Made by a program: the position numbers and the translations under genes. This document shows positions 1 to 64,000 of a stretch of 64,000 nucleotides of DNA, piece by piece. Numbering within the stretch: position 1 is the stretch's first letter; every line of letters starts with the position of its first letter. The notes below the pieces were generated by a model that did no database searches, was not told the DNA's origin, and was given only the letters and a program-made list of their open reading frames with translations. This DNA is from an uncultured Muribaculaceae bacterium. Its GTDB lineage: Bacteria > Bacteroidota > Bacteroidia > Bacteroidales > Muribaculaceae. Location of the stretch: the NCBI GenBank assembly GCA_947628305.1, contig CANQZG010000005.1, positions 124,001 to 188,000 of the forward strand, given 5' to 3'.

Positions 1-1566
1 CCCGTGGCTCGCATCGACATGAACGACCGTGTCTACAAGACCAAGAAAGAGAAATATGCCGCCGTCATCGATGAAATCGAATCGCTCATCGCCAAAGGAC
101 GCCCGGTGCTCGTGGGCACGACTTCGGTCGAAATATCGGAACTGTTGTCACGCATGTTGACAATGCGTAAAATCAAGCATAACGTCCTGAATGCCAAGCT
201 ACATCAGAAGGAGGCCGAGATTGTCGCGCTCGCAGGTCAACCGGGCACAGTCACAATCGCCACCAACATGGCGGGCCGTGGTACCGACATCAAGCTGCCC
301 CAAGAGGTCAAAGATGCCGGCGGTCTCGCCATCATAGGCACTGAACGTCACGAGTCACGACGCGTAGACCGTCAGTTGCGCGGACGTTCAGGCCGTCAGG
401 GCGACCCGGGTTCATCGGTGTTCTACGTGTCGTTCGAGGACCAGTTGATGCGACTGTTCGCCACCGACCGTGTGATGAAAATGCTCGACACGCTCGGTCT
501 CAAGGAGGGCGAGATGATTGAGTCCAAGATGGTTACACGCGCCATAGAGAACGCGCAGAAGCGTGTAGAGGAGAACAACTTCGGTATCCGCAAGCGTTTG
601 CTCGAATATGACGACGTGATGAACAAACAGCGTACCTACATCTATACCCGTCGTCATCACGCGTTGCTCGGCGAACGTGTAGGCATCGACATCGCCAATA
701 TGCTCTATGATGTAATCGAGAACCTCGTGCAGACCTATTCCACCCCTGCCGACTATGCTGACCTATCCCTTGAACTGTTCAAGACGCTCACCATAGAGAC
801 CCCTTTCACCGAGGAGGAATACCGTAATCTCTCACGCGAGGATGCAATCGACAAGATTCATGCCGCCGCCAACGAGGCATTCTCCCGCAAGGGTGAACGC
901 ATCATCGAAGTCGCAATGCCTGTCGTAAAGGATTGCGTTGAAAACCGTGGATTCAAGGACCGCATTCTTGTGCCCATCACCGATGGCAAACGCTTCTTCA
1001 ACCTCCCTGTTGATATCATGGAGGCATACAACACCGGCTGTAAATCCATCGTCAAGGAATGGCACAAGGCCGTCTTGCTCGTTACAATCGATGAACTTTG
1101 GAAAGAACACCTCCGTGAACTCGACCAGCTGCGTCAGTCGGTACAGAATGCATCCTACGAGCAGAAAGACCCGCTGGTTATTTACAAGGTCGAGTCATTC
1201 CACCTGTTTGAACGCATGCTCAACAACCTCAACGAGAAAGCGATTTCAACACTCATGCGAGGCCAGATATATGTACAGCAAGCCCCGGTTTCCAACCGTG
1301 AGAGCGAGGAAAGCGAGCAGCCCCAGGAACGCCCGCAACCCGATGTGAAACGCGCCATGCCCGAGCAACCCAACGACTACTCGCGTTACCGCGCATCAAA
1401 GGAGTCGCTTCCGGGTGAAAACGCCCAAAGACAAGCCGCATCGGCGCAACAAGGGGAGAAACAACGCCCACAGCCGGTGAAGGCCGGGCCAAAAATCAAC
1501 CGTAACGACCCATGCCCCTGTGGCAGTGGCAAAAAATACAAGAATTGCCACGGCCGTGGATTATAA
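1..1566 (+). CDS. secA: Preprotein translocase subunit SecA, C-terminal part (5' end outside the window)
   Basis: This is the ATPase motor that pushes unfolded secretory proteins through SecYEG at the inner membrane. The reading frame is open from base 1, so the N-terminal half lies upstream. Visible are the NBD2 motifs [12 protein letters not shown] (about residues 90-100 of the fragment) and [20 protein letters not shown], the helical scaffold with [15 protein letters not shown], a proline- and glutamine-rich linker, and the terminal zinc-binding SEC-C motif [13 protein letters not shown]. The linker plus SEC-C tail is the usual bacterial arrangement. No frameshift is seen. The stop is at 1564-1566. 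Confidence 0.98.
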
Positions 1567-1608
1567 CAAACCAAATATGGGGATGTTGCAAAATTCGCAA
1601 TAAACATC

Positions 1609-1694
1609 GTAGGGACGCGCCAACGTGCGCGTCCTTTATTGCAAATGATTGATAATCTACCACTTTGAAGACGCGCACGTTGGCGCGTCCCTAC
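1609..1694. repeat. Perfect 25-nt inverted repeat, REP-like palindromic element
   Basis: Arms at 1609-1633 and 1670-1694 are exact reverse complements and begin GTAGGGACGCGCC. They are separated by 36 nt and lie between secA and the next gene. Each arm is itself partly palindromic. Related copies occur at 48669-48754 and 49844-49864, so this is a dispersed intergenic family. It could fold into a long hairpin and act as a terminator for secA, but it has no T tract. Confidence 0.8.
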
Positions 1695-1750
1695 AATTTC
1701 ACATTAAGTCTCATTTTTGCAACAGTCCCAATATCATATAACATCTTGAT

Positions 1751-2509
1751 ATGGAATCGGATATAAGAGAATTGCTTGAAAGCGAGGCACAACGCATAAA
1801 CTCGCCGGAATTTATCGATAGCGACCCTGTACAGTTCCCTCGTCGGTTCGAGACACTTCAGGACATCGAAATCGCGGCATTGCTCTCGGCGACCATTTCA
1901 TGGGGAAACCGCAAGATGATATGTCGTAATTGCGACAAGATGCTTTCCATGATGGGTGGACAACCATTCAGGTTCGTCATGGATAAGGGTTACGAAGACC
2001 TCGATGATGAAACGAATATCCATCGCACGTTCTTTGTCCGCAACCTCAAGCACTATCTACGGGGACTTCATGAAATATACCGTAGCCACGGCTCATTGCA
2101 GGAATATGCACGCCATATAGACATATCGTCATCACCGTTCCCTGCATGGAGGCTTGTGGAGGGCATAAACAACGAATTGCAACAGGCCAACGGTGGTGCA
2201 TGCGACAGCCGATGCCTCCCGTCCAACCTCGGCAACACCGCGCTTAAACGTGTAAACATGGCTCTGCGTTGGCTCGTCAGGAATGACAGGATAGTCGACA
2301 TGGGTGTGTGGGATGTCATAACCCCGGCTCAATTGTTCATTCCGTTGGACGTACACGTGGGCGACACCGCGCGTGAACTCGGACTTCTGACACGTAAGGC
2401 CAATGACCGCCGTAGCGTAGAGGAAGTCACATCATCCCTACGTGAAATCTGTCCCGACGACCCTGTGAAATTCGATTACGCACTATTCGGCATCGGGATG
2501 AAATTATGA
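1751..2509 (+). CDS. TIGR02757 family protein (DUF2400)
   Basis: This 252-residue protein of unknown function belongs to a family widespread in Bacteroidetes. Recognisable stretches are ALLSATISWGNRKMICRN near residue 45, RNDRIVDMGVW, and PLDVHVGDTARELGLL near residue 200. These alternate helical segments with conserved W, D and H residues, resembling a helix-hairpin-helix glycosylase-like fold, though that is inference. It sits 4 bp before the nitroreductase gene and is probably co-transcribed with it. No export signal is seen, so a cytoplasmic location is expected. Confidence 0.85.
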   Translation: MESDIRELLESEAQRINSPEFIDSDPVQFPRRFETLQDIEIAALLSATISWGNRKMICRNCDKMLSMMGGQPFRFVMDKGYEDLDDETNIHRTFFVRNLKHYLRGLHEIYRSHGSLQEYARHIDISSSPFPAWRLVEGINNELQQANGGACDSRCLPSNLGNTALKRVNMALRWLVRNDRIVDMGVWDVITPAQLFIPLDVHVGDTARELGLLTRKANDRRSVEEVTSSLREICPDDPVKFDYALFGIGMKL

Positions 2510-2513
2510 TAAG

Positions 2514-3182
2514 ATGATTACCGACATTATCAAAAACCGCCATTCAGTCAGGACATATCGCCCCAACCCGATACCCGATGAAAATGTGACAACATTAAAC
2601 AACCTCATTGAGGAGTGCAACGACAAAGGTGACATCATGATGCGCCTTGTCACCGACGAGCCTGACGCGTTCGGCAAGTCGATGCTCGCCCGTTACGGCA
2701 AGTTCAGCAACGTGCGCAACTACATCGCGCTCATCGGTCCAAAAGACCACACCACCAAACGTAAAATCGGCTACTACGGCGAAACCGTTGTGCTCAAAGC
2801 CGCCGAATTAGGGTTGAACACATGCTGGGTTGGCATGACGTTCCGTAAAAGCGAAGTGGAAGCGACAATCCCGCAAGGGATGAAAATACATGCCGTCATC
2901 GCCATCGGATACGGAGAAAACAACGGCGCGCCACACAAAATCAAAACTCCGCAACAGGTCGCACCAGGCTACAATGATGCACCGGATTGGTTCAAGCATG
3001 GAGTCGAATGCGCATTACTCGCCCCCTCGGCCCTGAACCAACAGAAATTCAAATTCTCACATCTCGGCGAAAACCGCGTGAAAGCGTCCGCCGGATTCGG
3101 CTCATACGCCACAATAGACCTCGGCATCGCAATGCGGCACTTTGAACTCGGCGCAGGAATCGACATCGAGTGGGTTCTGTAA
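2514..3182 (+). CDS. Nitroreductase family protein
   Basis: A flavin-dependent oxidoreductase of the nitroreductase fold, 222 residues. The N-terminus MITDIIKNRHSVRTYRP carries the typical RHSVR phosphate-binding start for FMN. GLNTCWVGMTF (about residues 102-112) and the IAIGYGE segment fit the family. The C-terminal part (LLAPSALNQQKFKF) resembles the second half of TM1586-type nitroreductases. The substrate cannot be told. It follows the TIGR02757 gene by 4 bp and ends 1 bp before the convergent DUF3109 gene. Confidence 0.88.
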   Translation: MITDIIKNRHSVRTYRPNPIPDENVTTLNNLIEECNDKGDIMMRLVTDEPDAFGKSMLARYGKFSNVRNYIALIGPKDHTTKRKIGYYGETVVLKAAELGLNTCWVGMTFRKSEVEATIPQGMKIHAVIAIGYGENNGAPHKIKTPQQVAPGYNDAPDWFKHGVECALLAPSALNQQKFKFSHLGENRVKASAGFGSYATIDLGIAMRHFELGAGIDIEWVL

Positions 3183-3183
3183 C

Positions 3184-3795
3184 CTATTTGTCTCCGTATT
3201 CGGCGAGATAGGCCTCGCACGCCTCACACAATTCATCGTACCATTCGCGCCCGAACCGCTCGACAAGCGGCCCCTCAAGGAAACGATACAGGCGTATGCC
3301 TTCTTTGCGTCCAAGCACCTCGGCGCATTTGCATATTTTCCATCGGTGATAATTCACGGCGGTGAACGAGGGATAACGCGTCAGCCTCAACGGGTAGAGA
3401 TAGCATGAAATCGGTTTGCGCCAGTCGACACGCCCTTCCCTGAAGGCCTTCTCAATGGCACAATGGCACATACCGCCCTCCCCATAACAGGTGAACACAC
3501 AGTTGCGTCCATCGACAATCTGTGTCACCAGGTCGCCCTCCTCATCGACATAACCGACTCCGGCCTCCTTTATACGCTCCTGCGCCGAGGGCAACAAGTC
3601 GTCCCATACATTCGGGAGAATCTCTTTCAACTTGTTATACTCATCCTCGGTGATAGGCGCGCCGGCATCACCCTCTATACAACATTCACCGAGACAACTG
3701 TCAAGGTTACAACAGAAAAAACGCTCGGCAAGGTCGAGGGAGACAAGGGTATCTTGAATCTGTAACATAACGGTTTCCTCTACTTCTTCTTTCAT
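3184..3795 (-). CDS. DUF3109 family protein
   Basis: A 203-residue cysteine-rich cytoplasmic protein of unknown biochemical role. The cluster FFCCNLDSCLGECCIEGDAG near residue 27, CVFTCYGEGGMCHCAIEKAF, and a later CKCAEV are the conserved DUF3109 cysteines, likely to bind metal or an Fe-S cluster (inference, by analogy with YkgJ-like proteins). Its start overlaps the stop of the T9SS plug gene by 4 bp (ATGA), so the two are translationally coupled in the leftward ung operon. Confidence 0.88.
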   Translation of the reverse strand: MKEEVEETVMLQIQDTLVSLDLAERFFCCNLDSCLGECCIEGDAGAPITEDEYNKLKEILPNVWDDLLPSAQERIKEAGVGYVDEEGDLVTQIVDGRNCVFTCYGEGGMCHCAIEKAFREGRVDWRKPISCYLYPLRLTRYPSFTAVNYHRWKICKCAEVLGRKEGIRLYRFLEGPLVERFGREWYDELCEACEAYLAEYGDK

Positions 3796-5054
3796 CGATT
3801 GGAATAAACGGTTGTCGTCCCTATAAGACGGTCATAGCGTGTCCCGCGCGGGCGGTGATAGACATTTATTGTATATTCATGTTGGGTCTGGAACCTGTCC
3901 CCCTCCACAGGGGCGGTCTCACCCGTGACGCCACCACCCCGTTTCACGGCAAGATACTGGTAATTGTAGGAACCCTGTTTCAACAACAACGCCTTCTCAT
4001 ACCGGCCCGTCGCCCGGTTATAGGTCATCAGCGACGAATCATCGAGACGACGGTTAACGAGGTCGCCGTCAATGAACACATCATATCCTTCAAGTTCAGG
4101 CATCTCGAGCGAAAAATGGGTGACAGCATAATCGGCCTGTACATCAGAACGGGGGGAATTGTACTCACGCACAAGATAACGGCCAAACTGTGTCTGGTCA
4201 TAAACGTACGGTTCACCGGCACGCGGGGTGTCAGTCCCAAGCGTGAAATGATAGAACGGGTCCATATATCCGACATGTTCCATCCCCATCGACGGATAAG
4301 TGGTCGAGACAGTCTCAAAACGACGGTATTCGTTTCCGGCGTTAAAAATCAGCGGACGAAGATGCTCATACACAGCCTGTCGTCCCGACAGACGCAACGG
4401 CTGTTTCAACGTCACACTGTTATCCACACGACCATCCTGCGTGACCACCACGGTCAGGTCGTTAAACAAATCCTCCACCGGGTATTCCCCGACATTGACC
4501 GCAAGTTCCACCTGCTGATGTCCGACGTTAAAATCAATATCGGTGGCGGTCGTCACGCCCGCCGAGACCCCTACGGCCATTTCGCTCACTGAAAAACGAG
4601 CCTGGAGCAAAGTCTCATCAGGGTCACTTTCAGGATATACACGCAACAGATAGTTGCCCGAAGCGGTGAAACGCATCCTCCCGTCAGGCAACACTATGCG
4701 ATAATGCACATAATGTACAGTGGTAGCTTCCGAAAATTCATACTCCTCCACATCGCCCTGATTGAAACCGTCAAGGAACTCTGAATCGACCAACCCCTCC
4801 GGCTGCCAGTCAGCCCCGCAATGTATCAGTTCATACCGCATGTAACGCCGCTCGTCACCGAGTTCGTCAAACGCCACCACAACACGGTCGTCTCCGTTCA
4901 ACATAATGACCGGCGCGGCCATGAAATTACCGTCGACCGTCACCTGAAGTGAACGGAAATCGGGATGGAACACCCCTTGGCGTGTATCGACCCCGGCCGA
5001 CACCGCCGTCAATGCAATAGATATGAGAGTGACAATAAACAACGTCCGTCTCAT
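3792..5054 (-). CDS. Type IX secretion plug protein (DUF5103)
   Basis: A secreted Bacteroidetes protein of the family named for the periplasmic Plug that caps the SprA translocon of the type IX secretion system. I chose the start at 5054 because it gives a clean signal peptide (MRRTLFIVTLISIALTAVSA) and removes a 26-bp overlap with ung. After the signal the chain is beta-rich, with DDRVVVAFDELGDERRYMRYEL and a C-terminal module with NVYHRPRGTRYDRLIG, both usual for the family. It is predicted to be periplasmic. It shares an operon with ung upstream and the DUF3109 gene downstream. Confidence 0.88.
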   Translation of the reverse strand: MRRTLFIVTLISIALTAVSAGVDTRQGVFHPDFRSLQVTVDGNFMAAPVIMLNGDDRVVVAFDELGDERRYMRYELIHCGADWQPEGLVDSEFLDGFNQGDVEEYEFSEATTVHYVHYRIVLPDGRMRFTASGNYLLRVYPESDPDETLLQARFSVSEMAVGVSAGVTTATDIDFNVGHQQVELAVNVGEYPVEDLFNDLTVVVTQDGRVDNSVTLKQPLRLSGRQAVYEHLRPLIFNAGNEYRRFETVSTTYPSMGMEHVGYMDPFYHFTLGTDTPRAGEPYVYDQTQFGRYLVREYNSPRSDVQADYAVTHFSLEMPELEGYDVFIDGDLVNRRLDDSSLMTYNRATGRYEKALLLKQGSYNYQYLAVKRGGGVTGETAPVEGDRFQTQHEYTINVYHRPRGTRYDRLIGTTTVYSNR

Positions 5055-5055
5055 G

Positions 5056-5718
5056 TCACCATTCAATAGTTTTTTTCCCATTCGCTACAAGATAGGCATT
5101 GGCACGCGTGAAATGATGATTGCCGAAAAATCCACGCGACGCGCTCAACGGCGACGGATGCGGAGATGTCAACACAAGATGACGCGAGCGGTCGATGAAC
5201 GCCCCTTTCTTTATAGCGTATGAACCCCACAGGATGAAAACAAGGTGCTCGCAGTCATGCGCCAACCGCAAGATGACCTCATCGGTAAACTCCTCCCATC
5301 CGTGCCCCTGATGGGAACCGGCACGATGCGCCTCAACCGTCAATGTCGAGTTCAACATGAGGACACCCTGACGCGCCCAACGGCTAAGGTCACCGTCAAC
5401 CGGCATCGGACAACCCGTGTCGGCACTGACCTCTCTGAATATATTGACGAGCGAACGGGGTAACGGCACCCCAGCGTTCACCGAGAAACACAGACCGTTG
5501 GCCTGGCCGTAATCATGATAAGGGTCCTGTCCGAGAATAACGACCTTGACCTTGTCAAAAGGGCATGCGTCAAACGCGGCGAAAATCTTCCCGGCCGGAG
5601 GGAAAATTCTTGTTCGGGAATATTCACAACGGACAAACTCCGTCAACCGCACGAAATAATCCTTGTCCCATTCCTGTGACAGCTTGTCCTTCCATGATGG
5701 CTCAATCCTTACATCCAT
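5056..5718 (-). CDS. ung: Uracil-DNA glycosylase, family 1
   Basis: Removes uracil from DNA by cleaving the N-glycosidic bond, starting base-excision repair. The 220-residue length is normal. The catalytic water-activating Asp lies in GQDPYHDYGQANG (about residue 64), the uracil Asn in LMLNSTLTVE, and the catalytic His loop is SPHPSPLSASRGFFG (about residue 190). It is the first gene of the leftward operon with the T9SS plug and DUF3109 genes. A TAnnTTTG box lies about 30 bp upstream of its start. Confidence 0.97.
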   Translation of the reverse strand: MDVRIEPSWKDKLSQEWDKDYFVRLTEFVRCEYSRTRIFPPAGKIFAAFDACPFDKVKVVILGQDPYHDYGQANGLCFSVNAGVPLPRSLVNIFREVSADTGCPMPVDGDLSRWARQGVLMLNSTLTVEAHRAGSHQGHGWEEFTDEVILRLAHDCEHLVFILWGSYAIKKGAFIDRSRHLVLTSPHPSPLSASRGFFGNHHFTRANAYLVANGKKTIEW

Positions 5719-5743
5719 ACTATTGAAGTTCGTTGAATATTTG

Positions 5744-5774
5744 TTGCAAAACTACGAAAAGTTTACTAATTTTG
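5744..5774 (+). promoter_or_regulatory. Promoter of tRNA-Arg
   Basis: TTG at 5744-5746, 20 nt, then TAATTTTG at 5767-5774, matching the Bacteroidetes -33/-7 consensus. The start would be near 5780, giving a leader of about 50 nt to the tRNA. It overlaps the divergent ung promoter. Confidence 0.65.
5747..5754 (-). promoter_or_regulatory. -7 box of the ung operon
   Basis: Reads TAGTTTTG on the minus strand, a match to TAnnTTTG, about 29 bp before the ung start codon. No good -33 element is seen at the right distance. Confidence 0.5.
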
Positions 5775-5829
5775 CATTCACATTAGACAAGATTATGCGA
5801 TAATCACGTCTATAGTAGACATAATACCC

Positions 5830-5901
5830 GCGCCCGTAGTTCAATGGATAGAATATTGGATTCCGGTTCCAACGATTGGGGTTCGACTCCCCACGGGCGT
5901 A
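5830..5901 (+). tRNA. tRNA-Arg(CCG)
   Basis: A full cloverleaf can be drawn. The acceptor is 5830-5836 with 5894-5900 (first pair G-U), the D stem 5839-5842 with 5851-5854, the anticodon stem 5856-5860 with 5868-5872, and the loop carries anticodon CCG at 5863-5865. The T arm has TTCGACT between GGGG and CCCC. CCA is not encoded. The 3' part from 5884 is the bacterial half of the prophage attachment site, and integration leaves the tRNA intact. Confidence 0.96.
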
Positions 5902-5907
5902 CGACAG
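5884..5907. repeat. attL core (24-nt direct repeat)
   Basis: Identical to 42219-42242; begins CGACTCCCCACGGGCG and ends TACGACAG. It covers the 3' T loop, the T stem and acceptor 3' strands and six bases beyond the tRNA. Bases on either side differ between copies, so 24 nt is the exact limit of identity. Confidence 0.95.
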
Positions 5908-5910
5908 CAA

Positions 5911-5947
5911 CGCCTAACTAATTAAAAATTAATTAGTTAGGCGTTTT
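5911..5947 (+). terminator. Phage-supplied terminator behind tRNA-Arg
   Basis: Arms 5911-5923 (CGCCTAACTAATT) and 5931-5943 are exact complements, with two further A-T pairs inside, followed by TTTT. It lies just inside the prophage and stands in for the host terminator that integration moved to 42233-42282. Confidence 0.85.
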
Positions 5948-5960
5948 AATTTTGAATTTT

Positions 5961-5980
5961 GCCTACCGATTGTCTACCAA
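5961..5980. promoter_or_regulatory. Candidate integrase arm-type sites, left arm
   Basis: TGTCTACCAA at 5971-5980 and a partial copy GCCTACCGA at 5961. The same octamer TGTCTACC occurs three times, in both orientations, near the right att site (42032-42071). Paired outlying repeats on both arms are expected for arm binding by a tyrosine recombinase. Confidence 0.55.
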
Positions 5981-6032
5981 AGTTTCACAATGAGTAGAAA
6001 TATCCTGATAAAATCAGAATACTAAGGTTGCA

Positions 6033-6257
6033 TCAACTGTTAAATCCCGGTATATCCGGGCCATTAATTACCGTATTTAATGCATCAGCAACGTCTTTAG
6101 CCATACAAGTATAATCTAATATTTCATCAGAACTAATGATTCCTGATAAATCCAAGTTTTCTTCTACAGCTTCACCCATTGCATTTTCCCATTCCTCGGT
6201 GTCAATAGAATCAAATTCAGAAAAATCATTATCCAAATAATCATCTACTTCACTCAT
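6033..6257 (-). CDS. Small, extremely acidic protein at prophage left end
   Basis: Not recognised. The 74 residues contain 21 Asp/Glu and a single Lys, so the net charge is about -20. There is no signal peptide or membrane segment. The gene is AT-rich, unlike the GC-rich late operon beside it. It has its own -7 box at 6285-6292 and is separated from the lysis genes by about 80 bp. Position at the phage end, separate promoter and atypical composition are those of a moron. Very acidic small phage proteins are sometimes DNA mimics that block restriction or CRISPR enzymes; that role is inference only. Confidence 0.7.
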   Translation of the reverse strand: MSEVDDYLDNDFSEFDSIDTEEWENAMGEAVEENLDLSGIISSDEILDYTCMAKDVADALNTVINGPDIPGFNS

Positions 6258-6284
6258 AATATTTAAATTTTAGAAGTTGGTGTG

Positions 6285-6292
6285 CAAATATA
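6285..6292 (-). promoter_or_regulatory. -7 box of the acidic moron
   Basis: Reads TATATTTG on the minus strand, placing the start about 20 nt before the ATG at 6257. A TTG lies upstream but at too short a spacing (13 nt). Confidence 0.5.
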
Positions 6293-6338
6293 TATTTCTT
6301 TTTTCCAATCTGAATTAAAATAAATATTATTAACAATT

Positions 6339-6842
6339 TCAAAATATTATCAGATTGTAGCTGACACCGATACCGATGTACGGTTGCAACCCCTGCGGGG
6401 TCATTCCGTACCCGGCGTTGACACCGATGCCCCAACGTCTGTCGCGATGCCTTGACGGCATTTCACGTTCGCGGTAGACGGTGCGCTCGCGTTGATACAC
6501 ACGGAGCGAGTCGAGACGCGGGGCATACCCGCTGACCCATGCGTCATAGACGCTGTCTTGCCTGTAGTGTCGCTGTTCAATCGGCAACACCACGGGGACA
6601 GAGTCTCCGACCGCGCATGCCATGCTGTCCACGCCGACCCTGAACGGGGCGACAGGCAGATAGCGTGTGATGAAACGTATGGGGCGCGGACGCTCCACCT
6701 CGACGGGCGCATCCACCGGGACGGTATCGACACGCGTCACCACACGCTCGATGGTGCGTCCCGGCTGTCCGAGCCAGTCGAGGGCGTCAAACACTATCCA
6801 CGCGGCCGCGATTCCGGCCAAGAACCATATCAACGCTTTCAT
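6339..6842 (-). CDS. Membrane-anchored lysis-cassette protein, spanin-like
   Basis: A 167-residue protein starting at 6842, where its ATG overlaps the amidase stop (ATGA). One N-terminal membrane helix (MKALIWFLAGIAAAWIVFDA) is followed by a periplasmic part containing repeated Arg/Glu-rich helical sequence (RVYQRERTVYREREMP) and a C-terminal beta-like segment ending in VSYNLIIF. Topology, size and position after the amidase fit an inner-membrane spanin or the DUF6808-type proteins of Bacteroides phages. The first assignment is functional inference; the second is from memory of the family. Confidence 0.6.
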   Translation of the reverse strand: MKALIWFLAGIAAAWIVFDALDWLGQPGRTIERVVTRVDTVPVDAPVEVERPRPIRFITRYLPVAPFRVGVDSMACAVGDSVPVVLPIEQRHYRQDSVYDAWVSGYAPRLDSLRVYQRERTVYREREMPSRHRDRRWGIGVNAGYGMTPQGLQPYIGIGVSYNLIIF

Positions 6843-7267
6843 AACCCCGCGTATTCGGTTTTGGCGTCGAACGACGGGCATGCCTTGGGGGCGAAGTCAC
6901 GGTGACCGTATATCTTGGCCTGTGGGTATTTTCCCCGGAGCATCCTTAACAGTGACACAAGCGATGCCTTTTGCGCGGGCGTGCGGTTGTCAACAGGGGG
7001 CAGTCCCTTTTTCGTGACATCCACGCCTCCGATGTAACACACGTTGATTGCCGTGGCGTTGTGACCCTTTACACCGTTAGACACCCTATCTTCGGGGACA
7101 GTGTTCACAATCCTACCGTCGGCCTCGATGATGTAATGGTAGCCGGGCGTTTTCCACCCACACCCTCCACGGCTCACTGGGCGTGTATGGTAGTCCACTA
7201 TATCCCGTGCCGTGTTGCTTTGATTCCCTGCGGTGCAATGCACCACGATTTTGTCGATTTTTCTCAT
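6839..7267 (-). CDS. N-acetylmuramoyl-L-alanine amidase (endolysin, Amidase_2/PGRP fold)
   Basis: Cuts the amide bond between muramic acid and the stem peptide to release phage progeny. The 142 residues form a single catalytic domain like T7 lysozyme. Zinc ligands visible are His10 (KIVVHCTAG), His122 (YGHRDF) and Cys130 (KACPSFD), and the core includes PGYHYIIEADG and HNATAINVCYIGG. There is no signal peptide, so release needs a holin. It lies between the holin-like and spanin-like genes. Confidence 0.93.
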   Translation of the reverse strand: MRKIDKIVVHCTAGNQSNTARDIVDYHTRPVSRGGCGWKTPGYHYIIEADGRIVNTVPEDRVSNGVKGHNATAINVCYIGGVDVTKKGLPPVDNRTPAQKASLVSLLRMLRGKYPQAKIYGHRDFAPKACPSFDAKTEYAGL

Positions 7268-7293
7268 TGCAAGTAAATATTAAATTAGAAAAG

Positions 7294-7644
7294 TTAATAA
7301 TCGCTCGGAGGCTCACGGTCGGCGCATCCACGCTTACAGCACTTTTTCACCTCGGCCTCCTTTAGCTGCAACTCCACCTCGTGACGACGGTGTATCTCCT
7401 CGAGGTGTGTCGCCTGTTCCTCACGCAATTCAGCGTAGATTCGGTCTATTTTCGCGTCGCGCTCCTGCAACCGTTTCTCGTACCACTCGATTTGCTTGCG
7501 GTAGTTTTCGTTTTCGGTGGCTGTTATCTCGGCCACGTCCTGCCTGTCTTGCACCTTGCGGCCGCGCCACCATTTCAGTAACTCGATGACACCCTGTATG
7601 CCGCCTATACCTCCTATTATTGTAATAATATCTGTGATTTCCAT
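7294..7644 (-). CDS. Putative holin or membrane coiled-coil protein
   Basis: 116 residues from the start at 7644, chosen because it follows the tail-fibre stop and begins with a hydrophobic helix (MEITDIITIIGGIGGIQGVI). This is followed by WWRGRK and a long charged coiled coil of about 70 residues with heptads of E, R and Q, then a CCKRGCADREPPSDY tail. It sits immediately upstream of the endolysin, which suggests the holin or a lysis accessory protein. One membrane helix only is seen, so the role is inferred from position. Confidence 0.6.
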   Translation of the reverse strand: MEITDIITIIGGIGGIQGVIELLKWWRGRKVQDRQDVAEITATENENYRKQIEWYEKRLQERDAKIDRIYAELREEQATHLEEIHRRHEVELQLKEAEVKKCCKRGCADREPPSDY

Positions 7645-7657
7645 TGCCGTTTTAGTT

Positions 7658-10600
7658 TTAAGATTCAATCTGAACCCACATTGCGGTGACAACGCCGTCC
7701 GACCCGATGGCATAGACCTGACGTTTCGTCGGTCGGCAATTCCCGTTGATGTCGCACAGGCCGGGTATGACTCCCACATCATAATAGGTGACACCTTTTA
7801 GATATTGTCCTGCGAGCATCCTGTCAAGCGGGGATGACACACTGTCAAGAAACTTGCCGTTGAAGTCCTTGTATCTCGCGCTTCCACCCGACCCTACGAA
7901 TATATCCTCACTGAATGAGATATATTGATATATGGTCTTAGTGGCGGTCAGGTTCACAGGCTTGCGTATATCAGGGTGTGACTCCTCGACCACTCCGATT
8001 GCACGCAGGGTGTATTTGTCGGCGGAACGGGTGATTTCACCGGTGTCCCCGAGAGTCCATAACAACTCACCCGTGCGCGAATAATACTGTATGGCCGAAT
8101 TGGTCGCGTCATCGTTGGCAAACCGTAGCCTCGGAACGGCCACCTTTCCGGCGTTACCCGGCCAGAACACGATGTACTCGCCCTGTCCCTGGGAGTTGAT
8201 GGCCGACATGAGGTCGCCCGTGGACGAGTCGTAGAACCGCCCGAACTGCGCGATAACCCCATTTACATCAAGCACCGACGCCGAAATCTTACCGTCGGCG
8301 GTGACAGCCATGGTACGTTGACCTATGTTGTTCTCCACCACGAAATTATCGGCGGTGACAACGATTTTACGGTTCTTTATATCGATGCCCGTGTCCTTTA
8401 GGTCGCTGTCATTGGGACGCCAGTCAGGCGCGGTGTTGTATCCCTCCTCAAGCATAAGGCCCTTGAACTCGAGCACACCCGGCTCGTCATCGTCGACACC
8501 GTATATGTTAAGGCGCACCTGATAATTGTCGGCGGTCGGCGTGTCCACGCGGAAATGCCACACTTTCCGCGTCCACTCCTCGTCCGAGCCGATAAGGTCA
8601 TCATCGCCGAGCGGTATCTCGTGGTTGGATGTCGCGTTGTTCCACCGCAGCACCAGCACGCGGGCCTGTTGCAGGAACTCCTCGCTGCTCGCCCACATCG
8701 AGAGCGTGTACCACTTGCCGTGCTCCAGTTTGAAAAGCGGCGAGTAATAGCTGTATTCGTCCGGCGTGGGGTTCTCCCAGCGGAAAACACCGTTGTTGAC
8801 CGTCAGGCCGTCCGTGTTGCCCCACCAGCCTTTGCCGGATGCAGTTCCGGGCAGCATGTTGACGGCGTTACAGTTCCCGTCGGCGATGACAGGGATTGAC
8901 ACACGGGCCAGCTCATTCCCCGAGGTGTCGTATAGTACCCATTCAACCCCGCTGACGGCCTGTGTCACGCCCCATTGACCCTCGTTCATCGCTATCTGCA
9001 CCAACCCGGAATCTATGCCTGTGCGCCTCATCTTCAACACGCCGTCGCTCCATTTCTGCGGGACACCCGCGCCCTCCGTCCTGTAAACCGTAGCCGACAC
9101 CTCGGCGGGGGACATCTCGCCCGATGCCTCCCGCCTTATCGCCGACACCGAGGGGACAATGCTGTATAACACCGCGTCAGTCCCGGCAAGTTCGCTCTCG
9201 GCGGGCGACCATGCCGACGGCTGCGTGCCGCGCGTGAGCATCACGCGCGAGAAACGCACGGTGTTGGCCCCGGTCTGCCCTGCGACCCCGGCGTAGATTA
9301 ACAACGAGGTGGACTCGCCCACGGTGTGGTTCTCGGTAATCCTTAGCGTGACATACGGCTTGGCCTTACTTATTGTCGCAACCGTCGATATGTCATGGTT
9401 GTTGCCCGCCGTGAAGTCAAAGAGCCTCGCGGTGAACTCCACGGGCGCACCGGCGACGACCTCGATGCCCTCGACATTGACCGTGTACTCCTCGCCCGTC
9501 TTGAACGTCGTTACACCCTCGAAGTCGCGGTACCTCGCGAAGCGGTAGTTTGTCCCGCCTGTCGTCTCCCGGGGGTCTTTTGTCCCGAGCAACAGGTTGG
9601 ACGCGTAACCCTTGCCCTCGAGCGCGACAGTCCATGAGAACTGGCGCGTGAACGACTTGTCGTCGACCGTGATTGGGATGTCAACGACCCCCGACCGCTC
9701 CGTGAGCGTGGGCCATACGGTGATTTCAAGGCGGTTGGTCGTCTCTCCGTTGTCGATGCCGTTGAAATTCATGCCCGGCGGGCCGGTGATAATACCTATG
9801 TTGGAGGGCACACGTGTCGCTCCCTTGTAGGCGATGATGTCGCACGCCACAATCTGTTTCAACGGTTTTTCGGTGTCCCCTTGGAAAATGTGGCTCTCGT
9901 TGGACAGGAGAACCGTGTAGGCATCCGTCCCCGCGTCTCCTTTGTCGCCCTTGTCGCCTTTCACGCCGAGCATATCGACCGACGAGGGAGTCCACGCGGG
10001 CGCGGGGTTCTCGCCCTCCTCGACCTTGACATCCCATACCTTCCACACGCCCTGTAGATAGAAATTGGCGCGCAGAGCCGCCCACCCCGTGGGTTTGTCC
10101 CACGTGAACGTGTACCCCTTGCTGCCGTCCACCGCCATATCGTCACCCGACACGACGGTGTGGTCCCGGATGCTGTGCGACCCCTCGGAGTAGACACCTG
10201 CGAGGAACAGCACGCACTTGTCCGAGGCAACGGTGGGCGTGTGTAACCCGCTGAACACCGCGGCGTCGGTCTTGGCCGACACGGTGTATCTCTTTCCCTG
10301 TTCAAGGTAGGCGTATGTGTCCCAGAAATATTTATAGCGGTCTATCGCGGCGATGACATCCCCGCCTATCACGAACGGCCCCTGCGACTTACGCAACAGG
10401 TTCTCCGTGTAGTCGCTCCCCCTCTGTCCCACCATCTCCGACGCGGCCGGAATCCATGCCGTCTGCGGTGTCTCGCCCTCGGTGAGCACCGCCCACTCTA
10501 CGGCCGTGTCGGTGTCATAGTCGCCGTCCGAGGGGCCGCGGTACAGGCTCAACGGGTCGGACTCATGTCCCGTCGCGGGCGTGGGGCAGACGACCGTCAT

Positions 10601-13201
10601 GGAAATGACCTCGCCGCCGGGCGCAGGTACGAACACACCGAGAGGACGATGGCCGTTGTCCCAGTAGACCGCGATTTGGCTGTCCTTTGCGCCGAGGCTA
10701 CACTTCATCGTCAGGGTGTAGGTCTTTCCCGGCACAGGGCGGGCGGCATAGTCGTAAAGTCCGAACCGATAGGAGGTGTTGCCGCCCATGCGCACGTTCG
10801 ACTTTAACAGCAAATTCGGCGTGTAACCCGCGCCGTCAGACCCGCTGCTGACCTTGGCGATGGTGATTTCGTCATACGCCCCGTCGGCCGATGTGCAGCG
10901 GAACACCGCCTGTCGCGCCCCGGCGGGGAAATACGCCGTGTTGTCAGGGTGGATTGTCACCTCCGCCTTGCCGTCGCCGAACACCGTGAAACCCGTCTGT
11001 CCCTCGGCGCGGTAACTCCACGTATAACCCGCCGTCCCCTGTAGTTCCGCCTTGAGCGTGATTTCCTGCGGCGACACGAGCGTTTTGAAACCGTCCCTGT
11101 AGGTGAATATCTGCCCGCCCGTCACATGCACGACCTTGGCCGGCGCGCCGGTGTCGCCGCGTACCTCCGACGGCGCGGGTGTCCACTGCGCGTTGGTCGT
11201 CCCGCCCTCCGCCAGCCTGTACCCGGCGACGTACAGTTCCGAGCCGTTCGACGCCGTCAACTCCACACGCGGTATAAGCGAGGGGACGGAACTCGGGTCA
11301 AGACGAGTCGTCACCGACACACGGTGCCATTCGCCGTCCGACACCAGTTCCGTCAGGTCAAGGCGGTCGGGCGCGCAATATACCTCGCGCCCGTTAGCGA
11401 GGTATATTAAGGCGCGGGTCTCGCCCACGAGGTTGGCGCGCACCCAGCATGAGAAAGTGTAGGGCCTCGACAGGTCAAGCGTCAGCTGCCACGGGAAGAT
11501 GCCGCTCCACGCCTCCGTCCGGCGGAACACCTTGAGACCGTCCAGCAGTTCCCCCGTGTCAGTCCATTTGTCAAGGTTAACCCACTCCACACCGTCGCCC
11601 GGAGCGGTGAACCCCCGCGTCCCCGTCAACAGATTGTCGGGATAGGTCGCCGATGCGCCGGTGTCGCCTTTCGGACCTTTGAGGGTCGCAGCATCACGCA
11701 GCACCACCGAGCGCGATGCCGTCACCGTCGTCCCCTTGTCGGGGTCGGTCGCCGTGGCCGTCACCGTGAAAAGGGTCGTCGCCCCCTTGCCGAGGTCTCC
11801 GTGGACGAGTGTCAGACACCCGTCCGCATCGACAACACCCGTCCATGCAGCATCGGCCGTGGCGTTCCCGCTGTCACGTGTCACGCTCCATGTCACGGGT
11901 GACAGCTCCTGAAAACCTTTCATGGCCGTGAACCTCAACACCGCGCTCTCACCCTCGGCGAGCGACGACACGCCCCGGTCATCGACCTCAACAGTCACGG
12001 GAAGCATCTCGAAATATTTTATCGAGCCTCCCGACAGATAAATATTTGACAGATAGGCCGAATATCCGGCCATCTGTATGCCGAACACGGCGAGGTTGGA
12101 TAGGTCTCCGAACTGTGCCGCGATGTTGGCATCGGTGATTTCCCAGTCGTTGACACCCGACAGGAAACGCTCGTAGGTACGCGTGGAGTAGCGTGACGTG
12201 CGTCTCGACGGGTTGGTGAAACTGCCGTAGCCGGCGAAACTCATCCCTTCCATGGGATGGTGCTGCATGTTCCATCGGGCACTCACCGGGCGCAACGCGT
12301 AATCAAACTCGTTGTTCACACCACCGTTGACACTCCTGACCGCCGTCACCCTGAAATATACCGTCTTGAACCCCGCGAACGTGAAATTGCCCCGCGAGTC
12401 GTCACTGTCGGCGGTCGCGTTCGTTGATTCATCGAGCGCGTCATGGAATATGCCCTGACAGATGTCACCCTCGTCCACCGCGCCCACCTCACCCGGTTCA
12501 AGGTGCAGTCTCACAGTCCCCGTCGCCGAGCCGTCAGCCGACACCGTTACACTTTCCACGACACCGCCGCCCGATGCACGCCAGGCGTTACCCGCCGTCA
12601 CCTCCACACGGTTGTACCTCAACTCCGGCACCTCGAGGAAACGACGCAACGACAGGCTTTCAAGCTCACCGTTGCCCGCGTCGTCAATCCGCCCGCCGTG
12701 ACCCGTCGCGCCCCCGGCGAACGACGGCCCGAACTGCGTCCCTTTCTCGGCTGTGAAATCACCGCCCACGGCGAGGTCATGACCCGTGCGGTCATCCTTT
12801 GTCTTTGACAGGAATCGGTCATTGACAGGAGAATCAGTGTCAAGGTCATGGGCGACATCGGCCCTGTCGGCCTTGTCGGCTTTCCCCGCGTGGGTCGCCT
12901 CGTCGGCATTGACGGCATGCCGTGCCTCGTCCGCACTGTCGGCATACCCCGCCTTAGCCTTATCCGCCTTAGGCTCGCCGTCAGCGTCCACACCCGCCAA
13001 CGTGACATAACCCTCGTCAGTCACTCCGATACGGTCAAGTGAACCGAGATTGGTGTGCGTATGTCCCGTGACCTCCGACTGGCCCGCACCGCCACCCATG
13101 GTGACACCACCGCCTGTTACCGCGACCGTCCCGCGCAGCTTCCTTGACCTCGGTTGCGCCGGTCTTGTCCCGTCACCCGATATAAAAGTTTTCTTTCCCA
13201 T
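7658..13201 (-). CDS. Very large tail fibre/host-recognition protein
   Basis: 1847 residues from the ATG at 13201 (MGKKTFISGDG); the longer frame upstream lies in repeat sequence. Order seen: Gly-rich N-terminal section; an Ala/Asp/Lys shaft of short repeats (ADKAKAGYADSADEAR) at about 85-140; an Ig-like segment; then about five jelly-roll, carbohydrate-binding-like modules that each start with an NLL motif (about 515, 795, 930, 1195, 1445) and close with a W-x-P-A-x-S/D sequence; collagen-like GDTGA and GDKGDKGDAG linkers; and a C-terminal section with QFGRFYDSSTG. It is probably the receptor-binding fibre. The repeated lectin-like modules suggest capsule or glycan binding (inference). Confidence 0.85.
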   Translation of the reverse strand: MGKKTFISGDGTRPAQPRSRKLRGTVAVTGGGVTMGGGAGQSEVTGHTHTNLGSLDRIGVTDEGYVTLAGVDADGEPKADKAKAGYADSADEARHAVNADEATHAGKADKADRADVAHDLDTDSPVNDRFLSKTKDDRTGHDLAVGGDFTAEKGTQFGPSFAGGATGHGGRIDDAGNGELESLSLRRFLEVPELRYNRVEVTAGNAWRASGGGVVESVTVSADGSATGTVRLHLEPGEVGAVDEGDICQGIFHDALDESTNATADSDDSRGNFTFAGFKTVYFRVTAVRSVNGGVNNEFDYALRPVSARWNMQHHPMEGMSFAGYGSFTNPSRRTSRYSTRTYERFLSGVNDWEITDANIAAQFGDLSNLAVFGIQMAGYSAYLSNIYLSGGSIKYFEMLPVTVEVDDRGVSSLAEGESAVLRFTAMKGFQELSPVTWSVTRDSGNATADAAWTGVVDADGCLTLVHGDLGKGATTLFTVTATATDPDKGTTVTASRSVVLRDAATLKGPKGDTGASATYPDNLLTGTRGFTAPGDGVEWVNLDKWTDTGELLDGLKVFRRTEAWSGIFPWQLTLDLSRPYTFSCWVRANLVGETRALIYLANGREVYCAPDRLDLTELVSDGEWHRVSVTTRLDPSSVPSLIPRVELTASNGSELYVAGYRLAEGGTTNAQWTPAPSEVRGDTGAPAKVVHVTGGQIFTYRDGFKTLVSPQEITLKAELQGTAGYTWSYRAEGQTGFTVFGDGKAEVTIHPDNTAYFPAGARQAVFRCTSADGAYDEITIAKVSSGSDGAGYTPNLLLKSNVRMGGNTSYRFGLYDYAARPVPGKTYTLTMKCSLGAKDSQIAVYWDNGHRPLGVFVPAPGGEVISMTVVCPTPATGHESDPLSLYRGPSDGDYDTDTAVEWAVLTEGETPQTAWIPAASEMVGQRGSDYTENLLRKSQGPFVIGGDVIAAIDRYKYFWDTYAYLEQGKRYTVSAKTDAAVFSGLHTPTVASDKCVLFLAGVYSEGSHSIRDHTVVSGDDMAVDGSKGYTFTWDKPTGWAALRANFYLQGVWKVWDVKVEEGENPAPAWTPSSVDMLGVKGDKGDKGDAGTDAYTVLLSNESHIFQGDTEKPLKQIVACDIIAYKGATRVPSNIGIITGPPGMNFNGIDNGETTNRLEITVWPTLTERSGVVDIPITVDDKSFTRQFSWTVALEGKGYASNLLLGTKDPRETTGGTNYRFARYRDFEGVTTFKTGEEYTVNVEGIEVVAGAPVEFTARLFDFTAGNNHDISTVATISKAKPYVTLRITENHTVGESTSLLIYAGVAGQTGANTVRFSRVMLTRGTQPSAWSPAESELAGTDAVLYSIVPSVSAIRREASGEMSPAEVSATVYRTEGAGVPQKWSDGVLKMRRTGIDSGLVQIAMNEGQWGVTQAVSGVEWVLYDTSGNELARVSIPVIADGNCNAVNMLPGTASGKGWWGNTDGLTVNNGVFRWENPTPDEYSYYSPLFKLEHGKWYTLSMWASSEEFLQQARVLVLRWNNATSNHEIPLGDDDLIGSDEEWTRKVWHFRVDTPTADNYQVRLNIYGVDDDEPGVLEFKGLMLEEGYNTAPDWRPNDSDLKDTGIDIKNRKIVVTADNFVVENNIGQRTMAVTADGKISASVLDVNGVIAQFGRFYDSSTGDLMSAINSQGQGEYIVFWPGNAGKVAVPRLRFANDDATNSAIQYYSRTGELLWTLGDTGEITRSADKYTLRAIGVVEESHPDIRKPVNLTATKTIYQYISFSEDIFVGSGGSARYKDFNGKFLDSVSSPLDRMLAGQYLKGVTYYDVGVIPGLCDINGNCRPTKRQVYAIGSDGVVTAMWVQIES

Positions 13202-13213
13202 TATATTATTGTT

Positions 13214-13243
13214 AATTCCTAACTTCTCATTCCTAATTCCCTC
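13214..13243. repeat. GGAATTA-type junction repeat
   Basis: Minus-strand repeats of GGAATTAG/GGAATGAG/GTTAGGAATTA between the tail-tip and fibre genes. The TAG stop of the tail-tip gene (13233-13235) is part of the first repeat unit. Confidence 0.8.
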
Positions 13244-15434
13244 GGTACTCATCCTCCCTCACCTCGACAAGCGTCACATCCGACGTGTCCATTATAAGGT
13301 TCTGCGACTCTCCTTTCACCATGAAACGCGCCCCCTGCGGCTGGTTGGCATCGGTATAGGTCTTCATGCCCCCGCAATCGATACGCGCCTCGCCCTCGAG
13401 AACCGTCATCCGTCCGGCATACTGTGAGCACAGCGTCCCAATCAACAGCCGCTCCGGGTGGTCTGTCACGCCACCGCGAGTCAGTCTCGTAATCGCCGCG
13501 CCAGATGTGTCGAGATAATGTCCCCGCGCCGTAGGCATCGACTGTCGGCACGTACCGCATATCGTCTTTATCCCTATCTCGTCGGCGGCATCCCGGTTGA
13601 GAGTCCCGCGGTACACAACATCATCGGTCTCCACTTCAAGTCCCGATGCCTTCACCAACTTGACTTTCAAATCCTTGTAGGCGACCCACCTTAAGAAAAA
13701 ATATAGGTCAAGTCGCACGGCGCGTTTGTCATCATCGTATTGGTATACGCCTGAACCGACAGTCAAACGGAGACGTCCGGCCATCGGAGGCAAGTCTATA
13801 TATTCACCTTCGCCGAGACGCGTCATCCTTGTGGGAAGTTCCTTGTTATACTCGCATATCGTCTGACGGTTCTTCGCCCAACCGCCGAACCCCGTCTTGT
13901 GCTTACGGTCATTGGTGTCATAATACGACAGCCACGCATCACCCCATTTAGCTTCACCGGGTTTCCATCCGTCGGGGATGTGTATCTTATCCATGGGCGA
14001 GTTGACAACATTACCGTTTTCGTAATGCCATGCCACCGCGTCGTTCTCGTCAAGCAACTCTATTTTAACCGGGACATACCCGTAGTTAGCCCAGTATTCC
14101 TGCTTTTTCCAATGGCCTTCCTCATTTTCAGTCGCGGCAGCCTCAAACGGGTTATAGCGCACGTCAAACAATGTCTCCATCTCTATTTTTAGTTTCAGGG
14201 CGTCAAAGTCATTGCCCGTGGATGACACGTTGAGTTCATCAAGTTCGGTCTCACGTGAACGAAAAAGCATCTGCGATTCAGCAGGGGATGCCCCACCGTT
14301 CCTGTATGGGTTATAAGTACCCACGTTACCAAATCCCATAAGCGTATATACACCGAATAGCGGGGTGGTGTAGGGATGACCGTTCTCGTCAGGCACGCGG
14401 CAATGATACAGCACCCCCGCGCAGTCGCTGCCCGAATAGTCGCTCTTTATACGCATGATGTGGCAAGCCGTATCGTCAATCTTTATGGGAAGCCGCCCCG
14501 CGTCACCGTCGGTCGCCTCCGACGCCGTCCCGTGCGACAGCCTGAACCCCGGCAACTCATAATGGTTGTCAAGGAAATACTGGTACTCCGTCGCACCCCG
14601 CAACACATCGTCCGCGTCAATCTCCGTGTCGATGAGCGTACCGTCGGCGTAGGGACTGAAAGTCACCTCGACCGAGTTTGCCACCTTATCAACGCCCAGC
14701 GTCTGACTGTCACCGCTCCAGTACATCTCCTCGGGCACTCCCTTAGTGACAAGTCCGTTAAGGTCATACACCCACAGTCGCCCCGCCAGCTGACGCATAC
14801 GCCACCCCAACGGCTGCAACAATCCCTCGATGACCTCGCGCATGTCGCTGCGCTCGCCCTCCTCATCGATGAAGTTGCCCGAACGTATCGAGATGTCGCC
14901 GAGACCCACAGGCGACGACCCCGCCTCGTCCATCAGCGACACGAGCGACCCATCCACCGTCAGGCAGTCAAGACCCGCACGCTCCATCGCGTCATCCAGT
15001 ATCTCCCTGACAGTCCTGCGACCTGTCAGACGGTATTTCAACCGTTCAAGAATCCCGAAATCGGTGAACGTCAGCGTCACCGTGTAACCCCGCGCACTCT
15101 CGTAAGGTTCTTCATAGAACTCCGGGTCGAGCGACCCCGCCCAGTACAGCGTGTCCTCGCGGTAGACCCTCACGCCGATGTCGCCCGGCTTGACCGTGTA
15201 CAGGTCGGCATACGTCCTGTCTCCCGGCGATATGACCCTCAACGTCAGCGACGACCCCTGCAACGGCTTTTCCTTGTCGGTCACGTCCCAGTCAATCACC
15301 ACCGCCTCGTCAGCGTCAAAGTCAAGGTCACCGACCTCGCCGAACGCCATGGCCGACTCCTGCACAATCTCCACACGCCACACCACCCCGGCACGGCTAA
15401 GGAACTCACCCCTGTATCTCGTATATCTCGCCAT
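13233..15434 (-). CDS. Tail tip/hub protein
   Basis: 733 residues, between tape measure and fibre, the position of the tail-associated hub or tip protein of siphoviruses. The N-terminal part (YRGEFLSRAGVVWRVEI, then DWDVTDKEKPLQGSSLTLRV and TLTFTDFGILERLKYRL) has the beta-rich form of hub domains, and IEGLLQPLGWRMRQLAGRLW is typical of Bacteroides phage tail proteins. I see no peptidase motif. Its start lies in a GGAATTA repeat (GGAATTATG), and its stop in the next one. Confidence 0.75.
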   Translation of the reverse strand: MARYTRYRGEFLSRAGVVWRVEIVQESAMAFGEVGDLDFDADEAVVIDWDVTDKEKPLQGSSLTLRVISPGDRTYADLYTVKPGDIGVRVYREDTLYWAGSLDPEFYEEPYESARGYTVTLTFTDFGILERLKYRLTGRRTVREILDDAMERAGLDCLTVDGSLVSLMDEAGSSPVGLGDISIRSGNFIDEEGERSDMREVIEGLLQPLGWRMRQLAGRLWVYDLNGLVTKGVPEEMYWSGDSQTLGVDKVANSVEVTFSPYADGTLIDTEIDADDVLRGATEYQYFLDNHYELPGFRLSHGTASEATDGDAGRLPIKIDDTACHIMRIKSDYSGSDCAGVLYHCRVPDENGHPYTTPLFGVYTLMGFGNVGTYNPYRNGGASPAESQMLFRSRETELDELNVSSTGNDFDALKLKIEMETLFDVRYNPFEAAATENEEGHWKKQEYWANYGYVPVKIELLDENDAVAWHYENGNVVNSPMDKIHIPDGWKPGEAKWGDAWLSYYDTNDRKHKTGFGGWAKNRQTICEYNKELPTRMTRLGEGEYIDLPPMAGRLRLTVGSGVYQYDDDKRAVRLDLYFFLRWVAYKDLKVKLVKASGLEVETDDVVYRGTLNRDAADEIGIKTICGTCRQSMPTARGHYLDTSGAAITRLTRGGVTDHPERLLIGTLCSQYAGRMTVLEGEARIDCGGMKTYTDANQPQGARFMVKGESQNLIMDTSDVTLVEVREDEYRGN

Positions 15435-15468
15435 AATTCCTAATTCCTAATTCCTAACTCCTCATTGT
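15434..15468. repeat. GGAATTA-type junction repeat
   Basis: On the minus strand this reads as three GGAATTA units preceded by GTTAGGAATT-like and GAGTTAG units, ending directly at the ATG of the tail-tip gene, so the last unit occupies the ribosome-binding position. Confidence 0.8.
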
Positions 15469-15469
15469 T

Positions 15470-18388
15470 TCAACTCCTCATTGAAAGCCTCTCGACCTTG
15501 CGTAGCACACCGCGCAACACCCGTCCGTCAATCTCAAACTCCACCTTGCCCGCGCCAATACCCCCGACAGGCTGCAACAGACTACGTAGCTTATCAAGCG
15601 GCGCGACCACCTCGGGATTGTTCACCGCCCCGGCATACTCGCCCATGAGACCCAGCGTCGGCCCTGAAATCACGCCGCCCTCGGCAAACTTCGGCATCGA
15701 CGCGAATGTCGCTATCACTGACGCGGCCGCCGCACCGACCATGAGCCATCCCAACGGCCCGCTTCCCGCCGCGCCCGCCACGGCCTGTGCCGTCGCGTAG
15801 GCTTTCAACGCCGGTATCATCGCGCATATCATGTTCGTCAGTTCATGCAGCGCGGTCAACGCCTGTGACGCCCATGTCAGAATTTCACCCGTGCTGCCCG
15901 ACAACGCCCCGCCGAGCGATGACAGCGAATCGCTAATCAAGCCGACCGCCGTCTCCACCTTCTCGGCCGCCGAAGCCTCCTTGTACAGCTTCTCCCATTG
16001 CTCGCGCAACCTTTTCAGACGCTCTTTGAGACCCTCGTCGTCAGTGTTGTTTATCCTTTCGTCAAGTTCCTCGATTTTCGACTTGATGCCGTCAAGGCCC
16101 ATCTCCTTGACCTTGATTATATATTTGTCAGTCCCCTTGAGACCCGTCAGCTTATTCAGCTCCTCCTCCATTGACGGCAGTTCCGACGCCAGCGTCAGGT
16201 TAACGAGAGCCTTTTCATACTTCATCAGTTTCCGCGCCCAAGCCTCGACCCCCTCCGGGTCGGTCGCCGACTCCAACCCCGCGCGCAACCGCTGTATCGC
16301 CCCGTTGAACCCCTCGATGCTCTTTATGTCGCCAACCGCCGCGATGTCATCCAGCTTGGGTGACTCCTTTCCCGCGTTGACAATCGCCTCACGCTTCTTC
16401 TCCCACAACGCGATTGTCCTGTTCAACCCCGCAGCCTCCGACTCCGTCACATCATCCAGGCGGTCTCCAAGACCCGCAATCTGTGATTTGATATAGCCCA
16501 GCGTCATCCTCACCTTGTCGGTCGACACCACCACGTCATCCACGCCCGCGTCAAGCGTGACCGCGCCGCCCTTGAACGCCTCTATCTTTTCAGGCTTCAT
16601 GGTTGTGGCATGACGCGACCCGGTAGGTTTGTCAGGAGTCTCCGGCTTGCCTTCCGTTTTGAACTTGATACCTTTCTTGTCCTCTGTCGCGGCTTGCGCC
16701 TCCTTTTCCAAAGCCGCTATTTTTCGTATGTTGGCGTCATACTTATCCTGCGCCTCGTCTTTGTCGCTTTTTTTGGCTTTCCTTCGGTATCCTTTTTCAA
16801 TCCCATTTTCGTCTATTCCGGTAGATACCCAAACATACCCTCTTTCAATATCTTCCTTACTATCCCCTCCTTTCGTGCTGTACTTCCGCTTATTGCCGTT
16901 CTCATCATGGGTTAAATCATAGTTCTCATCCTGTATAGCCGCTATCTCACTTGCTATGCGCTGCAACCGCGCCTGAATCACAAGCTGCTTGCAATAGGCC
17001 TCCGAGTTTTCCGTCAACGTCTTGTACCAGTCCGCCACCGACGACTGATAACCCATCGTCTCCCCATAGATGCCGTTCATTTCCGAGACAAGTTTCCGCT
17101 CCTCCTCCTTTGTCCCGTTAAACGTTCTCAAGACAGCGATATGCTCATGAAGTGCCATTTTACCGTTCTCAATGGCACTTTGCTCCTCCTCGCGTGCCTT
17201 TTTCACCGCCTCCGCCGTCCGCGCCTCCAGCTTCTGCGCCTCCGTCAGGCGGTCGGTCGAGTCCGCCGCGTCATCGGCACTCATTGCGAATGCGGCTATT
17301 ATACTCGTCAGCGCGACAATCGCGATGCCAATCCCCGTCGAGACCAGCATCCCTTTCCATGCCATGGCGAACAGCCTCAACCCTTTCGTGCCTCCTGCTA
17401 CGGCGGTCGCCAGCTGCGACACAAAGAGCCTCGCCGTCCCCAACGCTTTTGCCAGCCCCCCGGTTGACGATGTCACAACCGCAGTCGATACCCAAAATGC
17501 CTTTAACGCACCACCCAATTGCCCAACTTTTGAAAATAAAAGGCCTACCCCCTGCACTAACTTCAGCACTCCACCGGCGGCCAATGTCGCGCTCGCCCCG
17601 ACCGACAACATCGGCTCTGCCATCTGAACCAACGCCCCCGCCTGTTCCTTTATGTCGCCGAGCCAGTTTGCCGTTTGTTTGGACTTTCCCGCGTCGGTCT
17701 GCGCTAACGCCGCGTTCATCTCGCCCACATTCTGCGTGATAATCTCGGCAAGCATCGCCGCCCGCTCGCTCTCCGTGCCATACTTCATCACCTCCTCCTG
17801 CGCCGCGTCAAACGTGATGCCGACCCTGCGCAACGCCGATGTCTGCCCCTGCATCGCCTTGCCCATCAGGTTGCCGACGTTCACCGCGTCCTGCCCCGTG
17901 GCATTCAATCCTTTCTGCTGTGCCACGAGGTTGTTCATCGCCGGTATCAGCACATCGAGCGATGACTTCTCCTTGAGGAACGTCGCCATCTGCTGCGCAC
18001 CCTGCAACTGCACCTCATCGCCGATAACGCCAAGCTGCTGCTGCGCCGAACACAGCGACTTCACCGATGCAATCTGTTCATCGGTCGCCCCCATGCGCTG
18101 GCGCATAACCGTCTCAAGTTTCGTCTCGGCCTCACGTTGCACCGCATACGCCCCGGTCAGGTCTTTGACCGCCGATTGCAAAGACCGCAGCGTGTCACTC
18201 ACCGAGTCAATGACCGTACATGTAGCCGCGAGATTTATAATCGGCTTCTTCAATTCCTCAGCGACTTTCATTGTCGAAGCCATTGCCTTTTCAAGTTCTT
18301 TAGCCGACATGGAAAGTTCTCCCAATTGTTCCTTGCCCTCGACTATGGTCTTGAATTTTAACGTTACATCACTCTGCTTTGACGACAT
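15470..18388 (-). CDS. Tail tape measure protein
   Basis: 972 residues; sets tail length and is ejected through the tail. The N-terminal 250 residues have the TP901-type tape-measure signature (QQLGVIGDEVQLQGAQQMAT, NVGNLMGKAMQGQTSALRRV, MLAEIITQNVGEMNAAL). Hydrophobic helices follow at about 255-370 (LVSTGIGIAIVALTSIIAAF), then long coiled coil (EEELNKLTGL, KEMGLDGIKSKIEELDERI) and a second hydrophobic Ala/Gly-rich region before the C-terminus. Scaling at roughly 0.15 nm per residue gives a tail of about 140-150 nm (inference). The upstream neighbours are the plus-strand morons. Confidence 0.93.
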   Translation of the reverse strand: MSSKQSDVTLKFKTIVEGKEQLGELSMSAKELEKAMASTMKVAEELKKPIINLAATCTVIDSVSDTLRSLQSAVKDLTGAYAVQREAETKLETVMRQRMGATDEQIASVKSLCSAQQQLGVIGDEVQLQGAQQMATFLKEKSSLDVLIPAMNNLVAQQKGLNATGQDAVNVGNLMGKAMQGQTSALRRVGITFDAAQEEVMKYGTESERAAMLAEIITQNVGEMNAALAQTDAGKSKQTANWLGDIKEQAGALVQMAEPMLSVGASATLAAGGVLKLVQGVGLLFSKVGQLGGALKAFWVSTAVVTSSTGGLAKALGTARLFVSQLATAVAGGTKGLRLFAMAWKGMLVSTGIGIAIVALTSIIAAFAMSADDAADSTDRLTEAQKLEARTAEAVKKAREEEQSAIENGKMALHEHIAVLRTFNGTKEEERKLVSEMNGIYGETMGYQSSVADWYKTLTENSEAYCKQLVIQARLQRIASEIAAIQDENYDLTHDENGNKRKYSTKGGDSKEDIERGYVWVSTGIDENGIEKGYRRKAKKSDKDEAQDKYDANIRKIAALEKEAQAATEDKKGIKFKTEGKPETPDKPTGSRHATTMKPEKIEAFKGGAVTLDAGVDDVVVSTDKVRMTLGYIKSQIAGLGDRLDDVTESEAAGLNRTIALWEKKREAIVNAGKESPKLDDIAAVGDIKSIEGFNGAIQRLRAGLESATDPEGVEAWARKLMKYEKALVNLTLASELPSMEEELNKLTGLKGTDKYIIKVKEMGLDGIKSKIEELDERINNTDDEGLKERLKRLREQWEKLYKEASAAEKVETAVGLISDSLSSLGGALSGSTGEILTWASQALTALHELTNMICAMIPALKAYATAQAVAGAAGSGPLGWLMVGAAAASVIATFASMPKFAEGGVISGPTLGLMGEYAGAVNNPEVVAPLDKLRSLLQPVGGIGAGKVEFEIDGRVLRGVLRKVERLSMRS

Positions 18389-18401
18389 TTTTACGTTTTT
18401 G

Positions 18402-18433
18402 TTTGTTATTTATTTATAAATTCACTATATTTG
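18402..18433 (+). promoter_or_regulatory. Promoter of moron 1
   Basis: TTTG at 18402-18405, 20 nt, TATATTTG at 18426-18433. It is a textbook Bacteroidetes promoter directed against the tail operon, with the start about 20 nt before the ATG at 18459. Confidence 0.8.
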
Positions 18434-18458
18434 TGAAAATCAATTAAGCATCAACCCC

Positions 18459-18692
18459 ATGGACGCATTATATGACTTACTACAATTCATTTGTCTGCTC
18501 ATCAAACTATGGTGCGTTGACATCTTCATTATATTTTACGAGACCGACCCGGTGTGGGGCACTTTAGGTTGGCTATTCGTGACATTCCTTCTGTTTTTTA
18601 TACCCTATGCCATACACCGCTCATACAAAGATGGATGGGGCGGTTGGGGGTTTTGCGGTTTCGCCGCCCCTCCCGGGGGTGGCGGAAGCTGA
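18459..18692 (+). CDS. Moron 1: small two-helix membrane protein
   Basis: 77 residues, not recognised. Two hydrophobic helices (DLLQFICLLIKLWCVDIFII and WLFVTFLLFFIPYAIH) are followed by a Trp/Gly-rich tail (GWGGWGFCGF, PPGGGGS). It is transcribed against the surrounding tail genes from its own promoter and sits between tape measure and tail chaperones, so it should be expressed in the lysogen. With moron 2 it forms a duplicated unit with matching promoter and downstream sequence (GACCCCGCG then the GGAATTA-type repeat). Superinfection exclusion is a reasonable guess for small phage membrane proteins, but nothing shows it directly. Confidence 0.7.
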   Translation: MDALYDLLQFICLLIKLWCVDIFIIFYETDPVWGTLGWLFVTFLLFFIPYAIHRSYKDGWGGWGFCGFAAPPGGGGS

Positions 18693-18701
18693 CCCCGCGC
18701 C

Positions 18702-18728
18702 CAATTCCTAATTCCCAATTCCTCATTG
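18702..18728. repeat. GGAATTA-type repeat behind moron 1
   Basis: AATTCCTAATTCCCAATTCC on the plus strand, preceded by CTGACCCCGCG. The same CTGACCCCGCG plus repeat combination follows moron 2 at 18999-19042. Confidence 0.8.
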
Positions 18729-18735
18729 CTTTCGC

Positions 18736-18743
18736 TATATTTG
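18736..18743 (+). promoter_or_regulatory. -7 box of moron 2
   Basis: TATATTTG followed by TGAAAA, the same CTATATTTGTGAAAA context as moron 1. No clear -33 element. Confidence 0.6.
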
Positions 18744-18759
18744 TGAAAAACCTATAACC

Positions 18760-19002
18760 ATGTACGACTTTTACAACTCCATATTGAAATTCTTCATCGC
18801 ACATCCATGGGTGCTATACACCCTCTTTTTACTTTTTATCACTTTCTGTATCGCTTTTTCATGCTCTATAGACTTGGGATTCAAAGAAGAACGCCGTAGA
18901 GAGAAAGAGAGACGCCGACTTGAAGAAACAGGCGAGGACATCGTCATCAACATCGATGTCAAAATCAGGAACATCGACGATGAAACCCCGCGCCGGCACT
19001 GA
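18760..19002 (+). CDS. Moron 2: small single-helix membrane protein
   Basis: 80 residues, not recognised. One long hydrophobic helix (WVLYTLFLLFITFCIAFSCS) is followed by a strongly charged cytoplasmic tail (EERRREKERRRLEETGED) and a short C-terminal beta-like part (IVINIDVKIRNID). Same strand, promoter type and downstream sequence as moron 1, but the proteins are not obviously homologous beyond being membrane proteins. The two therefore look like interchangeable cargo in repeated flanks. Confidence 0.7.
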   Translation: MYDFYNSILKFFIAHPWVLYTLFLLFITFCIAFSCSIDLGFKEERRREKERRRLEETGEDIVINIDVKIRNIDDETPRRH

Positions 19003-19012
19003 CCCCGCGACC

Positions 19013-19042
19013 AATTCCTCTTTCCTAATTCCCAATTCCTCA
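19013..19042. repeat. GGAATTA-type repeat behind moron 2
   Basis: AATTCCTCTTTCCTAATTCC and further units on the plus strand, between moron 2 and the end of the tail chaperone gene. Confidence 0.8.
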
Positions 19043-19046
19043 TTGT

Positions 19047-19409
19047 CTAATTGTTCAATTGCTCAAGCCGTTTGTTAAAACGGGCGCGGAGTTCCTCCTT
19101 CGAGAGATGTTCCGCGCCCGGTTCTTTTGTACGGTCGTGGCATGTCTCGACCCGGTGACCCTGTTCCCATGGCAGCGGTAGCAACGTCCGCGGACTCATC
19201 CGCTTCTTAACGTGAGGTTGAATCGTGATACACGCGTGCATCCTCATTAGTTCCCAACGTTCGTGCGACTCCGCCTCGATACGCTCATGCCACGCCTTGT
19301 GAATCGCCGTGAACTCATCCGGCGTGCAACGCATGAAATCGTCACGCGACATACCCATCGCCCCGGTCGCCACCCCGAGAAGTTCCTCTACCGGGACGCT
19401 TTTTTTTTA
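19047..19409 (-). CDS. Tail assembly chaperone, T extension (reached by -1 frameshift)
   Basis: In this frame the sequence is open from the A9 run at 19400-19408 and reads KKSVPVEELLGVATGAMGMS, then continues to RLEQLNN at 19047. An independent GTG start at 19373 is possible but would drop the first part, which reads as coherent protein. Relative to the upstream chaperone the frame is -1, the same relation as lambda G and GT. The product would be the long chaperone that recruits tail tube subunits to the tape measure. The helical MSRDDFMRCTPDEFTAIHKA segment is typical of such T domains in Bacteroides phages. Confidence 0.8.
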
Positions 19410-19708
19410 CCCTTGGACTGTGGCGCATCGGCATCCGTCACGGCCTGTGACCCACTCCATGCCGTCAATTCATCGGGTGTCAGCCTGTCGGCGAACTCTT
19501 GGAATGTCATCCCGAACTCGATACCGTCGGCCGCGCATGCCGACGACACAAGACAATAGACATACGTCGCGAGTTCCGTCAGACTGTCAGCGCGTATCTC
19601 CGTAACCTCCTTGCCTGTCATCTCCTTGAAGCGAACCATCGCCCCGAGGGTCTGACGGGCGGGGAGACTGCGTCCCCCCACCGTTATAGTCTTACCCTTT
19701 TCCATCAT
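19388..19708 (-). CDS. Tail assembly chaperone, short form (gpG-like)
   Basis: 106 residues with the GTAfold-like chaperone pattern: short beta start (KTITVGGRSLPARQTLGAMV), RFKEMTGKEVTEI, then helices. It ends G-K-K-K-A-S-R with the codons GGT AAA AAA AAA GCG, a homopolymer of nine A just before the stop. That run is the slippery site joining it to the T frame. Its start overlaps the tail tube stop by 4 bp. Position between tail tube and tape measure is exactly that of gpG. Confidence 0.85.
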   Translation of the reverse strand: MMEKGKTITVGGRSLPARQTLGAMVRFKEMTGKEVTEIRADSLTELATYVYCLVSSACAADGIEFGMTFQEFADRLTPDELTAWSGSQAVTDADAPQSKGKKKASR

Positions 19709-20181
19709 GCGCCCTCCCCGGTGTTATCAGTCAGCACCGATGCGTCAAGCACCTCGGGCGCACCGTCATTCTCCAACGTCACGCTATAGGTCGCGTCATC
19801 CTGTGCCGGTGACACCTGCTCGAGCGACGCAATGACAAATTTACCCTTGAGGTAAGGCGTCTCCGAGTCGCCGCGCTCAAAGCACGCCACGTCAACGCTC
19901 TTTCCCTCCTTGTAGGCCGCGAGCAACGCCTTGAAACCGTTCTCGCCCTCGTCATAGTTGTGCAATCCCTCGGCACTGATACTGATGCTCTGCGACACGA
20001 CACCCTTACCTTTCCACAGCGACTGTGTGGCCACGGCCGTGGCCACAGGCTTCACCGCACGCTCCTTGGTCTCGGTGTTGAATGTCGTCGTGTGGGTCGT
20101 GCTATGACCCACCGCCTTTCCGGCGACCTGCAACAGCATGTCCGAACCGTTGCAGTATCCCGTCTTTGTTGTTCCTGCCAT
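19705..20181 (-). CDS. Major tail tube protein
   Basis: 158 residues. The sequence MAGTTKTGYCNGSDMLLQVA, ERAVKPVATA, ISISAEGLHNYDEGENGFKAL and ASLEQVSPAQDDATYSVTLEN matches the TP901-1-type tail tube of Bacteroides phages, a beta-sandwich that stacks as hexameric rings. It is followed with a 4-bp overlap by the chaperone gene and preceded by the DUF3168 gene, the usual order. Confidence 0.88.
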   Translation of the reverse strand: MAGTTKTGYCNGSDMLLQVAGKAVGHSTTHTTTFNTETKERAVKPVATAVATQSLWKGKGVVSQSISISAEGLHNYDEGENGFKALLAAYKEGKSVDVACFERGDSETPYLKGKFVIASLEQVSPAQDDATYSVTLENDGAPEVLDASVLTDNTGEGA

Positions 20182-20187
20182 AAAAAA

Positions 20188-20580
20188 TTAAATTTTAACG
20201 TTAAACAATAATAATTGAAGATATGTCTCGTTGGCATAGTCCTCGGCCGCGTCAGTCAGACAACACGACCGCATGACTATTCCTAATTCCTCTTTCCTGA
20301 TTCCTGATTCCAAAGTTTCCACGACCGCCTCGGCGACGGCCACGCTGCCCGCGTAGGTCGGCGCGTAACAGTGAACCTCGATTTGCGCCGCCCGCGCCGC
20401 GCCCACGCTGTTGGGGGCAGACTGCAACGACTTGCGCCGGTAACACACATAGGGCGCGGTCGCCTCGGCCGGAAACGCTACCGGCGTGACGGCTACACCG
20501 AGTTCCTGCAACCTCTGTGAGTCAGTCAGCAACGAGTGAATCACCGCCCCCGCATGCAATATGTCCGTACTTTTTACCAT
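20188..20580 (-). CDS. Tail terminator/completion protein (DUF3168)
   Basis: 130 residues; DUF3168 proteins cap the tail tube at the neck. The family pattern is seen in HSLLTDSQRLQELGVAVTPV, APYVCYRRKSL and RAAQIEVHCYAPTYAGSVAVAE. Unusually, the stretch GIRKEELGI at about residues 96-104 is encoded by copies of the GGAATTA-type repeat (20277-20312), so a junction repeat has become coding sequence in frame. The start overlaps the stop of the upstream gene by 7 bp. Confidence 0.82.
   Translation of the reverse strand: MVKSTDILHAGAVIHSLLTDSQRLQELGVAVTPVAFPAEATAPYVCYRRKSLQSAPNSVGAARAAQIEVHCYAPTYAGSVAVAEAVVETLESGIRKEELGIVMRSCCLTDAAEDYANETYLQLLLFNVKI
20277..20312. repeat. GGAATTA-type repeat inside a coding sequence
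   Basis: Plus strand reads TATTCCTAATTCCTC, TTTCCTGATTCC, TGATTCC. Unlike the other copies it lies inside the DUF3168 gene and is translated as ESGIRKEELGI. Confidence 0.8.
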
Positions 20581-21062
20581 CCGAAATGTTTCTTTGCCCG
20601 TTTATAAATCTGTTCCTCCCATGTCTTTTCAATACGCGCCCTTGACTCACCGATGATACGCGCCCTGACAGGGGCGACATACTCATGCTTCTCGAACGTC
20701 CCTCGGTTCTTGCCCCCGACCTTGGTCTTGCGGTCAACCGCCCCGGTCTCCAGCCACAGCATTATAGGCTTCCACTTTCCCCGTCGATTGACGTGCATGC
20801 GAGTCCCGTCCTTACGGGGTAGCCATCTCACCGCATAGCCGAAATATACCCCTGTGGCACGGTTACGGAGTTCACGCCCCGTGATTCTACTTGCCATTTC
20901 CGACGCATGGGGAAACCCCGTGGCCGACAGCGACCTCTTGAGGATTTTCGCACCTTTACGCGCCTCACTGGCCGCCACCGAACGCAACGCACCCGACAGC
21001 TGCTTGCGCGTCATCGAGTCACAATACGTGCCCATGTTTCGTCTGAACTCCTCAAGCGTCAT
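20574..21062 (-). CDS. HK97 gp10-like head-tail joining protein
   Basis: 162 residues from the ATG at 21062, which directly follows a GGAATT repeat unit; a start three codons upstream also exists. Basic helical protein with RNMGTYCDSMTRKQLSGALR, VAASEARKGAKILKRSL and a C-terminal helix IIGESRARIEKTWEEQIYKR, the pattern of gp10/minor tail proteins at the neck. Position before the DUF3168 gene and after head closure supports this. Confidence 0.75.
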   Translation of the reverse strand: MTLEEFRRNMGTYCDSMTRKQLSGALRSVAASEARKGAKILKRSLSATGFPHASEMASRITGRELRNRATGVYFGYAVRWLPRKDGTRMHVNRRGKWKPIMLWLETGAVDRKTKVGGKNRGTFEKHEYVAPVRARIIGESRARIEKTWEEQIYKRAKKHFGW

Positions 21063-21095
21063 AATTCCCAATTCCTCATTCCTAACTCCTCATTC
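21063..21095. repeat. GGAATTA-type junction repeat
   Basis: AATTCCCAATTCCTCATTCC and further units on the plus strand, filling the gap between the head-closure and gp10-like genes and ending at the ATG of the latter. Confidence 0.8.
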
Positions 21096-21096
21096 C

Positions 21097-21417
21097 CTAA
21101 AGGTTCACCCTCTCGCACACAAGCGTCTTCATCCCACGGTCGATATTGGGGATTACACACACCACCACATACAGACACCCACCAAGCTGACGCACGCGCC
21201 AGTTGTCGGTCACCGGGTGCGCGTCCCTGACATTAAACTCCGCACGGTAGTCGGCGAACTGCTCGCCCGCCTCATGTGAGCGTCGCCCGCTCGCCTTGAC
21301 ACGCTCCGCATGAATCACGTCCCGCGACACCCACTCCTGCGTCTCCGCCCCGTAACGGTCAGTCACCGTCACCGCCTCAAGCATTTCAAGACGATATTTC
21401 ATCCTACCCGCTTGCAT
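21097..21417 (-). CDS. Phage head closure protein (SPP1 gp16/Phage_H_T_join type)
   Basis: 106 residues forming the small beta-barrel of head-closure proteins that seal the portal channel and join the tail. Recognisable: MKYRLEMLEAVTVTDRYGAE, WVSRDVIHAERVKASGRRSH, FADYRAEFNVRDAHPV and WRVRQLGGCLYVVV. The start at 21417 (MQAGRMKYR) is used here, but MKYRLE six codons on is also possible. Confidence 0.85.
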   Translation of the reverse strand: MQAGRMKYRLEMLEAVTVTDRYGAETQEWVSRDVIHAERVKASGRRSHEAGEQFADYRAEFNVRDAHPVTDNWRVRQLGGCLYVVVCVIPNIDRGMKTLVCERVNL

Positions 21418-21510
21418 AATTCCCGATTGTTTACAGTTTATAGTTTATGGTTTATAGGATAGAGTTTAGATTCCTAACTCCTAACTCCTAATTCCTAATT
21501 CCTAATTGAT
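21418..21510. repeat. Longest GGAATTA-type junction repeat with a TTTATAG/TTTATGG variant
   Basis: About 93 bp between connector and head-closure genes. Plus strand has CTAACTCCTAACTCCTAATT and three more units, plus a second short-period section AGTTTATAGTTTATGGTTTA. It is the largest non-coding gap in the head operon. Confidence 0.8.
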
Positions 21511-21816
21511 TTAATTTCCTAATTTTCTATATGGTTTGATTAACGCCTGTAGCGAGTCCGGCACCTCGTGCATCTGCACCCCCGCGACACTCTCCCGCTG
21601 GTTGTACCAGTGTGCCGCGAGCATCATCACCGCGTGTTGCAACGGCAGGGGTAACACCCCGCCGTTACCCCCGGTCAACTCACCCATCGTGCGATTCGTC
21701 GCCGTAACCACCGACACCTCGGCGGTCTCCAACAGATGCTCCAGGTACACGTCATCGTCGGCGAAATCATCCGCCCTGACGTGCTTCTTAAAAAGTGCCA
21801 GACTCACTACAGACAT
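21511..21816 (-). CDS. Head-tail connector protein (HK97 gp6-like)
   Basis: 101 residues, all helical: VSLALFKKHVRADDFADDDV, YLEHLLETAEVSVVTATNRT, LPLPLQHAVMMLAAHWYNQR and SLQALIKPYRKL. This is the pattern of gp6-like connectors (Phage_connect_1) that form a ring below the portal. It lies directly after the capsid gene, as expected. Confidence 0.88.
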   Translation of the reverse strand: MSVVSLALFKKHVRADDFADDDVYLEHLLETAEVSVVTATNRTMGELTGGNGGVLPLPLQHAVMMLAAHWYNQRESVAGVQMHEVPDSLQALIKPYRKLGN

Positions 21817-21833
21817 AGCGGAAAAACTTTTGA

Positions 21834-22976
21834 TTATGCGCCAGCGGCGGCGGTTGCAACTTTACCCAACATAAACGCCTCTTTGCGCAGCGTGGTAGTG
21901 CCGTAGTTCACGTTAAGCACAAAGTCCACGGCATCCTTACGCGCCTGGCTGTAGGGGTCGATTACAAATGAAATGTCACCGAAAAGGGCCATAGGCTGGT
22001 AACGCCAGTCTCCAAGGCCTATGTTACCCTCGCCTATATAGTGCGTAGTAAACACAGGTAGCCCGGCGATACGGTCGTTTTCGCAAACCATAACGCCGCT
22101 GCCTTTATCCTTTGGCGTAGCTTCGGCGATAGCCTTTTGCGCCTTTGTCATAATCCAGCACAGGTGTTCGCCGTCTATGCCGGTAGCCAGCACTTTCGCT
22201 TTCATGGTGTTGTACTCCTTGAAAGTGGGTTCCGCACTAAAACTGAAAACGTCTTTGGCGGCAATGCCGACGTAGGGGCCTACAAGTGTGGTCGCGCCTG
22301 CTACCTTTGCGGTGCTGAAAAGGATTTTGTTAATGAGCATCGCCAGTGCCAGCGGCATGAGGTTCTTAGCGATAGTTTCAATAAGTCCCTCGGTCTGTAT
22401 GATGGTTTGGCGGGTAATAGGGATAGCGACACCGATACGCTGCGGCGCGGCGGTCAACTTGCTAAGTTTGATTTTGGTGTCTGTCAATGCTACACCCTCG
22501 CCGACAATGTTAGCTTCAACCGCCTCATAGGTGGGCCAGACATAATCACCTGCTAACCCGGTCGGCATCGGCAAACCTACTTTGTCGAGTATAAGCCCCT
22601 CGGTAAGCGGCGTTAGAATGTCTTGCACTTTCAAAGGCACTACCGCGCTGTCGGCGGTGTCCGCTACCATCATGAGGTCGCGCACCAACAAAATTTGTGT
22701 CTGTCGGCCGTTCTCCATGTTCTCGCGGATAATGCGCGAAGCGTCGGCGGCGGCGTTTGGGTTCTCGCGCAGGTGTTCTGCGGCTGCTACCTGCATTTTC
22801 ATCTGTAGCAACTGGTTTTCGCGTGTGAGTGCCGCAAACTCGGTGTTCTCGGCCTCGGTGCGCTCGCGCTGCTCTTTTTCGCAGGTTTCGGCAATTTCAC
22901 CGATACGGTCGCAATTGGCTTGGTATTTGTTTACCAGCTCGCGCACGTTCAGTTTTTCTTTCTTCTTTTCTTTCAT
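21834..22976 (-). CDS. Major capsid protein, HK97 fold
   Basis: 380 residues. The first 105 or so are a charged coiled coil (YQANCDRIGEIAETCEKEQR, FAALTRENQLLQMKMQVAAA), the delta/scaffold domain expected to be removed by the protease encoded upstream. The rest carries the HK97 features: LPMPTGLAGDYVWPTYEAVE, RIGVAIPITRQTI in the long spine-helix region, and the C-terminal RKDAVDFVLNVNYGTTTLRK. Base composition is somewhat less GC-rich than its neighbours, suggesting separate ancestry of the capsid/protease block (weak inference). Confidence 0.93.
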   Translation of the reverse strand: MKEKKKEKLNVRELVNKYQANCDRIGEIAETCEKEQRERTEAENTEFAALTRENQLLQMKMQVAAAEHLRENPNAAADASRIIRENMENGRQTQILLVRDLMMVADTADSAVVPLKVQDILTPLTEGLILDKVGLPMPTGLAGDYVWPTYEAVEANIVGEGVALTDTKIKLSKLTAAPQRIGVAIPITRQTIIQTEGLIETIAKNLMPLALAMLINKILFSTAKVAGATTLVGPYVGIAAKDVFSFSAEPTFKEYNTMKAKVLATGIDGEHLCWIMTKAQKAIAEATPKDKGSGVMVCENDRIAGLPVFTTHYIGEGNIGLGDWRYQPMALFGDISFVIDPYSQARKDAVDFVLNVNYGTTTLRKEAFMLGKVATAAAGA

Positions 22977-23001
22977 TACTGAAACTCTTTTAGGTTAAAA
23001 A

Positions 23002-23691
23002 TTATATCAACTTTTGCGCGGCGGCGCGGCGCATTTCACGCAGCTGCTTGCGCATTTTCTCCTTATCGGGTTCTATCGGGGTAGGCTTTTCCACCTCGCG
23101 AAGTCCGGCGGTAAACTCACGCGCCTCCACCGAAGTATCGGGATAAGCCGGGTCAGCCGCCAACGTAAAATCATATATGCCTGTCACCGCTTTGACAGTG
23201 TAGGTTATCAGTGTCGAGCCGTTAACCACCTTTACCGTGCGCTCTACAAAGTCACTGTCCCAGTACCGGGTCGTGAACGCGAAACTGCATCCCGCCAAAT
23301 CGCCACGGCGTACCAGTTCCAAGGCCTTGTCACCGTCGGCTGTGTTGGGCGCGTCAAACTCAAACACCACGCCCCTCTCATCCACGCTATAGGACAGTGT
23401 ACCCGCGCCCCTGTTGCTACGCGCCAATATAAGCTGGCGGTCATGAAACATCGTAAATTTAATGTCGCAGCCGTCTAACACTTCTTTTGTAATCGCCTCC
23501 GGGGCGATGACCTCACGCGCCTCACCGTCATTATCACTCCACAGCGGCGCGGACGGTGTGTTGAACAATATCGCGTACCCCGTGATGGTACGACCGGGCG
23601 CGTCTCCCTCTGCTGCCTCGCGCACTTTAAGTTCCGCACCCTCGGTGCGCAAAACACGCCTTACCTCGGTGTCCTTACTCCTTTTCATCAT
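23002..23691 (-). CDS. HK97 family prohead protease
   Basis: 229 residues. A herpesvirus-assemblin-like serine protease that trims the capsid delta domain during maturation. Visible are the entry RTITGYAILFNTPS, the catalytic His in MFHDRQL (about residue 80) and Ser in GDLAGCSFAF (about residue 134), followed by the PAYPDTSVEAREF end of the core. The C-terminal tail is basic and helical. Its start overlaps the portal stop by 17 bp. Confidence 0.92.
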   Translation of the reverse strand: MMKRSKDTEVRRVLRTEGAELKVREAAEGDAPGRTITGYAILFNTPSAPLWSDNDGEAREVIAPEAITKEVLDGCDIKFTMFHDRQLILARSNRGAGTLSYSVDERGVVFEFDAPNTADGDKALELVRRGDLAGCSFAFTTRYWDSDFVERTVKVVNGSTLITYTVKAVTGIYDFTLAADPAYPDTSVEAREFTAGLREVEKPTPIEPDKEKMRKQLREMRRAAAQKLI

Positions 23692-24904
23692 TTCTATTTC
23701 CTGATTCCTGATTCATCATTCCAATTTCCTTTAGATTCGCCGACACCAGCACCTGGTCGCCACCCTTGACAGCCGGACGGTTGTCCATCAGACGAAGTTC
23801 ATTGACAGTGGTGCCACACTGCAACAACTGTCCGCGATACTTCATCATACCCTCAAGGTCACACGCATACAACGCACGTCTGTCAAATTGAAACCTACGC
23901 TTGGCACACAGTGACGGCGCAGTCAGCTTCCGCTGCAATTCATTCTCGATATTGCGCAACAGCGGGTTCAACGTATGGCTTAGGAACGCCACATTGGCCT
24001 GTTCCGCACTCTTATAGTTATTGCTCGTATCGTCAAACACAAATGACGGGTGAACCCCGAAAAACCGACATATCTCCCTGACCGTGAACTTACGGCTCTC
24101 AAGGAACTGCATGTCGACCGAACTAAGCGACAGCTGCTTGAAATCAAGACTCCCCGGCAGACTCATGATGCGCCCCCCGCCATTGAGACCCGCGTTCATC
24201 GCCGACGCAATCCGCGCCAGCTCCTCATCGGCATACTCGCCGAAACCCTCCGTGGAGCGTTCATTCATCACCAAGCCACGCACATTACCGCCATTCTCGA
24301 AACGGTTACGGGTCTCACGGTCTCCGGCCATGGCAATCTCCGCCGTCAACCTCGCATAGGTGAGCACACTCACCCCGCTCTTATAGTCACCGACGGTCAT
24401 CCCCTTTATATGAATCACCTCACCCTCGCCGAAAACGCCGCTGACACCGTTCACAATGTCGCTGACAGCGTAGGTGTCGTTGACAGTGTCATGCGACACC
24501 GTCCCGCGCCCGCACAACGCCAGCCTGTCAACCGCCATGGTCGCAGGACTGTAGACAGGCACGATGTAGGCATTCCCGTCAAGTAACACGTTAACCACCA
24601 CCTGACGCCAGAAATCAAACGCACTCAACGCCACGTCAGGCTGCACATTCAACAGATAGTCAAGTCTGCCACCCGCGTCGGCGACGAACACGCCACCTTT
24701 CAGACGCATATACTGCAACGGCAGGTTGGCGACGCTCTCGCTCAACAGCCTCACACAGCGGTACACCGTCGAGACACACATGGCCGCGCCCCTCCCACCG
24801 TTCCACGGCGACAGCATCCCGTCCACCCGTACGGACGCGGCGGCATGTCGCGTCCCCGCGTTCTCACGTCTGATATAGCCTAAAAATTGCTTCCAAAATC
24901 CCAT
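23675..24904 (-). CDS. Portal protein, HK97 family
   Basis: 409 residues; forms the dodecameric ring through which DNA enters and leaves the capsid. Family features include AAMCVSTVYRCVRLLSESVA near residue 42, YAVSDIVNG, YADEELARIASAM and the wing/clip part FTVREICRFFGVHPSFVFDD. The last residues (MMNQESGNRNDEKE) come from GGAATCA-type repeat units, so the gene end has been extended by the junction repeat. It lies between large terminase and protease. Confidence 0.93.
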   Translation of the reverse strand: MGFWKQFLGYIRRENAGTRHAAASVRVDGMLSPWNGGRGAAMCVSTVYRCVRLLSESVANLPLQYMRLKGGVFVADAGGRLDYLLNVQPDVALSAFDFWRQVVVNVLLDGNAYIVPVYSPATMAVDRLALCGRGTVSHDTVNDTYAVSDIVNGVSGVFGEGEVIHIKGMTVGDYKSGVSVLTYARLTAEIAMAGDRETRNRFENGGNVRGLVMNERSTEGFGEYADEELARIASAMNAGLNGGGRIMSLPGSLDFKQLSLSSVDMQFLESRKFTVREICRFFGVHPSFVFDDTSNNYKSAEQANVAFLSHTLNPLLRNIENELQRKLTAPSLCAKRRFQFDRRALYACDLEGMMKYRGQLLQCGTTVNELRLMDNRPAVKGGDQVLVSANLKEIGMMNQESGNRNDEKE

Positions 24905-24988
24905 TGCAACCTACGACTTTTCGATTCACAAATGTAGCATTAATACCCATCGCTTAGAACCAACAAACAAACCAAACATTCAAGGGTG

Positions 24989-26695
24989 TCACCGCTTGTG
25001 CACACTGAACAGCTGCACACACATCAACATCGTTATCACACCGTCGATTTTCTGCGTATGCTTGCGCTTCACCGGCTTACAGTTGTCCAATCTGTCAAAG
25101 TCCAGCACAGCATTCCCGAAACAATACTGGTTTATAGGATTGTCATTGATGAAAATCCTGCCCGTCTTGACACCGTGCTCAAACATCTCGACAGGCGCGG
25201 TGAAATAACCGTAGGTCTGACGCACCGGCACAAGCACACGGCGCGCCCCCGCCGCCCCCAGCATATTCACCACCTCCTTAGACTTCCAGGGGTCATAACC
25301 TATGTTCAATATCTTTACCGCCTTGTTCAATCCCAGTATATAATCCACAATCACACGGTAGTCTATCACATCACCCTCCGTCAATGTGAGGTAACCACCC
25401 TCGGCCCATCTCCTGTAAAGAGTCTCGTTGGGATGACCCGGCAACGCGCCCCTCGGGAAAAAGTAGGCCGTGTGAAAACGGAAACTGTGGGTCGGCTTGT
25501 CATAGATACCCACCGACACCGCCGAGAAGTCATCGCTCTCCGACAGGTCAATCGCCACCATCGCGTCAGGCCGCCCCTCTATCCCGCCGAGGTGCATCGG
25601 TATCGAAATCTTCTTGGCGAGCGTGCTGCCTATCCATCCCTTCATCTGATTCTCGGCATACACATTCAACAGCTTAGTCCTGAAAGCGAGCATCGCGTCC
25701 GCCCCGTTACGGACAGCGTTCTTGTACTCCTGCCTGTAGAACTCCATCCCCACCGTCACGCCTATATGCGGATGAACCTTGCGCCATGTCGCCTCGTCAT
25801 CCTCCGCGTCACCAAGGTCAGGCTCGAATATATGAGCGAACACACTGTCATCCTCAAAGTCCCCAAGCAACAGCCCCTTATACCCCTGTAACATACTGTA
25901 GAACGGCCCGTCAAACACATCGCTCGCCGTGGTGATTATCACCGTCAACGGATTTTCACGCACACCCATCGACGTGGTCAGCACCGTCAACAGACCGTTG
26001 TCCCGCGCCTGACTGAACTCATCCATTATCACCGTCGAGGCATTCAACCCGTCCTTGGTACGGGCATTGGCCGTCAGACACTGCGCCAACGCCGTGCGGT
26101 CCTTGCGACGGCTCTTTATCGTCTGCTCGTTCACCGTGTAACGCCGCCCGGTCGGGTCAAGCCTACGCACACACCCGCGTATCACATCGAAGCATTTCTT
26201 GGCCTGGTCGTTACTGTTCGCCCCGGTGTAACTCTCGGCGTTCGCATCGCCATACAGCAAGTCATCCACGACCAACGCCGCGCTCGATGTCGTCTTGCTG
26301 AACTTCCTCGGCACATACAGGCACGCTTCCCTGACGACACGCCTCCCGTTGTCCCAAAAACCATATATGGACGCAAACTGAAACGCCTGTACCGGCGTGA
26401 GCCTGTATTTCTGCAACCCATGCTTCCCAGGGAAATACAGATTCTCATACAGCGTGAAAAACCTACGCACCTCGCCCGCGTTGACCCCGTATCGGTCAGC
26501 CAGCATCAAAAAACGCTTGACCGCCAGCTGCTCCCATAGGTTATGGCCGTCAGCATCGCCCGCCACCTCCGACACATACTCCACAAGCCGCCCGTCAACC
26601 TCACCGAGCCTATAGTCACCCACCGACACACCCGCCAGCCATGACGACACATCATCCTTGGCCTGTAACAGCCTCGCCTTCTCCTCCTCCGTCAT
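24989..26695 (-). CDS. Terminase large subunit
   Basis: 568 residues; ATPase and nuclease that packages DNA. Features seen: a P-loop-like ATPase motif in VPRKFSKTTSSAALVVDD (about 130-145), Walker B with catalytic Glu in STVIMDEFSQ (about 220), a coupling motif after TVIITTASDVFDG, and the RNase H-like nuclease first Asp in AIDLSESDDFSAV (about 385). This is the Terminase_1/HK97-like group. It lies just downstream of the P27-type small subunit with a GGAATTA repeat in the gap. Confidence 0.93.
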   Translation of the reverse strand: MTEEEKARLLQAKDDVSSWLAGVSVGDYRLGEVDGRLVEYVSEVAGDADGHNLWEQLAVKRFLMLADRYGVNAGEVRRFFTLYENLYFPGKHGLQKYRLTPVQAFQFASIYGFWDNGRRVVREACLYVPRKFSKTTSSAALVVDDLLYGDANAESYTGANSNDQAKKCFDVIRGCVRRLDPTGRRYTVNEQTIKSRRKDRTALAQCLTANARTKDGLNASTVIMDEFSQARDNGLLTVLTTSMGVRENPLTVIITTASDVFDGPFYSMLQGYKGLLLGDFEDDSVFAHIFEPDLGDAEDDEATWRKVHPHIGVTVGMEFYRQEYKNAVRNGADAMLAFRTKLLNVYAENQMKGWIGSTLAKKISIPMHLGGIEGRPDAMVAIDLSESDDFSAVSVGIYDKPTHSFRFHTAYFFPRGALPGHPNETLYRRWAEGGYLTLTEGDVIDYRVIVDYILGLNKAVKILNIGYDPWKSKEVVNMLGAAGARRVLVPVRQTYGYFTAPVEMFEHGVKTGRIFINDNPINQYCFGNAVLDFDRLDNCKPVKRKHTQKIDGVITMLMCVQLFSVHKR

Positions 26696-26698
26696 CCC

Positions 26699-26722
26699 CT
26701 AATTCCCAATTCCTAATTCCTT
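26699..26722. repeat. GGAATTA-type junction repeat
   Basis: CTAATTCCCAATTCCTAATT on the plus strand between small and large terminase genes, overlapping the 3' end of the small terminase gene. Confidence 0.75.
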
Positions 26723-27093
26723 TTAACCACAGCGGCACCCCTGCCACCGGCATTCCTCACCTTCTTGGTCAACTCTATCAGCGGGTCATCGTCATCAGTC
26801 CCCGTCAACTCCTCTGCCGTCAGACCCAACGCCTTCATCTGCCGGGTGACGCTGTCCTGCGCGTCCTTCTGTATCTTGAACACAGGATGCGGGGCAAGGG
26901 TCTCGTTACCATAACGCGATGTCACCTCAATCGTCGTGCATTCCAGCTCATCTATCTCGTCATTCGCCAGGTCGAGCGTCCGCAACGCACCCGCCAGCGA
27001 CAGCACCTGCGCCCCAAGTCCCTTGCTGTACTTCCCGGCCGCCTTCAACGCCCGCTCAATGTCCTTTTTGTATTCCTTAACCTTTTTCGCCAT
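26713..27093 (-). CDS. Terminase small subunit, P27 family
   Basis: 126 residues; the DNA-recognition partner of the large terminase. The pattern YKKDIERALKAAGKYSKGLG, then LSLAGALRTLDLANDEIDEL and HPVFKIQKDAQDSVTRQMKA, then LGLTAEEL, is that of P27-type subunits. It follows the HNH gene, as in many phages where HNH, small and large terminase are adjacent. Confidence 0.88.
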   Translation of the reverse strand: MAKKVKEYKKDIERALKAAGKYSKGLGAQVLSLAGALRTLDLANDEIDELECTTIEVTSRYGNETLAPHPVFKIQKDAQDSVTRQMKALGLTAEELTGTDDDDPLIELTKKVRNAGGRGAAVVKRN

Positions 27094-27254
27094 ATTTCGT
27101 TAAAATTTATATATCCCCATTAATTTTTATTTGCCATATTCTGTTAAAATTCCTATATTTGCTTAAATTGAAAAAGACCATCCCGCACAAAAATGGGTGC
27201 AGCTGGGGTATGCGTGATGTACACCCCGTTTCAAAAAACACCCCCCAGGGTCGC
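27094..27254 (-). other. Intergenic region with a duplicated translation start
   Basis: About 160 bp between the HNH and small terminase genes. The sequence around the small-terminase start (plus strand GCCATATTTCGTTAAAATTT) is repeated 43 bp upstream as GCCATATTCTGTTAAAATTC, each with an in-place ATG GC. The upstream copy opens a five-codon ORF, M-A-N-K-N-stop. On the same strand a 7-bp hairpin, GGGGTGT with ATACCCC, lies behind the HNH gene. No further gene is seen. Confidence 0.55.
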
Positions 27255-27593
27255 CTATCCATCATTGAAAAATCTGTTTATGACAGCGTCAACGACCTCT
27301 GCATTACGTCGGCGAGCGGCTTCCTTGCCACTACGGCCCATCTCGGTATGCACCTTGACATGGCAGTCATGGCACAGCGCACACAGATTACCGGGGTCAT
27401 ACATCAACCTATGCTTCTCGGCATAGTCAACCCCATATTCCACCGGGCGACGATGATGCACCTCGCTCGCAGGGGTTATATAACCCTCATCATAACATCT
27501 CTCACACAGAGGATGAGCCGTGAGTACACTACGGCGCAGCTTACGCCAACGCCCCGTGTTTATAAGTTTCCTATAATCCTTGTCCTTTGCCAT
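27255..27593 (-). CDS. HNH endonuclease
   Basis: 112 residues. Zinc-binding cysteines in HPLCERCYDEG and NLCALCHDCHVKVH frame the HNH core with EVHHRRPVEYG (catalytic His pair). Such proteins beside terminases take part in DNA packaging cleavage in HK97-like phages. It lies at the start of the packaging module, after the methyltransferase gene. Confidence 0.92.
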   Translation of the reverse strand: MAKDKDYRKLINTGRWRKLRRSVLTAHPLCERCYDEGYITPASEVHHRRPVEYGVDYAEKHRLMYDPGNLCALCHDCHVKVHTEMGRSGKEAARRRNAEVVDAVINRFFNDG

Positions 27594-27637
27594 ATATCCA
27601 ATAATTTTTTATCATTAATTCATTTTAACATCTTTAG

Positions 27638-28636
27638 CTATTTTGGCAGAAAGCTAAAGATGTGTTTGATAACCTCGACCGTCCAGCCGTTGCCGAGCAT
27701 GGCGTAGGCCTGGGTGTCGCTGCATCCCCATCTGTACCAGTCGGGGATTGTCTGTAGGCGGGCCCATTCCCCGGGCGTCAGACGGCGGACGAGTCCATCG
27801 CGGACGACTATGTTCTGTCCGCTGCCGTCGTTACGTGCCCGGTTGGTCAGACAGGCTGCTTTCCCGCTTTTTATCTCGCGGAAGCCATCACGTCGCAACT
27901 GCCCTGATATGCATACAACATCGCTGACTCCACGACCTCCGACTTTTAACGTACAAGATTTTTGGTAAGGACTACGAATATCTATGCCGAAGCCGTTGCC
28001 CGATTGCTCGTTTCGTTCTTTGTGAAGAAGCATGTTGTGTAACACCTTATCAGAAACATAGTATTTCTTATTAACCTCATCCTCCAGTATGTCACGCAGT
28101 AACAATCCCCTGTCCTTTGGCTGCGGGATGTCGGTCTTAGTTTCAAACAGTCCGTCGGGGGCGGTACGGATGTTGCTCCAGTAGAGCCTGACGCGGTTCT
28201 GTGCCGACACGAGAGCGGAGTTTATCATCACGGGGTTCAATCCGAGCGTGTCGCTGATGACACGTTCATGCTCGCGCTTCATGCGGACGTTCTCGAACAT
28301 AAACTTCACGTCTGGGTTGATTTCGCGGCACTCCTTGAGGACGCGCACAAACTCGAAGAACAGGGCCGAACGCGGGTCGTTGAAGTTGAGCCGTTTGCCC
28401 GCGAAGCTGAACCCTTGGCATGGTGAACCGCCAATCAAGAGGTCTATCCTCGGCAAATCCGTTGCGTGAACGTCGCGCACATCGCCAAGCTGGACTGTGT
28501 CAGGGAAATTAAGCTGCGTCTGCCTGATGGCATGCCGGTTGATTTCCGAGGCATAGTAGCGGTCAACCTTGATGCCGAGTTCCCGCAGGGCAATCTGTCC
28601 GCAACTCATCCCGTCAAAAAGCGATAGAACTGTCAT
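27638..28636 (-). CDS. DNA (cytosine-5-)-methyltransferase
   Basis: 332 residues. Motif I FDGMSCGQIAL, motif IV with the catalytic Cys GGSPCQGFSFAG (about residue 72), motif VI FENVRM (about 112), motif VIII QNRVRLYW (about 148), and motif X AMLGNGWTVEVIKHIF at the C-terminus are all present, so it should be active. The variable target region is short. No cognate restriction gene is near, so it is an orphan phage methylase that probably shields phage DNA from host restriction (inference). Confidence 0.95.
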   Translation of the reverse strand: MTVLSLFDGMSCGQIALRELGIKVDRYYASEINRHAIRQTQLNFPDTVQLGDVRDVHATDLPRIDLLIGGSPCQGFSFAGKRLNFNDPRSALFFEFVRVLKECREINPDVKFMFENVRMKREHERVISDTLGLNPVMINSALVSAQNRVRLYWSNIRTAPDGLFETKTDIPQPKDRGLLLRDILEDEVNKKYYVSDKVLHNMLLHKERNEQSGNGFGIDIRSPYQKSCTLKVGGRGVSDVVCISGQLRRDGFREIKSGKAACLTNRARNDGSGQNIVVRDGLVRRLTPGEWARLQTIPDWYRWGCSDTQAYAMLGNGWTVEVIKHIFSFLPK

Positions 28637-28655
28637 TTCAATTCCACGGTGTTAA

Positions 28656-28889
28656 TCATGAATAATTTTCAATATCGGACTTATATTTACTCGGGAAGTA
28701 TTTCCTTATCTTCTGCCCAAGTTCACTTTTGTCCCCGGCTTCCTCCTCCACGTTGAAGTCGAGGTCGTAGGGAAGATAACGATGTCCGTCGCCATCCTCG
28801 TAGTATCGCTGATTGTCCGAGGGGTCATCCATGCGGAACATGGGCGTTACCTCAATCACCTTGCCGTCTGATTTTCTGATTGCTTTCAT
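28656..28889 (-). CDS. Small hypothetical phage protein
   Basis: Not recognised. 77 residues: a basic N-terminal beta strand pair (MKAIRKSDGKVIEVTP), an acidic middle (DDPSDNQRYYEDGDGHRYLP), and a basic C-terminal tail. It starts 3 bp after the ASCH gene stop and is part of the same leftward early operon. Confidence 0.65.
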   Translation of the reverse strand: MKAIRKSDGKVIEVTPMFRMDDPSDNQRYYEDGDGHRYLPYDLDFNVEEEAGDKSELGQKIRKYFPSKYKSDIENYS

Positions 28890-28892
28890 AGT

Positions 28893-29516
28893 TTATTCTT
28901 TTACAAGTTCAAAGTCATAGACAAAGACGTATGGATTTGACTCCCATGTGCCTTTGCCCGAAATCTTGTCTATCAAGGCGGCGTAGGTTTCGCGGAGAGT
29001 GTTGCCCGTCAAGTAGGATATTTTGCCCGATTTATGGAAGATGGGGACACGGTACAAGTCTTTACACTCCTTAACTTTCTCCACACCCTCAGCCAAGCAA
29101 TCAGATTCGCTAATGTCGTTCAGCCGCTCCACCCGCACGTTGGTGATGTGGATGCGGTTTTTGCAAGCGTCCGCCCGGACAAACATTTTATTTCCCCAAC
29201 CAGGAGCAAATCTTGTTTTGACATAGCCGCCTATGCCATTTGCTTCCATAAGCGGTTCTTCGGGGTCATATCCACAATCCTCGTAGCTCTGCGCCACGGC
29301 AACGACCTCGCCGAGCTTGTAGGGAAGTTTGAGGGTGATGCAGCTTACACCTCCGTTGGCGATGATTTGAACTTCATTTCCAACTATTCCGGCTTCTATA
29401 ATCTCATCGTCAGGGTAAATAGGTTTACCTTTCATTATCCGCCTCGTCTGCGTCTTTCTCCCGTCCAGCACAGCCAGTGTCAGACCGTGGCGGTCATTGA
29501 ACATTATTTTCTTCAT
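28893..29516 (-). CDS. ASCH/PUA-like domain phage protein
   Basis: 207 residues. The N-terminus FNDRHGLTLAVLDGRKTQTR followed by RI is the hallmark of phage ASCH-like proteins (compare GxKTxTRR), a PUA-like fold expected to bind RNA or modified nucleotides. The barrel continues through GEVVAVAQSYED, IHITNVRVERLNDIS and ends NPYVFVYDFELVKE. The biochemical role is unknown. Its start overlaps the upstream stop by 4 bp (ATGA). Confidence 0.75.
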   Translation of the reverse strand: MKKIMFNDRHGLTLAVLDGRKTQTRRIMKGKPIYPDDEIIEAGIVGNEVQIIANGGVSCITLKLPYKLGEVVAVAQSYEDCGYDPEEPLMEANGIGGYVKTRFAPGWGNKMFVRADACKNRIHITNVRVERLNDISESDCLAEGVEKVKECKDLYRVPIFHKSGKISYLTGNTLRETYAALIDKISGKGTWESNPYVFVYDFELVKE

Positions 29517-29764
29517 AAATTTATTGGCTTAAGGGTTATTTCCACGGCCAGGGGTTCGTCATGCCATGTCAGGGAGGGGAACATGCCGACGGGGATTCCC
29601 GCCACACGCCCGTCCATGTCGTCAGGCTCAAGCCATACGCCGCCGCTGTACTCGACCTCCCTCACAGGCTTGTCGCCGGTGAACAACGCCAGGTAGCCAT
29701 CGCTGTCACGCGCCACCCAGCCTGTCGTATGTCGGGACGGGTCGTTATTGTTTTTTTCGCTCAT
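29513..29764 (-). CDS. Small hypothetical phage protein
   Basis: Not recognised. 83 residues, with GWVARDSDGYLALFTGDKPV and VWLEPDDMDGRVAGIPVGMF, a small beta-rich protein common in Bacteroides phages. Both ends overlap neighbours by 4 bp (ATGA), which supports its being translated. Confidence 0.7.
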   Translation of the reverse strand: MSEKNNNDPSRHTTGWVARDSDGYLALFTGDKPVREVEYSGGVWLEPDDMDGRVAGIPVGMFPSLTWHDEPLAVEITLKPINL

Positions 29765-30732
29765 TTTGTATCGGTTTTAGGATTGGTTTCAGTCTTGATT
29801 TGCTCGCGCACCGAGGCCGAGGGGTCGATGCCGCGCTCTCGGCAGTAGAGTTCGTATCCGCTCACCACGCCCTCGCGTCGCAAAAGTTCGTGGTAACGCC
29901 GGGTCTCGGCATCCCGCTCGCGGCGTTCGGCCTCGCGCTCGGCGCGGTATTGCTCGGCGCGCTCCACGGCTGTCGCCGATGCTGCCACGGGGGAGGCGCG
30001 GGAAGCCATCGCCTTTCGGCGCACATGCGAGATGAGGTTGGAAGCCGCATCGCTGTAGTCGCGGTGAGTCCGGGCCGACGTGTCCCACTCGGCGATGACA
30101 GCCGAGGCGAGCCGACGGAACGTGCCGTCGTCAACGCCGATATCGGCGCACACGCTGCGGTAAGACTCGGCGGGGGTCTCTGAAAAGAATTTTTCCAGGA
30201 ATCCCTCGCGCGCGATAAACGCGATAGCGTTTTCTTTTTCTTTACTTTTCTTTACTTTACTTTTCTTGGCATCGGTTTCCGATGCGTTTGCTATGCGTTT
30301 GGCATCCGTTTGGGATGCGTTTGGCATATTTTCGGAACTTTCAACCAGTTTTTCGCCGTTATTACCCCAACGGCGCGCCGCACCCTTTTTGGCCGCCTCG
30401 GAACGCTGTCTGCTCACGCCGTCCTTGATTTCCATGCGTCCCTTGAGGCTCTCGGAGTAGAAGCACTCACCGTCATCGGTGAAGGCGAATAACCCGAAAT
30501 CCTCAACGACCGATTTAACAAGGGACGCGTCAACGCGAAGGTCAAAGGCTATCATGTTGTAATCTTTGACACTCGTGTAGTCGCTCTCCTCCCTTAGCCG
30601 TTCAAGGACCATGAAATAGACGCCGTAGCCGGCGGCGCCATGACGCATGCGAAGCTGTATGAGCCTGGCGGAGTTGCGCGCGTTGGAGTCGTGCGGGAAA
30701 TAACTCGTTGTCTGTTTCTGTCGCGGGGACAT
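29761..30732 (-). CDS. DUF4373 (Lin1244/Lin1753-like) replication-associated protein
   Basis: 323 residues. The N-terminal winged-helix-like domain (YFPHDSNARNSARLIQLRMR, GAAGYGVYFMVLERLREESD, SLVKSVVEDFGLFAF) is the Lin1244/Lin1753 domain found in phage replication initiators. The middle is low-complexity and Lys/Ala-rich (ANASETDAKKSKVKKSKEKE), and the C-terminal third is helical with an Arg/Glu-rich coiled coil. No helicase motor is seen in the prophage, so replication probably uses the host helicase (inference). Confidence 0.8.
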   Translation of the reverse strand: MSPRQKQTTSYFPHDSNARNSARLIQLRMRHGAAGYGVYFMVLERLREESDYTSVKDYNMIAFDLRVDASLVKSVVEDFGLFAFTDDGECFYSESLKGRMEIKDGVSRQRSEAAKKGAARRWGNNGEKLVESSENMPNASQTDAKRIANASETDAKKSKVKKSKEKENAIAFIAREGFLEKFFSETPAESYRSVCADIGVDDGTFRRLASAVIAEWDTSARTHRDYSDAASNLISHVRRKAMASRASPVAASATAVERAEQYRAEREAERRERDAETRRYHELLRREGVVSGYELYCRERGIDPSASVREQIKTETNPKTDTK

Positions 30733-30798
30733 GGTAATGTTTTTTGGTTGCCAATATATTTCAGTTTCAGATGACGCGGCGTGCCTGATTCACGCGCG

Positions 30799-31152
30799 TC
30801 ACACCTCATGTATCCTGATACCGTGCACCCACAGCATCAGCTTGCGCTTGATGACATACTCCTTTGTGCGCACGCCCTTGGTGTCCTCCACGACGGTACG
30901 GCCCGTTGCCGTGTCGGTGTAGACGAAATCGGCCACATAGCGGCACGGGCGTTCGCCCTCCTGCGCCGGAATGAGCGTATACGGCACCTGCTCCCGGATG
31001 TCCGAGACCAACCCCGCACGCTCCATCAGGCGAAGTTCCGCCGCCCGACGCGCCTCCCTGCGCGAGGCATAACCGCCCGTGCGACGCGCCCGGTACTTGT
31101 TGCCACCGCCACCAGCCGACAGTGCCTTTAACGCTTCTATTGTCATTATCAT
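30799..31152 (-). CDS. DUF1064 family phage protein
   Basis: 117 residues. NKYRARRTGGYASRREARRA, LVSDIREQVPYTLIP, YVADFVYTD and VVEDTKG match DUF1064, which has the D...ExK arrangement of a small restriction-endonuclease-like fold. A role in recombination or Holliday-junction processing is inference from that fold. Two starts (31152 and 31146) are possible. The tRNA-like RNA lies just upstream on the same strand. Confidence 0.85.
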   Translation of the reverse strand: MIMTIEALKALSAGGGGNKYRARRTGGYASRREARRAAELRLMERAGLVSDIREQVPYTLIPAQEGERPCRYVADFVYTDTATGRTVVEDTKGVRTKEYVIKRKLMLWVHGIRIHEV

Positions 31153-31174
31153 CTCAACTATATCTTAAAATCAA

Positions 31175-31299
31175 TGGCGGGAAAGGCGGGGGTCGAACCC
31201 GCGATAGCCGGGGACATCATAAATACCCACATAAAACTGACTCATTAACCTAATTAAAACTCGTCCCCGGCCGCGCTGCCACACACGCGCCTCATTCCC
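31175..31299 (-). ncRNA. tRNA-like RNA with the anticodon arm replaced by a long stem-loop
   Basis: Reading the minus strand from 31299: acceptor GGGAATG pairs with CTTTCCC (31179-31185) in 6 of 7 positions. A D arm GCGC-GTGTGTGGCA-GCGC has the GG needed for T-loop contact. A 9-bp GC stem GCCGGGGAC/GTCCCCGGC (31263-31271 and 31207-31215) is capped by a 47-nt AT-rich loop instead of a 7-nt anticodon loop. Then come TATC, a canonical T arm GCGGG-TTCGACC-CCCGC, discriminator G and an encoded CCA (31175-31177). Position 8 is A rather than T. It lies between an HTH gene and the DUF1064 gene, with a -7 box ending 5 nt before base 1. It may be a decayed phage tRNA with an insertion, or a functional tRNA mimic. 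Confidence 0.7.
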
Positions 31300-31303
31300 A
31301 TGT

Positions 31304-31311
31304 CAAAAATA
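31304..31311 (-). promoter_or_regulatory. -7 box of the tRNA-like RNA
   Basis: TATTTTTG on the minus strand, then ACAT, then the GGG that begins the acceptor stem. The expected start is 5-7 nt after the box, at the first base of the RNA. No TTTG is found at the usual -33 distance. Confidence 0.55.
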
Positions 31312-31436
31312 GACCGGGGTGTTTCACAACGGCCCGGCCCGTCAGAAATTGAACCTATTGCGAGAATAAGTATCATTTTCAGCATTATTGAAAAGATAGT
31401 CATATAGTCATATTGTTGCTTATGCTTGCTCTTTAA

Positions 31437-31802
31437 TCATCCTCCGCCCCTGACGCGTGAGACCATCGGTGTCGGCATCTCCGACCCACCGTCGCCCCTC
31501 ATCGTCAGCACCTCCTCTATGTCGGTCGCCCTGTAGAGCACCTTCGAGCCAATCTTGACCGGGACGAGATAACCATCCTTGGCCCACCTCCACAGTGTCG
31601 AGAGTGTCACGTTAAGTGCCTTGGCCGCCTCCTCACGCGTCATCGTCGGGCGTTCGCGGTGACTCCTGACAGCCTCCTCCGTCTCCCTCTGGCACGCACG
31701 CCACATCCACGCCACCGCGTCCCTTAGGTCGGCCGCGCTGACCACCAGCATCACGCCCGGCTCGCCCGATGCAATCTTCTCCATCAATGCCGCGTCCATC
31801 AT
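31437..31802 (-). CDS. HTH (MerR/excisionase-type) DNA-binding protein
   Basis: 121 residues. The HTH_17-like core MTREEAAKALNVTLSTLWRW followed by DGYLVPVKIGSKVLYRATDI is the winged helix-turn-helix of excisionases and small phage regulators. The N-terminal 50 residues are a helical extension (MLVVSAADLRDAVAWMWRAC). It is in the early leftward operon and could be the excisionase or an early activator. Its start overlaps the previous stop (ATGA). Confidence 0.82.
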   Translation of the reverse strand: MMDAALMEKIASGEPGVMLVVSAADLRDAVAWMWRACQRETEEAVRSHRERPTMTREEAAKALNVTLSTLWRWAKDGYLVPVKIGSKVLYRATDIEEVLTMRGDGGSEMPTPMVSRVRGGG

Positions 31803-31996
31803 ATCCTGACCTCCTTTTTATCTTTAATCCTGTTATCGTTGTCCTTTTTATTGTCACCCTCATCGCCGCGTGCACTGTCACACCCGGCCACGGCCCCGTG
31901 CTCCACCCATCGGCGGTGACGGTCGCAGTAACGCCCGTTGATTCCCTCGTGGGAGTCGGCGCACGCCAGGCATCGCGCCTCACACCTCCTTGCCAT
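31799..31996 (-). CDS. Small cysteine-rich, zinc-ribbon-like phage protein
   Basis: 65 residues, not recognised. Cys at positions 5, 9, 12, 24 and 39 with His residues (ARRCEARCLACAD, RYCDRHRRWVEH) suggest a metal-binding finger, followed by a Lys/Asp-rich tail. The 4-bp overlap with the next gene and the 17-bp overlap with the previous one support translation as part of the early operon. Confidence 0.6.
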   Translation of the reverse strand: MARRCEARCLACADSHEGINGRYCDRHRRWVEHGAVAGCDSARGDEGDNKKDNDNRIKDKKEVRI

Positions 31997-32183
31997 GCCT
32001 CTGCACCCTCCCGTGACGTTTACCCTTGGGCGCGACAGTCAGCCACGCCCCCGTCAATGCCAGCGCGGCGAACCCCGCCACGGCCACCGGCGAACCTCCC
32101 GCCAGCGCACCCGTCAGCGCATACCCCGTGCCGAACATCGTCAGTCCCACGGCAATTATCCTGTTCAATGGTCGGTGTATCAT
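31980..32183 (-). CDS. Small two-helix membrane protein
   Basis: 67 residues, not recognised. Hydrophobic segments IIAVGLTMFGTGYALTGAL and VAVAGFAALALTGAWLTVA separated by a Gly-Ser turn, with a very basic tail (APKGKRHGRVQRHGKEV). Early operon; overlaps both neighbours. Confidence 0.6.
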   Translation of the reverse strand: MIHRPLNRIIAVGLTMFGTGYALTGALAGGSPVAVAGFAALALTGAWLTVAPKGKRHGRVQRHGKEV

Positions 32184-32383
32184 CGTTTCGGCACTTTAGT
32201 CAGCGTCAATGTCTTCTTGTCGTAGTCCGACACCGCCGTGAACCTGTAGCCTGAAATGTGCTGCATACGGTAGGCCAGCGTCTTTCCGCTCTCGATTGCA
32301 TACGCGTCCGCCAGTTCGAACGTCCGGGTCTCCCCCGGCTTCATCCCGCGCAACGCCTCGGTCGTCACCCTCTCCTTTTCCAT
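32180..32383 (-). CDS. Small hypothetical early protein
   Basis: 67 residues, not recognised. Looks like a compact mixed alpha/beta protein (MKPGETRTFELADAYAIESG, KTLAYRMQHISGYRFTAV, KKTLTLTKVPKR). The ATGA overlap with the following gene supports it. Confidence 0.62.
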   Translation of the reverse strand: MEKERVTTEALRGMKPGETRTFELADAYAIESGKTLAYRMQHISGYRFTAVSDYDKKTLTLTKVPKR

Positions 32384-32393
32384 ATTTTATTTT

Positions 32394-32609
32394 TTAATTC
32401 TTTAGCAGATATATCAACACATGCCCTAACAGGTTCGCGATAGAAACAACCAATGCGATTCTCGCTTGCGCTATAACCAAGATGGACTCCCTTGTCGAGA
32501 GCATGCTCCAGAGACCTCCAAATCCCTCGGAGGCGGTTTTATCATACTCGGCACGCTCCGACCTTGTCATGGCCAGAGATAAAATGAAAAAAATCAATTT
32601 AGGCATCAT
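32394..32609 (-). CDS. Small hypothetical protein with hydrophobic ends
   Basis: 71 residues, not recognised. An N-terminal hydrophobic stretch (MMPKLIFFILSLAMTRSE) and a C-terminal one (ILVIAQARIALVVSIANLLG) give two possible membrane helices, or a signal plus one helix. Real status is uncertain; spacing and strand fit the early operon. Confidence 0.5.
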   Translation of the reverse strand: MMPKLIFFILSLAMTRSERAEYDKTASEGFGGLWSMLSTRESILVIAQARIALVVSIANLLGHVLIYLLKN

Positions 32610-32665
32610 GATATATTTTAATAATTTATATTATGCAAGTTCCTCTGAAAGAATCGCCCGGCTCA

Positions 32666-32902
32666 TTAAGGAAGCCGTTGGTGACAATCAACCTTAATTT
32701 CAAGACGCTCGCACGCGGAGTCCCTCCACGATTTGTAGTTCCGTAGCGTCAGGCATTCAAAGTCAATCGCGGCAAGATAGGCCGGTGTAAAACAGTCGCC
32801 CATTATTTCCGACGGATGCCTTAGCCTTTGGATGTACAAACGCTTGTATAGGCGTTGATAACGGATAAATTCAAACCGCAGTAAAATCTTGTTTTTCTTC
32901 AT
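32666..32902 (-). CDS. First gene of the leftward early operon, hypothetical
   Basis: 78 residues, not recognised. Strongly basic N-terminus (MKKNKILLRFEFIRYQRLYK, RLYIQRLRHPSE) then a more neutral part with PAYLAAIDFECLTLRNYK. It is where a Cro-like regulator would be expected, but no helix-turn-helix is evident. Its transcript, from the -7 box at 33036-33043, would have a leader of about 125 nt crossing the opposing promoter at 32924-32955. Confidence 0.6.
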   Translation of the reverse strand: MKKNKILLRFEFIRYQRLYKRLYIQRLRHPSEIMGDCFTPAYLAAIDFECLTLRNYKSWRDSACERLEIKVDCHQRLP

Positions 32903-32923
32903 TGTTATTTTATTTGTTATTCC

Positions 32924-32955
32924 TTTGGCGGAAAAGAAAAACTGCCGTATATTTG
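32924..32955 (+). promoter_or_regulatory. Rightward promoter toward the repressor
   Basis: TTTG 32924-32927, 20 nt, TATATTTG 32948-32955: a perfect Bacteroidetes promoter. The transcript would start near 32962, cross both operators and enter the 33107 gene and the repressor. Confidence 0.75.
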
Positions 32956-33020
32956 CAGTTAAGGATATATGTTGAGTCTGGCAAATCGCCCGGCAGCCTT
33001 TCCTATGTCCGCTTGTTTAT

Positions 33021-33052
33021 TTTGTTATTTCGATGCAAATATAATAGATTTA
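33021..33052 (+). promoter_or_regulatory. Second rightward promoter overlapping operator 1
   Basis: TTTG 33021-33024, 20 nt, TAGATTTA 33045-33052 (one mismatch to TAnnTTTG). The -7 box is the left half of operator 1, so repressor binding would block it: likely autoregulation. Confidence 0.5.
33036..33043 (-). promoter_or_regulatory. -7 box of the leftward early promoter
   Basis: TATATTTG on the minus strand directly downstream of operator 1. A TTTG at 33068-33071 is 24 nt upstream, longer than the usual 19-21. Operator 1 lies in the spacer, so bound repressor would close this promoter. Confidence 0.5.
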
Positions 33053-33090
33053 AATCTAATAATATTGCAAACTTAGTAGATTTAAATCTA
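33045..33090. promoter_or_regulatory. Twin phage operators
   Basis: TAGATTTAAATCTA, a perfect 14-bp palindrome, at 33045-33058 and again at 33077-33090. Centres are 32 bp apart, about three helical turns, placing both on the same DNA face. They lie between the divergent early and repressor genes and are the likely binding sites of the 33670-34362 repressor. Confidence 0.8.
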
Positions 33091-33106
33091 TTTAACACTA
33101 TAATTT

Positions 33107-33673
33107 ATGCGCCCTCATAATAGACTCTCAATTATTTCATTATTTATCTCTCTGGTTGCTCTCGTATTAGCAATCATATCGGTCTTGTGGAACAAGTCTG
33201 AAAATGAGATTGTTAACTATTTGGGCATTACCATGGGGATATTGTCTTTATTGGTAACTGTTCTTATTGGATGGCAAATATTCGTATTGATGGATTTGAA
33301 AAATTACCATTCTGCTTTTAAAGATTTGTCTAAACGTGTTGATTACAACGACAATTTAACACGTGGGTACGCAAGCCTTGGATATGCCCATACAAATATT
33401 GGTTGGCTAACTGAAGCCAAGAAAGAAGAATGGTTTGTCGAATACATAAGGCATTCCTTGTTGGCTTTATCTTTCTTTTCTAAAGCCGAAGATTATAAGA
33501 CATGTTGGGCGATTGTGAATGAATTAACCGAGAATATCAATAAAGCCGATGCAATATATTATAACGGCTTTAAAGACAATAAAAAAGAATGGATAGATTC
33601 CATTGGAGATGTAAATTCCAGTGCAAGAATAGAAAATTTCAAAGACCTTGTTAAAATAATATCCTCATTATGA
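33107..33673 (+). CDS. Membrane protein coupled to the repressor
   Basis: 188 residues, not recognised. Two N-terminal membrane helices (LSIISLFISLVALVLAIISV and GILSLLVTVLIGWQIFVLMD) and a cytoplasmic helical domain (YASLGYAHTNIGWLTEAKKE, SLLALSFFSKAEDYKTC) that resembles a tetratricopeptide-like bundle. AT-rich. The stop overlaps the repressor start (ATGA), so it is made together with the repressor in the lysogen, consistent with an exclusion or signalling role (inference). Confidence 0.72.
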   Translation: MRPHNRLSIISLFISLVALVLAIISVLWNKSENEIVNYLGITMGILSLLVTVLIGWQIFVLMDLKNYHSAFKDLSKRVDYNDNLTRGYASLGYAHTNIGWLTEAKKEEWFVEYIRHSLLALSFFSKAEDYKTCWAIVNELTENINKADAIYYNGFKDNKKEWIDSIGDVNSSARIENFKDLVKIISSL

Positions 33674-34362
33674 TAGGAACAGTGAAAGACCGCGTTATAG
33701 CATTCATCCAAAGCACTAATTTAACGGTAAAGGGATTCGAGCGAAAGGCAGGATTAAGCAATGGTGCCGTCTCAAAAATGGGGAATAGTCCTCGTTCAGT
33801 CATTGTCGAGAAAATAATAGATGCTTTCCCTAATTTAAATCGAGATTGGCTGCTTACAGGCGAAGGCGAAATGTTAAACAGTGACACGCCCCCGGCAGCC
33901 ACCCGCGCCGAGAACCTCATCCCGTTCTACGATGCCGAGACATCGGGCGGCTACAACGGCAGGGTCGGCGACTCCACCGCCGACGCCCCCCTTGCGGGTT
34001 ACATAAGCGCGGGCGGATGGTTCGACGGCAGGGAGACCGCGGCAATCCGACACATCGGCGACTCCATGCTCGAGTACCCCGACGGCTGCATCCTCGTCGT
34101 ACGCGAGGTGCATGACCGCCACCTCCTCATCCCCGGGCGCGTCTACGTCATCGAGACAAGCGAGTACCGCGTCACCAAGCGGCTACAGAAAGGCCACTCC
34201 CCCGAGTACATCGCCCTCTACTCCTCCAACCCCGAGAAATACGAGGACGGCCGTCTCGTCTACGAGCCGTTCGAGGTCGCCACCGACGACATACGCCGCA
34301 TCTACAGCATCCTCGGCTACATCGTCAACCAACACGGCGCATACAACCTCATCAGGCCATAA
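33670..34362 (+). CDS. CI/LexA-like phage repressor (HTH plus peptidase S24)
   Basis: 230 residues. The N-terminal DNA-binding domain (TVKGFERKAGLSNGAVSKMG, then LNRDWLLTGEGEML) is typical of Bacteroidetes phage repressors. The C-terminal S24 domain has catalytic Ser in HIGDSMLEYPDG (about residue 132) and Lys in RVTKRLQKG (about residue 170), so RecA-stimulated self-cleavage and SOS induction are expected. Base composition changes sharply at about 33890: the HTH half is AT-rich and the S24 half GC-rich, marking a recombination joint between domains. Confidence 0.92.
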   Translation: MIGTVKDRVIAFIQSTNLTVKGFERKAGLSNGAVSKMGNSPRSVIVEKIIDAFPNLNRDWLLTGEGEMLNSDTPPAATRAENLIPFYDAETSGGYNGRVGDSTADAPLAGYISAGGWFDGRETAAIRHIGDSMLEYPDGCILVVREVHDRHLLIPGRVYVIETSEYRVTKRLQKGHSPEYIALYSSNPEKYEDGRLVYEPFEVATDDIRRIYSILGYIVNQHGAYNLIRP

Positions 34363-34438
34363 CCGCTAATTACAATTCTTTTAAATAAAACATTAATCAT
34401 ACAACCGTTCCGTTGGCTAAATAAATACATTTTGAGAC

Positions 34439-35320
34439 ATGAAAAAGTACTTTTTTCTATTTATCCTATTGTGCCCTTTATCGGCTATCTCTTGGACTGC
34501 TTATATCTATGATGATAATAAGGATGTATTTACACTATACCCTGATAGCCTTTGGTCTGCCAAAAATCTGCCATTGGCTGGAGAAGATGAATTTAGGCCA
34601 GGGACAATAGGTTATATCCCGACAAAATTAGGTTACCTTGAAGATGAGTGGTATATGTGGTTTGATGAAAATAATGATGTCGTGGTATTTAAGGCATTTA
34701 CACAGGTACCTATATGTGCCCTTGTTACAACAGAATTTCCAAATGGCTTATTAGGCAAAGACGAATATAATAATTTAATTTCGGGTTTTGATTATAAAGC
34801 TACGTTTAAGATAGACCGAGCCATAAAAGGTAAAATCCGCCAAAAGTTTATGGAAAAAGCATTAGGGCAAACAGCGGTTGATAATTGTATTGCGGACAAT
34901 GTAAATCAATTTAGATATTATTTTAAAGATGGCTATTTAATTGACGCAGAATCGTATGATGGGTTAGTCGGTTATGCTCGAGAATTTAAAGGTTCAAAAT
35001 TATTTGAGGTAATACAACGCAATGCCCGCAACAAACATGCCGATGAGGCATCGGTTATAAAAGAAATAAATTTCCAGTTCGATTGCTTTGCAAAGATGCC
35101 ACCAGAGCATTTTAAACTAGCCTATAACGATGTGTATAACTATAACATGGCACTTGTTTGGTTTTCGTTATATGGAGTTGAGGGTAACGCAACTCTTTCA
35201 AATTTCCAGCTATGTGTGCCAGATGCTAAACCGATAGATATTAGCACAGACTCAATATCTATGGTGTGGGGCAGCAACATTTTTGAGTTCAAGAAAGGCA
35301 TCCTGGTTAATGTCAAATAA
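34439..35320 (+). CDS. Secreted protein of unknown function (prophage cargo)
   Basis: 293 residues, not recognised. An N-terminal signal peptide (MKKYFFLFILLCPLSAISW) is followed by a soluble domain rich in Tyr, Asp and Trp (TAYIYDDNKDVFTLYPDSLW, EDEWYMWFDENNDVVVFKAF) and a later segment SVIKEINFQFDCFAKMP. No lipobox is apparent. Strongly AT-rich compared with the phage structural genes, and placed directly after the repressor in the lysogeny-expressed direction, so it is a lysogenic conversion gene candidate. Confidence 0.7.
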   Translation: MKKYFFLFILLCPLSAISWTAYIYDDNKDVFTLYPDSLWSAKNLPLAGEDEFRPGTIGYIPTKLGYLEDEWYMWFDENNDVVVFKAFTQVPICALVTTEFPNGLLGKDEYNNLISGFDYKATFKIDRAIKGKIRQKFMEKALGQTAVDNCIADNVNQFRYYFKDGYLIDAESYDGLVGYAREFKGSKLFEVIQRNARNKHADEASVIKEINFQFDCFAKMPPEHFKLAYNDVYNYNMALVWFSLYGVEGNATLSNFQLCVPDAKPIDISTDSISMVWGSNIFEFKKGILVNVK

Positions 35321-35348
35321 TTAACATATCCAATTTTATTAATTCACC

Positions 35349-35372
35349 GTGTCATGGTTCAATGAAAACATT
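35349..35372 (+). pseudogene. Short remnant of a repressor 3' end
   Basis: GTGTCATGGTTCAATGAAAA then CATTTTAA is nearly the same as the end of the S24-like remnant at 36070-36097 (GCGTCCTCGGTTCAATGAAA then GCATTCTAA), with one base deleted. It precedes the ATG of the next cargo gene. Confidence 0.5.
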
Positions 35373-35378
35373 TTAATT

Positions 35379-35960
35379 ATGAAAAAGATTCTATTGTCAT
35401 TAGTGTTGTGTTTGTGTATACTTCAATCTAAGTCTGAATCAATTTACACATACGGAGAAATTGTAGATTTTCAATCTGGTTTTATTGGCTCCCTTTGGCA
35501 TCCATTTATGAGGTTGTCAAAATACAATTCAAACGACGAAAATAATGTTGAGATGATATTATTAACAGTCATGATGAAATCATCAGATACTCACTATATA
35601 TATCCAGAGGGGAATAGTAAGCTGTTGTTGAAATTTGATGACGGCACCATAGTCGAGATGATTAGTTTCGACGAGGTAATTAAAGACCATACAAGCAAAT
35701 ATATCGCAAACAGTTTGGTTAATATTTATTTTACCGGACGGCATTATATAATTACAGACGAATGTAAACAAAAGCTATTAAGCCAGCCAATAGTAAAGGT
35801 GCGCATAGAACTAGGGAACGGTGTTAGAAAAGATTTTAATGTCAGTGAAAAACATGGAAAAAAAGTGCTAAAGAAATTGCAAAAGTCTTATGCCTCCATT
35901 GAAAAGGTGCAGCAAGAGCGACTTGACAATGCCAATGGAGATTTAAAGTCTGATTTCTAA
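35379..35960 (+). CDS. Secreted protein of unknown function (prophage cargo)
   Basis: 193 residues from the ATG at 35379, chosen because it starts a good signal peptide (MKKILLSLVLCLCILQSKSE); the longer frame includes remnant sequence. The mature part has GEIVDFQSGFIGSLWHPFMR, LLLKFDDGTIVEMISFDEVI and a Lys-rich helical C-terminus. AT-rich. With the previous gene it forms a cargo block bounded by repressor-3'-end remnants. Confidence 0.7.
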   Translation: MKKILLSLVLCLCILQSKSESIYTYGEIVDFQSGFIGSLWHPFMRLSKYNSNDENNVEMILLTVMMKSSDTHYIYPEGNSKLLLKFDDGTIVEMISFDEVIKDHTSKYIANSLVNIYFTGRHYIITDECKQKLLSQPIVKVRIELGNGVRKDFNVSEKHGKKVLKKLQKSYASIEKVQQERLDNANGDLKSDF

Positions 35961-35977
35961 ATTTGCAACCTCAAGTT

Positions 35978-36097
35978 TGCGACCGCCCCGGCTGCTACCG
36001 CCTCATCCCCACCAATCCCGAATATAACGCGCAGGACATCCCCGTCAGCATAATCTACCGCGTCTACCGCGTCCTCGGTTCAATGAAAGCATTCTAA
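35978..36097 (+). pseudogene. C-terminal remnant of a second S24-type repressor
   Basis: An open stretch without a start reads CDRPGCYRLIPTNPEYNAQD, then IPVSIIYRVYRVLGSMKAF and a stop at 36095-36097. It aligns in pattern with the end of S24 repressors (compare YIALYSSNPEKY and RRIYSILGYI in the intact repressor) but is a different allele. GC-rich like the phage backbone. It probably marks the old repressor end before the AT-rich cargo was inserted. Confidence 0.72.
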
Positions 36098-36150
36098 CCT
36101 CAACATCCATCACCGTCATGACCGACTCCAAATCAATCTTACTCAACACC

Positions 36151-37287
36151 ATGAAAAGAATCATATTGCCAATCCTGATGCTCCCCATTTTGCTCATGGG
36201 TTGTTCGAGCAAGAAGACAAAAGACAGTCCCCGACATTATTTTATAGTCATTGAAGACCTATATGCCCGCAATACATTTGACAGCGTACGATTTCCGGAA
36301 CAGACGGTAATAACCGCCGAAAGTGATTCCGCCGCTGTATCTGAGGCGGTAAGGAATGCTGTAACGCTACTATTTTCAGAATCCTATGTTGCCAATTTAT
36401 CCCCCAATGCAATCACAAAACGCCAACCTCATGATTTCATCATAAACATATTTCGCGACGACAATTCATTGGTCGAGCAATCGGTCATTAAGGATTACCA
36501 AGCTATATTTGACCGAATGGAACAAGTCCATTGGAAAGATTCAGACCAACGCCACAAAGATTATAAATACTACAAGGAAAATGTCCCGATGTTTACAGCC
36601 GACGACATAATCGACAGGGGAAAGGACTATGCTCCCGGCCACATATCAAAATTCGCCCCCGCCTCTAAGATACAGCAAGCCGGAGGCGCATCAAAAAGTC
36701 AACCCGAATCAAGTGAACACACGTCTATATTTAAATATTTATTGCTAATACTTGGATTCGTAATAATATGCCTAATCTTTTCACGCATGGCAAATAAAAG
36801 CGAAAATAAACAGTCCCAAACCTACCGTCATAAGATTACATCCGACGACCGTCCAACGCCGCCGGTGTCTGTTGTTATGTTAAACAGGGATGGCGACACC
36901 TACGAAGATGAATGGCACACGTATATAGCCGGTGTCAGTTATCATTGTTCTGAAAATGACATCGGCGGATACTCCGGCTATGTCATGCTTGACGAGGACA
37001 ACCTAAAGGATAAGCGTGCCCGGGGCATATATTCGCAGACAAAACTATTGGGGTATATTCCGGCCAATGAACTTATTGATTATATCGACTGGAGCGATGG
37101 CCGCCCATGTCCTTGTGTAGGCTTTATATTCATCGAGGACGGACAACTCCGTGGGCGTGTCAAAATATTACGTCCATGCAATCAAGATTTCCTAAAGACC
37201 GAATTTAACAGTTACCTTACATGGGTTAGAAAAAATTATGGAGATAAATATGTCCCATCTAATTGCAATTGGGACATAACAGAATAA
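36151..37287 (+). CDS. Lipoprotein-like membrane protein with a cytoplasmic HIRAN domain
   Basis: 378 residues from the ATG at 36151, which begins a lipoprotein-type signal (MKRIILPILMLPILLMGCSS). A domain of about 170 residues follows (HYFIVIEDLYARNTF, SYVANLSPNAITKRQPHDFI), then a membrane helix at about 192-212 (YLLLILGFVIICLIFSRM), then at about 256-345 a HIRAN domain: YIAGVSYH, VMLDEDNLKDKRARGIYSQT, LLGYIPANELIDYID and GRVKILRP. HIRAN domains bind ssDNA 3' ends in DNA-repair helicases. The predicted topology puts an exported sensor domain outside and HIRAN inside. It is an unusual combination, in the cargo region after the repressor. Confidence 0.78.
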   Translation: MKRIILPILMLPILLMGCSSKKTKDSPRHYFIVIEDLYARNTFDSVRFPEQTVITAESDSAAVSEAVRNAVTLLFSESYVANLSPNAITKRQPHDFIINIFRDDNSLVEQSVIKDYQAIFDRMEQVHWKDSDQRHKDYKYYKENVPMFTADDIIDRGKDYAPGHISKFAPASKIQQAGGASKSQPESSEHTSIFKYLLLILGFVIICLIFSRMANKSENKQSQTYRHKITSDDRPTPPVSVVMLNRDGDTYEDEWHTYIAGVSYHCSENDIGGYSGYVMLDEDNLKDKRARGIYSQTKLLGYIPANELIDYIDWSDGRPCPCVGFIFIEDGQLRGRVKILRPCNQDFLKTEFNSYLTWVRKNYGDKYVPSNCNWDITE

Positions 37288-37307
37288 TCCCAAAACCATA
37301 AACCATC

Positions 37308-37796
37308 ATGTTACTACTCGATTCATCCGCCGGCGGTCTCGCCGTTTTCACAGGCCTCGTGGCAATCGCCGCCGCCGTGCTTCAAATCATCCTGTTCTTC
37401 AAGCTATGGCAGATGACCGACGATGTCCGCCACATCAAGGAACGCCTCGACGCATCCCAGCGCACCATCACCGCCGATGACGTTGTCGCATCCGCAATCA
37501 CCGGCGACTCCGCCGAGACCTACAACGCCATCGTCGCCAGTGCCGTCGCCGAGATGAACAAGCTACGCAGGTCATACGTCGAGGCCGAGGGATACCTCAA
37601 GGCCTACAACGACGAGACTTACAAACGAACCATGGAAAGCAACGAGAGACTCGCCGACGAATACCTCGCCAAGGCCGCCCGCCGATGCCGCGCCATGGGC
37701 CGCGAACTGCCCCCGCAACTCACCTCCTTCAAAGCCTACATCGCATTCTACAACGATGTCGTCGACACCGCCACTGCCACCGCCCCCCCCGCCTGA
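37308..37796 (+). CDS. Membrane coiled-coil protein (cargo region)
   Basis: 162 residues, not recognised. One N-terminal helix (GLAVFTGLVAIAAAVLQIIL) followed by long helical sequence (DDVRHIKERLDASQRTITAD, AEMNKLRRSYVEAEGYLKAY). GC-rich with phage-like codon use. It follows the HIRAN gene by 20 bp and could be its partner, but only proximity supports that. Confidence 0.65.
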   Translation: MLLLDSSAGGLAVFTGLVAIAAAVLQIILFFKLWQMTDDVRHIKERLDASQRTITADDVVASAITGDSAETYNAIVASAVAEMNKLRRSYVEAEGYLKAYNDETYKRTMESNERLADEYLAKAARRCRAMGRELPPQLTSFKAYIAFYNDVVDTATATAPPA

Positions 37797-37832
37797 CCGC
37801 CCCCGCCATTAAATATTTCCCATAATTTATGC

Positions 37833-37840
37833 TATCTTTG
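37833..37840 (+). promoter_or_regulatory. -7 box of the DinD-like gene leader
   Basis: TATCTTTG, matching TAnnTTTG. The start near 37847 places the pseudoknot at the very 5' end of the transcript. No clear -33. Confidence 0.55.
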
Positions 37841-37850
37841 TGTTGTAATT

Positions 37851-37932
37851 GGTGACGCTCTCATGAAAGATATTCAACTCCGCCACGGAAGTAATGTCGC
37901 GGAGCGTCACTTATCGCGACATAACTTCCGTG
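37851..37932 (+). ncRNA. H-type pseudoknot in the leader of the DinD-like gene
   Basis: Two long helices interlock. GTGACGCTC (37852-37860) pairs perfectly with GAGCGTCAC (37902-37910). The latter lies in the 13-nt loop of a hairpin whose 18-bp arms are 37884-37901 and 37915-37932 (CACGGAAG...GTCGCG with CGCGAC...CTTCCGTG, one mismatch). The order 5'A-5'B-3'A-3'B makes a pseudoknot. It begins a few bases after the predicted transcription start and about 130 nt before the ORF. It may be a cis-regulatory leader or a free small RNA. Confidence 0.65.
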
Positions 37933-37991
37933 ACCGATGTCCTAACTATTTGTCACAGCTGACGATGATGTCGCTTCCGCACAATCCCGAT

Positions 37992-38021
37992 TTTAAACCC
38001 ACCGAATTCGGTAGGTTTAAA
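37992..38021. promoter_or_regulatory. 30-bp near-perfect palindrome upstream of the DinD-like gene
   Basis: TTTAAACC, then C, then ACCGAATTCGGT, then A, then GGTTTAAA: symmetric with a single mismatched pair (38000/38013). It lies 39 bp before the start codon and is a candidate operator or RNA hairpin. Confidence 0.65.
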
Positions 38022-38059
38022 GATGAGACAGGATTCAACAATTTTACGATTTAAAATAT

Positions 38060-38902
38060 ATGACAAAGAAAAACCAAATACAGATTTTCAACGACACCAA
38101 GGTAAGAACCGTTTGGGACAGCGACAAAGAGGAATGGTATTTCTCGGTCGTCGATGTCGTCGCCGTACTTACCGACAGTGCCAACCCAAACACATATTGG
38201 AAAGTACTGAAAAACAGGCTTAAAAAAGAGGGAAATGAAACGGTTACAAATTGTAACCGTTTGAAACTCCCTGCCGCCGACGGCAAGATGCGTCTCACCG
38301 ATGTCGCCACAACCGAGCAGATGTTCCGTCTCATTCAATCCATCCCCTCCCCCAAAGCCGAGCCGTTTAAACAATGGATGGCGCAAGTGGCGGCAACCCG
38401 CATCGACCAGATGCAAGACCCCGAACTGTCAATCGAGCAAGCCGTTTCCGACTACCGCCGTCTCGGATACTCCGAGGAATGGATAAACCAACGTCTTCGC
38501 GGTATCGAGGTCAGGAAGATGCTCACCGACGAATGGAGACGCGGCGGCGTGGATGACAGACATTACGGATTCCTCACCGACTTCATCACACAACAGTGGA
38601 GCGGCATGAAAACCCGTCAATACAAAGATTACAAAGGATTGACAAAAGAATCCCTTCGCGACAACATGACGAACATCGAACTCGCCCTCAACACCCTCGC
38701 CGAGGCTTCCACGACCGAAATCTCCAGGCAACAGAACCCCGAGACCCTCAACGAGCATATAAAGGTCGCCAAGAGTGGCGGGAACGTGGCGAAAGTCGCC
38801 CGGACCGAACTGGAATCCAAACTCGGACGCAGCGTAATCACCCCCGCCAAAGCCTCCGATTACATCACAGGCCAAGAACCGCCCAAAGAAATTGAATCAT
38901 GA
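38060..38902 (+). CDS. DinD/BRO-like phage (anti)repressor family protein
   Basis: 280 residues. The N-terminal BRO-like domain (VWDSDKEEWYFSVVDVVAVL, NPNTYWKVLKNRLKKEG, LTDVATTEQMFRLIQ) is joined to a helical C-terminal part (GYSEEWINQRLRGIEVRKML, GGNVAKVARTELESKLGRSV) like that of DNA-damage-inducible protein D. BRO-N proteins act as phage antirepressors and DinD antagonises RecA filaments; which applies here is not decided. It has an elaborate leader (pseudoknot plus palindrome), suggesting tight control. Confidence 0.8.
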   Translation: MTKKNQIQIFNDTKVRTVWDSDKEEWYFSVVDVVAVLTDSANPNTYWKVLKNRLKKEGNETVTNCNRLKLPAADGKMRLTDVATTEQMFRLIQSIPSPKAEPFKQWMAQVAATRIDQMQDPELSIEQAVSDYRRLGYSEEWINQRLRGIEVRKMLTDEWRRGGVDDRHYGFLTDFITQQWSGMKTRQYKDYKGLTKESLRDNMTNIELALNTLAEASTTEISRQQNPETLNEHIKVAKSGGNVAKVARTELESKLGRSVITPAKASDYITGQEPPKEIES

Positions 38903-38931
38903 CACCCGCCACATTGTTTTTTAGCTTGTTT

Positions 38932-38963
38932 GTTGGCTTTTAGGAAAAACCGTCGTATATTTG
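38932..38963 (+). promoter_or_regulatory. Promoter of the PLD-like/membrane protein pair
   Basis: TTG 38933-38935, 20 nt, TATATTTG 38956-38963. Transcription near 38970 leaves a leader of about 137 nt before the ATG at 39107. The surrounding sequence resembles the promoter at 32924-32955. Confidence 0.7.
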
Positions 38964-39106
38964 CACTACACTTACCAAACGAATCGCCACCTTTGTATGT
39001 TGAAAATAGAGAAACTATACATTCCGCACCGGGATGCACGCCGCGACGCCGATGCCATCCGTGGCGACCGGGAAAGAATAGTCTCAACTACTTGCCATCC
39101 ACTTTT

Positions 39107-39667
39107 ATGAATAACTATAGAAAACTGGTAGAATCGTTAGCGCAAAGCAACGAGGATAGATTGTTTTTAAACACCGATGAAGAACACGCGCTCATCGTGT
39201 GCGTGCAGATATTCAAGAAAGCACAAAACATTATCCGTATATTCGCCGGATGCCTATGTAAACATGTCGGGAACGAACCTGAATACATCGAGGCACTTAG
39301 CGATTTTATCGAACGTGGAGGCGTACTGCACATATTATTGAACGAATTTGATGAAACATGCGCGGCGTCATCACCATTGTTCAAACGACTATCATACTAT
39401 GTTTCAGAGAACAGACCCATAGAGGTAAAGAGGACAGACCTTAAACCCTATCTCGCTTCCGACCCTACAAAACAAAATGTACATTTCACCATAGGAGACG
39501 AGTCATCCTACCGCATCGAGACAAATACCCGCGACAGAGCCGCCGAATGCAACTTCAACAACCCTGTCATCGCCAAAAACACGGCTGACTTCTTTGACAG
39601 CCTGTTCTCACGGGAGGATTCCATAAACATCGATGTCGTTAAATTAGTGGGTAATGGTGCTAAATAA
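39107..39667 (+). CDS. PLD-like protein lacking the full HKD motif (cargo pair, gene 1)
   Basis: 186 residues from the ATG at 39107 (MNNYRKLVESLAQS); the longer frame runs through the promoter and is rejected. The pattern NIIRIFAGCLCKHVGNEPEY, LSDFIERGGVLHILLNEFDE, NVHFTIGDESSYRIETN and ADFFDSLFSRE resembles one half of a phospholipase D fold, where HxKxxxxD is expected. Here His126 is followed by T and D (HFTIGD), so the catalytic Lys is absent. It overlaps the next gene by 14 bp. Possible sensor or nucleic-acid-binding half of a defence or exclusion pair (inference). Confidence 0.65.
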   Translation: MNNYRKLVESLAQSNEDRLFLNTDEEHALIVCVQIFKKAQNIIRIFAGCLCKHVGNEPEYIEALSDFIERGGVLHILLNEFDETCAASSPLFKRLSYYVSENRPIEVKRTDLKPYLASDPTKQNVHFTIGDESSYRIETNTRDRAAECNFNNPVIAKNTADFFDSLFSREDSINIDVVKLVGNGAK

Positions 39668-40610
39668 CTTCTCTCCAATCATCCAGTTGGCCGCCACCCT
39701 CAACATCGCCCTGGTCGCGGTAGAATATGCCAAGTCATACACCTCGGTCCTTTATGAACAAGTGTTTAAATTCAAAGATTTCATAGAAGAATCCTTTGAC
39801 ACATGTCTACGACTGCTCACCGACAAAGAGTCACTTGAGAGCCTCGACCCTCAAATAATAAACGGAAGAAGCACCAATTATCAAATCGAGGATGTAAAAA
39901 GAAAGCACGAGAAAAAGCGCACTGAAATCGAGAACGAGAAACAACGGAAAATAGCCGCCACATTAAAAATCTGCGAATCTAAAAGCATCTCATCCTTGAG
40001 TCTGTATCTGTTCCTCTATTCACTCACAACCCTATTCTTATGTGGATTTGAAGACAACGAATCATCCAACCTTATAATACACGGGGTATGGAGCATTTAC
40101 ACATTACTTACTCTGGCCTATCTTATCATTGGATGGTCTAAAGGCGAGAATGAGAACCACAAGTTCCTATGTCTCAACTTCTCATCCCTGCTGAACCCAA
40201 CATGGGTGGCACTTTGTCTACTTGCGATATCTATATCTATATGCACGATAGCAATACACAGCGACAAGACATGGGTAGCCAACCTAATAGACATCGCTTG
40301 GACGACCATACTAATCACAGGCGTACTGATGATGTATTCCAACTTTGTTGCATTCGCCATAAGGATGTGGCACAATGCAAAAAACATCAGAACCCAAATA
40401 ACACAATCAAGCGAGTCATTAAAACAAGAATGTGCCGATTTGAAAAAGGAGGCAGACGATTTAATAACAGTAAGCCGAGTAAGTGATAAACTCGCCGTGG
40501 ACAGCAAAAACGACCATACGACACGTTCAAACACACTAATAAAATTTCCACCACAGGCAATCACGCCCGAACCCTACCTTCCGCCAGTCTGCCCACCACA
40601 CAAAAAATAG
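39654..40610 (+). CDS. Multi-pass membrane protein with coiled coils (cargo pair, gene 2)
   Basis: 318 residues, not recognised. Four clear membrane helices (SLSLYLFLYSLTTLFLCGF, HGVWSIYTLLTLAYLIIGW, WVALCLLAISISICTIAI, IDIAWTTILITGVLMMYSNF) and a weaker N-terminal one, with a Lys/Glu coiled coil at about 85-115 and another after the last helix, then a Pro-rich tail. The 14-bp overlap with the PLD-like gene shows tight coupling. Lies between the cargo genes and the convergent integrase gene, a usual place for phage-borne defence modules. Confidence 0.7.
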   Translation: MVLNNFSPIIQLAATLNIALVAVEYAKSYTSVLYEQVFKFKDFIEESFDTCLRLLTDKESLESLDPQIINGRSTNYQIEDVKRKHEKKRTEIENEKQRKIAATLKICESKSISSLSLYLFLYSLTTLFLCGFEDNESSNLIIHGVWSIYTLLTLAYLIIGWSKGENENHKFLCLNFSSLLNPTWVALCLLAISISICTIAIHSDKTWVANLIDIAWTTILITGVLMMYSNFVAFAIRMWHNAKNIRTQITQSSESLKQECADLKKEADDLITVSRVSDKLAVDSKNDHTTRSNTLIKFPPQAITPEPYLPPVCPPHKK

Positions 40611-40619
40611 GGTTACATC

Positions 40620-41975
40620 CTAATCCCCCAACAGGCCGATAGTCTCACGCATCATCTCCTCATCGATGTCACGGTAGCGGGCAAACGCCTTGCTCCCCTC
40701 CGTGTGCCCCGACAGCTTCCCCACAAGGTTCGGGTCCTTGACCCGCTTGTACAGATTCCCGATGAACGTGCGACGGGCGATGTGACTGCTCGCCACCTCA
40801 TTAATCGGCCGCTGCTCCTCACGCCCCGTAGTCGGGTTCAACACCGTCACCGCCCTCGTCACCCCGCATGCCGCGAACACCCTTTTTATCGCGTCATTAT
40901 ACCTCTGCGGAGAGATAAACGGGAACAGACGCCCCCGGTTGTCCATCCCCCTGTACCTATCCACAATCTCCGCCGCACGCCGATGCAACGGCACACGTAT
41001 CACCTCCGGCCTGTCCCCCCTCGTCTTCGACGCAATGTACTCCACCCCGCCACCTATTATATTGGACAGCGTCAGGCGCATCAGGTCCGACACACGGCAA
41101 CCCACATAACACTGGAATATAAAGATGTCACGCTGCACCTCCAGCTCACGGTTATAAGACAGGTCAGTGTCCGCTATAAGGTCACGCTCACCCATGCTTA
41201 TATAATAAGGCGTACCGTAAACCTGCGATGTCACACCCGAATACTTCGCGAACGGCCTGTTCCCCGTCAACTCCTGCGCGTTACACCAGTTGAAGAACGC
41301 CCGGAGACACTTGAACATCCCCACAATCGTATTATTCCCCTTCCTCAACGGCCTACGCCCGCCCTCATAGATTTCAGGATACCTCAACGCCACCTCCGGC
41401 TCTGAACGCAGAAACAACTCAAACTCATTCACATCGTCCACACTGAACGTATCCACGTCCACCGACCACCCCCGACCTCCCCGCGCCGTGCGGTAAGCCT
41501 CGAACCGTTGCAACGCACGCATCAGCACCTCATAATTCTTCACCCGCCTTTCCGAATAACTATGCTTCTCCAGGAACAACCCGAACAAATCATACACCGT
41601 CGCGTGCTCTACCTCCCCACGTCCGTCACCATACACCTCCGGCCACCTGAAACTATTATACCGCTCCGTGATAAACCCCGCGCTCAACAACTCCCTCGGC
41701 GTCTCCTCACACAACTCAAGCAAGAACTGCTCCACGCCGATAAGTTCACGCTCCGCCGCACGCAACTCCCGCGCCTCCCTCTGATTCGCACGCGGCATTA
41801 TGAACCGGCCCACGTTCCGCCTGTCCCTCGAGCCGTCGTCCATCCGGGACGGGTTCACATACACCCCCGACCTCAACCTCAACTGAACCCCGCGCCCCAC
41901 CGAGAGACGCAACATAACCTCCGCCTTACCGTCGCCGTTCAACCTCGCCGACACACTCCGTCTGATAGTCGCCAT
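40620..41975 (-). CDS. int: Tyrosine-type site-specific recombinase (prophage integrase)
   Basis: 451 residues from the ATG at 41975 (MATIRRSVSARL). An N-terminal arm-binding domain (VMLRLSVGRGVQLRLRSGVY) and SAM-like core-binding domain are followed by the catalytic domain: Arg in GCRVSDLMRL (about 293), Lys in SKTRGD (about 316), HxxR in SSHIARRTF (about 395), His in LSGHTEGSKAF and nucleophile Tyr in FARYRDI (about 432). All catalytic residues are present. Bacteroidetes phage-type integrase; the gene ends 10 bp from the convergent cargo gene and starts 244 bp from attR. Confidence 0.96.
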   Translation of the reverse strand: MATIRRSVSARLNGDGKAEVMLRLSVGRGVQLRLRSGVYVNPSRMDDGSRDRRNVGRFIMPRANQREARELRAAERELIGVEQFLLELCEETPRELLSAGFITERYNSFRWPEVYGDGRGEVEHATVYDLFGLFLEKHSYSERRVKNYEVLMRALQRFEAYRTARGGRGWSVDVDTFSVDDVNEFELFLRSEPEVALRYPEIYEGGRRPLRKGNNTIVGMFKCLRAFFNWCNAQELTGNRPFAKYSGVTSQVYGTPYYISMGERDLIADTDLSYNRELEVQRDIFIFQCYVGCRVSDLMRLTLSNIIGGGVEYIASKTRGDRPEVIRVPLHRRAAEIVDRYRGMDNRGRLFPFISPQRYNDAIKRVFAACGVTRAVTVLNPTTGREEQRPINEVASSHIARRTFIGNLYKRVKDPNLVGKLSGHTEGSKAFARYRDIDEEMMRETIGLLGD

Positions 41976-42031
41976 TGTTAAAATATCCTGCAATAGTTAA
42001 TTCAATATTCCATCGCAAAGATACCCATTTC

Positions 42032-42071
42032 GGTAGACAGCGGTAGACAAAAACGCAATTTTCTGTCTACC
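42032..42071. promoter_or_regulatory. Candidate integrase arm-type sites, right arm
   Basis: GGTAGACA at 42032-42039 and 42042-42049 (10-bp spacing, one helical turn) and its complement TGTCTACC at 42064-42071. The same octamer is found near attL at 5971-5978. Located between the integrase start and attR. Confidence 0.6.
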
Positions 42072-42218
42072 AAAATCATATTTAACAATATTTCACGCAA
42101 TCAAATGCAATCTCCGCCACCCCGCCACACGCCACACAAACACCTATCAATCAAACCTATACATTCCATAACATACCATTTCAACCAATACCACGGAATC
42201 CCGCCAAATTCCACCCCA

Positions 42219-42242
42219 CGACTCCCCACGGGCGTACGACAG
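42219..42242. repeat. attR core (24-nt direct repeat)
   Basis: Exact copy of 5884-5907. It marks the right end of the prophage and runs into the left arm of the host terminator at 42233-42282. Confidence 0.95.
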
Positions 42243-42282
42243 GAGGGGGCATCCGATTCCGGATGCCCCCTCCTGTCGTACG
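42233..42282. terminator. Bidirectional 23-bp hairpin, original terminator of tRNA-Arg
   Basis: Arms 42233-42255 and 42260-42282 are perfectly complementary with loop ATTC; the arm contains ACAGGAGGGGGCATCCG. The first ten bases of the left arm (42233-42242) belong to the att core. In the uninterrupted chromosome it lay directly behind tRNA-Arg; it now ends the leftward MFS gene as well. Confidence 0.88.
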
Positions 42283-42283
42283 T

Positions 42284-43981
42284 TTATTCCTCGGCGGAGA
42301 CGGCCTCCGACTCAAGGATTTCGGTCTGCGGTTGCTTGATGTTGGGGAGTTCAAGGCCGAGACCTTTCTTGCGGTCAATCACCTTGAGGACAAACCCAAG
42401 CAGCAGGGCGGCCACACCGAGACAGGCGAGCATTACCAGCGGCGCGGTGTAATTGTAGCTCACGGCAGCCTGTTCAGGTGTCATAGTGCCGTCGGCCAAT
42501 CCTTGGACGACCTGGGGGTTGGTGTTGTCGAGCACTTTCCCGATAAGAAGTGGGAAAAGCCACAATCCTATGTTCTGAATCCAGAAAATCAATGCGTAGG
42601 CCGACCCGATGATTTTGGAATCGACCAACTTGGGGACACTCGGCCACAATGAGGCAGGGACAAGGGAGAATGACGCGCCAAGGACAAGTATTGTCAGGTA
42701 GGCGACAATGACACCACCCATGTCACTGCCCTTGAACATGGGGAGCACAAATGCAAACGTAAGATGACACGCAATCAACAGGAGCGAACCGATGACAAGC
42801 ATTGAAGCCGCCTTGCCCTTGTAATCAACATAGTTGCCGAGAATGGGAGTGATACCCACCGCGAGAAGCGGGAACACGGCGAAAATCGCCGATGCCGACT
42901 GACGCATATACCCCATGACGCAATAGGCCACAAGCGACACGACAGCAAGGGCGAGCATGCTGTATTTAAGCGTCCTGTTCTTGGAGAAATTACTTGCGAA
43001 CGCCGCACCGGCCACCACAATCATGACAAGATACTGGATGACGGTCACACTGTCCGATGCCCAGAACGAACCCTCGGCGGGGAGTGTCAGCGTCAGGTTG
43101 CACTGCAACATGTTGACGGCATATTTCTGGAACGGGAAAATCGCCGAATAATAGAGGACACAGAGCAAAGCCACAATCCAGAAACCCGAACTTGTCAGGA
43201 TTTTTCCGAGGTCACGCAGACGGAACGGGTCATCCTTCTCCTCCTCGGCATGGGTCTGCTCGTCAAGAGTCCTGTCCATGAAGAAGTACACGATGAACAT
43301 GATGAGGGCAATCATCAGCAACACGACGCCGAACGCGACCGAGCGTGAAACGCTTATATCACCGCCCAATTCAGCGAACATCGGGGAGAATATCATACAC
43401 GTTGCGACACCGAGACGCGCAAGAGCCATCTCCGACCCCATCGCAAGAGCCATCTCGCGCCCTTTGAACCACTTCACGATACCGCGGCTGACGGTTATAC
43501 CGGCCATCTCGACTCCGCAGCCGAATATCATGAACCCGACAGCCGACAGTTTGGCCGAGGCTGGCATGCCTTTGTAGAACGGCGAAATCCCCAGTTCGTC
43601 AAACCCCGGAATATAGTTGAGGTTATCGGTGAACCAGCGGTCGAGACCGCTGCCGATGAAAGCATCGGTCAACGCATACCAGTTGATGACCGCACCGACC
43701 AACATCACCGCCCCCGAAAGAATGGCCGTGAACCTCACGCCCATCTTGTCAAGGATGATACCGGCGAATATCAGAAAGAAAATGAACACATTAAGGAATG
43801 TCTCGGAGCCCTGCATCGTGCCGAACGCCGTGGAGTCCCACCCGCGTGTCGATTGCAGCAAATCCTTGATTGGCGACAGGATGTCCATGAAGATGTAGGA
43901 ACAGAACATGGCGAATGCGAGGAGACCCAATGCCGTCCACCGCGCCCAAGCCTTGTCGCTAAGTACTTGTTTAGCTGTCAT
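42284..43981 (-). CDS. MFS transporter (MFSD1-like)
   Basis: 565 residues, twelve predicted membrane helices with an extra-long first periplasmic loop (residues about 100-135). The entry ARWTALGLLAFAMFCSYIFM and FAGIILDKMGVRFTAILSGA (the DxxG(x)R-type loop 2-3 motif) and the later AYALIFWIQNIGLWLFPLLI are as in the MFSD1/peptide-related branch of the major facilitator superfamily. The substrate is not determinable; small peptides are possible by family analogy. Acidic C-terminal tail. Confidence 0.85.
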   Translation of the reverse strand: MTAKQVLSDKAWARWTALGLLAFAMFCSYIFMDILSPIKDLLQSTRGWDSTAFGTMQGSETFLNVFIFFLIFAGIILDKMGVRFTAILSGAVMLVGAVINWYALTDAFIGSGLDRWFTDNLNYIPGFDELGISPFYKGMPASAKLSAVGFMIFGCGVEMAGITVSRGIVKWFKGREMALAMGSEMALARLGVATCMIFSPMFAELGGDISVSRSVAFGVVLLMIALIMFIVYFFMDRTLDEQTHAEEEKDDPFRLRDLGKILTSSGFWIVALLCVLYYSAIFPFQKYAVNMLQCNLTLTLPAEGSFWASDSVTVIQYLVMIVVAGAAFASNFSKNRTLKYSMLALAVVSLVAYCVMGYMRQSASAIFAVFPLLAVGITPILGNYVDYKGKAASMLVIGSLLLIACHLTFAFVLPMFKGSDMGGVIVAYLTILVLGASFSLVPASLWPSVPKLVDSKIIGSAYALIFWIQNIGLWLFPLLIGKVLDNTNPQVVQGLADGTMTPEQAAVSYNYTAPLVMLACLGVAALLLGFVLKVIDRKKGLGLELPNIKQPQTEILESEAVSAEE

Positions 43982-44021
43982 AAATTGTAATACAATTGTA
44001 ATAAATGGTTAATCTTGGAGA

Positions 44022-44029
44022 CAAAATTA
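44022..44029 (-). promoter_or_regulatory. -7 box of the MFS gene
   Basis: TAATTTTG on the minus strand about 40 bp upstream of the MFS start. Confidence 0.45.
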
Positions 44030-44110
44030 ATGAAAAGTCACGATAATTAAGAAAAAATCCTTAATTTCGTTGCATTAAACGGCAACTTGTAAATATATCA
44101 ATACTAACAG

Positions 44111-45289
44111 ATGCCTAACCGTAAACCCTATACACTCGACCGTGTCGTGAGACTCGTCATTACCGTGGCCCTTATTGCCGGCGGTATATGGCTTATAAAA
44201 ATCCTGAAGGATGTACTGCTCCCTTTCGGCGTGGCATGTCTGATAGCCTATATTTTCGAGCCGTTCGTCCAATACAACCGTCGGCTATTGCACCTGAAAG
44301 GGCGTGTCATCGCAGTGTTCGTGACACTGTTTGAAATCACGTTCTTCTTCAGCGCACTGTGTTACTTCCTTGTCCCGTCAATCATAGACCAGGCTCACAA
44401 AATGGCCGACATGTTCAAGGTCTATGCCGAGACAAAGGCTTCAATACCGTTCCTGCCCGACTCTCTGCACGACTTCCTGAGGCAGCATGTCGATTTCCAT
44501 GAACTGTCATCGATGCTGACACAGCAGGAATGGTCACAGGTGATAGAGGACGCACTGTCGGCCACCTGGAGTTTCATAACGGGAAGCATCACGGTACTCG
44601 TGGCTATATTCAGCTGGATTATAGTGCTGATTTACGTGATTTTCATCATGATTGACTACGAGAAGCTCGGCAAGGGGTTCCGCAGCATGGTCCCCCCGAA
44701 GTTCCGCCCGGTATGTTTCAAGATTGGCGATGACATCAAACGCTCGATGAACCACTATTTCCGCGGACAGGCACTCGTCTCGTTTATAACGGGAGTCATG
44801 TACTGTATCGGCTTCTCGATTGTAGGGCTTCCAATGGGCATAGCCATGGGACTGCTCATCGGTGTGCTCAACATGGTGCCATACCTTCAGCTGACCTCAA
44901 TACCGTTGACCGCGTTATTGTGCCTGGTGTGCTCGGTGAGCACCGGCGTGAACTTCTGGACTATCTTCGGCGAATGCATTCTAATCTATTGCTTCAATCA
45001 ATCATTCAACGACCTGTTCATGACTCCTAAAATCATGGGCAAGGCAATGGGACTCAACCCTGTCATCATACTTCTGTCACTCTCGGTGTGGGGAACATTG
45101 CTCGGTTTCCTCGGCATGATTATCGCCCTCCCGCTGACAACACTCCTGCTGGCCTACTATGACGAGTACATCATCATGCGTCATAACGATGACTCCCCGC
45201 CCGGCGAAGGGAACGCCGATGACCTCCAGGCGATAAACGACATGCTTGAATACCCTCTTGACGGCAATCCGTCCAACACAAATGACTGA
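44111..45289 (+). CDS. AI-2E family (PerM/YdiK-type) transporter
   Basis: 392 residues with eight predicted membrane helices. Family features are FGVACLIAYIFEPFVQYNRR near the N-terminus, LVSFITGVMYCIGFSIVGLP, then MGIAMGLLIGVLNMVPYLQ, and LNPVIILLSLSVWGTLLGFL followed by GMIIALPLTTLL. Family members export or exchange small solutes or act as Na+/H+ antiporters; autoinducer-2 export is not assured. It is followed after 2 bp by the histidine kinase gene, so the two are co-transcribed. Confidence 0.92.
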   Translation: MPNRKPYTLDRVVRLVITVALIAGGIWLIKILKDVLLPFGVACLIAYIFEPFVQYNRRLLHLKGRVIAVFVTLFEITFFFSALCYFLVPSIIDQAHKMADMFKVYAETKASIPFLPDSLHDFLRQHVDFHELSSMLTQQEWSQVIEDALSATWSFITGSITVLVAIFSWIIVLIYVIFIMIDYEKLGKGFRSMVPPKFRPVCFKIGDDIKRSMNHYFRGQALVSFITGVMYCIGFSIVGLPMGIAMGLLIGVLNMVPYLQLTSIPLTALLCLVCSVSTGVNFWTIFGECILIYCFNQSFNDLFMTPKIMGKAMGLNPVIILLSLSVWGTLLGFLGMIIALPLTTLLLAYYDEYIIMRHNDDSPPGEGNADDLQAINDMLEYPLDGNPSNTND

Positions 45290-45291
45290 CA

Positions 45292-47397
45292 ATGTACAAC
45301 TTAAAGAACATAACGTTAACTCTAACCCTAATGCTCGCGACCGTGATGGCCGCCACCGCCCTGGACCGCAAACTGACAATAGACAGCCTACGCCGAGTAC
45401 TCCCGACCAAGCTCACGGCATCAGACTCGGTCAGGGTGCTGTATGACATATTCGACCTTTCGGAGAAAAACCAGTTGTGGGATGTAGGGAACACGATATA
45501 TGATGTCGCAGGCAGAGCCGGCGACTCCGAGACACAACTTGACATGTTGCGCCAACTCACCAACGTCTATTATGGCAACGACTCCGTCCAGGCAATCATG
45601 CAGGCTCGTGCCGAGAAATTTCCCGAAAGCACCGACCGTAGCGAGACACTCACGTTCATCAGACTGATGCGCACCGTGACGGCATCACGAAAAGCCTCCG
45701 ATGAACAATGCCGCCAACGCATGAACCAATTACTCAAGTCCTATACTTCCGACAACGAGCATGACCCGTATGAACAAATCGAGATGCTTTTCTCAATTTG
45801 CTCTTACATGAAAAACTTTACACAAGGCGACCTCCTCCTAAAGTATATGACCGAACTCGAGGGGAAAATCAAGGCACTCCCGTCCACATCGATGGCTCTG
45901 CGAAACGCCTTCTATACCCAGGCAGCCAACACGCTCGTCCTCAACGAACGATATGAAGCCGCCGTCAAAGCCAACAAAGAGATTCTCAAGATTCTTAATG
46001 AACTGACACAGCGTTATCACGCCAAGGGGCGCAAATTCCGTCAATATGACCGTATATATTACCTGACCTATCGCCGTCTACTTTCCAACTACAAGGCATT
46101 GACCCCTGATGAAATCGAGGAATACTACACCAAGTTCAAACATTACGCGACGACATCGCCGGCCCATATCGAGGATTATAACAACACGCGGCGTGCCGAC
46201 ATATATTATGCCATGGCCACACGTGACTACCCCAAGGCCATCGAACTTATAAAAGCCCATATCGACAAACCCTCCAACAAGGCCTACCGCCGTGTCATGC
46301 TCAAAAGCCTGAAAGATGCCGCCACAGCGATAGGGGACAAAGAGACACTGCTACAGGCAACCCTATCCTATAATGACATCCTTGAGGAATACATGAAATC
46401 CAAATCGGATGAACAGTTCCGCGAACTTGAAATAGTATATGACATCGACCGCCTTAAATCACGACAGGCTCAACTTGAACTCGAAAAAAGCGAGACATAT
46501 ATCGAGTCACAGCGCGTGCGCATTGTAATCACAGTGATTGCGATTGTCGTACTTGCCGTCTTTCTCTTCATCCTCCTCTACATGTACCGACACACCCGAG
46601 CACTGTCACGCAATCTCGCCGACGCCAACCGACTGTTGCGTGACGAGCGAGACAACCTCAAGAAGACACGTGACGACCTGATTGCCGCACGCGACCGCGC
46701 CCACAGTGCCGACCGACAGAAGACAGAGTTCATCAACAACATGAGCCACGAGGTGCGTGAACCTCTCAACGCGATTGTAGGTTTCTCGCAGCTGATAATC
46801 GACAGCATCGATGATTCAAAGCGAAAATATTTCGAACGTTATGCCAAAATCATCGAGTTGAACGCCGACCTGTTGCGGACTCTCGTCAACGATGTCCTCG
46901 ACGTTGCCGCAATAGAGAACTCCACCATGCACATCAATCCCGATAATGTATCGGTAATGTCGGTATGCAATATCGCCGCCGACGGCATCAGGCCGAGACT
47001 GAAACCGGGGGTGGACTTAACTGTCACCCTTGCAGCCGGCATCGATGAACTCACAACTATACACACTGACCCACGCCGTGTCGAGCAAGTCCTCCACAAC
47101 CTGCTGTCCAACGCCACAAAGTTCACCGAAGAGGGACGTATCGACCTATCGTGTGAAATCAATGAGGACGAGGGGACTGTCACATTCGCCGTATCTGACA
47201 CAGGCCCGGGCATACCCGAGGGAAAAGAGGAACAGATATTCGCCCGTTTTGAAAAACTCGACAACTACACCCAAGGGGTTGGACTCGGCCTTCACGTGTG
47301 CCGGCTCGTGGCTCGTCTACTCGGTGGCGATGTAAAAGTCGACACCGCCTACCGCAACGGCGCACGTTTCACCTTCACCATCCCGGCACAACGGTGA
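45292..47397 (+). CDS. Sensor histidine kinase with periplasmic TPR-like domain
   Basis: 701 residues. A signal peptide (NLKNITLTLTLMLATVMAAT) and about 380 residues of helical repeats typical of Bacteroidetes sensor kinases are followed by a membrane helix at about 408-430 and a coiled-coil linker. The HisKA domain has phospho-acceptor His486 (MSHEVREPLNAIVGF), and the HATPase has an N box (LLSNATKFTEEG), G1 (SDTGPGIPEG), F (FARFEKL) and G2 (GVGLGLHV). No receiver domain, and no response regulator nearby. Coupled to the AI-2E transporter gene. Confidence 0.93.
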   Translation: MYNLKNITLTLTLMLATVMAATALDRKLTIDSLRRVLPTKLTASDSVRVLYDIFDLSEKNQLWDVGNTIYDVAGRAGDSETQLDMLRQLTNVYYGNDSVQAIMQARAEKFPESTDRSETLTFIRLMRTVTASRKASDEQCRQRMNQLLKSYTSDNEHDPYEQIEMLFSICSYMKNFTQGDLLLKYMTELEGKIKALPSTSMALRNAFYTQAANTLVLNERYEAAVKANKEILKILNELTQRYHAKGRKFRQYDRIYYLTYRRLLSNYKALTPDEIEEYYTKFKHYATTSPAHIEDYNNTRRADIYYAMATRDYPKAIELIKAHIDKPSNKAYRRVMLKSLKDAATAIGDKETLLQATLSYNDILEEYMKSKSDEQFRELEIVYDIDRLKSRQAQLELEKSETYIESQRVRIVITVIAIVVLAVFLFILLYMYRHTRALSRNLADANRLLRDERDNLKKTRDDLIAARDRAHSADRQKTEFINNMSHEVREPLNAIVGFSQLIIDSIDDSKRKYFERYAKIIELNADLLRTLVNDVLDVAAIENSTMHINPDNVSVMSVCNIAADGIRPRLKPGVDLTVTLAAGIDELTTIHTDPRRVEQVLHNLLSNATKFTEEGRIDLSCEINEDEGTVTFAVSDTGPGIPEGKEEQIFARFEKLDNYTQGVGLGLHVCRLVARLLGGDVKVDTAYRNGARFTFTIPAQR

Positions 47398-47723
47398 CAT
47401 TATACGTAATCAGGTAAGGTGTGGCCATGACCATACCGAAACGCATTAAAAAATCAGCGATAACTCAATCGGCGGTTCTGCCATGGCAGAACCCTACCAC
47501 TATCTTACGCCATCTTCCCTACAAGTAATGATTTTTTCGGCTTGAAAATTTTGTCGTTTCATTTTTGTTGTGTACATTTGTTGCGAGATGAAACATTGCT
47601 TACCAACATTTGATTTCATATCGTAAGCGACAATGCCATGAAACAAAACCTAACATTTATTATAACAGACTAAATACCTGAATAATTTCACATTTACCCT
47701 ATATTAACCTAAAAACAAACTGT
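47398..47723. other. Intergenic region: palindrome and promoter
   Basis: About 325 bp without a gene. It holds a perfect 20-bp palindrome GGTTCTGCCATGGCAGAACC at 47474-47493 and the promoter at 47550-47580. The remaining 140 bp is an AT-rich leader. Nothing else is evident. Confidence 0.7.
47550..47580 (+). promoter_or_regulatory. Promoter of the secreted protein gene
   Basis: TTTG 47550-47553, 19 nt, TACATTTG 47573-47580. The leader to the ATG at 47724 would be about 137 nt. Confidence 0.7.
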
Positions 47724-48557
47724 ATGAAAAAATCTTTACTCATTTCAACATTAGCTGTCATTTCCGCTATCACAATGACAAGCCAATCTGTTTACGCTGA
47801 TTCATACATGTATGAATCAGATAATTTTGATTATCTGATTCAGTATGCCGTGTACGGCAACGGCGAAAAACCCGCGGGAAATACTATCGGAGAAGATAAT
47901 CTTGATGCTTATTGTCCATTTATAACCACAGGCAAGATTGAGAACAAGTCATCAAAAGATGAACTCATTGCCAGAGGTTATACAATTCTTGAAACTCCAG
48001 GTGCATGTGCTTATCTCAACGGCTGTTCTGAATATGCCTATATTAAGTTTGGCAAAAAGAATTACCAAGGAGGATTAATCCTACCTAAAATGACCGGAGT
48101 ACCCGCCGATGCAGCATGCACAATGAACATTGAATGGTGTCCAATGCGAGCCGGTGGAACCACACAGACCATTGACCCGACAAAAATTGTCATTATTGTG
48201 AAAAATGGTGAGGATGTCAAAACATTTGAAGTTCCCGCCTGTGAATGGGAAACCGGGCACAAACTTGAGTTCATAAAGGCATCTGTTCCCTTAACCGATG
48301 CCAAAATCGATGCGAACACTGAAATTACAATACGTCCCGAAGATTCACAATATAATGGAGCATCAGGTCAGCATCGTTGGTTTATAAACGCGTGGAGCCT
48401 TGTCGGAGACAAGCAATCAGGCATCAACGACATCACTGTTGACGAGAACGCTCCGATGGAATATTACAACCTACAGGGCGTGCGAGTGGAGAATCCCGAG
48501 AACGGTCTTTACATACGCCGTCAGGGCGACAAGGCAACGAAAGTCCTTATCAAATAA
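47724..48557 (+). CDS. Secreted protein with C-terminal sorting-like domain
   Basis: 277 residues. Signal peptide (MKKSLLISTLAVISAITMTS, cut near VYA), a beta-rich domain with about six Cys (GACAYLNGCSEYAYIKFGKK, ACTMNIEWCPMRAGG), and at the C-terminus the common Bacteroides tail MEYYNLQGVRVENPENGLYI, RRQGD, KVLIK, related to T9SS type A sorting domains. Probably exported and displayed or released; function of the main domain is unknown. Monocistronic, ended by the hairpin at 48586-48616. Confidence 0.8.
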   Translation: MKKSLLISTLAVISAITMTSQSVYADSYMYESDNFDYLIQYAVYGNGEKPAGNTIGEDNLDAYCPFITTGKIENKSSKDELIARGYTILETPGACAYLNGCSEYAYIKFGKKNYQGGLILPKMTGVPADAACTMNIEWCPMRAGGTTQTIDPTKIVIIVKNGEDVKTFEVPACEWETGHKLEFIKASVPLTDAKIDANTEITIRPEDSQYNGASGQHRWFINAWSLVGDKQSGINDITVDENAPMEYYNLQGVRVENPENGLYIRRQGDKATKVLIK

Positions 48558-48585
48558 ATTAATATATCCGTTTCTTAAGCAAGGA

Positions 48586-48616
48586 ATGGCGTCTTGAGTG
48601 ACTCAAGGCGCCATTT
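48586..48616 (+). terminator. Terminator of the secreted protein gene
   Basis: AATGGCGTCTTGAG and CTCAAGGCGCCATT pair over 14 positions (one G-U) around TGA, followed by TCGCATTTT. Confidence 0.8.
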
Positions 48617-48668
48617 CGCATTTTATTCAGCCGGATGGGGGGTGTTTACATAACGGATATTGTATAAT

Positions 48669-48754
48669 CGTAGGGGGACGGGGCGTGTCCCCCTACGATA
48701 GGAATTGATTTATAGTGATTTATGATGGCGGACACGACACGTCGTGTCCCTACG
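48669..48754. repeat. REP-like palindromic elements
   Basis: CGTAGGGGGAC (48669-48679) faces GTCCCCCTACG (48687-48697), and GACACGAC (48731-48738) faces GTCGTGTC (48741-48748) followed by CCTACG. The minus strand of the second reads GTAGGGACACGACGTG, close to the GTAGGGACGCGCCAACGTG arm at 1609. Confidence 0.75.
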
Positions 48755-48799
48755 ATTTCTATTGTTGCCGTTTTACAACATCCTTCGGTGGTTGGGCAA

Positions 48800-49729
48800 T
48801 CAGCCGAACAGCGAGGTCGAGAGGTAACGGTCGCCTGTGTCGGGGAGCAGGACGACGATGCGTTTGCAGCGGTTCTCGGGTCGTTTCGCGACCATAGTGG
48901 CGACAGCGAGAGCCGCGCCTGACGAGATTCCGCACAACAGACCCTCGGTCGTAGCCAGATGACGCGCCGCCTGCATGGCGTCATCACCCGACACCTCGAC
49001 CACCTCGTCGACAACGGCAGCATCGTAGGTCGCGGGCACGAACCCGGCCCCGATTCCCTGGATATTGTGTGAACCCGAATATCCACACGAAAGCACGGGA
49101 GAATCGGACGGCTCGACGGCGACTACCCTAACATCGGGATTACGGCTTTTGAGATAACGGCCTACACCTGTCACTGTGCCCCCGGTGCCTACTCCGGCAA
49201 CAAATATATCGACCTGCCCGTTGGTGTCACTCCATATCTCCGGGCCGGTGGACATCGTGTGCGCATCAGGGTTAGCCTGATTGACAAATTGTCCCAATAT
49301 TATCGAACCGGGTATGGAGTTACGCAATTGCTCTGCCTCGGCAATCGCCCCTTTCATTCCCTGTGCGCCGGGGGTCAGCACCAGTTCAGCACCGTATGCG
49401 GCCAACAGCTTACGTCGTTCCTCGCTCATAGTCTCCGGCATGGTCAATATCAGCCGGTAACCGCGCACGGCCGATACAAGTGCGAGACCTATGCCGGTGT
49501 TACCGCTTGTCGGCTCGATGATTGTGCCACCCGGTTTCAACAGGCCACGTCGCTCGGCATCATCAATCATGGCAAGGGCGATGCGGTCCTTGACGCTTCC
49601 ACCGGGATTGAGATATTCCAGTTTGGCGATTATGTGGGCCTGTACATCAAATTTTTTCTCGTAATTGTTGAGTTCAAGCAACGGAGTGTTGCCGATAAGG
49701 TCGGTAAGTTGTCGCGCGATACGTTCCAT
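48800..49729 (-). CDS. cysK: Cysteine synthase A (O-acetylserine sulfhydrylase)
   Basis: 309 residues. Makes cysteine from O-acetylserine and sulfide with PLP. Lys47 in [10 protein letters not shown] forms the Schiff base, TSGNTG (74-79) binds substrate, [16 protein letters not shown] holds the PLP phosphate, and [11 protein letters not shown] and GISSGAA are usual. Full length. It is the last gene of the leftward run from the helicase; REP-like elements follow. Confidence 0.97.
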
Positions 49730-49742
49730 GATGAATTTAATT

Positions 49743-49866
49743 AGGGTTTAGGAATGATGAATTAGGAATTGGCGAATATAGCATTTTTCTCTATAACAAC
49801 CAATTCGACAAAAAGTTCATCGGCGTGTCATCAATGTTGCGGCGATGCGCCAACATGCGCGTCCAA
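49743..49866. repeat. Host copy of the GGAATTA-type repeat plus a REP-like half element
   Basis: TTTAGGAATGATGAATTAGG then AATTGG at about 49747-49772 is the same repeat family as in the phage late operon but in the opposite sense to the flanking genes. GATGCGCCAACATGCGCGTCC at 49844-49864 resembles one arm of the 1609 element. Lies between cysK and radC; no gene. Confidence 0.65.
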
Positions 49867-49871
49867 CAAGG

Positions 49872-50576
49872 CTACAGGCGCCCTTGGTCACGATAGGAAT
49901 AGAATGTATCACCCGCCACGATGACGTGGTCGAGAAGGACGATGTCGAGCGTCGCCCCAGCCGTGCGGATACGCTCGGTTATGCCGTCGTCCTGTCCCGA
50001 TGGCCTATTGTTTCCTGAGGGATGATTGTGCACGACAATGATGCGGGTGCACTCATCGCGCAATACACGGCTGAACAACAGCGGGATATCAATGACAGTA
50101 CTTGACAAGCCTCCCTGACTCAAACGGCTCATCGACTTCACGCGGTTACCACGCGTCAGATGTAGAACCCAAAATTCCTCATGTGGTAACATTTCAAGGC
50201 GGTTGCGCATCAGTGTGTACACATCGTTGCTCGACATAATCAAGGGGTCGCGCACGGCCTTCTCGTCCCGTACCCTTAACCCTAGTTGGATGGCCGCTGC
50301 AAGTGTGACAGCCTTGACAGGACCAAGTCCCTTGTAACGGGCGCACAGTTCCTTGACAGGCACACGTGCAAGCCGTTGAAGCGAGTTGTCAAAATCCCGC
50401 AAAATCCGACGGGACAGTTCAACGACCGACATCCCCGGGAATCCCGACCCGAGTATAATGGCAATCAACTCGGCATCGGCCAAGGTCTCCACCCCGTTTT
50501 TCAACGCCTTTTCACGGGGACGGTCATCCTCGTTCATCTCGGCCACACGCAGTGTCTCAAATGCAGGTTTATCCAT
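49872..50576 (-). CDS. radC: RadC family JAB-domain protein
   Basis: 234 residues. The N-terminal helix-hairpin-helix part (GVETLADAELIAIILGSGFP, LCARYKGLGPVKAVTLAAA) is followed by the JAMM-like metal site with HNHPSG (about residue 184) and DHVIVAGDTFYSYRDQ. The name RadC is historic and a DNA repair role is doubtful. Ends the GT2-nspC-helicase leftward cluster, starting 9 bp after the glycosyltransferase stop. Confidence 0.93.
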   Translation of the reverse strand: MDKPAFETLRVAEMNEDDRPREKALKNGVETLADAELIAIILGSGFPGMSVVELSRRILRDFDNSLQRLARVPVKELCARYKGLGPVKAVTLAAAIQLGLRVRDEKAVRDPLIMSSNDVYTLMRNRLEMLPHEEFWVLHLTRGNRVKSMSRLSQGGLSSTVIDIPLLFSRVLRDECTRIIVVHNHPSGNNRPSGQDDGITERIRTAGATLDIVLLDHVIVAGDTFYSYRDQGRL

Positions 50577-50585
50577 ATCGTCCTG

Positions 50586-51584
50586 TTATTTACCTTTGCG
50601 TATCTCGATTTCCTCGTCAATGTTCCGTCCCCTGCGCAATAAAATCTTCAAGAAGAACGCCTTGATAAAGCCACACCCATACCCCCCAAGCTGAATCACA
50701 CTCGCGGGAACAGCCTTGGCGGCAATTGCCAAGGAACGTGTCGACATCAACGCCCCGATGAACACGGCGAGAAGATACAGTCCGAGAGGCAACAGAAACC
50801 ACGGCGAAACGACCATCCCAAGCACAAGAAGCACGACCGCCCCGATTACAGCCAACGCCGGGAGGGTGTGGACTATCTTAAGCGAATCGGGATAAAGCAG
50901 CTTAAGCGTGATACGTGACATCCCGAACACATAGACCTGGCGCAGGAACTTGCGGAAATCGACACGGCGTTTGTGATAGACAAACGCCTCGCGAATCAAC
51001 CCGATTGAAAACCCGGCCTGACGCACACGCGTGGACATGTCTATATCCTCGGAAAACATCTCGCGGAAACCGCCCACCCGGTCATATACCTGACGTGAAT
51101 AACCCATATTGAACGACCTCGGGACAAATTTCTCAAGCTGCATTTTACCACCACGTATCCCTCCTGTAGTGAGGAAAGAGGTCATCGAATAGTTGATTGC
51201 CTTCTGTGTATCGGTGAACGAGTCATGCGCCGCGTCAGGACCTCCGAAACAATCAAGCGGACGTGCATCAAGTGACACTGACAACACCTTGAAATAATCG
51301 TGAGGAATCACGCAATCGCTGTCAAAGAACACAAAATAGTCACCCGTGGCTCGTTCGAGTCCATAGTTGCGGGCAATCGAACGACCCTCGTTGTCCTTGT
51401 AATAATACCTCACGTCCACCTTGTCAGCGAATTTCATCACCGTATCACGGCAAGGTTCGGTCGAGCCGTCCTCGACAATAATCACCTCAAAATCGCGGCA
51501 TGTCTGCCCAGCAAGGCTCTCAAGAAGGTCATTGACCTCGTCAACACGGTTATAAACCGGCACTATAACTGAAAATCTCGGCAT
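50586..51584 (-). CDS. Glycosyltransferase family 2
   Basis: 332 residues. N-terminal GT-A domain: RFSVIVPVYNRVDEVNDLLE, VIIVEDGSTEPC, metal-binding DSD in YFVFFDSDCVIPHDYF, and EMFSEDIDMSTRVRQAGF for the acceptor loop. Two or three C-terminal membrane helices (ALAVIGAVVLLVLGMVVSPW, FLLPLGLYLLAVFIGAL) anchor it in the membrane. Acceptor unknown. Next to nspC with 12 bp between. Confidence 0.92.
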   Translation of the reverse strand: MPRFSVIVPVYNRVDEVNDLLESLAGQTCRDFEVIIVEDGSTEPCRDTVMKFADKVDVRYYYKDNEGRSIARNYGLERATGDYFVFFDSDCVIPHDYFKVLSVSLDARPLDCFGGPDAAHDSFTDTQKAINYSMTSFLTTGGIRGGKMQLEKFVPRSFNMGYSRQVYDRVGGFREMFSEDIDMSTRVRQAGFSIGLIREAFVYHKRRVDFRKFLRQVYVFGMSRITLKLLYPDSLKIVHTLPALAVIGAVVLLVLGMVVSPWFLLPLGLYLLAVFIGALMSTRSLAIAAKAVPASVIQLGGYGCGFIKAFFLKILLRRGRNIDEEIEIRKGK

Positions 51585-51596
51585 AAATAGAGATTG

Positions 51597-52727
51597 TTAA
51601 TCCATTCGTGACTTGTAATCCTCGTAGGTGAACCGCCGCAGATAACGGCAATCGCCATCAGAATCGCAGAATACAATAGAGGGATGGGATATCCCGTTGA
51701 ACATCGTTGTCTTAACGGTCGTGTAATGGTTCATATCCTCAAGTGTCAGGCGGTCACCCTCGCGTAGCGGTCCCCTGAAATACCAGTCGCCGACATAGTC
51801 CCCGCTAAGGCATGAGTTGCCACCGAGACGGTAGGCGATTGTACCATCCTGTGGCTCGACACTCTCAGTGATTGCCGGCTTGTAGGGCATCTCAAGGCAG
51901 TCGGGCATGTGACAGGCAAACGAGGCATCGATTATGGCAGTCCTGACACCGTGGTTCTCAACCACATCGACAACCGATGTCACAAGGTCACCGGTGCGCC
52001 ATGTAAACGCGCTCCCGGGTTCAAGAATCACCTGTAGCCATGGATAACGCGCCCTGAACCCTTTTAACGTAGATACAAGGAGCTCAATGTCATATCCCTC
52101 GCGTGTCATCAGGTGTCCGCCACCCATATTCAACCATTTCAACCGGGGCAGATATTGACCAAACTGTCGTTCAAACGCCGCCAATACCTTGACAAGGTCA
52201 TCAGCCCCCGATTCACACAGTGCATGGAAATGGAACCCCTCAAGGCCGTCAGGGAAATTACCATCGAGTTGGGAGGCCGTGACACCGAACCGCGAACCGG
52301 GCATCGCCGGATTGTAAAGGTCGGTCTCGATTACCGAGCATTCGGGATTCACCCGCAATCCCGGCGATACATCGTAATATTTCAACACATCCTTGAACCG
52401 GGCGAACTGCGAAAGGGTATTGAATGTCAGGTGGGTTGAAAGCGATGCGTATTCATGAATCGTATCGGCGGTATAGGCCGGACAATAACTGTGGGCCTCC
52501 CCTCCGAGGGTCTCTTTCCCGAGACGCAATTCATTGAGGGAACTCGCCGTGAAGTCGCGGTTATATTTAGATACTACAGGAAACGTCCGCCACAGGGCGT
52601 TGGCCTTGAACGCCATTATGACATTGACCCCTGCACGACGCTCAACCTCGTTTATCAGTTCAAGGTTTCGGCGCAGACGTTCCTCATACACAATATAATA
52701 GGGTGTCGGTATATCTTGCTGTCTCAT
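51597..52727 (-). CDS. nspC: Carboxynorspermidine/carboxyspermidine decarboxylase
   Basis: 376 residues. PLP-dependent fold III decarboxylase that completes polyamine synthesis (carboxyspermidine to spermidine in gut Bacteroidetes). PLP Lys41 in VIMAFKANAL, GFHFHALCES, LNMGGGHLMT, LEPGSAFTW, the catalytic CHMPDCLEMPY and GNSCLSGDYVGDW are visible. Length is normal. The partner dehydrogenase is not in the window. Its start overlaps the helicase stop by 4 bp. Confidence 0.95.
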   Translation of the reverse strand: MRQQDIPTPYYIVYEERLRRNLELINEVERRAGVNVIMAFKANALWRTFPVVSKYNRDFTASSLNELRLGKETLGGEAHSYCPAYTADTIHEYASLSTHLTFNTLSQFARFKDVLKYYDVSPGLRVNPECSVIETDLYNPAMPGSRFGVTASQLDGNFPDGLEGFHFHALCESGADDLVKVLAAFERQFGQYLPRLKWLNMGGGHLMTREGYDIELLVSTLKGFRARYPWLQVILEPGSAFTWRTGDLVTSVVDVVENHGVRTAIIDASFACHMPDCLEMPYKPAITESVEPQDGTIAYRLGGNSCLSGDYVGDWYFRGPLREGDRLTLEDMNHYTTVKTTMFNGISHPSIVFCDSDGDCRYLRRFTYEDYKSRMD

Positions 52728-55042
52728 GAAATGATTTTAAAACGTGCGAATTTCAGCAACAGCACCTTGTTGCCGGTATTGTCAAAATCGACGACAAGCC
52801 GTGTGTCGGTCATCGATGTATCAATCTTCATGACTGTTCCTTCCCCGAAAGTCTTGTGGGCGATTCTCATTCCAGGCCGCAACTCGCCTGACGAGTGTAA
52901 CGAGCCGTCATCGGATGTCGTCCGGGACTCCGTGACACGCGCCCCCGACTGCAACGACCGCCAGTTTCCCTGACGCGATGGGGAAGTATCACGTCTACGC
53001 GACTGCGCCATCGCCGCACGGTATCGGTCCACCGGGTTAGCCATGACCGGGGCGGAAGCCGGGATGTCAGCTCCCGCACTCAACTTAAGGTTCGCCTCGC
53101 CGATGTCCCTGATAAACCGCGAGGGGGAGCACATCGCCGTCTGGCCATTGCGGAAACGCGATGACGCATAACTCATCATGCAGAAACTCTTGGCGCGTGT
53201 AATCGCCACATAGAGCAACCGCCGTTCCTCCTCGATTTCGCTAAGCGAGCCACTGCTCATGGCCGACGGAAACAGTTCCTCCTCGACACCAACGATAAAT
53301 ACATTTTTGAATTCCAACCCCTTGGCAGCGTGGACGGTCATCAGCGTGACACGTTCGTCCCCGGCATCATCGTCGCTGTCCTGGTCAGTGAGAAGCGATA
53401 TACGCCCAAGATACGCGCTCAATGACACATCATCGACCCCCTCCTCGACCTGTTGTTCGACAAACTCCTTGACACCTGAAAGAAGTTCCTGAAGGTTTTC
53501 CTGCTTGGAAATGTTCTCAGGCGTGGAATCAGACATGAACATAGTCAACATCCCGGTCTTCAATATGATGAGCGACGCAGTCTCGAATGCGTCATGCCCT
53601 TCACGGTCGTAGGCTGAGAACCCGGCGACAAGGTCTCGGAAACCTTTCAGCTTGCGCGCCGTCCCGGCGTTCACGCCCACATCGAGGGTGTCTATGTCAA
53701 CGAGCACCGACCATAGGCTACGACCATTGTCGAGCGCAAACCGAGTCAACTTTCCGAGAGTCGTCTCCCCTATCCCACGTCCGGGAAAATTGATGACACG
53801 ACGCAATGCCTCGTCATCATCGGGGTTCACTGTCAGACGGAAATAGGCAATTGCATCCTTCACCTCCTTGCGCTGATAGAACGACAATCCACCATAGATA
53901 CGATAGGAAATATTGCGTTTCCTCAACGATTCCTCGAGGATACGGCTCTGCGCATTAGTCCTGTAAAGGATAGCAAACTCGCTGTAAGGGTCATCGTTGC
54001 GTATTTTCAACTGCGAGATGCGATTGGCGACCAAGAATGCCTCCTCATAATCACTGTAAGCCTGTACAACCTCGACCGGACGTCCACCCTCCTTGCGGGA
54101 GAACACCTCCTTGGGAATCTGCATGGTGTTCTTGGCAATCAATGCGTTGGCCGCATCGATGATACGCTGGGTCGAGCGATAGTTTTCCTCAAGTTTGAAC
54201 GTCTTTAATGTCGGATAAGCATTCTTGAGATTAAGGATGTTGCGTATATTGGCACCACGGAACGAATATATGCTCTGCGCGTCATCGCCCACGACACACA
54301 GGTCACCCACATCCTTGGTAAGTCCCGATACAATCAGGTGTTGCGCAAAGTTAGTGTCCTGATATTCGTCGACAAGCACATATCGAAAAAACTCGCGGTA
54401 GTGATGCAATATATCGGTATTATCCTTAAAAAGGATATTTGTGTAATACAGCAAATCGTCAAAATCCATCGCCCCGGCTACAAAACAGCGTTGCCGGTAG
54501 TTGCGGTAGATTTCGTGCAGCAGCGGTCGCTTCGCCCGGGCATCAGCCTCCATCATGTCCCGTGTCATGGCATAGTCATCCGGGGAAATCAACGCGTTCT
54601 TGGCCATTGAAATCGCCGAGGCCACGACCGTAGGCTTATATACCTTGTCATCCAGTCCCATGTCACGTATGATTGTCTTCAGCAATGACTTGGAATCGGA
54701 GGCATCATAGATGGTAAAATTGCTGCGGTAACCGATACGCTCGGCGTTCTGTCGCAGGATGCGTGCGAATATCGAGTGGAACGTCCCCATCCACAGCTTG
54801 GACGCTGTGGACGCCCCCACCAACGCCTCGATGCGCTCCCTCATCTCGCGGGCAGCCTTGTTGGTGAAAGTCAGCGCAAGAATGCGCCACGGCTCATAAC
54901 CGAGACGTAGTAGATGCACGATTTTATAGGTGAGGACTCGCGTCTTTCCCGACCCTGCGCCGGCAATAACGAGCGAAGGGCCGTCGGTGTACAGCACCGC
55001 GGCCTGTTGTTGCGGATTCAGTTGAGAAATATAATCTTCCAT
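52724..55042 (-). CDS. ATP-dependent DNA helicase, UvrD/PcrA family
   Basis: 772 residues from the ATG at 55042 (MEDYISQLNPQQQAAV), the usual start; the longer frame is rejected. SF1A motifs: Q motif LNPQQQAAV, Walker A AGAGSGKTR (27-34), LTFTNKAAREMRER (Ia), VDEYQDTN (II, about 228), GDDAQSIYSFRGA (III), LEENYRSTQ (IV), TVHAAKGLEF (V) and VAITRAK (VI). The C-terminal 70 residues are a PcrA-type Tudor-like tail (MRIAHKTFGEGTVM). 3'-5' unwinding in repair and recombination. Confidence 0.96.
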   Translation of the reverse strand: MEDYISQLNPQQQAAVLYTDGPSLVIAGAGSGKTRVLTYKIVHLLRLGYEPWRILALTFTNKAAREMRERIEALVGASTASKLWMGTFHSIFARILRQNAERIGYRSNFTIYDASDSKSLLKTIIRDMGLDDKVYKPTVVASAISMAKNALISPDDYAMTRDMMEADARAKRPLLHEIYRNYRQRCFVAGAMDFDDLLYYTNILFKDNTDILHHYREFFRYVLVDEYQDTNFAQHLIVSGLTKDVGDLCVVGDDAQSIYSFRGANIRNILNLKNAYPTLKTFKLEENYRSTQRIIDAANALIAKNTMQIPKEVFSRKEGGRPVEVVQAYSDYEEAFLVANRISQLKIRNDDPYSEFAILYRTNAQSRILEESLRKRNISYRIYGGLSFYQRKEVKDAIAYFRLTVNPDDDEALRRVINFPGRGIGETTLGKLTRFALDNGRSLWSVLVDIDTLDVGVNAGTARKLKGFRDLVAGFSAYDREGHDAFETASLIILKTGMLTMFMSDSTPENISKQENLQELLSGVKEFVEQQVEEGVDDVSLSAYLGRISLLTDQDSDDDAGDERVTLMTVHAAKGLEFKNVFIVGVEEELFPSAMSSGSLSEIEEERRLLYVAITRAKSFCMMSYASSRFRNGQTAMCSPSRFIRDIGEANLKLSAGADIPASAPVMANPVDRYRAAMAQSRRRDTSPSRQGNWRSLQSGARVTESRTTSDDGSLHSSGELRPGMRIAHKTFGEGTVMKIDTSMTDTRLVVDFDNTGNKVLLLKFARFKIIS

Positions 55043-55120
55043 CAGAGAAACGGCAAGCGTCACACGCCCGCCTATGCAAAGATACTTCTTTTTCCCGACA
55101 CCACCGAGACGGCAGGACAT

Positions 55121-55157
55121 AAAAAAAGCCGGCCAACCCCTTGGGGCCTGTCGGCTT
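55121..55157 (-). terminator. Terminator of the small lipoprotein gene
   Basis: Minus strand: AAGCCGACAGGCCCC, AA, GGGGTTGGCCGGCTT, then a run of T. The outer six and inner four pairs are perfect with a mismatch bulge between. It lies 33 bp behind the lipoprotein stop. Confidence 0.78.
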
Positions 55158-55190
55158 ATGCTTTGTCGTTAGTGTCTATTATAGCACTAA

Positions 55191-55394
55191 TTACTTAGCA
55201 ACGCTGTCAGTTGCAGCAGAGTCAGCAGGAGCAGCAGCAAGGCTGTCAACAACAACTTCTTCAACAACAGTTTCTTCGATAACTGCAGAATCAGCAGCTA
55301 CAGAATCAGTAGCGGCAGCAGCCTTGTCAGAAGAACCGCAAGAGAACAAAGATGCGCTGAAAGCGACAGCGAGCAATAAAACTAACTTTTTCAT
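55191..55394 (-). CDS. Small low-complexity lipoprotein
   Basis: 67 residues from the ATG at 55394 (MKKLVLLLAVAFSASLFSCG), a lipoprotein signal with lipobox Cys in LFSCGSSDK. The mature part is built almost only of Ala, Asp, Ser, Val, Glu and Thr (TDSVAADSAVIEETVVEEVV). Such acidic small lipoproteins are abundant in Bacteroidales; function unknown. It has a strong promoter and terminator of its own, pointing to high expression. Confidence 0.85.
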   Translation of the reverse strand: MKKLVLLLAVAFSASLFSCGSSDKAAAATDSVAADSAVIEETVVEEVVVDSLAAAPADSAATDSVAK

Positions 55395-55444
55395 TTTCTT
55401 TTTAATTAAATAATAAAACAATTTTTTTAGCTTCAAAAACGACA

Positions 55445-55475
55445 CAAAGGTAATACAAAAGATTAATATACCAAA
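55445..55475 (-). promoter_or_regulatory. Promoter of the small lipoprotein
   Basis: Minus strand TTTG (55472-55475), 19 nt, TACCTTTG (55445-55452). Leader about 45 nt. Confidence 0.75.
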
Positions 55476-55546
55476 CAAAAATTATGATTTTTTTTGCCGT
55501 CTTTTTCGTTTTATTGAAAATTTCATAAAAAATGTAGTTAAAACGG

Positions 55547-57265
55547 CTATTTTTTAACGTTTGGAGTCCACTTTTGCTCATTTTCGGCGATTTTGTTAGC
55601 GACTTCAACCGCCTTGGTGATATGGTCACATATATGGTCGCCCACCATGATTTTGTCAATGCCTGCGGCATCAAGGTCATGGCGCACTCCGGGATTCACC
55701 CCCGACAGGACAATGTGTATGCCCTCCTTATGAGCCGAATGTATCAGTATTTCAAGGTTATGGATACCTGTGGAATCGATGAAAGGCACTTTGCGCATAC
55801 GTATTATACGCACCACCGGCCTATCGACCATCGATGTACGCATCAGTTCATCAAACTTCGTCGCCACACCGAAGAAGAACGGCCCGTCGATTTCATACAC
55901 CTCGACACCCCGCGCCACGTTAAGCACCTCGTGGGTCGAGACCTCCGACCCCTCGGCCACATCGAGTTTGTCGGAATAGACCTTGATTGCGGTGTTCTCC
56001 ATCACACGGCGAAGGAAAAGGATAATCGCAAGGAGCAACCCGATTTCTATCGCAATAGTGAGGTCAAACACCACGGTCAGGAGGAAAGTGACTACGAGCA
56101 CCGATATATCGCTCTTGGGGTTATGGAAAATCGCCAGCACCGTGCGCCACCCGCTCATGTTATAGGCCACCACAATGAGCACGGCGGCGAGACACGCCAT
56201 CGGCACAAGATTAATCAGCGGCATGAGGAAAAGGAATATCAAAGAGAGCACACAGGCGTGGATAATTCCCGCCACAGGGGTACGGCCTCCGTTGGTTATA
56301 TTGGTCATGGTGCGTGCAATCGCCCCCGTGACAGGGATTCCGCCGAAAAATGGCACCGTTATGTTGGCAATCCCCTGCCCTATCAGTTCGGTGTTGGAAC
56401 GAGTGTGGGAGCCGGTGACACCATCGGCCACCGTTGCCGACAACAATGACTCGATTGCTCCGAGAATGGCGATTGTGAACGCCGACGGCAACAGGCGGTT
56501 GATAGTCGCCATGTTCAGTTCAAAACCATGGGGCTCGGGGATGTCGGTCGACAGTTTGCCAAAACGGCGTCCGATTGTCTCCACGTCAAATTCAGGCATC
56601 ACCGATTTAATAAAATATACCACAGCGGTCACAATTATAATGGCGATGAGCGCACCGGGCAGACGCTTGGAAATCTTAGGCGTCACGATTATAATCATGA
56701 GCGACACAAGGCCGACCACAAGCGTCGGCCAGTCAATCCGGGACAGATTGGAGAAATACACACCCCACTTTGGGATGAACTCGCTCGGCACTCCCGTCAG
56801 GCCGAGACCAAGGAAATCGTTAATCTGTGTCGAGAAGATTGTCAGCGCGATACCGGCCGTGAAACCAACGACAATGGGATAAGGGATGAACTTAATTACC
56901 GTCCCAAGGTGGAACAACCCGAGCAACACAAGGATGAGACCGGCCATGAACGTGGCAATCGCGAGTCCCTGCAATCCGAATGTCGCTATAATATTATATA
57001 CTATCACGATGAACGCACCGGTCGGGCCACCTATCTGGACTGAATTACCACCGAATGCCGACACCATGAAACCACCGATTATGGCAGTGACAAGACCCAC
57101 TGTAGGACTCACCCCGCTCGCGATACCGAATGCGATTGCTAACGGCAACGCCACTATACCGACTACAATCCCTGCGATTAAATCAGCCTTGAATTTCCCG
57201 AATGAGTAATGACGTAAAGCGTCAAGCAACTTCGGCCTGAAATCAATTGTACCTGAAAATGTCAT
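55547..57265 (-). CDS. SulP family anion transporter with STAS domain
   Basis: 572 residues. SLC26/SulP carriers move sulfate, bicarbonate or other anions. The core has DLIAGIVVGIVALPLAIAFG, GGNSVQIGGPTGAFIVIVYN, GFTAGIALTIFSTQINDF and RTMTNITNGGRTPVAGIIHA in about 12-14 membrane spans. A C-terminal STAS domain starts near residue 440 (EVYEIDGPFFFGVATKF) and has the conserved MRKVPFIDSTGIHNLE. Bacteroidetes members are often bicarbonate/Na+-linked, but the substrate is not evident here. Confidence 0.94.
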   Translation of the reverse strand: MTFSGTIDFRPKLLDALRHYSFGKFKADLIAGIVVGIVALPLAIAFGIASGVSPTVGLVTAIIGGFMVSAFGGNSVQIGGPTGAFIVIVYNIIATFGLQGLAIATFMAGLILVLLGLFHLGTVIKFIPYPIVVGFTAGIALTIFSTQINDFLGLGLTGVPSEFIPKWGVYFSNLSRIDWPTLVVGLVSLMIIIVTPKISKRLPGALIAIIIVTAVVYFIKSVMPEFDVETIGRRFGKLSTDIPEPHGFELNMATINRLLPSAFTIAILGAIESLLSATVADGVTGSHTRSNTELIGQGIANITVPFFGGIPVTGAIARTMTNITNGGRTPVAGIIHACVLSLIFLFLMPLINLVPMACLAAVLIVVAYNMSGWRTVLAIFHNPKSDISVLVVTFLLTVVFDLTIAIEIGLLLAIILFLRRVMENTAIKVYSDKLDVAEGSEVSTHEVLNVARGVEVYEIDGPFFFGVATKFDELMRTSMVDRPVVRIIRMRKVPFIDSTGIHNLEILIHSAHKEGIHIVLSGVNPGVRHDLDAAGIDKIMVGDHICDHITKAVEVANKIAENEQKWTPNVKK

Positions 57266-57324
57266 ATATACTATATATAATGTGTAATTGCGTCTCCACC
57301 TACGCGACTCTCATAAACAGGCCA

Positions 57325-57332
57325 CAAAGTTA
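57325..57332 (-). promoter_or_regulatory. -7 box of the SulP gene
   Basis: TAACTTTG on the minus strand, about 60 bp upstream of the SulP start; -33 not clear. Confidence 0.45.
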
Positions 57333-57377
57333 CAAAATTTTATGCTTCACAACACTATTTTGCAACAGAAATACACT

Positions 57378-57968
57378 TCAGAACTCGAAGCCGAGACGGA
57401 TGGTCGGCTTGACATGCGTCCCTGCCCTCCGATACCAGTCCCCAAGGGTGATTCCTCCCTCGGGGAGATAGACATGTTCACGGTAATACTGACGTGTCCC
57501 ATACAGACTCATGCCCAAGCCGAGGTTTAGCGCCACGCGCCGTCCCCAGTCAAAGCGATATCCCACTGTTGGCGAAAAATAGACACCGCCTCCGTCAGAG
57601 CAATTCGCACCGAGACGAACCGAAAAGAACGGTGTGAACCATCCCCATTTGTGGTCTGTCCGTGCCTCGACAAATACGGGGATAATAAATTTATCTTGAT
57701 TCCGTTCGTTCTCATACTCCTTCCAATCGAGATTGTATTGCACACCGGCACCTAAGCCGACATACAGCCACTTATTAAACTGGTATCCATGAGATGTCGT
57801 ACCCCCCATAAAAATCTCGGAATCCCCACCTTCCCCAATCAAGAAACCCGGGTCAATCACGCAATCGTTGCTCCAATCAACGAACCCGCGGTAGCCACGC
57901 TCCGGCTGACGCGCCATGACCGACATCCCTGAAAACATTATCAATATATAAATTGTGTATCGCTTCAT
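57378..57968 (-). CDS. Putative outer-membrane beta-barrel protein
   Basis: 196 residues. Signal peptide (MKRYTIYILIMFSGMSVMA) and alternating beta strands with aromatic girdles (WLYVGLGAGVQYNL, GWFTPFFSVRLGA, VYFSPTVGYRFDWG, VALNLGLGMSLYG), ending in TIRLGFEF with the C-terminal Phe typical of Bam substrates. Eight strands are likely. Function unknown. Confidence 0.75.
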   Translation of the reverse strand: MKRYTIYILIMFSGMSVMARQPERGYRGFVDWSNDCVIDPGFLIGEGGDSEIFMGGTTSHGYQFNKWLYVGLGAGVQYNLDWKEYENERNQDKFIIPVFVEARTDHKWGWFTPFFSVRLGANCSDGGGVYFSPTVGYRFDWGRRVALNLGLGMSLYGTRQYYREHVYLPEGGITLGDWYRRAGTHVKPTIRLGFEF

Positions 57969-58051
57969 AAATCAGATTTTTTTGCAAAGGTAACCAATCC
58001 CCCAATATAAGACCCTATCAATCAACATCTTTTAGTTTTTTTTCAATTCAT

Positions 58052-58675
58052 TTAGAGTCCTTCAACCTCCTTTTGGAGCAAATCAAGGAAACGGGCGGCA
58101 TGTGCGCCATCCATCTGGGTGTGGTGAAATTGGAAAGACACAGTGAGAGTGGTCTTGAACAGTCCCTTGCGGTATTGCCCCCAAATCATAAACGGGTTAT
58201 TGAACACTCCGCTGTACATACCTACAGCACCATCGATGTCGAACTGCGCCAATGCCGATGTGCCGATTATCATGCTGTCGGTCAGGTCGTGATTCTCGCC
58301 GGTTTCGGCAACTTGTCGCGTGAGACGGAGATAGTCGGCGTTAAAAGCAGCCAAATCATCTGAAAAAGGAATGTCACATGAACTGACCTCTCCTTCGCCG
58401 TTCGCAACAATGGTATTGACAGCAATAGTGTCATATTGAATCAGCTTGTCACCAACAGGCAACATAAAAAACTCTTTGACCCGACTTGCCGCTTTGCCGA
58501 TGCACCAGCACATCAGCATATTGAATTTCAACCCTTTCTTACGACTGACCTTAACGAGCCGCGACACATCGAGCGTCTTGAAGAACGTCACCATCGGCAT
58601 AGGTGCTTTCATCCACATCTCAAATGCGTATGCGCGGCTGGTTTCTCGGGGATTTACTTCTTTCATTTGATTCAT
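58052..58675 (-). CDS. Chloramphenicol acetyltransferase-like (CatA fold) protein
   Basis: 207 residues from 58675 (MNQMKEVNPRETSRAYAFEM); a still shorter start at MKEVN is possible, and the 22 extra upstream codons overlap the YdeI-like gene. The active-site motif FHHTQMDGAH (HHxxxDG) near the C-terminus and the MVTFFKTLDVSRL and NPFMIWGQYRKG segments place it in the type A CAT-like family. Whether it acetylates chloramphenicol or another hydroxyl compound is unknown. Follows the YdeI-like gene by 22 bp. Confidence 0.88.
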   Translation of the reverse strand: MNQMKEVNPRETSRAYAFEMWMKAPMPMVTFFKTLDVSRLVKVSRKKGLKFNMLMCWCIGKAASRVKEFFMLPVGDKLIQYDTIAVNTIVANGEGEVSSCDIPFSDDLAAFNADYLRLTRQVAETGENHDLTDSMIIGTSALAQFDIDGAVGMYSGVFNNPFMIWGQYRKGLFKTTLTVSFQFHHTQMDGAHAARFLDLLQKEVEGL

Positions 58676-58697
58676 ATTAGCATTTGTAGTAAGAGTG

Positions 58698-59270
58698 TTA
58701 TAAATAATCAAGCAAACGTCCGCAGTCATTCCAATCACCAATCATATCTTTCTTTTCGCTGGCTGCGATTAATTTCGCAAGCCTACTCTCAAAAAGTTCC
58801 TTTTTATATTTGAAAGTCTGGATATTGTCGATTCTCACACGTTGGTACAGAGGATGAAATGATTGAAAATTTCTCCATGCGACAGGATTTTGCATGAAGG
58901 CCTCGATAATTTCCGCGTCAATCACAAAGTCAGCGTCAAGGTCAGGACAAATTTCCATCCCGCTCTCGGTCATTAATCCAATTGCCACAAGACGTCGACA
59001 ACGTTCCTTGTTCAACTCTGTCCACCGTCCTTGTTTCGTTCTTGGACTGAAACGTTGGATTGTCTTCCCTTCCCATTTCTTGATTGTCGAGTCAACCCAT
59101 CCAAAACACAATGCCTCCTCCACGGCATCGAAATACCAAAGGACGTCAGTAGGCGGTGTCTTGCCACGTTTAGCGACAACCCAACACTCCCTTGCCGTCC
59201 TGTGGTTCTTGTCAAGCCAATCACGAAATTCAGCACGACAGGTGACAGCAAGCAAATTCTCCGGTATCAT
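58698..59270 (-). CDS. YdeI/OmpD-associated family protein
   Basis: 190 residues. WLDKNHRTARECWVVAKRGK, VEEALCFGWVDSTIKKWEGK and QRFSPRTKQGRWTELNKERC are the signature of the YdeI (DUF1905-associated/bacteriocin-resistance) family; the C-terminus KKDMIGDWNDCGRLLDYL is usual. Cytoplasmic; biochemical role unclear. Same strand as the CatA-like gene and likely co-transcribed. Confidence 0.87.
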   Translation of the reverse strand: MIPENLLAVTCRAEFRDWLDKNHRTARECWVVAKRGKTPPTDVLWYFDAVEEALCFGWVDSTIKKWEGKTIQRFSPRTKQGRWTELNKERCRRLVAIGLMTESGMEICPDLDADFVIDAEIIEAFMQNPVAWRNFQSFHPLYQRVRIDNIQTFKYKKELFESRLAKLIAASEKKDMIGDWNDCGRLLDYL

Positions 59271-59312
59271 TTTCGCTTTCTAAAAAATAAATCCACCCGT
59301 GCAGACCATGTT

Positions 59313-59981
59313 TTATCCCGGAAATATGTCGCAGAATCCTTGCTTGTTGAACTGATAGTACATTTCGATGCGTTCAGGCGTATCGTTTCCGAGCGACAAG
59401 AGCAATTCCTTTGCAAATTCGAGTGTCGCCGAACCGTTGGCCGTCACGATATTATTGTCACTGACAGACTGGGCATGGATATATCCGTCAGGATTAGTAT
59501 AGTTCTCACCGCCCCACAGTTTCAGTTGCTCCAATCCGTTGCCGGTATGTTTCACAGCGTTGAGGAATCCATGCTTTGCCATAAACGAGACGGCATTGCA
59601 TATCGCGCCGACAATCTTTCCCGTTTCAATCGCATGCCTGACTATCGGCACAACCCGGTCAGCGACAGGCGTACTCCACCCGAAACCGCCTATCAACACC
59701 AACGCCGCATAATCTTTAGGCATCGTATCAAACGAATAATCCGGGACGGTACGGAATCCCCCGATGGATTTGACTGTCTCCAATGTCGGAGCGACAACCT
59801 TGTTGACATACTTCGGATTCTCTTTCATTGCAAACTCGTCTGAAGCGATTGCCTGCGAGAGATACACCACCTCATGCGCCGCATAATCCGGCAAGAGTAT
59901 ATATAGAATTTCGTTGCTGCCTGCTATCTTATTGTCGTCAGCCAACGACATTCCATCGTTCTGACAAAATTTCATTTCCAT
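59313..59981 (-). CDS. DJ-1/PfpI family protein
   Basis: 222 residues. LYILLPDYAAHEVVYLSQAI, YAALVLIGGFGWSTPVAD, the nucleophilic-elbow Cys in GAICNAVSFMA (about residue 127) and NIVTANGSATLEFAKELLLS define the family. Possible glyoxalase, amidase or chaperone activity cannot be separated. The start at 59981 fits a -7 box at 59999-60006, giving a leader of only about 11 nt. Confidence 0.9.
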   Translation of the reverse strand: MEMKFCQNDGMSLADDNKIAGSNEILYILLPDYAAHEVVYLSQAIASDEFAMKENPKYVNKVVAPTLETVKSIGGFRTVPDYSFDTMPKDYAALVLIGGFGWSTPVADRVVPIVRHAIETGKIVGAICNAVSFMAKHGFLNAVKHTGNGLEQLKLWGGENYTNPDGYIHAQSVSDNNIVTANGSATLEFAKELLLSLGNDTPERIEMYYQFNKQGFCDIFPG

Positions 59982-59998
59982 ATTGTTTGTCTTTTTTA

Positions 59999-60006
59999 CA
60001 AAGGTA
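59999..60006 (-). promoter_or_regulatory. -7 box of the DJ-1/PfpI gene
   Basis: TACCTTTG on the minus strand, 18 bp from the start codon. Confidence 0.5.
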
Positions 60007-60426
60007 TAAATTATTTACAGAACGCCGCTTCTTTAAAAGAGCGTTTTGGATTTAACCGCTAAATTTATAGGCTGATTATCAACTCACCTATCAATATATT
60101 CTGCATTAAGTTTAAACATTAGCGGTCTTATGTGGTGCCACCAGCAAATGCTAATTATCCGTAATGCGGTGTTATTCTGCAACTTATATGGATTTTAAGT
60201 GAAATATTTCCCAATTTATCCACCGTTGTATTTCAATGCTTTTCGGGGGATTGCGTCGGGGATACATTGTGCGCTGAATCAATCTTGTAAAAGTTCTCGT
60301 TTGTAGTTATGCAAAGTTAGGTATTCTTTCGGACAATAGCAAATTATGCAATCTAATTCACTCAATTTAACAATGCACTCATCTTCAAAAACACAAAGCA
60401 AAATGTATCAAAATCACAATGCACTA
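60007..60426. other. Intergenic region without a recognisable gene
   Basis: About 420 bp, AT-rich, no ORF with coding character on either strand. TTTAACCGCTAAATT at 60052-60066 has a loose counterpart at 60107-60127. I see no repeats, strong hairpins or RNA signatures. Confidence 0.6.
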
Positions 60427-60457
60427 TTGCGCAATTGAATTTTAATCTTTAATTTTG
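60427..60457 (+). promoter_or_regulatory. Promoter of the DUF4143-type ATPase
   Basis: TTG 60427-60429, 20 nt, TAATTTTG 60450-60457. The start would be within about 4 nt of the ATG at 60467, implying a nearly leaderless mRNA. Confidence 0.6.
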
Positions 60458-60466
60458 CTGTTGATT

Positions 60467-61765
60467 ATGAGCAAGCTGAAATATCTACATAGAATTGCCG
60501 ATGAAACCCTTGATTTGAGGTTGGAGGCTTTTGGCGCGGTGCAGATAACCGGCCCCAAATGGTGTGGCAAGACAACGACTGCCGAGCGTAAGGCAGCGAG
60601 TGTGATAAAAATGCAGGATCCTGACCGCCGGGAAGGGTATCTCGCGACTGCACGCACAAAACCGTCGCTATTGCTAAAGGGTGATACACCGCGACTGATT
60701 GACGAGTGGCAGGTCGCCCCGGTGATATGGGACGCAGTCCGTCATGCGGTGGATGAACGCAGGGAAAAAGGCCAGTTCATACTTACAGGTTCTACCGTTG
60801 TTGATGATGAACAGATAATGCACACCGGCACCGGGCGTATCACAAAAATGGCGATGTATCCTATGAGCCTGTATGAATCGCTTGAATCAAATGGTAGTGT
60901 ATCACTGCGCCGGCTCTTTGACGAGCCGGATTATGATATAGACGGTGCCATGTCCGGATTGTCGATCGAAAACCTGATATTCGCGGCCTGCCGTGGTGGA
61001 TGGCCTGCGTCACTTGATGAGATCAGCGAGACGGCAAAACTATTGATTGCAAAGGATTATGTGGATATAATATGTTCGGAAGATATTTCGCGCGTGGATA
61101 AGGTGAAGCGAAATCCATCGTTGGCACGTCTTATTCTTCGGTCTTATGCCAGAAATATATGCACACTTGCCAAGAAAACGTCAATGCTTGCCGATGTCGC
61201 CGAAGAGATGGAAAGTACCTCGATGCCTACATTTGATGATTATGTAGGTGCATTGGAGAAGCTGTTTGTAATCAACGACATTGAGGCATGGTCACCTGCA
61301 ATCCGCTCAAAGACTGTCATCCGCACCGGGAAAAAGCGGTGTTTCACCGACCCCTCAACCGCTGTCGCCGCTTTAGGTGCGTCCCCGCAAAGCCTTGAAC
61401 TGGATCTGAAAACATTTGGCTTTATCTTTGAGTGTCTTTGTATTCGCGATTTGCGTGTTTATTCGCAGGCATTGGGCGGTCGGTTGTCATACTACCACGA
61501 CCGCTTGGGCTTGGAGGCGGACGCTGTGCTACATCTCGATGATGGAAGATATGCCCTGATAGAATGCAAACTCGGCAGCAATGAAATTGAAGAAGGGGCA
61601 AAACACCTTTTGGAAATCAAGCGCCTTGTGGCCGAGAAAAACAAGACCGAAAAACAGATTCGCTTGCGAGAACCTGATTTGCTTATAGTCCTTACCGGTG
61701 GAGAAATAGCCTACACCCGCGAAGACGGGGTGAAAATAGTTCCAATCGGTTGCCTGAAAGATTAA
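60467..61765 (+). CDS. ATP-binding protein, AAA_14/DUF4143 family
   Basis: 432 residues from the ATG at 60467 (MSKLKYLHRIADETL). P-loop GPKWCGKTTTAERKA (about 30-45, GxxWxGKT form), Walker B-like TPRLIDEWQVAPVIWD, sensor ILTGST, then the DUF4143 domain (LGASPQSLELDLKTFGFIFE, LIECKLGSNEIEEGAKHLLE) with a PD-(D/E)XK-like E-x-K. Widespread in Bacteroidales, often in many copies; real function unknown. Sits at the start of the accessory region. Confidence 0.9.
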   Translation: MSKLKYLHRIADETLDLRLEAFGAVQITGPKWCGKTTTAERKAASVIKMQDPDRREGYLATARTKPSLLLKGDTPRLIDEWQVAPVIWDAVRHAVDERREKGQFILTGSTVVDDEQIMHTGTGRITKMAMYPMSLYESLESNGSVSLRRLFDEPDYDIDGAMSGLSIENLIFAACRGGWPASLDEISETAKLLIAKDYVDIICSEDISRVDKVKRNPSLARLILRSYARNICTLAKKTSMLADVAEEMESTSMPTFDDYVGALEKLFVINDIEAWSPAIRSKTVIRTGKKRCFTDPSTAVAALGASPQSLELDLKTFGFIFECLCIRDLRVYSQALGGRLSYYHDRLGLEADAVLHLDDGRYALIECKLGSNEIEEGAKHLLEIKRLVAEKNKTEKQIRLREPDLLIVLTGGEIAYTREDGVKIVPIGCLKD

Positions 61766-61952
61766 AATCCATTTGGAGTGTAGAACATATAAAGATAGTA
61801 GTTTTTCCATGAGATCGCATTGCCATTTGTGGAACTTTCACTAAATTTGCGAGTAGATAACAAATTTGGGGAGTTAATACGAGTTTACCCCAAAAAAGTG
61901 GCTCAACAATAAAATCACGCCAACGAGCGTTATAATACTACAAAGTTAATAA

Positions 61953-62018
61953 AGCCACGGGCGTAGTGCAACCACCCGTGGCTCTTGTTAGACCTCAAAA
62001 TCGTGCTGCAACACGATT
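61953..62018. terminator. Tandem hairpins between the ATPase and Cas2-like genes
   Basis: AGCCACGGG (61953-61961) with CCCGTGGCT (61975-61983), and AATCGTG (61999-62005) with CACGATT (62012-62018). The first is followed on the minus strand by TTTATT. They probably terminate the leftward Cas2-like gene; the ATPase transcript meets them from the other side. Confidence 0.6.
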
Positions 62019-62038
62019 AGAGTAGGGACATTTACATT

Positions 62039-62290
62039 TTATAAATCCTTGGGGGTATTCTTTACGTTAAGAGAAGCCCAAGAGGTAACTTCAGAGACCA
62101 TAATCGCATCATCCGAATCAATAAATTTTGCGAAATGGTCTCTGACCATTACTACAGTATTGCTATCAGGTAGGTTCATACACCAAGTTGATTCAAGAAT
62201 AAGTTTTGCTTCAAACCTATTCAGTTCATCATATAACTTTTGGTAGTCCTTCTGATTACGCAAATCATATGTCAAAATAAAGAGTTTCAT
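62039..62290 (-). CDS. Orphan Cas2/SinR-like protein
   Basis: 83 residues. The ferredoxin-like pattern MKLFILTYDL, helix YQKLYDELNRFEAKLILE, then STWCMN and NTVVMVRDHFAKFIDSDDAI matches the Cas2-like/SinR group, where beta1 ends in Y-D-L and beta2 carries ESTW. No cas1 or CRISPR array is present, so it is not part of an adaptation complex. VapD-like RNase activity is possible but not shown. Divergent from the 62641 gene. Confidence 0.72.
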   Translation of the reverse strand: MKLFILTYDLRNQKDYQKLYDELNRFEAKLILESTWCMNLPDSNTVVMVRDHFAKFIDSDDAIMVSEVTSWASLNVKNTPKDL

Positions 62291-62640
62291 AATCTTTACC
62301 TTAGATTTACCTTGTTAAACATGTTAATTTCCCTTTTATACTGGAGTTGAAGCTCCACCACGTTCAATTACTGTGAGGTTGGTAAGTCAGCCTTCATCCC
62401 GAAGGTTTCAGCAAGAAGGTGTGCCTATGCACTAATATTCATAATAGCAATTTTTGTGCCAATGTCATTTTTGTCTTAGAAACAGACATTAACAAAGAAT
62501 AAGGTTATTTAATGGCTGACATCTTGTCATACATCTGCCAACTATTATTTCATATGCGACAAAATTAGCGAACATATTTGGCTTGAGCCATAGTCTAAGT
62601 GATTTACTAATACAAAGTTAATAAAAACACTTAGAGAAAA
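62291..62640. other. Intergenic region with several local hairpins
   Basis: 350 bp without an ORF. Plus-strand hairpins: TGGAG-TTGAAG-CTCCA near 62342-62357, CCTTC-ATCCC-GAAGG at 62391-62405, GTGC-CTAT-GCAC near 62421-62432, and CTAAGTG (62595-62601) facing CACTTAG (62628-62634) just before the next ORF. The sequence reads as a structured RNA or a divergent control region. TAACTTTG on the minus strand at 62613-62620 is a possible -7 box. Confidence 0.5.
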
Positions 62641-63072
62641 ATGATTATGAACGAGTCAAGCATAACAATCCGCTGGGAGAAGAACGATGACGGAGGCACC
62701 GACATATCGGTCAGCGGAGCCACGGAAGGGCAGACGCTTTTCAGAGAGGCATTTCTAACGGTGGATAGACTTCCGACAATACACGATATTACCGAGCGAG
62801 AAACGAGTGGCGAGAGTGCTGGAAATTCGGCTACCGTAGCACTTCTCAGTAGCCTTATCGGGATTATCCGAAAAAGTAATAAGATGAGTGGTCGTATCGT
62901 GACCGAGCAAGAGCGGAATATGAAATTTCCTCTTACTGATTTAATCCATATCCGCAGATTTGCTCAGATAGTCGGGATAGAAATTGATGAACGGAAATTC
63001 CGCAATGTAAGGGAGTTTAGAGAGTATTTTGGAAGATTGATTAGAGAAAAAATTGGGAAGGAGGATTGGTGA
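62641..63072 (+). CDS. Hypothetical protein of the accessory region, gene 1
   Basis: 143 residues, not recognised. N-terminal beta strands (SITIRWEKNDDGGTDISVSG), a middle with SATVALLSSLIGIIRKSNK, and a basic helical C-terminus (FPLTDLIHIRRFAQIVGIEI, FREYFGRLIREKIG). A second ATG is 6 bp downstream. Its stop overlaps the next start in TGATG, so the pair is translationally coupled. Confidence 0.65.
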   Translation: MIMNESSITIRWEKNDDGGTDISVSGATEGQTLFREAFLTVDRLPTIHDITERETSGESAGNSATVALLSSLIGIIRKSNKMSGRIVTEQERNMKFPLTDLIHIRRFAQIVGIEIDERKFRNVREFREYFGRLIREKIGKEDW

Positions 63073-63296
63073 TGGCAAAATCAAAAATTTACATAGAAGA
63101 GGAAACGTCAGAGGACGCACAAGGCAACACGCTACTAAATAGAACAATAATTGCCAATATCATAAATCATATAGAGGTTATATATGAAGATACGATATTA
63201 GCAAAAGACTTTATAAAGGATGACAGTCCATTGTCAAATTTCCAACGTTGGGCAAATCAACTTCATGTAGAAAAAGACATCAACGAAGCAATGTAA
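63072..63296 (+). CDS. Hypothetical protein of the accessory region, gene 2
   Basis: 74 residues from the ATG at 63072, not recognised. Begins MAKSKIYIEEETSEDAQGNT and continues as helices (RTIIANIINHIEVIYEDTIL). Net acidic. Its 3' end overlaps the convergent 63280-63507 gene by 17 bp. Confidence 0.6.
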   Translation: MAKSKIYIEEETSEDAQGNTLLNRTIIANIINHIEVIYEDTILAKDFIKDDSPLSNFQRWANQLHVEKDINEAM

Positions 63297-63507
63297 TAAA
63301 AGTGCCTTCCATATATCCTTCCAATATTACATATCCATTCTGAGCAAGAATTGACAAGATGTTTCGTAAATCCCTTTCTGACAATCGTAAGTTAGGGATG
63401 TGTTCCTCATAGATAAAATCAATTTTACCCATGAGGTCTAAATCACGGGGAAGGCGACGAATATATTTGAGCACCTTATTTATGTCTTCATTTGAATATT
63501 GAGCCAT
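63280..63507 (-). CDS. Small winged-helix-like protein
   Basis: 75 residues from the ATG at 63507 (MAQYSNEDINKVLKYIRRLP); the TTG-initiated longer frame covers the promoter and is rejected. Helices DINKVLKYIRRL and ERDLRNILSILAQNG followed by YVILEGYMEGTFITL suggest a winged helix. It starts beside a divergent promoter pair that also serves the structured RNA, so it could be a local regulator (inference). Confidence 0.6.
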   Translation of the reverse strand: MAQYSNEDINKVLKYIRRLPRDLDLMGKIDFIYEEHIPNLRLSERDLRNILSILAQNGYVILEGYMEGTFITLLR

Positions 63508-63533
63508 GTTTCGTATTTGATTGAATTTCAAGT

Positions 63534-63564
63534 GCAAAGTTAGCAAAAAATTTCGTAACTTTGC
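63534..63564. promoter_or_regulatory. Divergent -7 boxes in an inverted repeat
   Basis: GCAAAGTTA (63534-63542) and TAACTTTGC (63556-63564) are exact complements 13 bp apart. Read outward, each gives TAACTTTG: leftward for the winged-helix gene, rightward for the structured sequence that follows. Confidence 0.6.
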
Positions 63565-63565
63565 G

Positions 63566-63717
63566 CTGTCTTAGAGAAGACAACGTTTGAAATAACAGAG
63601 AAAGTGCCTCACTTCTTGTGAAATCGCCAATTCTCATCTAAGAATACACGAGGCACGGTGACAGCTCATATAATGTGGGCTGCCTATCCGTTCGTGTATT
63701 CAGGTGTTTGGCGATAA
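63566..63717 (+). ncRNA. Structured RNA with pseudoknot upstream of the GIY-YIG gene
   Basis: After the -7 box at 63556-63563: hairpin GTCTT-AGAG-AAGAC (63568-63581). Helix A is GTGCCTC (63604-63610) with GAGGCAC (63650-63656), B ATCGCCAA (63623-63630) with TTGGCGAT (63708-63715), C AATACACGA (63643-63651) with TCGTGTATT (63692-63700), D CAGCTC (63662-63667) with GGGCTG (63677-63682). B, C and D are nested; A crosses B and forms a pseudoknot. A and C share two bases. Long exact helices without an ORF indicate a functional RNA, free-standing or a long leader. Confidence 0.6.
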
Positions 63718-63782
63718 CTAAATATATTCACATCAACATGATGATAATCACAGCAATAAAGCAGCGTCTTTGGGCGATAAAC

Positions 63783-63815
63783 CACAAATTAGTAACAAAA
63801 TTTGTGCTAATTTTG
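63783..63815 (+). promoter_or_regulatory. Operator-like inverted repeat and -7 box before the GIY-YIG gene
   Basis: CACAAATT (63783-63790) and AATTTGTG (63799-63806) are perfect arms 8 bp apart, followed at once by TAATTTTG (63808-63815). A start near 63821 favours the ATG at 63850. Confidence 0.5.
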
Positions 63816-63849
63816 ATATATGAACAAATCTCCCCTAATATACATTCTT

Positions 63850-64000
63850 ATGAAGAAATTTGGCCATAAATCTATAGAAGAGCTTGGTTTTTATGTATAT
63901 TCATTGGTTGACCCACGGAATCGTAAAATATTCTACATAGGAAAAGGAAGTGGGAATAGGGTCTTTCAACATTGCGAGGCAGCGATTTTGGAAGATGAAG
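63850..64000 (+). CDS. LEM-3-like GIY-YIG nuclease, N-terminal part (3' end outside the window)
   Basis: First 50 residues only. MKKFGHKSIEELGFYVYSLV, DPRNRKIFYIGKGSGNRVFQ, then HCEAA contain the FYVY and FYIGKG halves of the GIY-YIG motif as in LEM-3-like nucleases. The domain nicks or cuts DNA in eukaryotic LEM-3; bacterial members are poorly known. An in-frame ATG at 63820 would add ten residues, but the -7 box position and the usual M-x-K-F start favour 63850. Confidence 0.8.
   Translation, partial: MKKFGHKSIEELGFYVYSLVDPRNRKIFYIGKGSGNRVFQHCEAAILEDE

Follow-up and report, generated by a model that had tools for sequence, protein, structure and literature searches.

A non-decoding tRNA-like RNA in a Muribaculaceae prophage and the anticodon-less tRNA look-alikes of other phages

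Transfer RNAs are a front line between phages and their hosts: bacteria cut or modify tRNAs against infection, and phages reply with spare tRNAs and repair enzymes. Viral mimics of tRNA include the tRNA-like structures of plant viruses, which combine a CCA end with an upstream pseudoknot domain. The topology of the bacterial RNA YrlA includes a Ro60-binding stem, and its gene lies with rsr and rtcBA. YrlA has been proposed as an inhibitor of an anticodon nuclease (PMC7790460), which is the logic of a decoy. In B. cereus, tRNA-Other is a pseudo-tRNA that is unused in translation, lies within a larger RNA and is tied to a mobile island (PMC3399842). The tRNAs of T4, T5 and jumbo phages are thought to blunt tRNA-cutting defences (PMC7824862). 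A 2021 survey of structured RNAs from human microbiomes reports 3161 candidates, some of them near phage genes in Bacteroidetes (PMC8040213).

The RNA described here is encoded on the minus strand at 31299–31175 (125 nt) of a 64-kb stretch of DNA from an uncultured Muribaculaceae bacterium, the whole of which we call the window. An initial annotation of this DNA had reported all cloverleaf elements except the anticodon loop at this position, and direct reading together with a scripted layout reproduces them exactly. The acceptor stem is formed by GGGAATG (31293–31299) and CTTTCCC, the latter followed by the discriminator G and an encoded CCA (31175–31185); six of seven pairs form, with a single T.T mismatch at 6:67. 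These strands were both read directly and laid out by script, as were the D arm, GCGC-GTGTGTGGCA-GCGC, with GG in its loop (31273–31290), and the canonical 5-bp T arm, GCGGG-TTCGACC-CCCGC (31186–31202), which also gives a loose-threshold Rfam match. In place of the canonical anticodon arm, with its 5-bp stem, 7-nt loop and U33, the scripted layout has a perfectly paired, GC-rich 9-bp stem (GCCGGGGAC at 31263–31271 with GTCCCCGGC at 31207–31215) that closes a 47-nt AT-rich loop (31216–31262). With such an arm the RNA cannot decode, as the initial annotation had said. The linkers are AG between acceptor and D arm, G between D arm and 9-bp stem, and TATC between that stem and the T arm. The canonical tRNA features present are the acceptor stem, D arm, T arm and CCA end. 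The U8-A14 tertiary pair is absent, the residues being A8 and G14 by position, and because both bases are missing and one acceptor pair is mismatched, the three-dimensional likeness to tRNA may be below that of the relatives.

Folding energies do not single out the cloverleaf. The constrained tRNA-like fold has −46.4 kcal/mol against −47.3 kcal/mol for the minimum free energy structure, which is another fold, so the evidence comes from the motif and from related RNAs. A descriptor that combines the acceptor with the D and T arms was run on 1500 simulated copies of the 64-kb window (first-order Markov); nineteen matches scored at least as high as the window element, and CCA was found in 23 of the 1113 matches of any score. 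If score and CCA are assumed to be independent, about 3e-4 such matches with CCA are expected by chance per window. The presence of a tRNA-like structure here, unlikely to arise by chance, is well supported.

Standard models did not call the element. ARAGORN made no tRNA or tmRNA call at this position, and Rfam at threshold, with the tRNA model RF00005 included, did not call it either. At a loose threshold only the T arm matched, to tmRNA positions 346–363; with 13.9 bits against a tmRNA threshold of 47 and a negative ARAGORN result, the RNA has neither the model score nor a called tag-encoding frame. The best matches of the element in its own genome are 30–34 nt long at 79–80 per cent identity, to the T and acceptor parts of host tRNAs. 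These partial matches fit the earlier view that the element was not copied from a host tRNA; the tRNA-Arg of the same window (5830–5902) was checked and, as stated there, has no encoded CCA. Our searches found no close homologue of the window copy, only matches the size of a T arm or acceptor. BLAST of the element in the host's family returned two short matches, in loci L091 and L093; both are tRNA-like RNAs with abnormal anticodon arms in the early regions of other phages. L093 carries two different tandem tRNA-likes in one phage spacer, on the minus strand at ~1334–1417 and ~150 nt further; they are 84 and 126 nt long and the second ends in GCAA.

The element had been called phage-borne, and we find it inside a complete-looking temperate prophage (5884–42242, or ~5.9 to 42.2 kb of the window) integrated in tRNA-Arg(CCG). 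A 24-bp att repeat of the 3' end of that tRNA occurs at 5884 and 42219, and a tyrosine integrase gene (40623–41993) adjoins the repeat at 42219. A BRO-N antirepressor is encoded at 38060 in the same prophage. We rejected the idea that the element is an attachment-site tRNA remnant, since it lies in the middle of the prophage (31.2 kb). Upstream of the RNA is a gene for an HTH_17 or excisionase-like regulator (31437–31802, minus strand), and downstream is a gene for a DUF1064 or Holliday-junction-resolvase-like protein (30799–31152, minus strand), whose ATG follows the CCA by 22 nt; the replication-initiation gene comes next. An S24-family repressor gene (33670–34362, plus strand) diverges from this early operon. 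Two AGATTTAAATCT palindromes at two minus-strand TAnnTTTG motifs (33046–33089) are likely repressor operators with early promoters, and the window RNA is probably co-transcribed with the repressor-controlled early operon. Like its relatives, it thus lies in the early or lysogeny region of a temperate phage. We looked for the RNA beside DUF1064 homologues in 80 IMG/VR loci and in 25 of the 294 family genomes and found it at this place in none, so it is dispensable. A search with the upstream HTH protein gave two weak matches. One other phage with a DUF1064 gene bears a cluster of several odd tRNA-like genes (L026:217-1085).

A TAnnTTTG box just upstream (31311–31304) had been taken as a sign that transcription could start at the mature 5' end. 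We do not retain this claim. Immediately before the box stands a GC-rich, GUGA-looped hairpin (31311–31340, minus strand), which ends 11 nt 5' of the tRNA-like part and parallels in position the hairpin that precedes the tRNA-likes of relatives. No −33 TTTG element lies at a spacing of 19–21 nt from the box, and one strand carries 27 TAnnTTTG motifs, the other 33. When 93 distinct relatives were tested, the box was missing from the upstream 45 nt of every one (0/93); their tRNA-likes sit in larger units, with a gene on either side. Many relatives have the tRNA-like part as the 3' portion of a longer RNA, a feature that goes beyond the initial view of the locus.

We searched for similar RNAs using a pattern that joins a D-arm consensus to a T-loop consensus at a distance of 31–61 nt (normally 26) and leaves the acceptor free. 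The pattern matched at least 120 stretches in IMG/VR and four of 294 genomes in the host's family. Many matches in archaeal genomes, which we took as tRNAs with known archaeal introns, and several bacterial matches with assembly gaps were left out of the class counts. At least six of seven acceptor pairs form in 86 of 98 distinct RNAs, and all seven form in 77; random re-pairing of the acceptors gave a mean of 4.8 and a maximum of 13 in 2000 trials, compared with the 86 observed. These 98 RNAs have 93 different acceptor 5' sequences. The outer T-stem pairs form in 95 of 98, compared with 13.7 on random re-pairing. Because the acceptor pairs although the pattern ignores it, these are real folded RNAs, and the acceptor and T stems covary strongly across the class. 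A 5-bp/7-nt U33 hairpin of any kind occurs in only 12 of 88 RNAs; the anticodon position instead holds a hairpin, either long or capped by a tetraloop, or else a large loop. The decoding arm has been selectively lost across the class. The window RNA shares the defining acceptor, D arm, T arm and replaced anticodon arm, and it is placed in this wider anticodon-less class by architecture, no homology to another member having been found. Most relatives examined score 42–60 bits with the Rfam tRNA model (threshold 29), so they are detectable as tRNAs, and annotations probably list them as undetermined or odd ones. Across phages, tRNA look-alikes that do not decode are widespread, structurally conserved and rapidly swapped.

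The nearest downstream gene is on the same strand as the RNA in 41 of 54 relatives, and the RNA is sense to most of its neighbours. Several transposable phages carry the tRNA-like part 9–28 nt before the next start codon. Recurrent neighbour families are mostly antirepressors, repressors and regulators. No partner protein family is shared among the neighbours of the relatives, and PADLOC defence families beside them show no enrichment and none recurs.

Several further groups came to light. A homologous tRNA-like RNA with a conserved insert, ACTTT..AAAGTTCCTAT, is found in Chryseobacterium/Epilithonimonas genomes (L403:2580-2690 minus, L391, L399, L414, L425, L438); in L403 it is flanked by an RtcB-family ligase and a 583-aa protein of no known family. 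A second recurring family, mostly in tRNA-rich phages, has the common insert GGAACCNC..CANGGTGAAGGRCCAAAT (L318:8642-8743, L312, L315, L320, L336, L259, L292, L297, L304, L332). L096 (minus, ~200–305) encodes a tRNA-Leu-like RNA in which a small hairpin is inserted just before an intact TTTAGGA anticodon loop; removal of the hairpin would leave a normal tRNA. Two candidate signals were abandoned. A C-N-A tail is not a special mark, as ordinary phage tRNAs show CAA and CCA too, and the pattern TGGCAG-N58-88-GGTTCGA gave mostly chance matches in order-level genomes.

Because an RNA pattern could select its own matches, further loci were collected by homology to the transposase of transposable Bacteroidales phages. 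Within the first set, the transposase is closely preceded by a tRNA-like RNA in L353, L488, L490-L495 and L498; L489 has one with the T loop TCCGAAT, and L497 has none. Members of the second set that carry it are L532-L536, L538, L539, L541 and L559 and, in a reduced form that has no D arm, L543, L544, L545 and L560; most of the more distant members yielded none. A further search, with L398, gave no matches. Even where the transposases are similar, the phages differ in their acceptors and anticodon arms. The arms at these sites are abnormal nearly throughout, the one near-normal 7-nt loop being that of L498, with C33 in place of U33.

In transposable phages a structured 5' domain precedes the tRNA-like 3' domain. 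Type A consists of AGGGTYAGACCCAAGAGAGGGCRATCCT-NCGGCAAGAGAGCCGN, a pair of neighbouring hairpins whose loops read AAGAGA, and of a small third hairpin after them, with GCCGNAAGGC in most copies. IMG/VR has it in 24 contigs and the host's family in 15 of 294 genomes, where a reversed control pattern gave one match. Across 26 aligned copies this 5' domain is near-invariant, whereas the tRNA-like 3' domain is hypervariable. In 26 of 28 distinct copies the type A domain is followed by a GC-rich hairpin and then by an acceptor-plus-T-arm module; the exceptions are L587, which has an acceptor-like closure only, and L593, which has none. Examples of the type A composite RNA are L334:1355-1543, L091 and L566-L602. 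In type C, a pseudoknot forms between a more distant upstream segment and the loop of the hairpin that immediately precedes the tRNA-like part. Among eight phages, 98 per cent of the cells in the comparison pair and both sides have changed in 9 of 12 pairs, a level of covariation reached by none of 500 shuffles (0/500), with a 2-nt insert of L491 omitted for register and with helices chosen from these same sequences. Type C loci, each with a GNRA-type hairpin and the pseudoknot, lie upstream of the transposase in L353, L423, L488, L489, L491-L493 and L495. A third common 5' sequence, GGTCCCTCCGTCGTGAGAC..., which we call type B, stands before the tRNA-like part of L398 and L541. Rfam found no match besides the tRNA model in the type A and C example loci tested.

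The 3' modules change behind these domains. L582 and L594 have a common 5' part up to the tRNA-like RNA and unrelated modules after it, as do L585 and L574, and one compact tRNA-like module is found behind different hairpins. In the relatives, tRNA-like modules are exchanged as cassettes. The excess of structure upstream of the RNAs in general is weak (mean z −1.0 compared with −0.7 for ordinary tRNAs), and we claim 5' domains for the transposable-phage types only. No type A, B or C domain precedes the window RNA, which has the GUGA-loop hairpin only, and its membership in the composite family is thus not established.

Our preferred reading, to which we give a probability of about 0.4, is that the temperate phage makes the window element as a tRNA mimic that cannot decode, which is cut out of the early transcript and serves as a trans-acting decoy for some host factor. 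A tRNA mimic was among the options first listed for the locus and remains the best of them. Host tRNA-processing enzymes would probably excise the RNA from the repressor-controlled transcript, with RNase P cutting at the 5' end of the acceptor and the 3' end trimmed, probably by host enzymes too, to the encoded CCA. The released RNA would resemble a tRNA in its acceptor-T stack, its D arm and probably its elbow, and with its anticodon arm replaced it would be unusable on the ribosome. It would most likely act as a decoy or competitive inhibitor of a host factor by which the tRNA body is recognised. Anti-phage effectors that attack tRNAs would be the leading target candidates, because the modules are early-located, accessory and cassette-exchanged; since no protein family recurs as a neighbouring partner, the partner is likely to come from the host. 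A mimic of the tRNA body is favoured by the retention of the acceptor-T stack, usually with the D arm and its GG, by the loss of the decoding arm, by the early site and by cassette exchange. More broadly, we think it possible, at rather less than an even chance, that temperate phages encode an unrecognised class of composite RNA, in which a structured 5' domain is joined to a hypervariable, exchangeable, non-decoding tRNA mimic, expressed early and diversified by selection against host factors that are directed at tRNA; in that case the window RNA would be a divergent member with the hairpin as its only 5' part.

The main rival to a mimic acting in trans is a processing mark acting in cis, where RNase P and RNase Z would cut the early polycistronic mRNA at the tRNA-like structure and so control how abundant the product of the next gene is or how it is translated; nothing but the acceptor-T stack would matter, and the anticodon arm would drift freely. 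The same-strand downstream genes, the short distance to the next start codon in the window and in several transposable phages, and a top half that is always kept, even where syntenic phages (L543, L544, L560) have lost the D arm, all suit such a mark. We nonetheless regard it as doubtful, since most of the RNAs retain the D arm and its GG, L093 has tandem copies, and the exchange of whole modules behind the same 5' part looks like selection for diversity rather than drift. It is also conceivable, if rather unlikely, that the tRNA body stabilises a regulatory RNA whose variable anticodon or 5' domain has RNA polymerase, an mRNA or a protein as its binding partner, for antitermination or antisense, as proposed for the B. 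cereus tRNA-Other (PMC3399842). That precedent and the structured 5' domains in early operons, with the AAGAGA-loop hairpins of type A and the covarying pseudoknot of type C, speak for this scaffold; the window, however, has none of these domains. Antisense action finds no support: the mean longest match of the anticodon domains is 8.7 at their own locus, hardly above the 8.3 at other loci, and among the matches listed for complements of the 47-nt window loop there is only its own position.

Phage tRNAs are common, and the T.T mismatch, the missing U8 and A14 and the lack of a homologue could mark the window copy as a decayed phage tRNA with an insertion in its anticodon arm. Decay would strike the acceptor and T stems equally, however, whereas the stems of the class covary almost perfectly and loss is confined to the anticodon arm; what is inserted in the window copy forms a GC-rich stem of 9 bp with no mismatch. 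Ranked after the regulatory scaffold, decay is improbable for the window copy, and it is an unlikely explanation for the whole class. L096 can be read as an intron-containing tRNA, and RtcB adjoins the tRNA-like RNA in Chryseobacterium, so one could imagine that the 47-nt loop is removed and the halves joined into a decoding tRNA. Most relatives, though, have no hidden 7-nt U33 loop, and no splicing enzyme was found among the neighbours tested. To our knowledge, 47 nt is far below the size of known self-splicing introns; a group I intron would have ribozyme size and a conserved core, and the Rfam intron models gave no match at the element. We consider splicing very improbable. Least probable of all is a ligand of Ro60, that is, a bacterial Y RNA of the YrlA type. 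YrlA likewise mimics tRNA without a decoding arm, and phages with TROVE proteins exist (PMC7824862), but the window RNA matches no Y RNA family in Rfam, no TROVE (Ro60) gene is found among the window neighbours tested, and the RNA ends at an acceptor stem rather than a Ro-binding stem.

If the preferred reading of a trans-acting mimic is right, phages have a third answer to attacks on tRNA, namely mimicry without decoding, in which the tRNA body is kept and the decoding arm discarded. Some of the tRNAs called 'undetermined' or 'pseudo' in phage genomes, and easily written off as decay, may be RNAs of this kind. Cassette-like variation at a syntenic site, beside a near-invariant RNA domain, provides a natural set of variants for finding the target. 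Were the role in cis instead, the RNAs would be a case of tRNA punctuation in phage operons, of which we know of no description.

How, then, do these RNAs compare with the systems described above? Like YrlA, the phage RNA is non-coding and has T-arm, D-arm and elbow features of tRNA with no decoding arm; unlike YrlA, its ends form a tRNA acceptor with CCA, there is no Ro60 nearby and there is no Rfam match. The tRNA-Other of B. cereus is a single island-flanking gene, whereas the phage RNAs form a phage-internal, widespread and modular class. The T arm of the window RNA has its best Rfam match in tmRNA, yet the pseudoknot of the relatives lies 5' of the tRNA-like part and not inside it. The tRNAs of T4, T5 and jumbo phages decode, which the anticodon-less RNAs cannot do. 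Plant-virus structures stand at the 3' end of a genomic RNA, while those described here stand between genes in the early operon of a DNA phage. The literature we searched yielded no description of phage tRNA-likes of this kind; the type A 5' domain may be among the candidates of the 2021 survey, in whose main-text passages searched the tRNA-like module is not described (PMC8040213). While tRNA mimics are thus already known (tmRNA, YrlA, tRNA-Other and the plant-virus structures), none matches the features tested here, and there is a fair chance that the composite class deserves more than the status of a variant.
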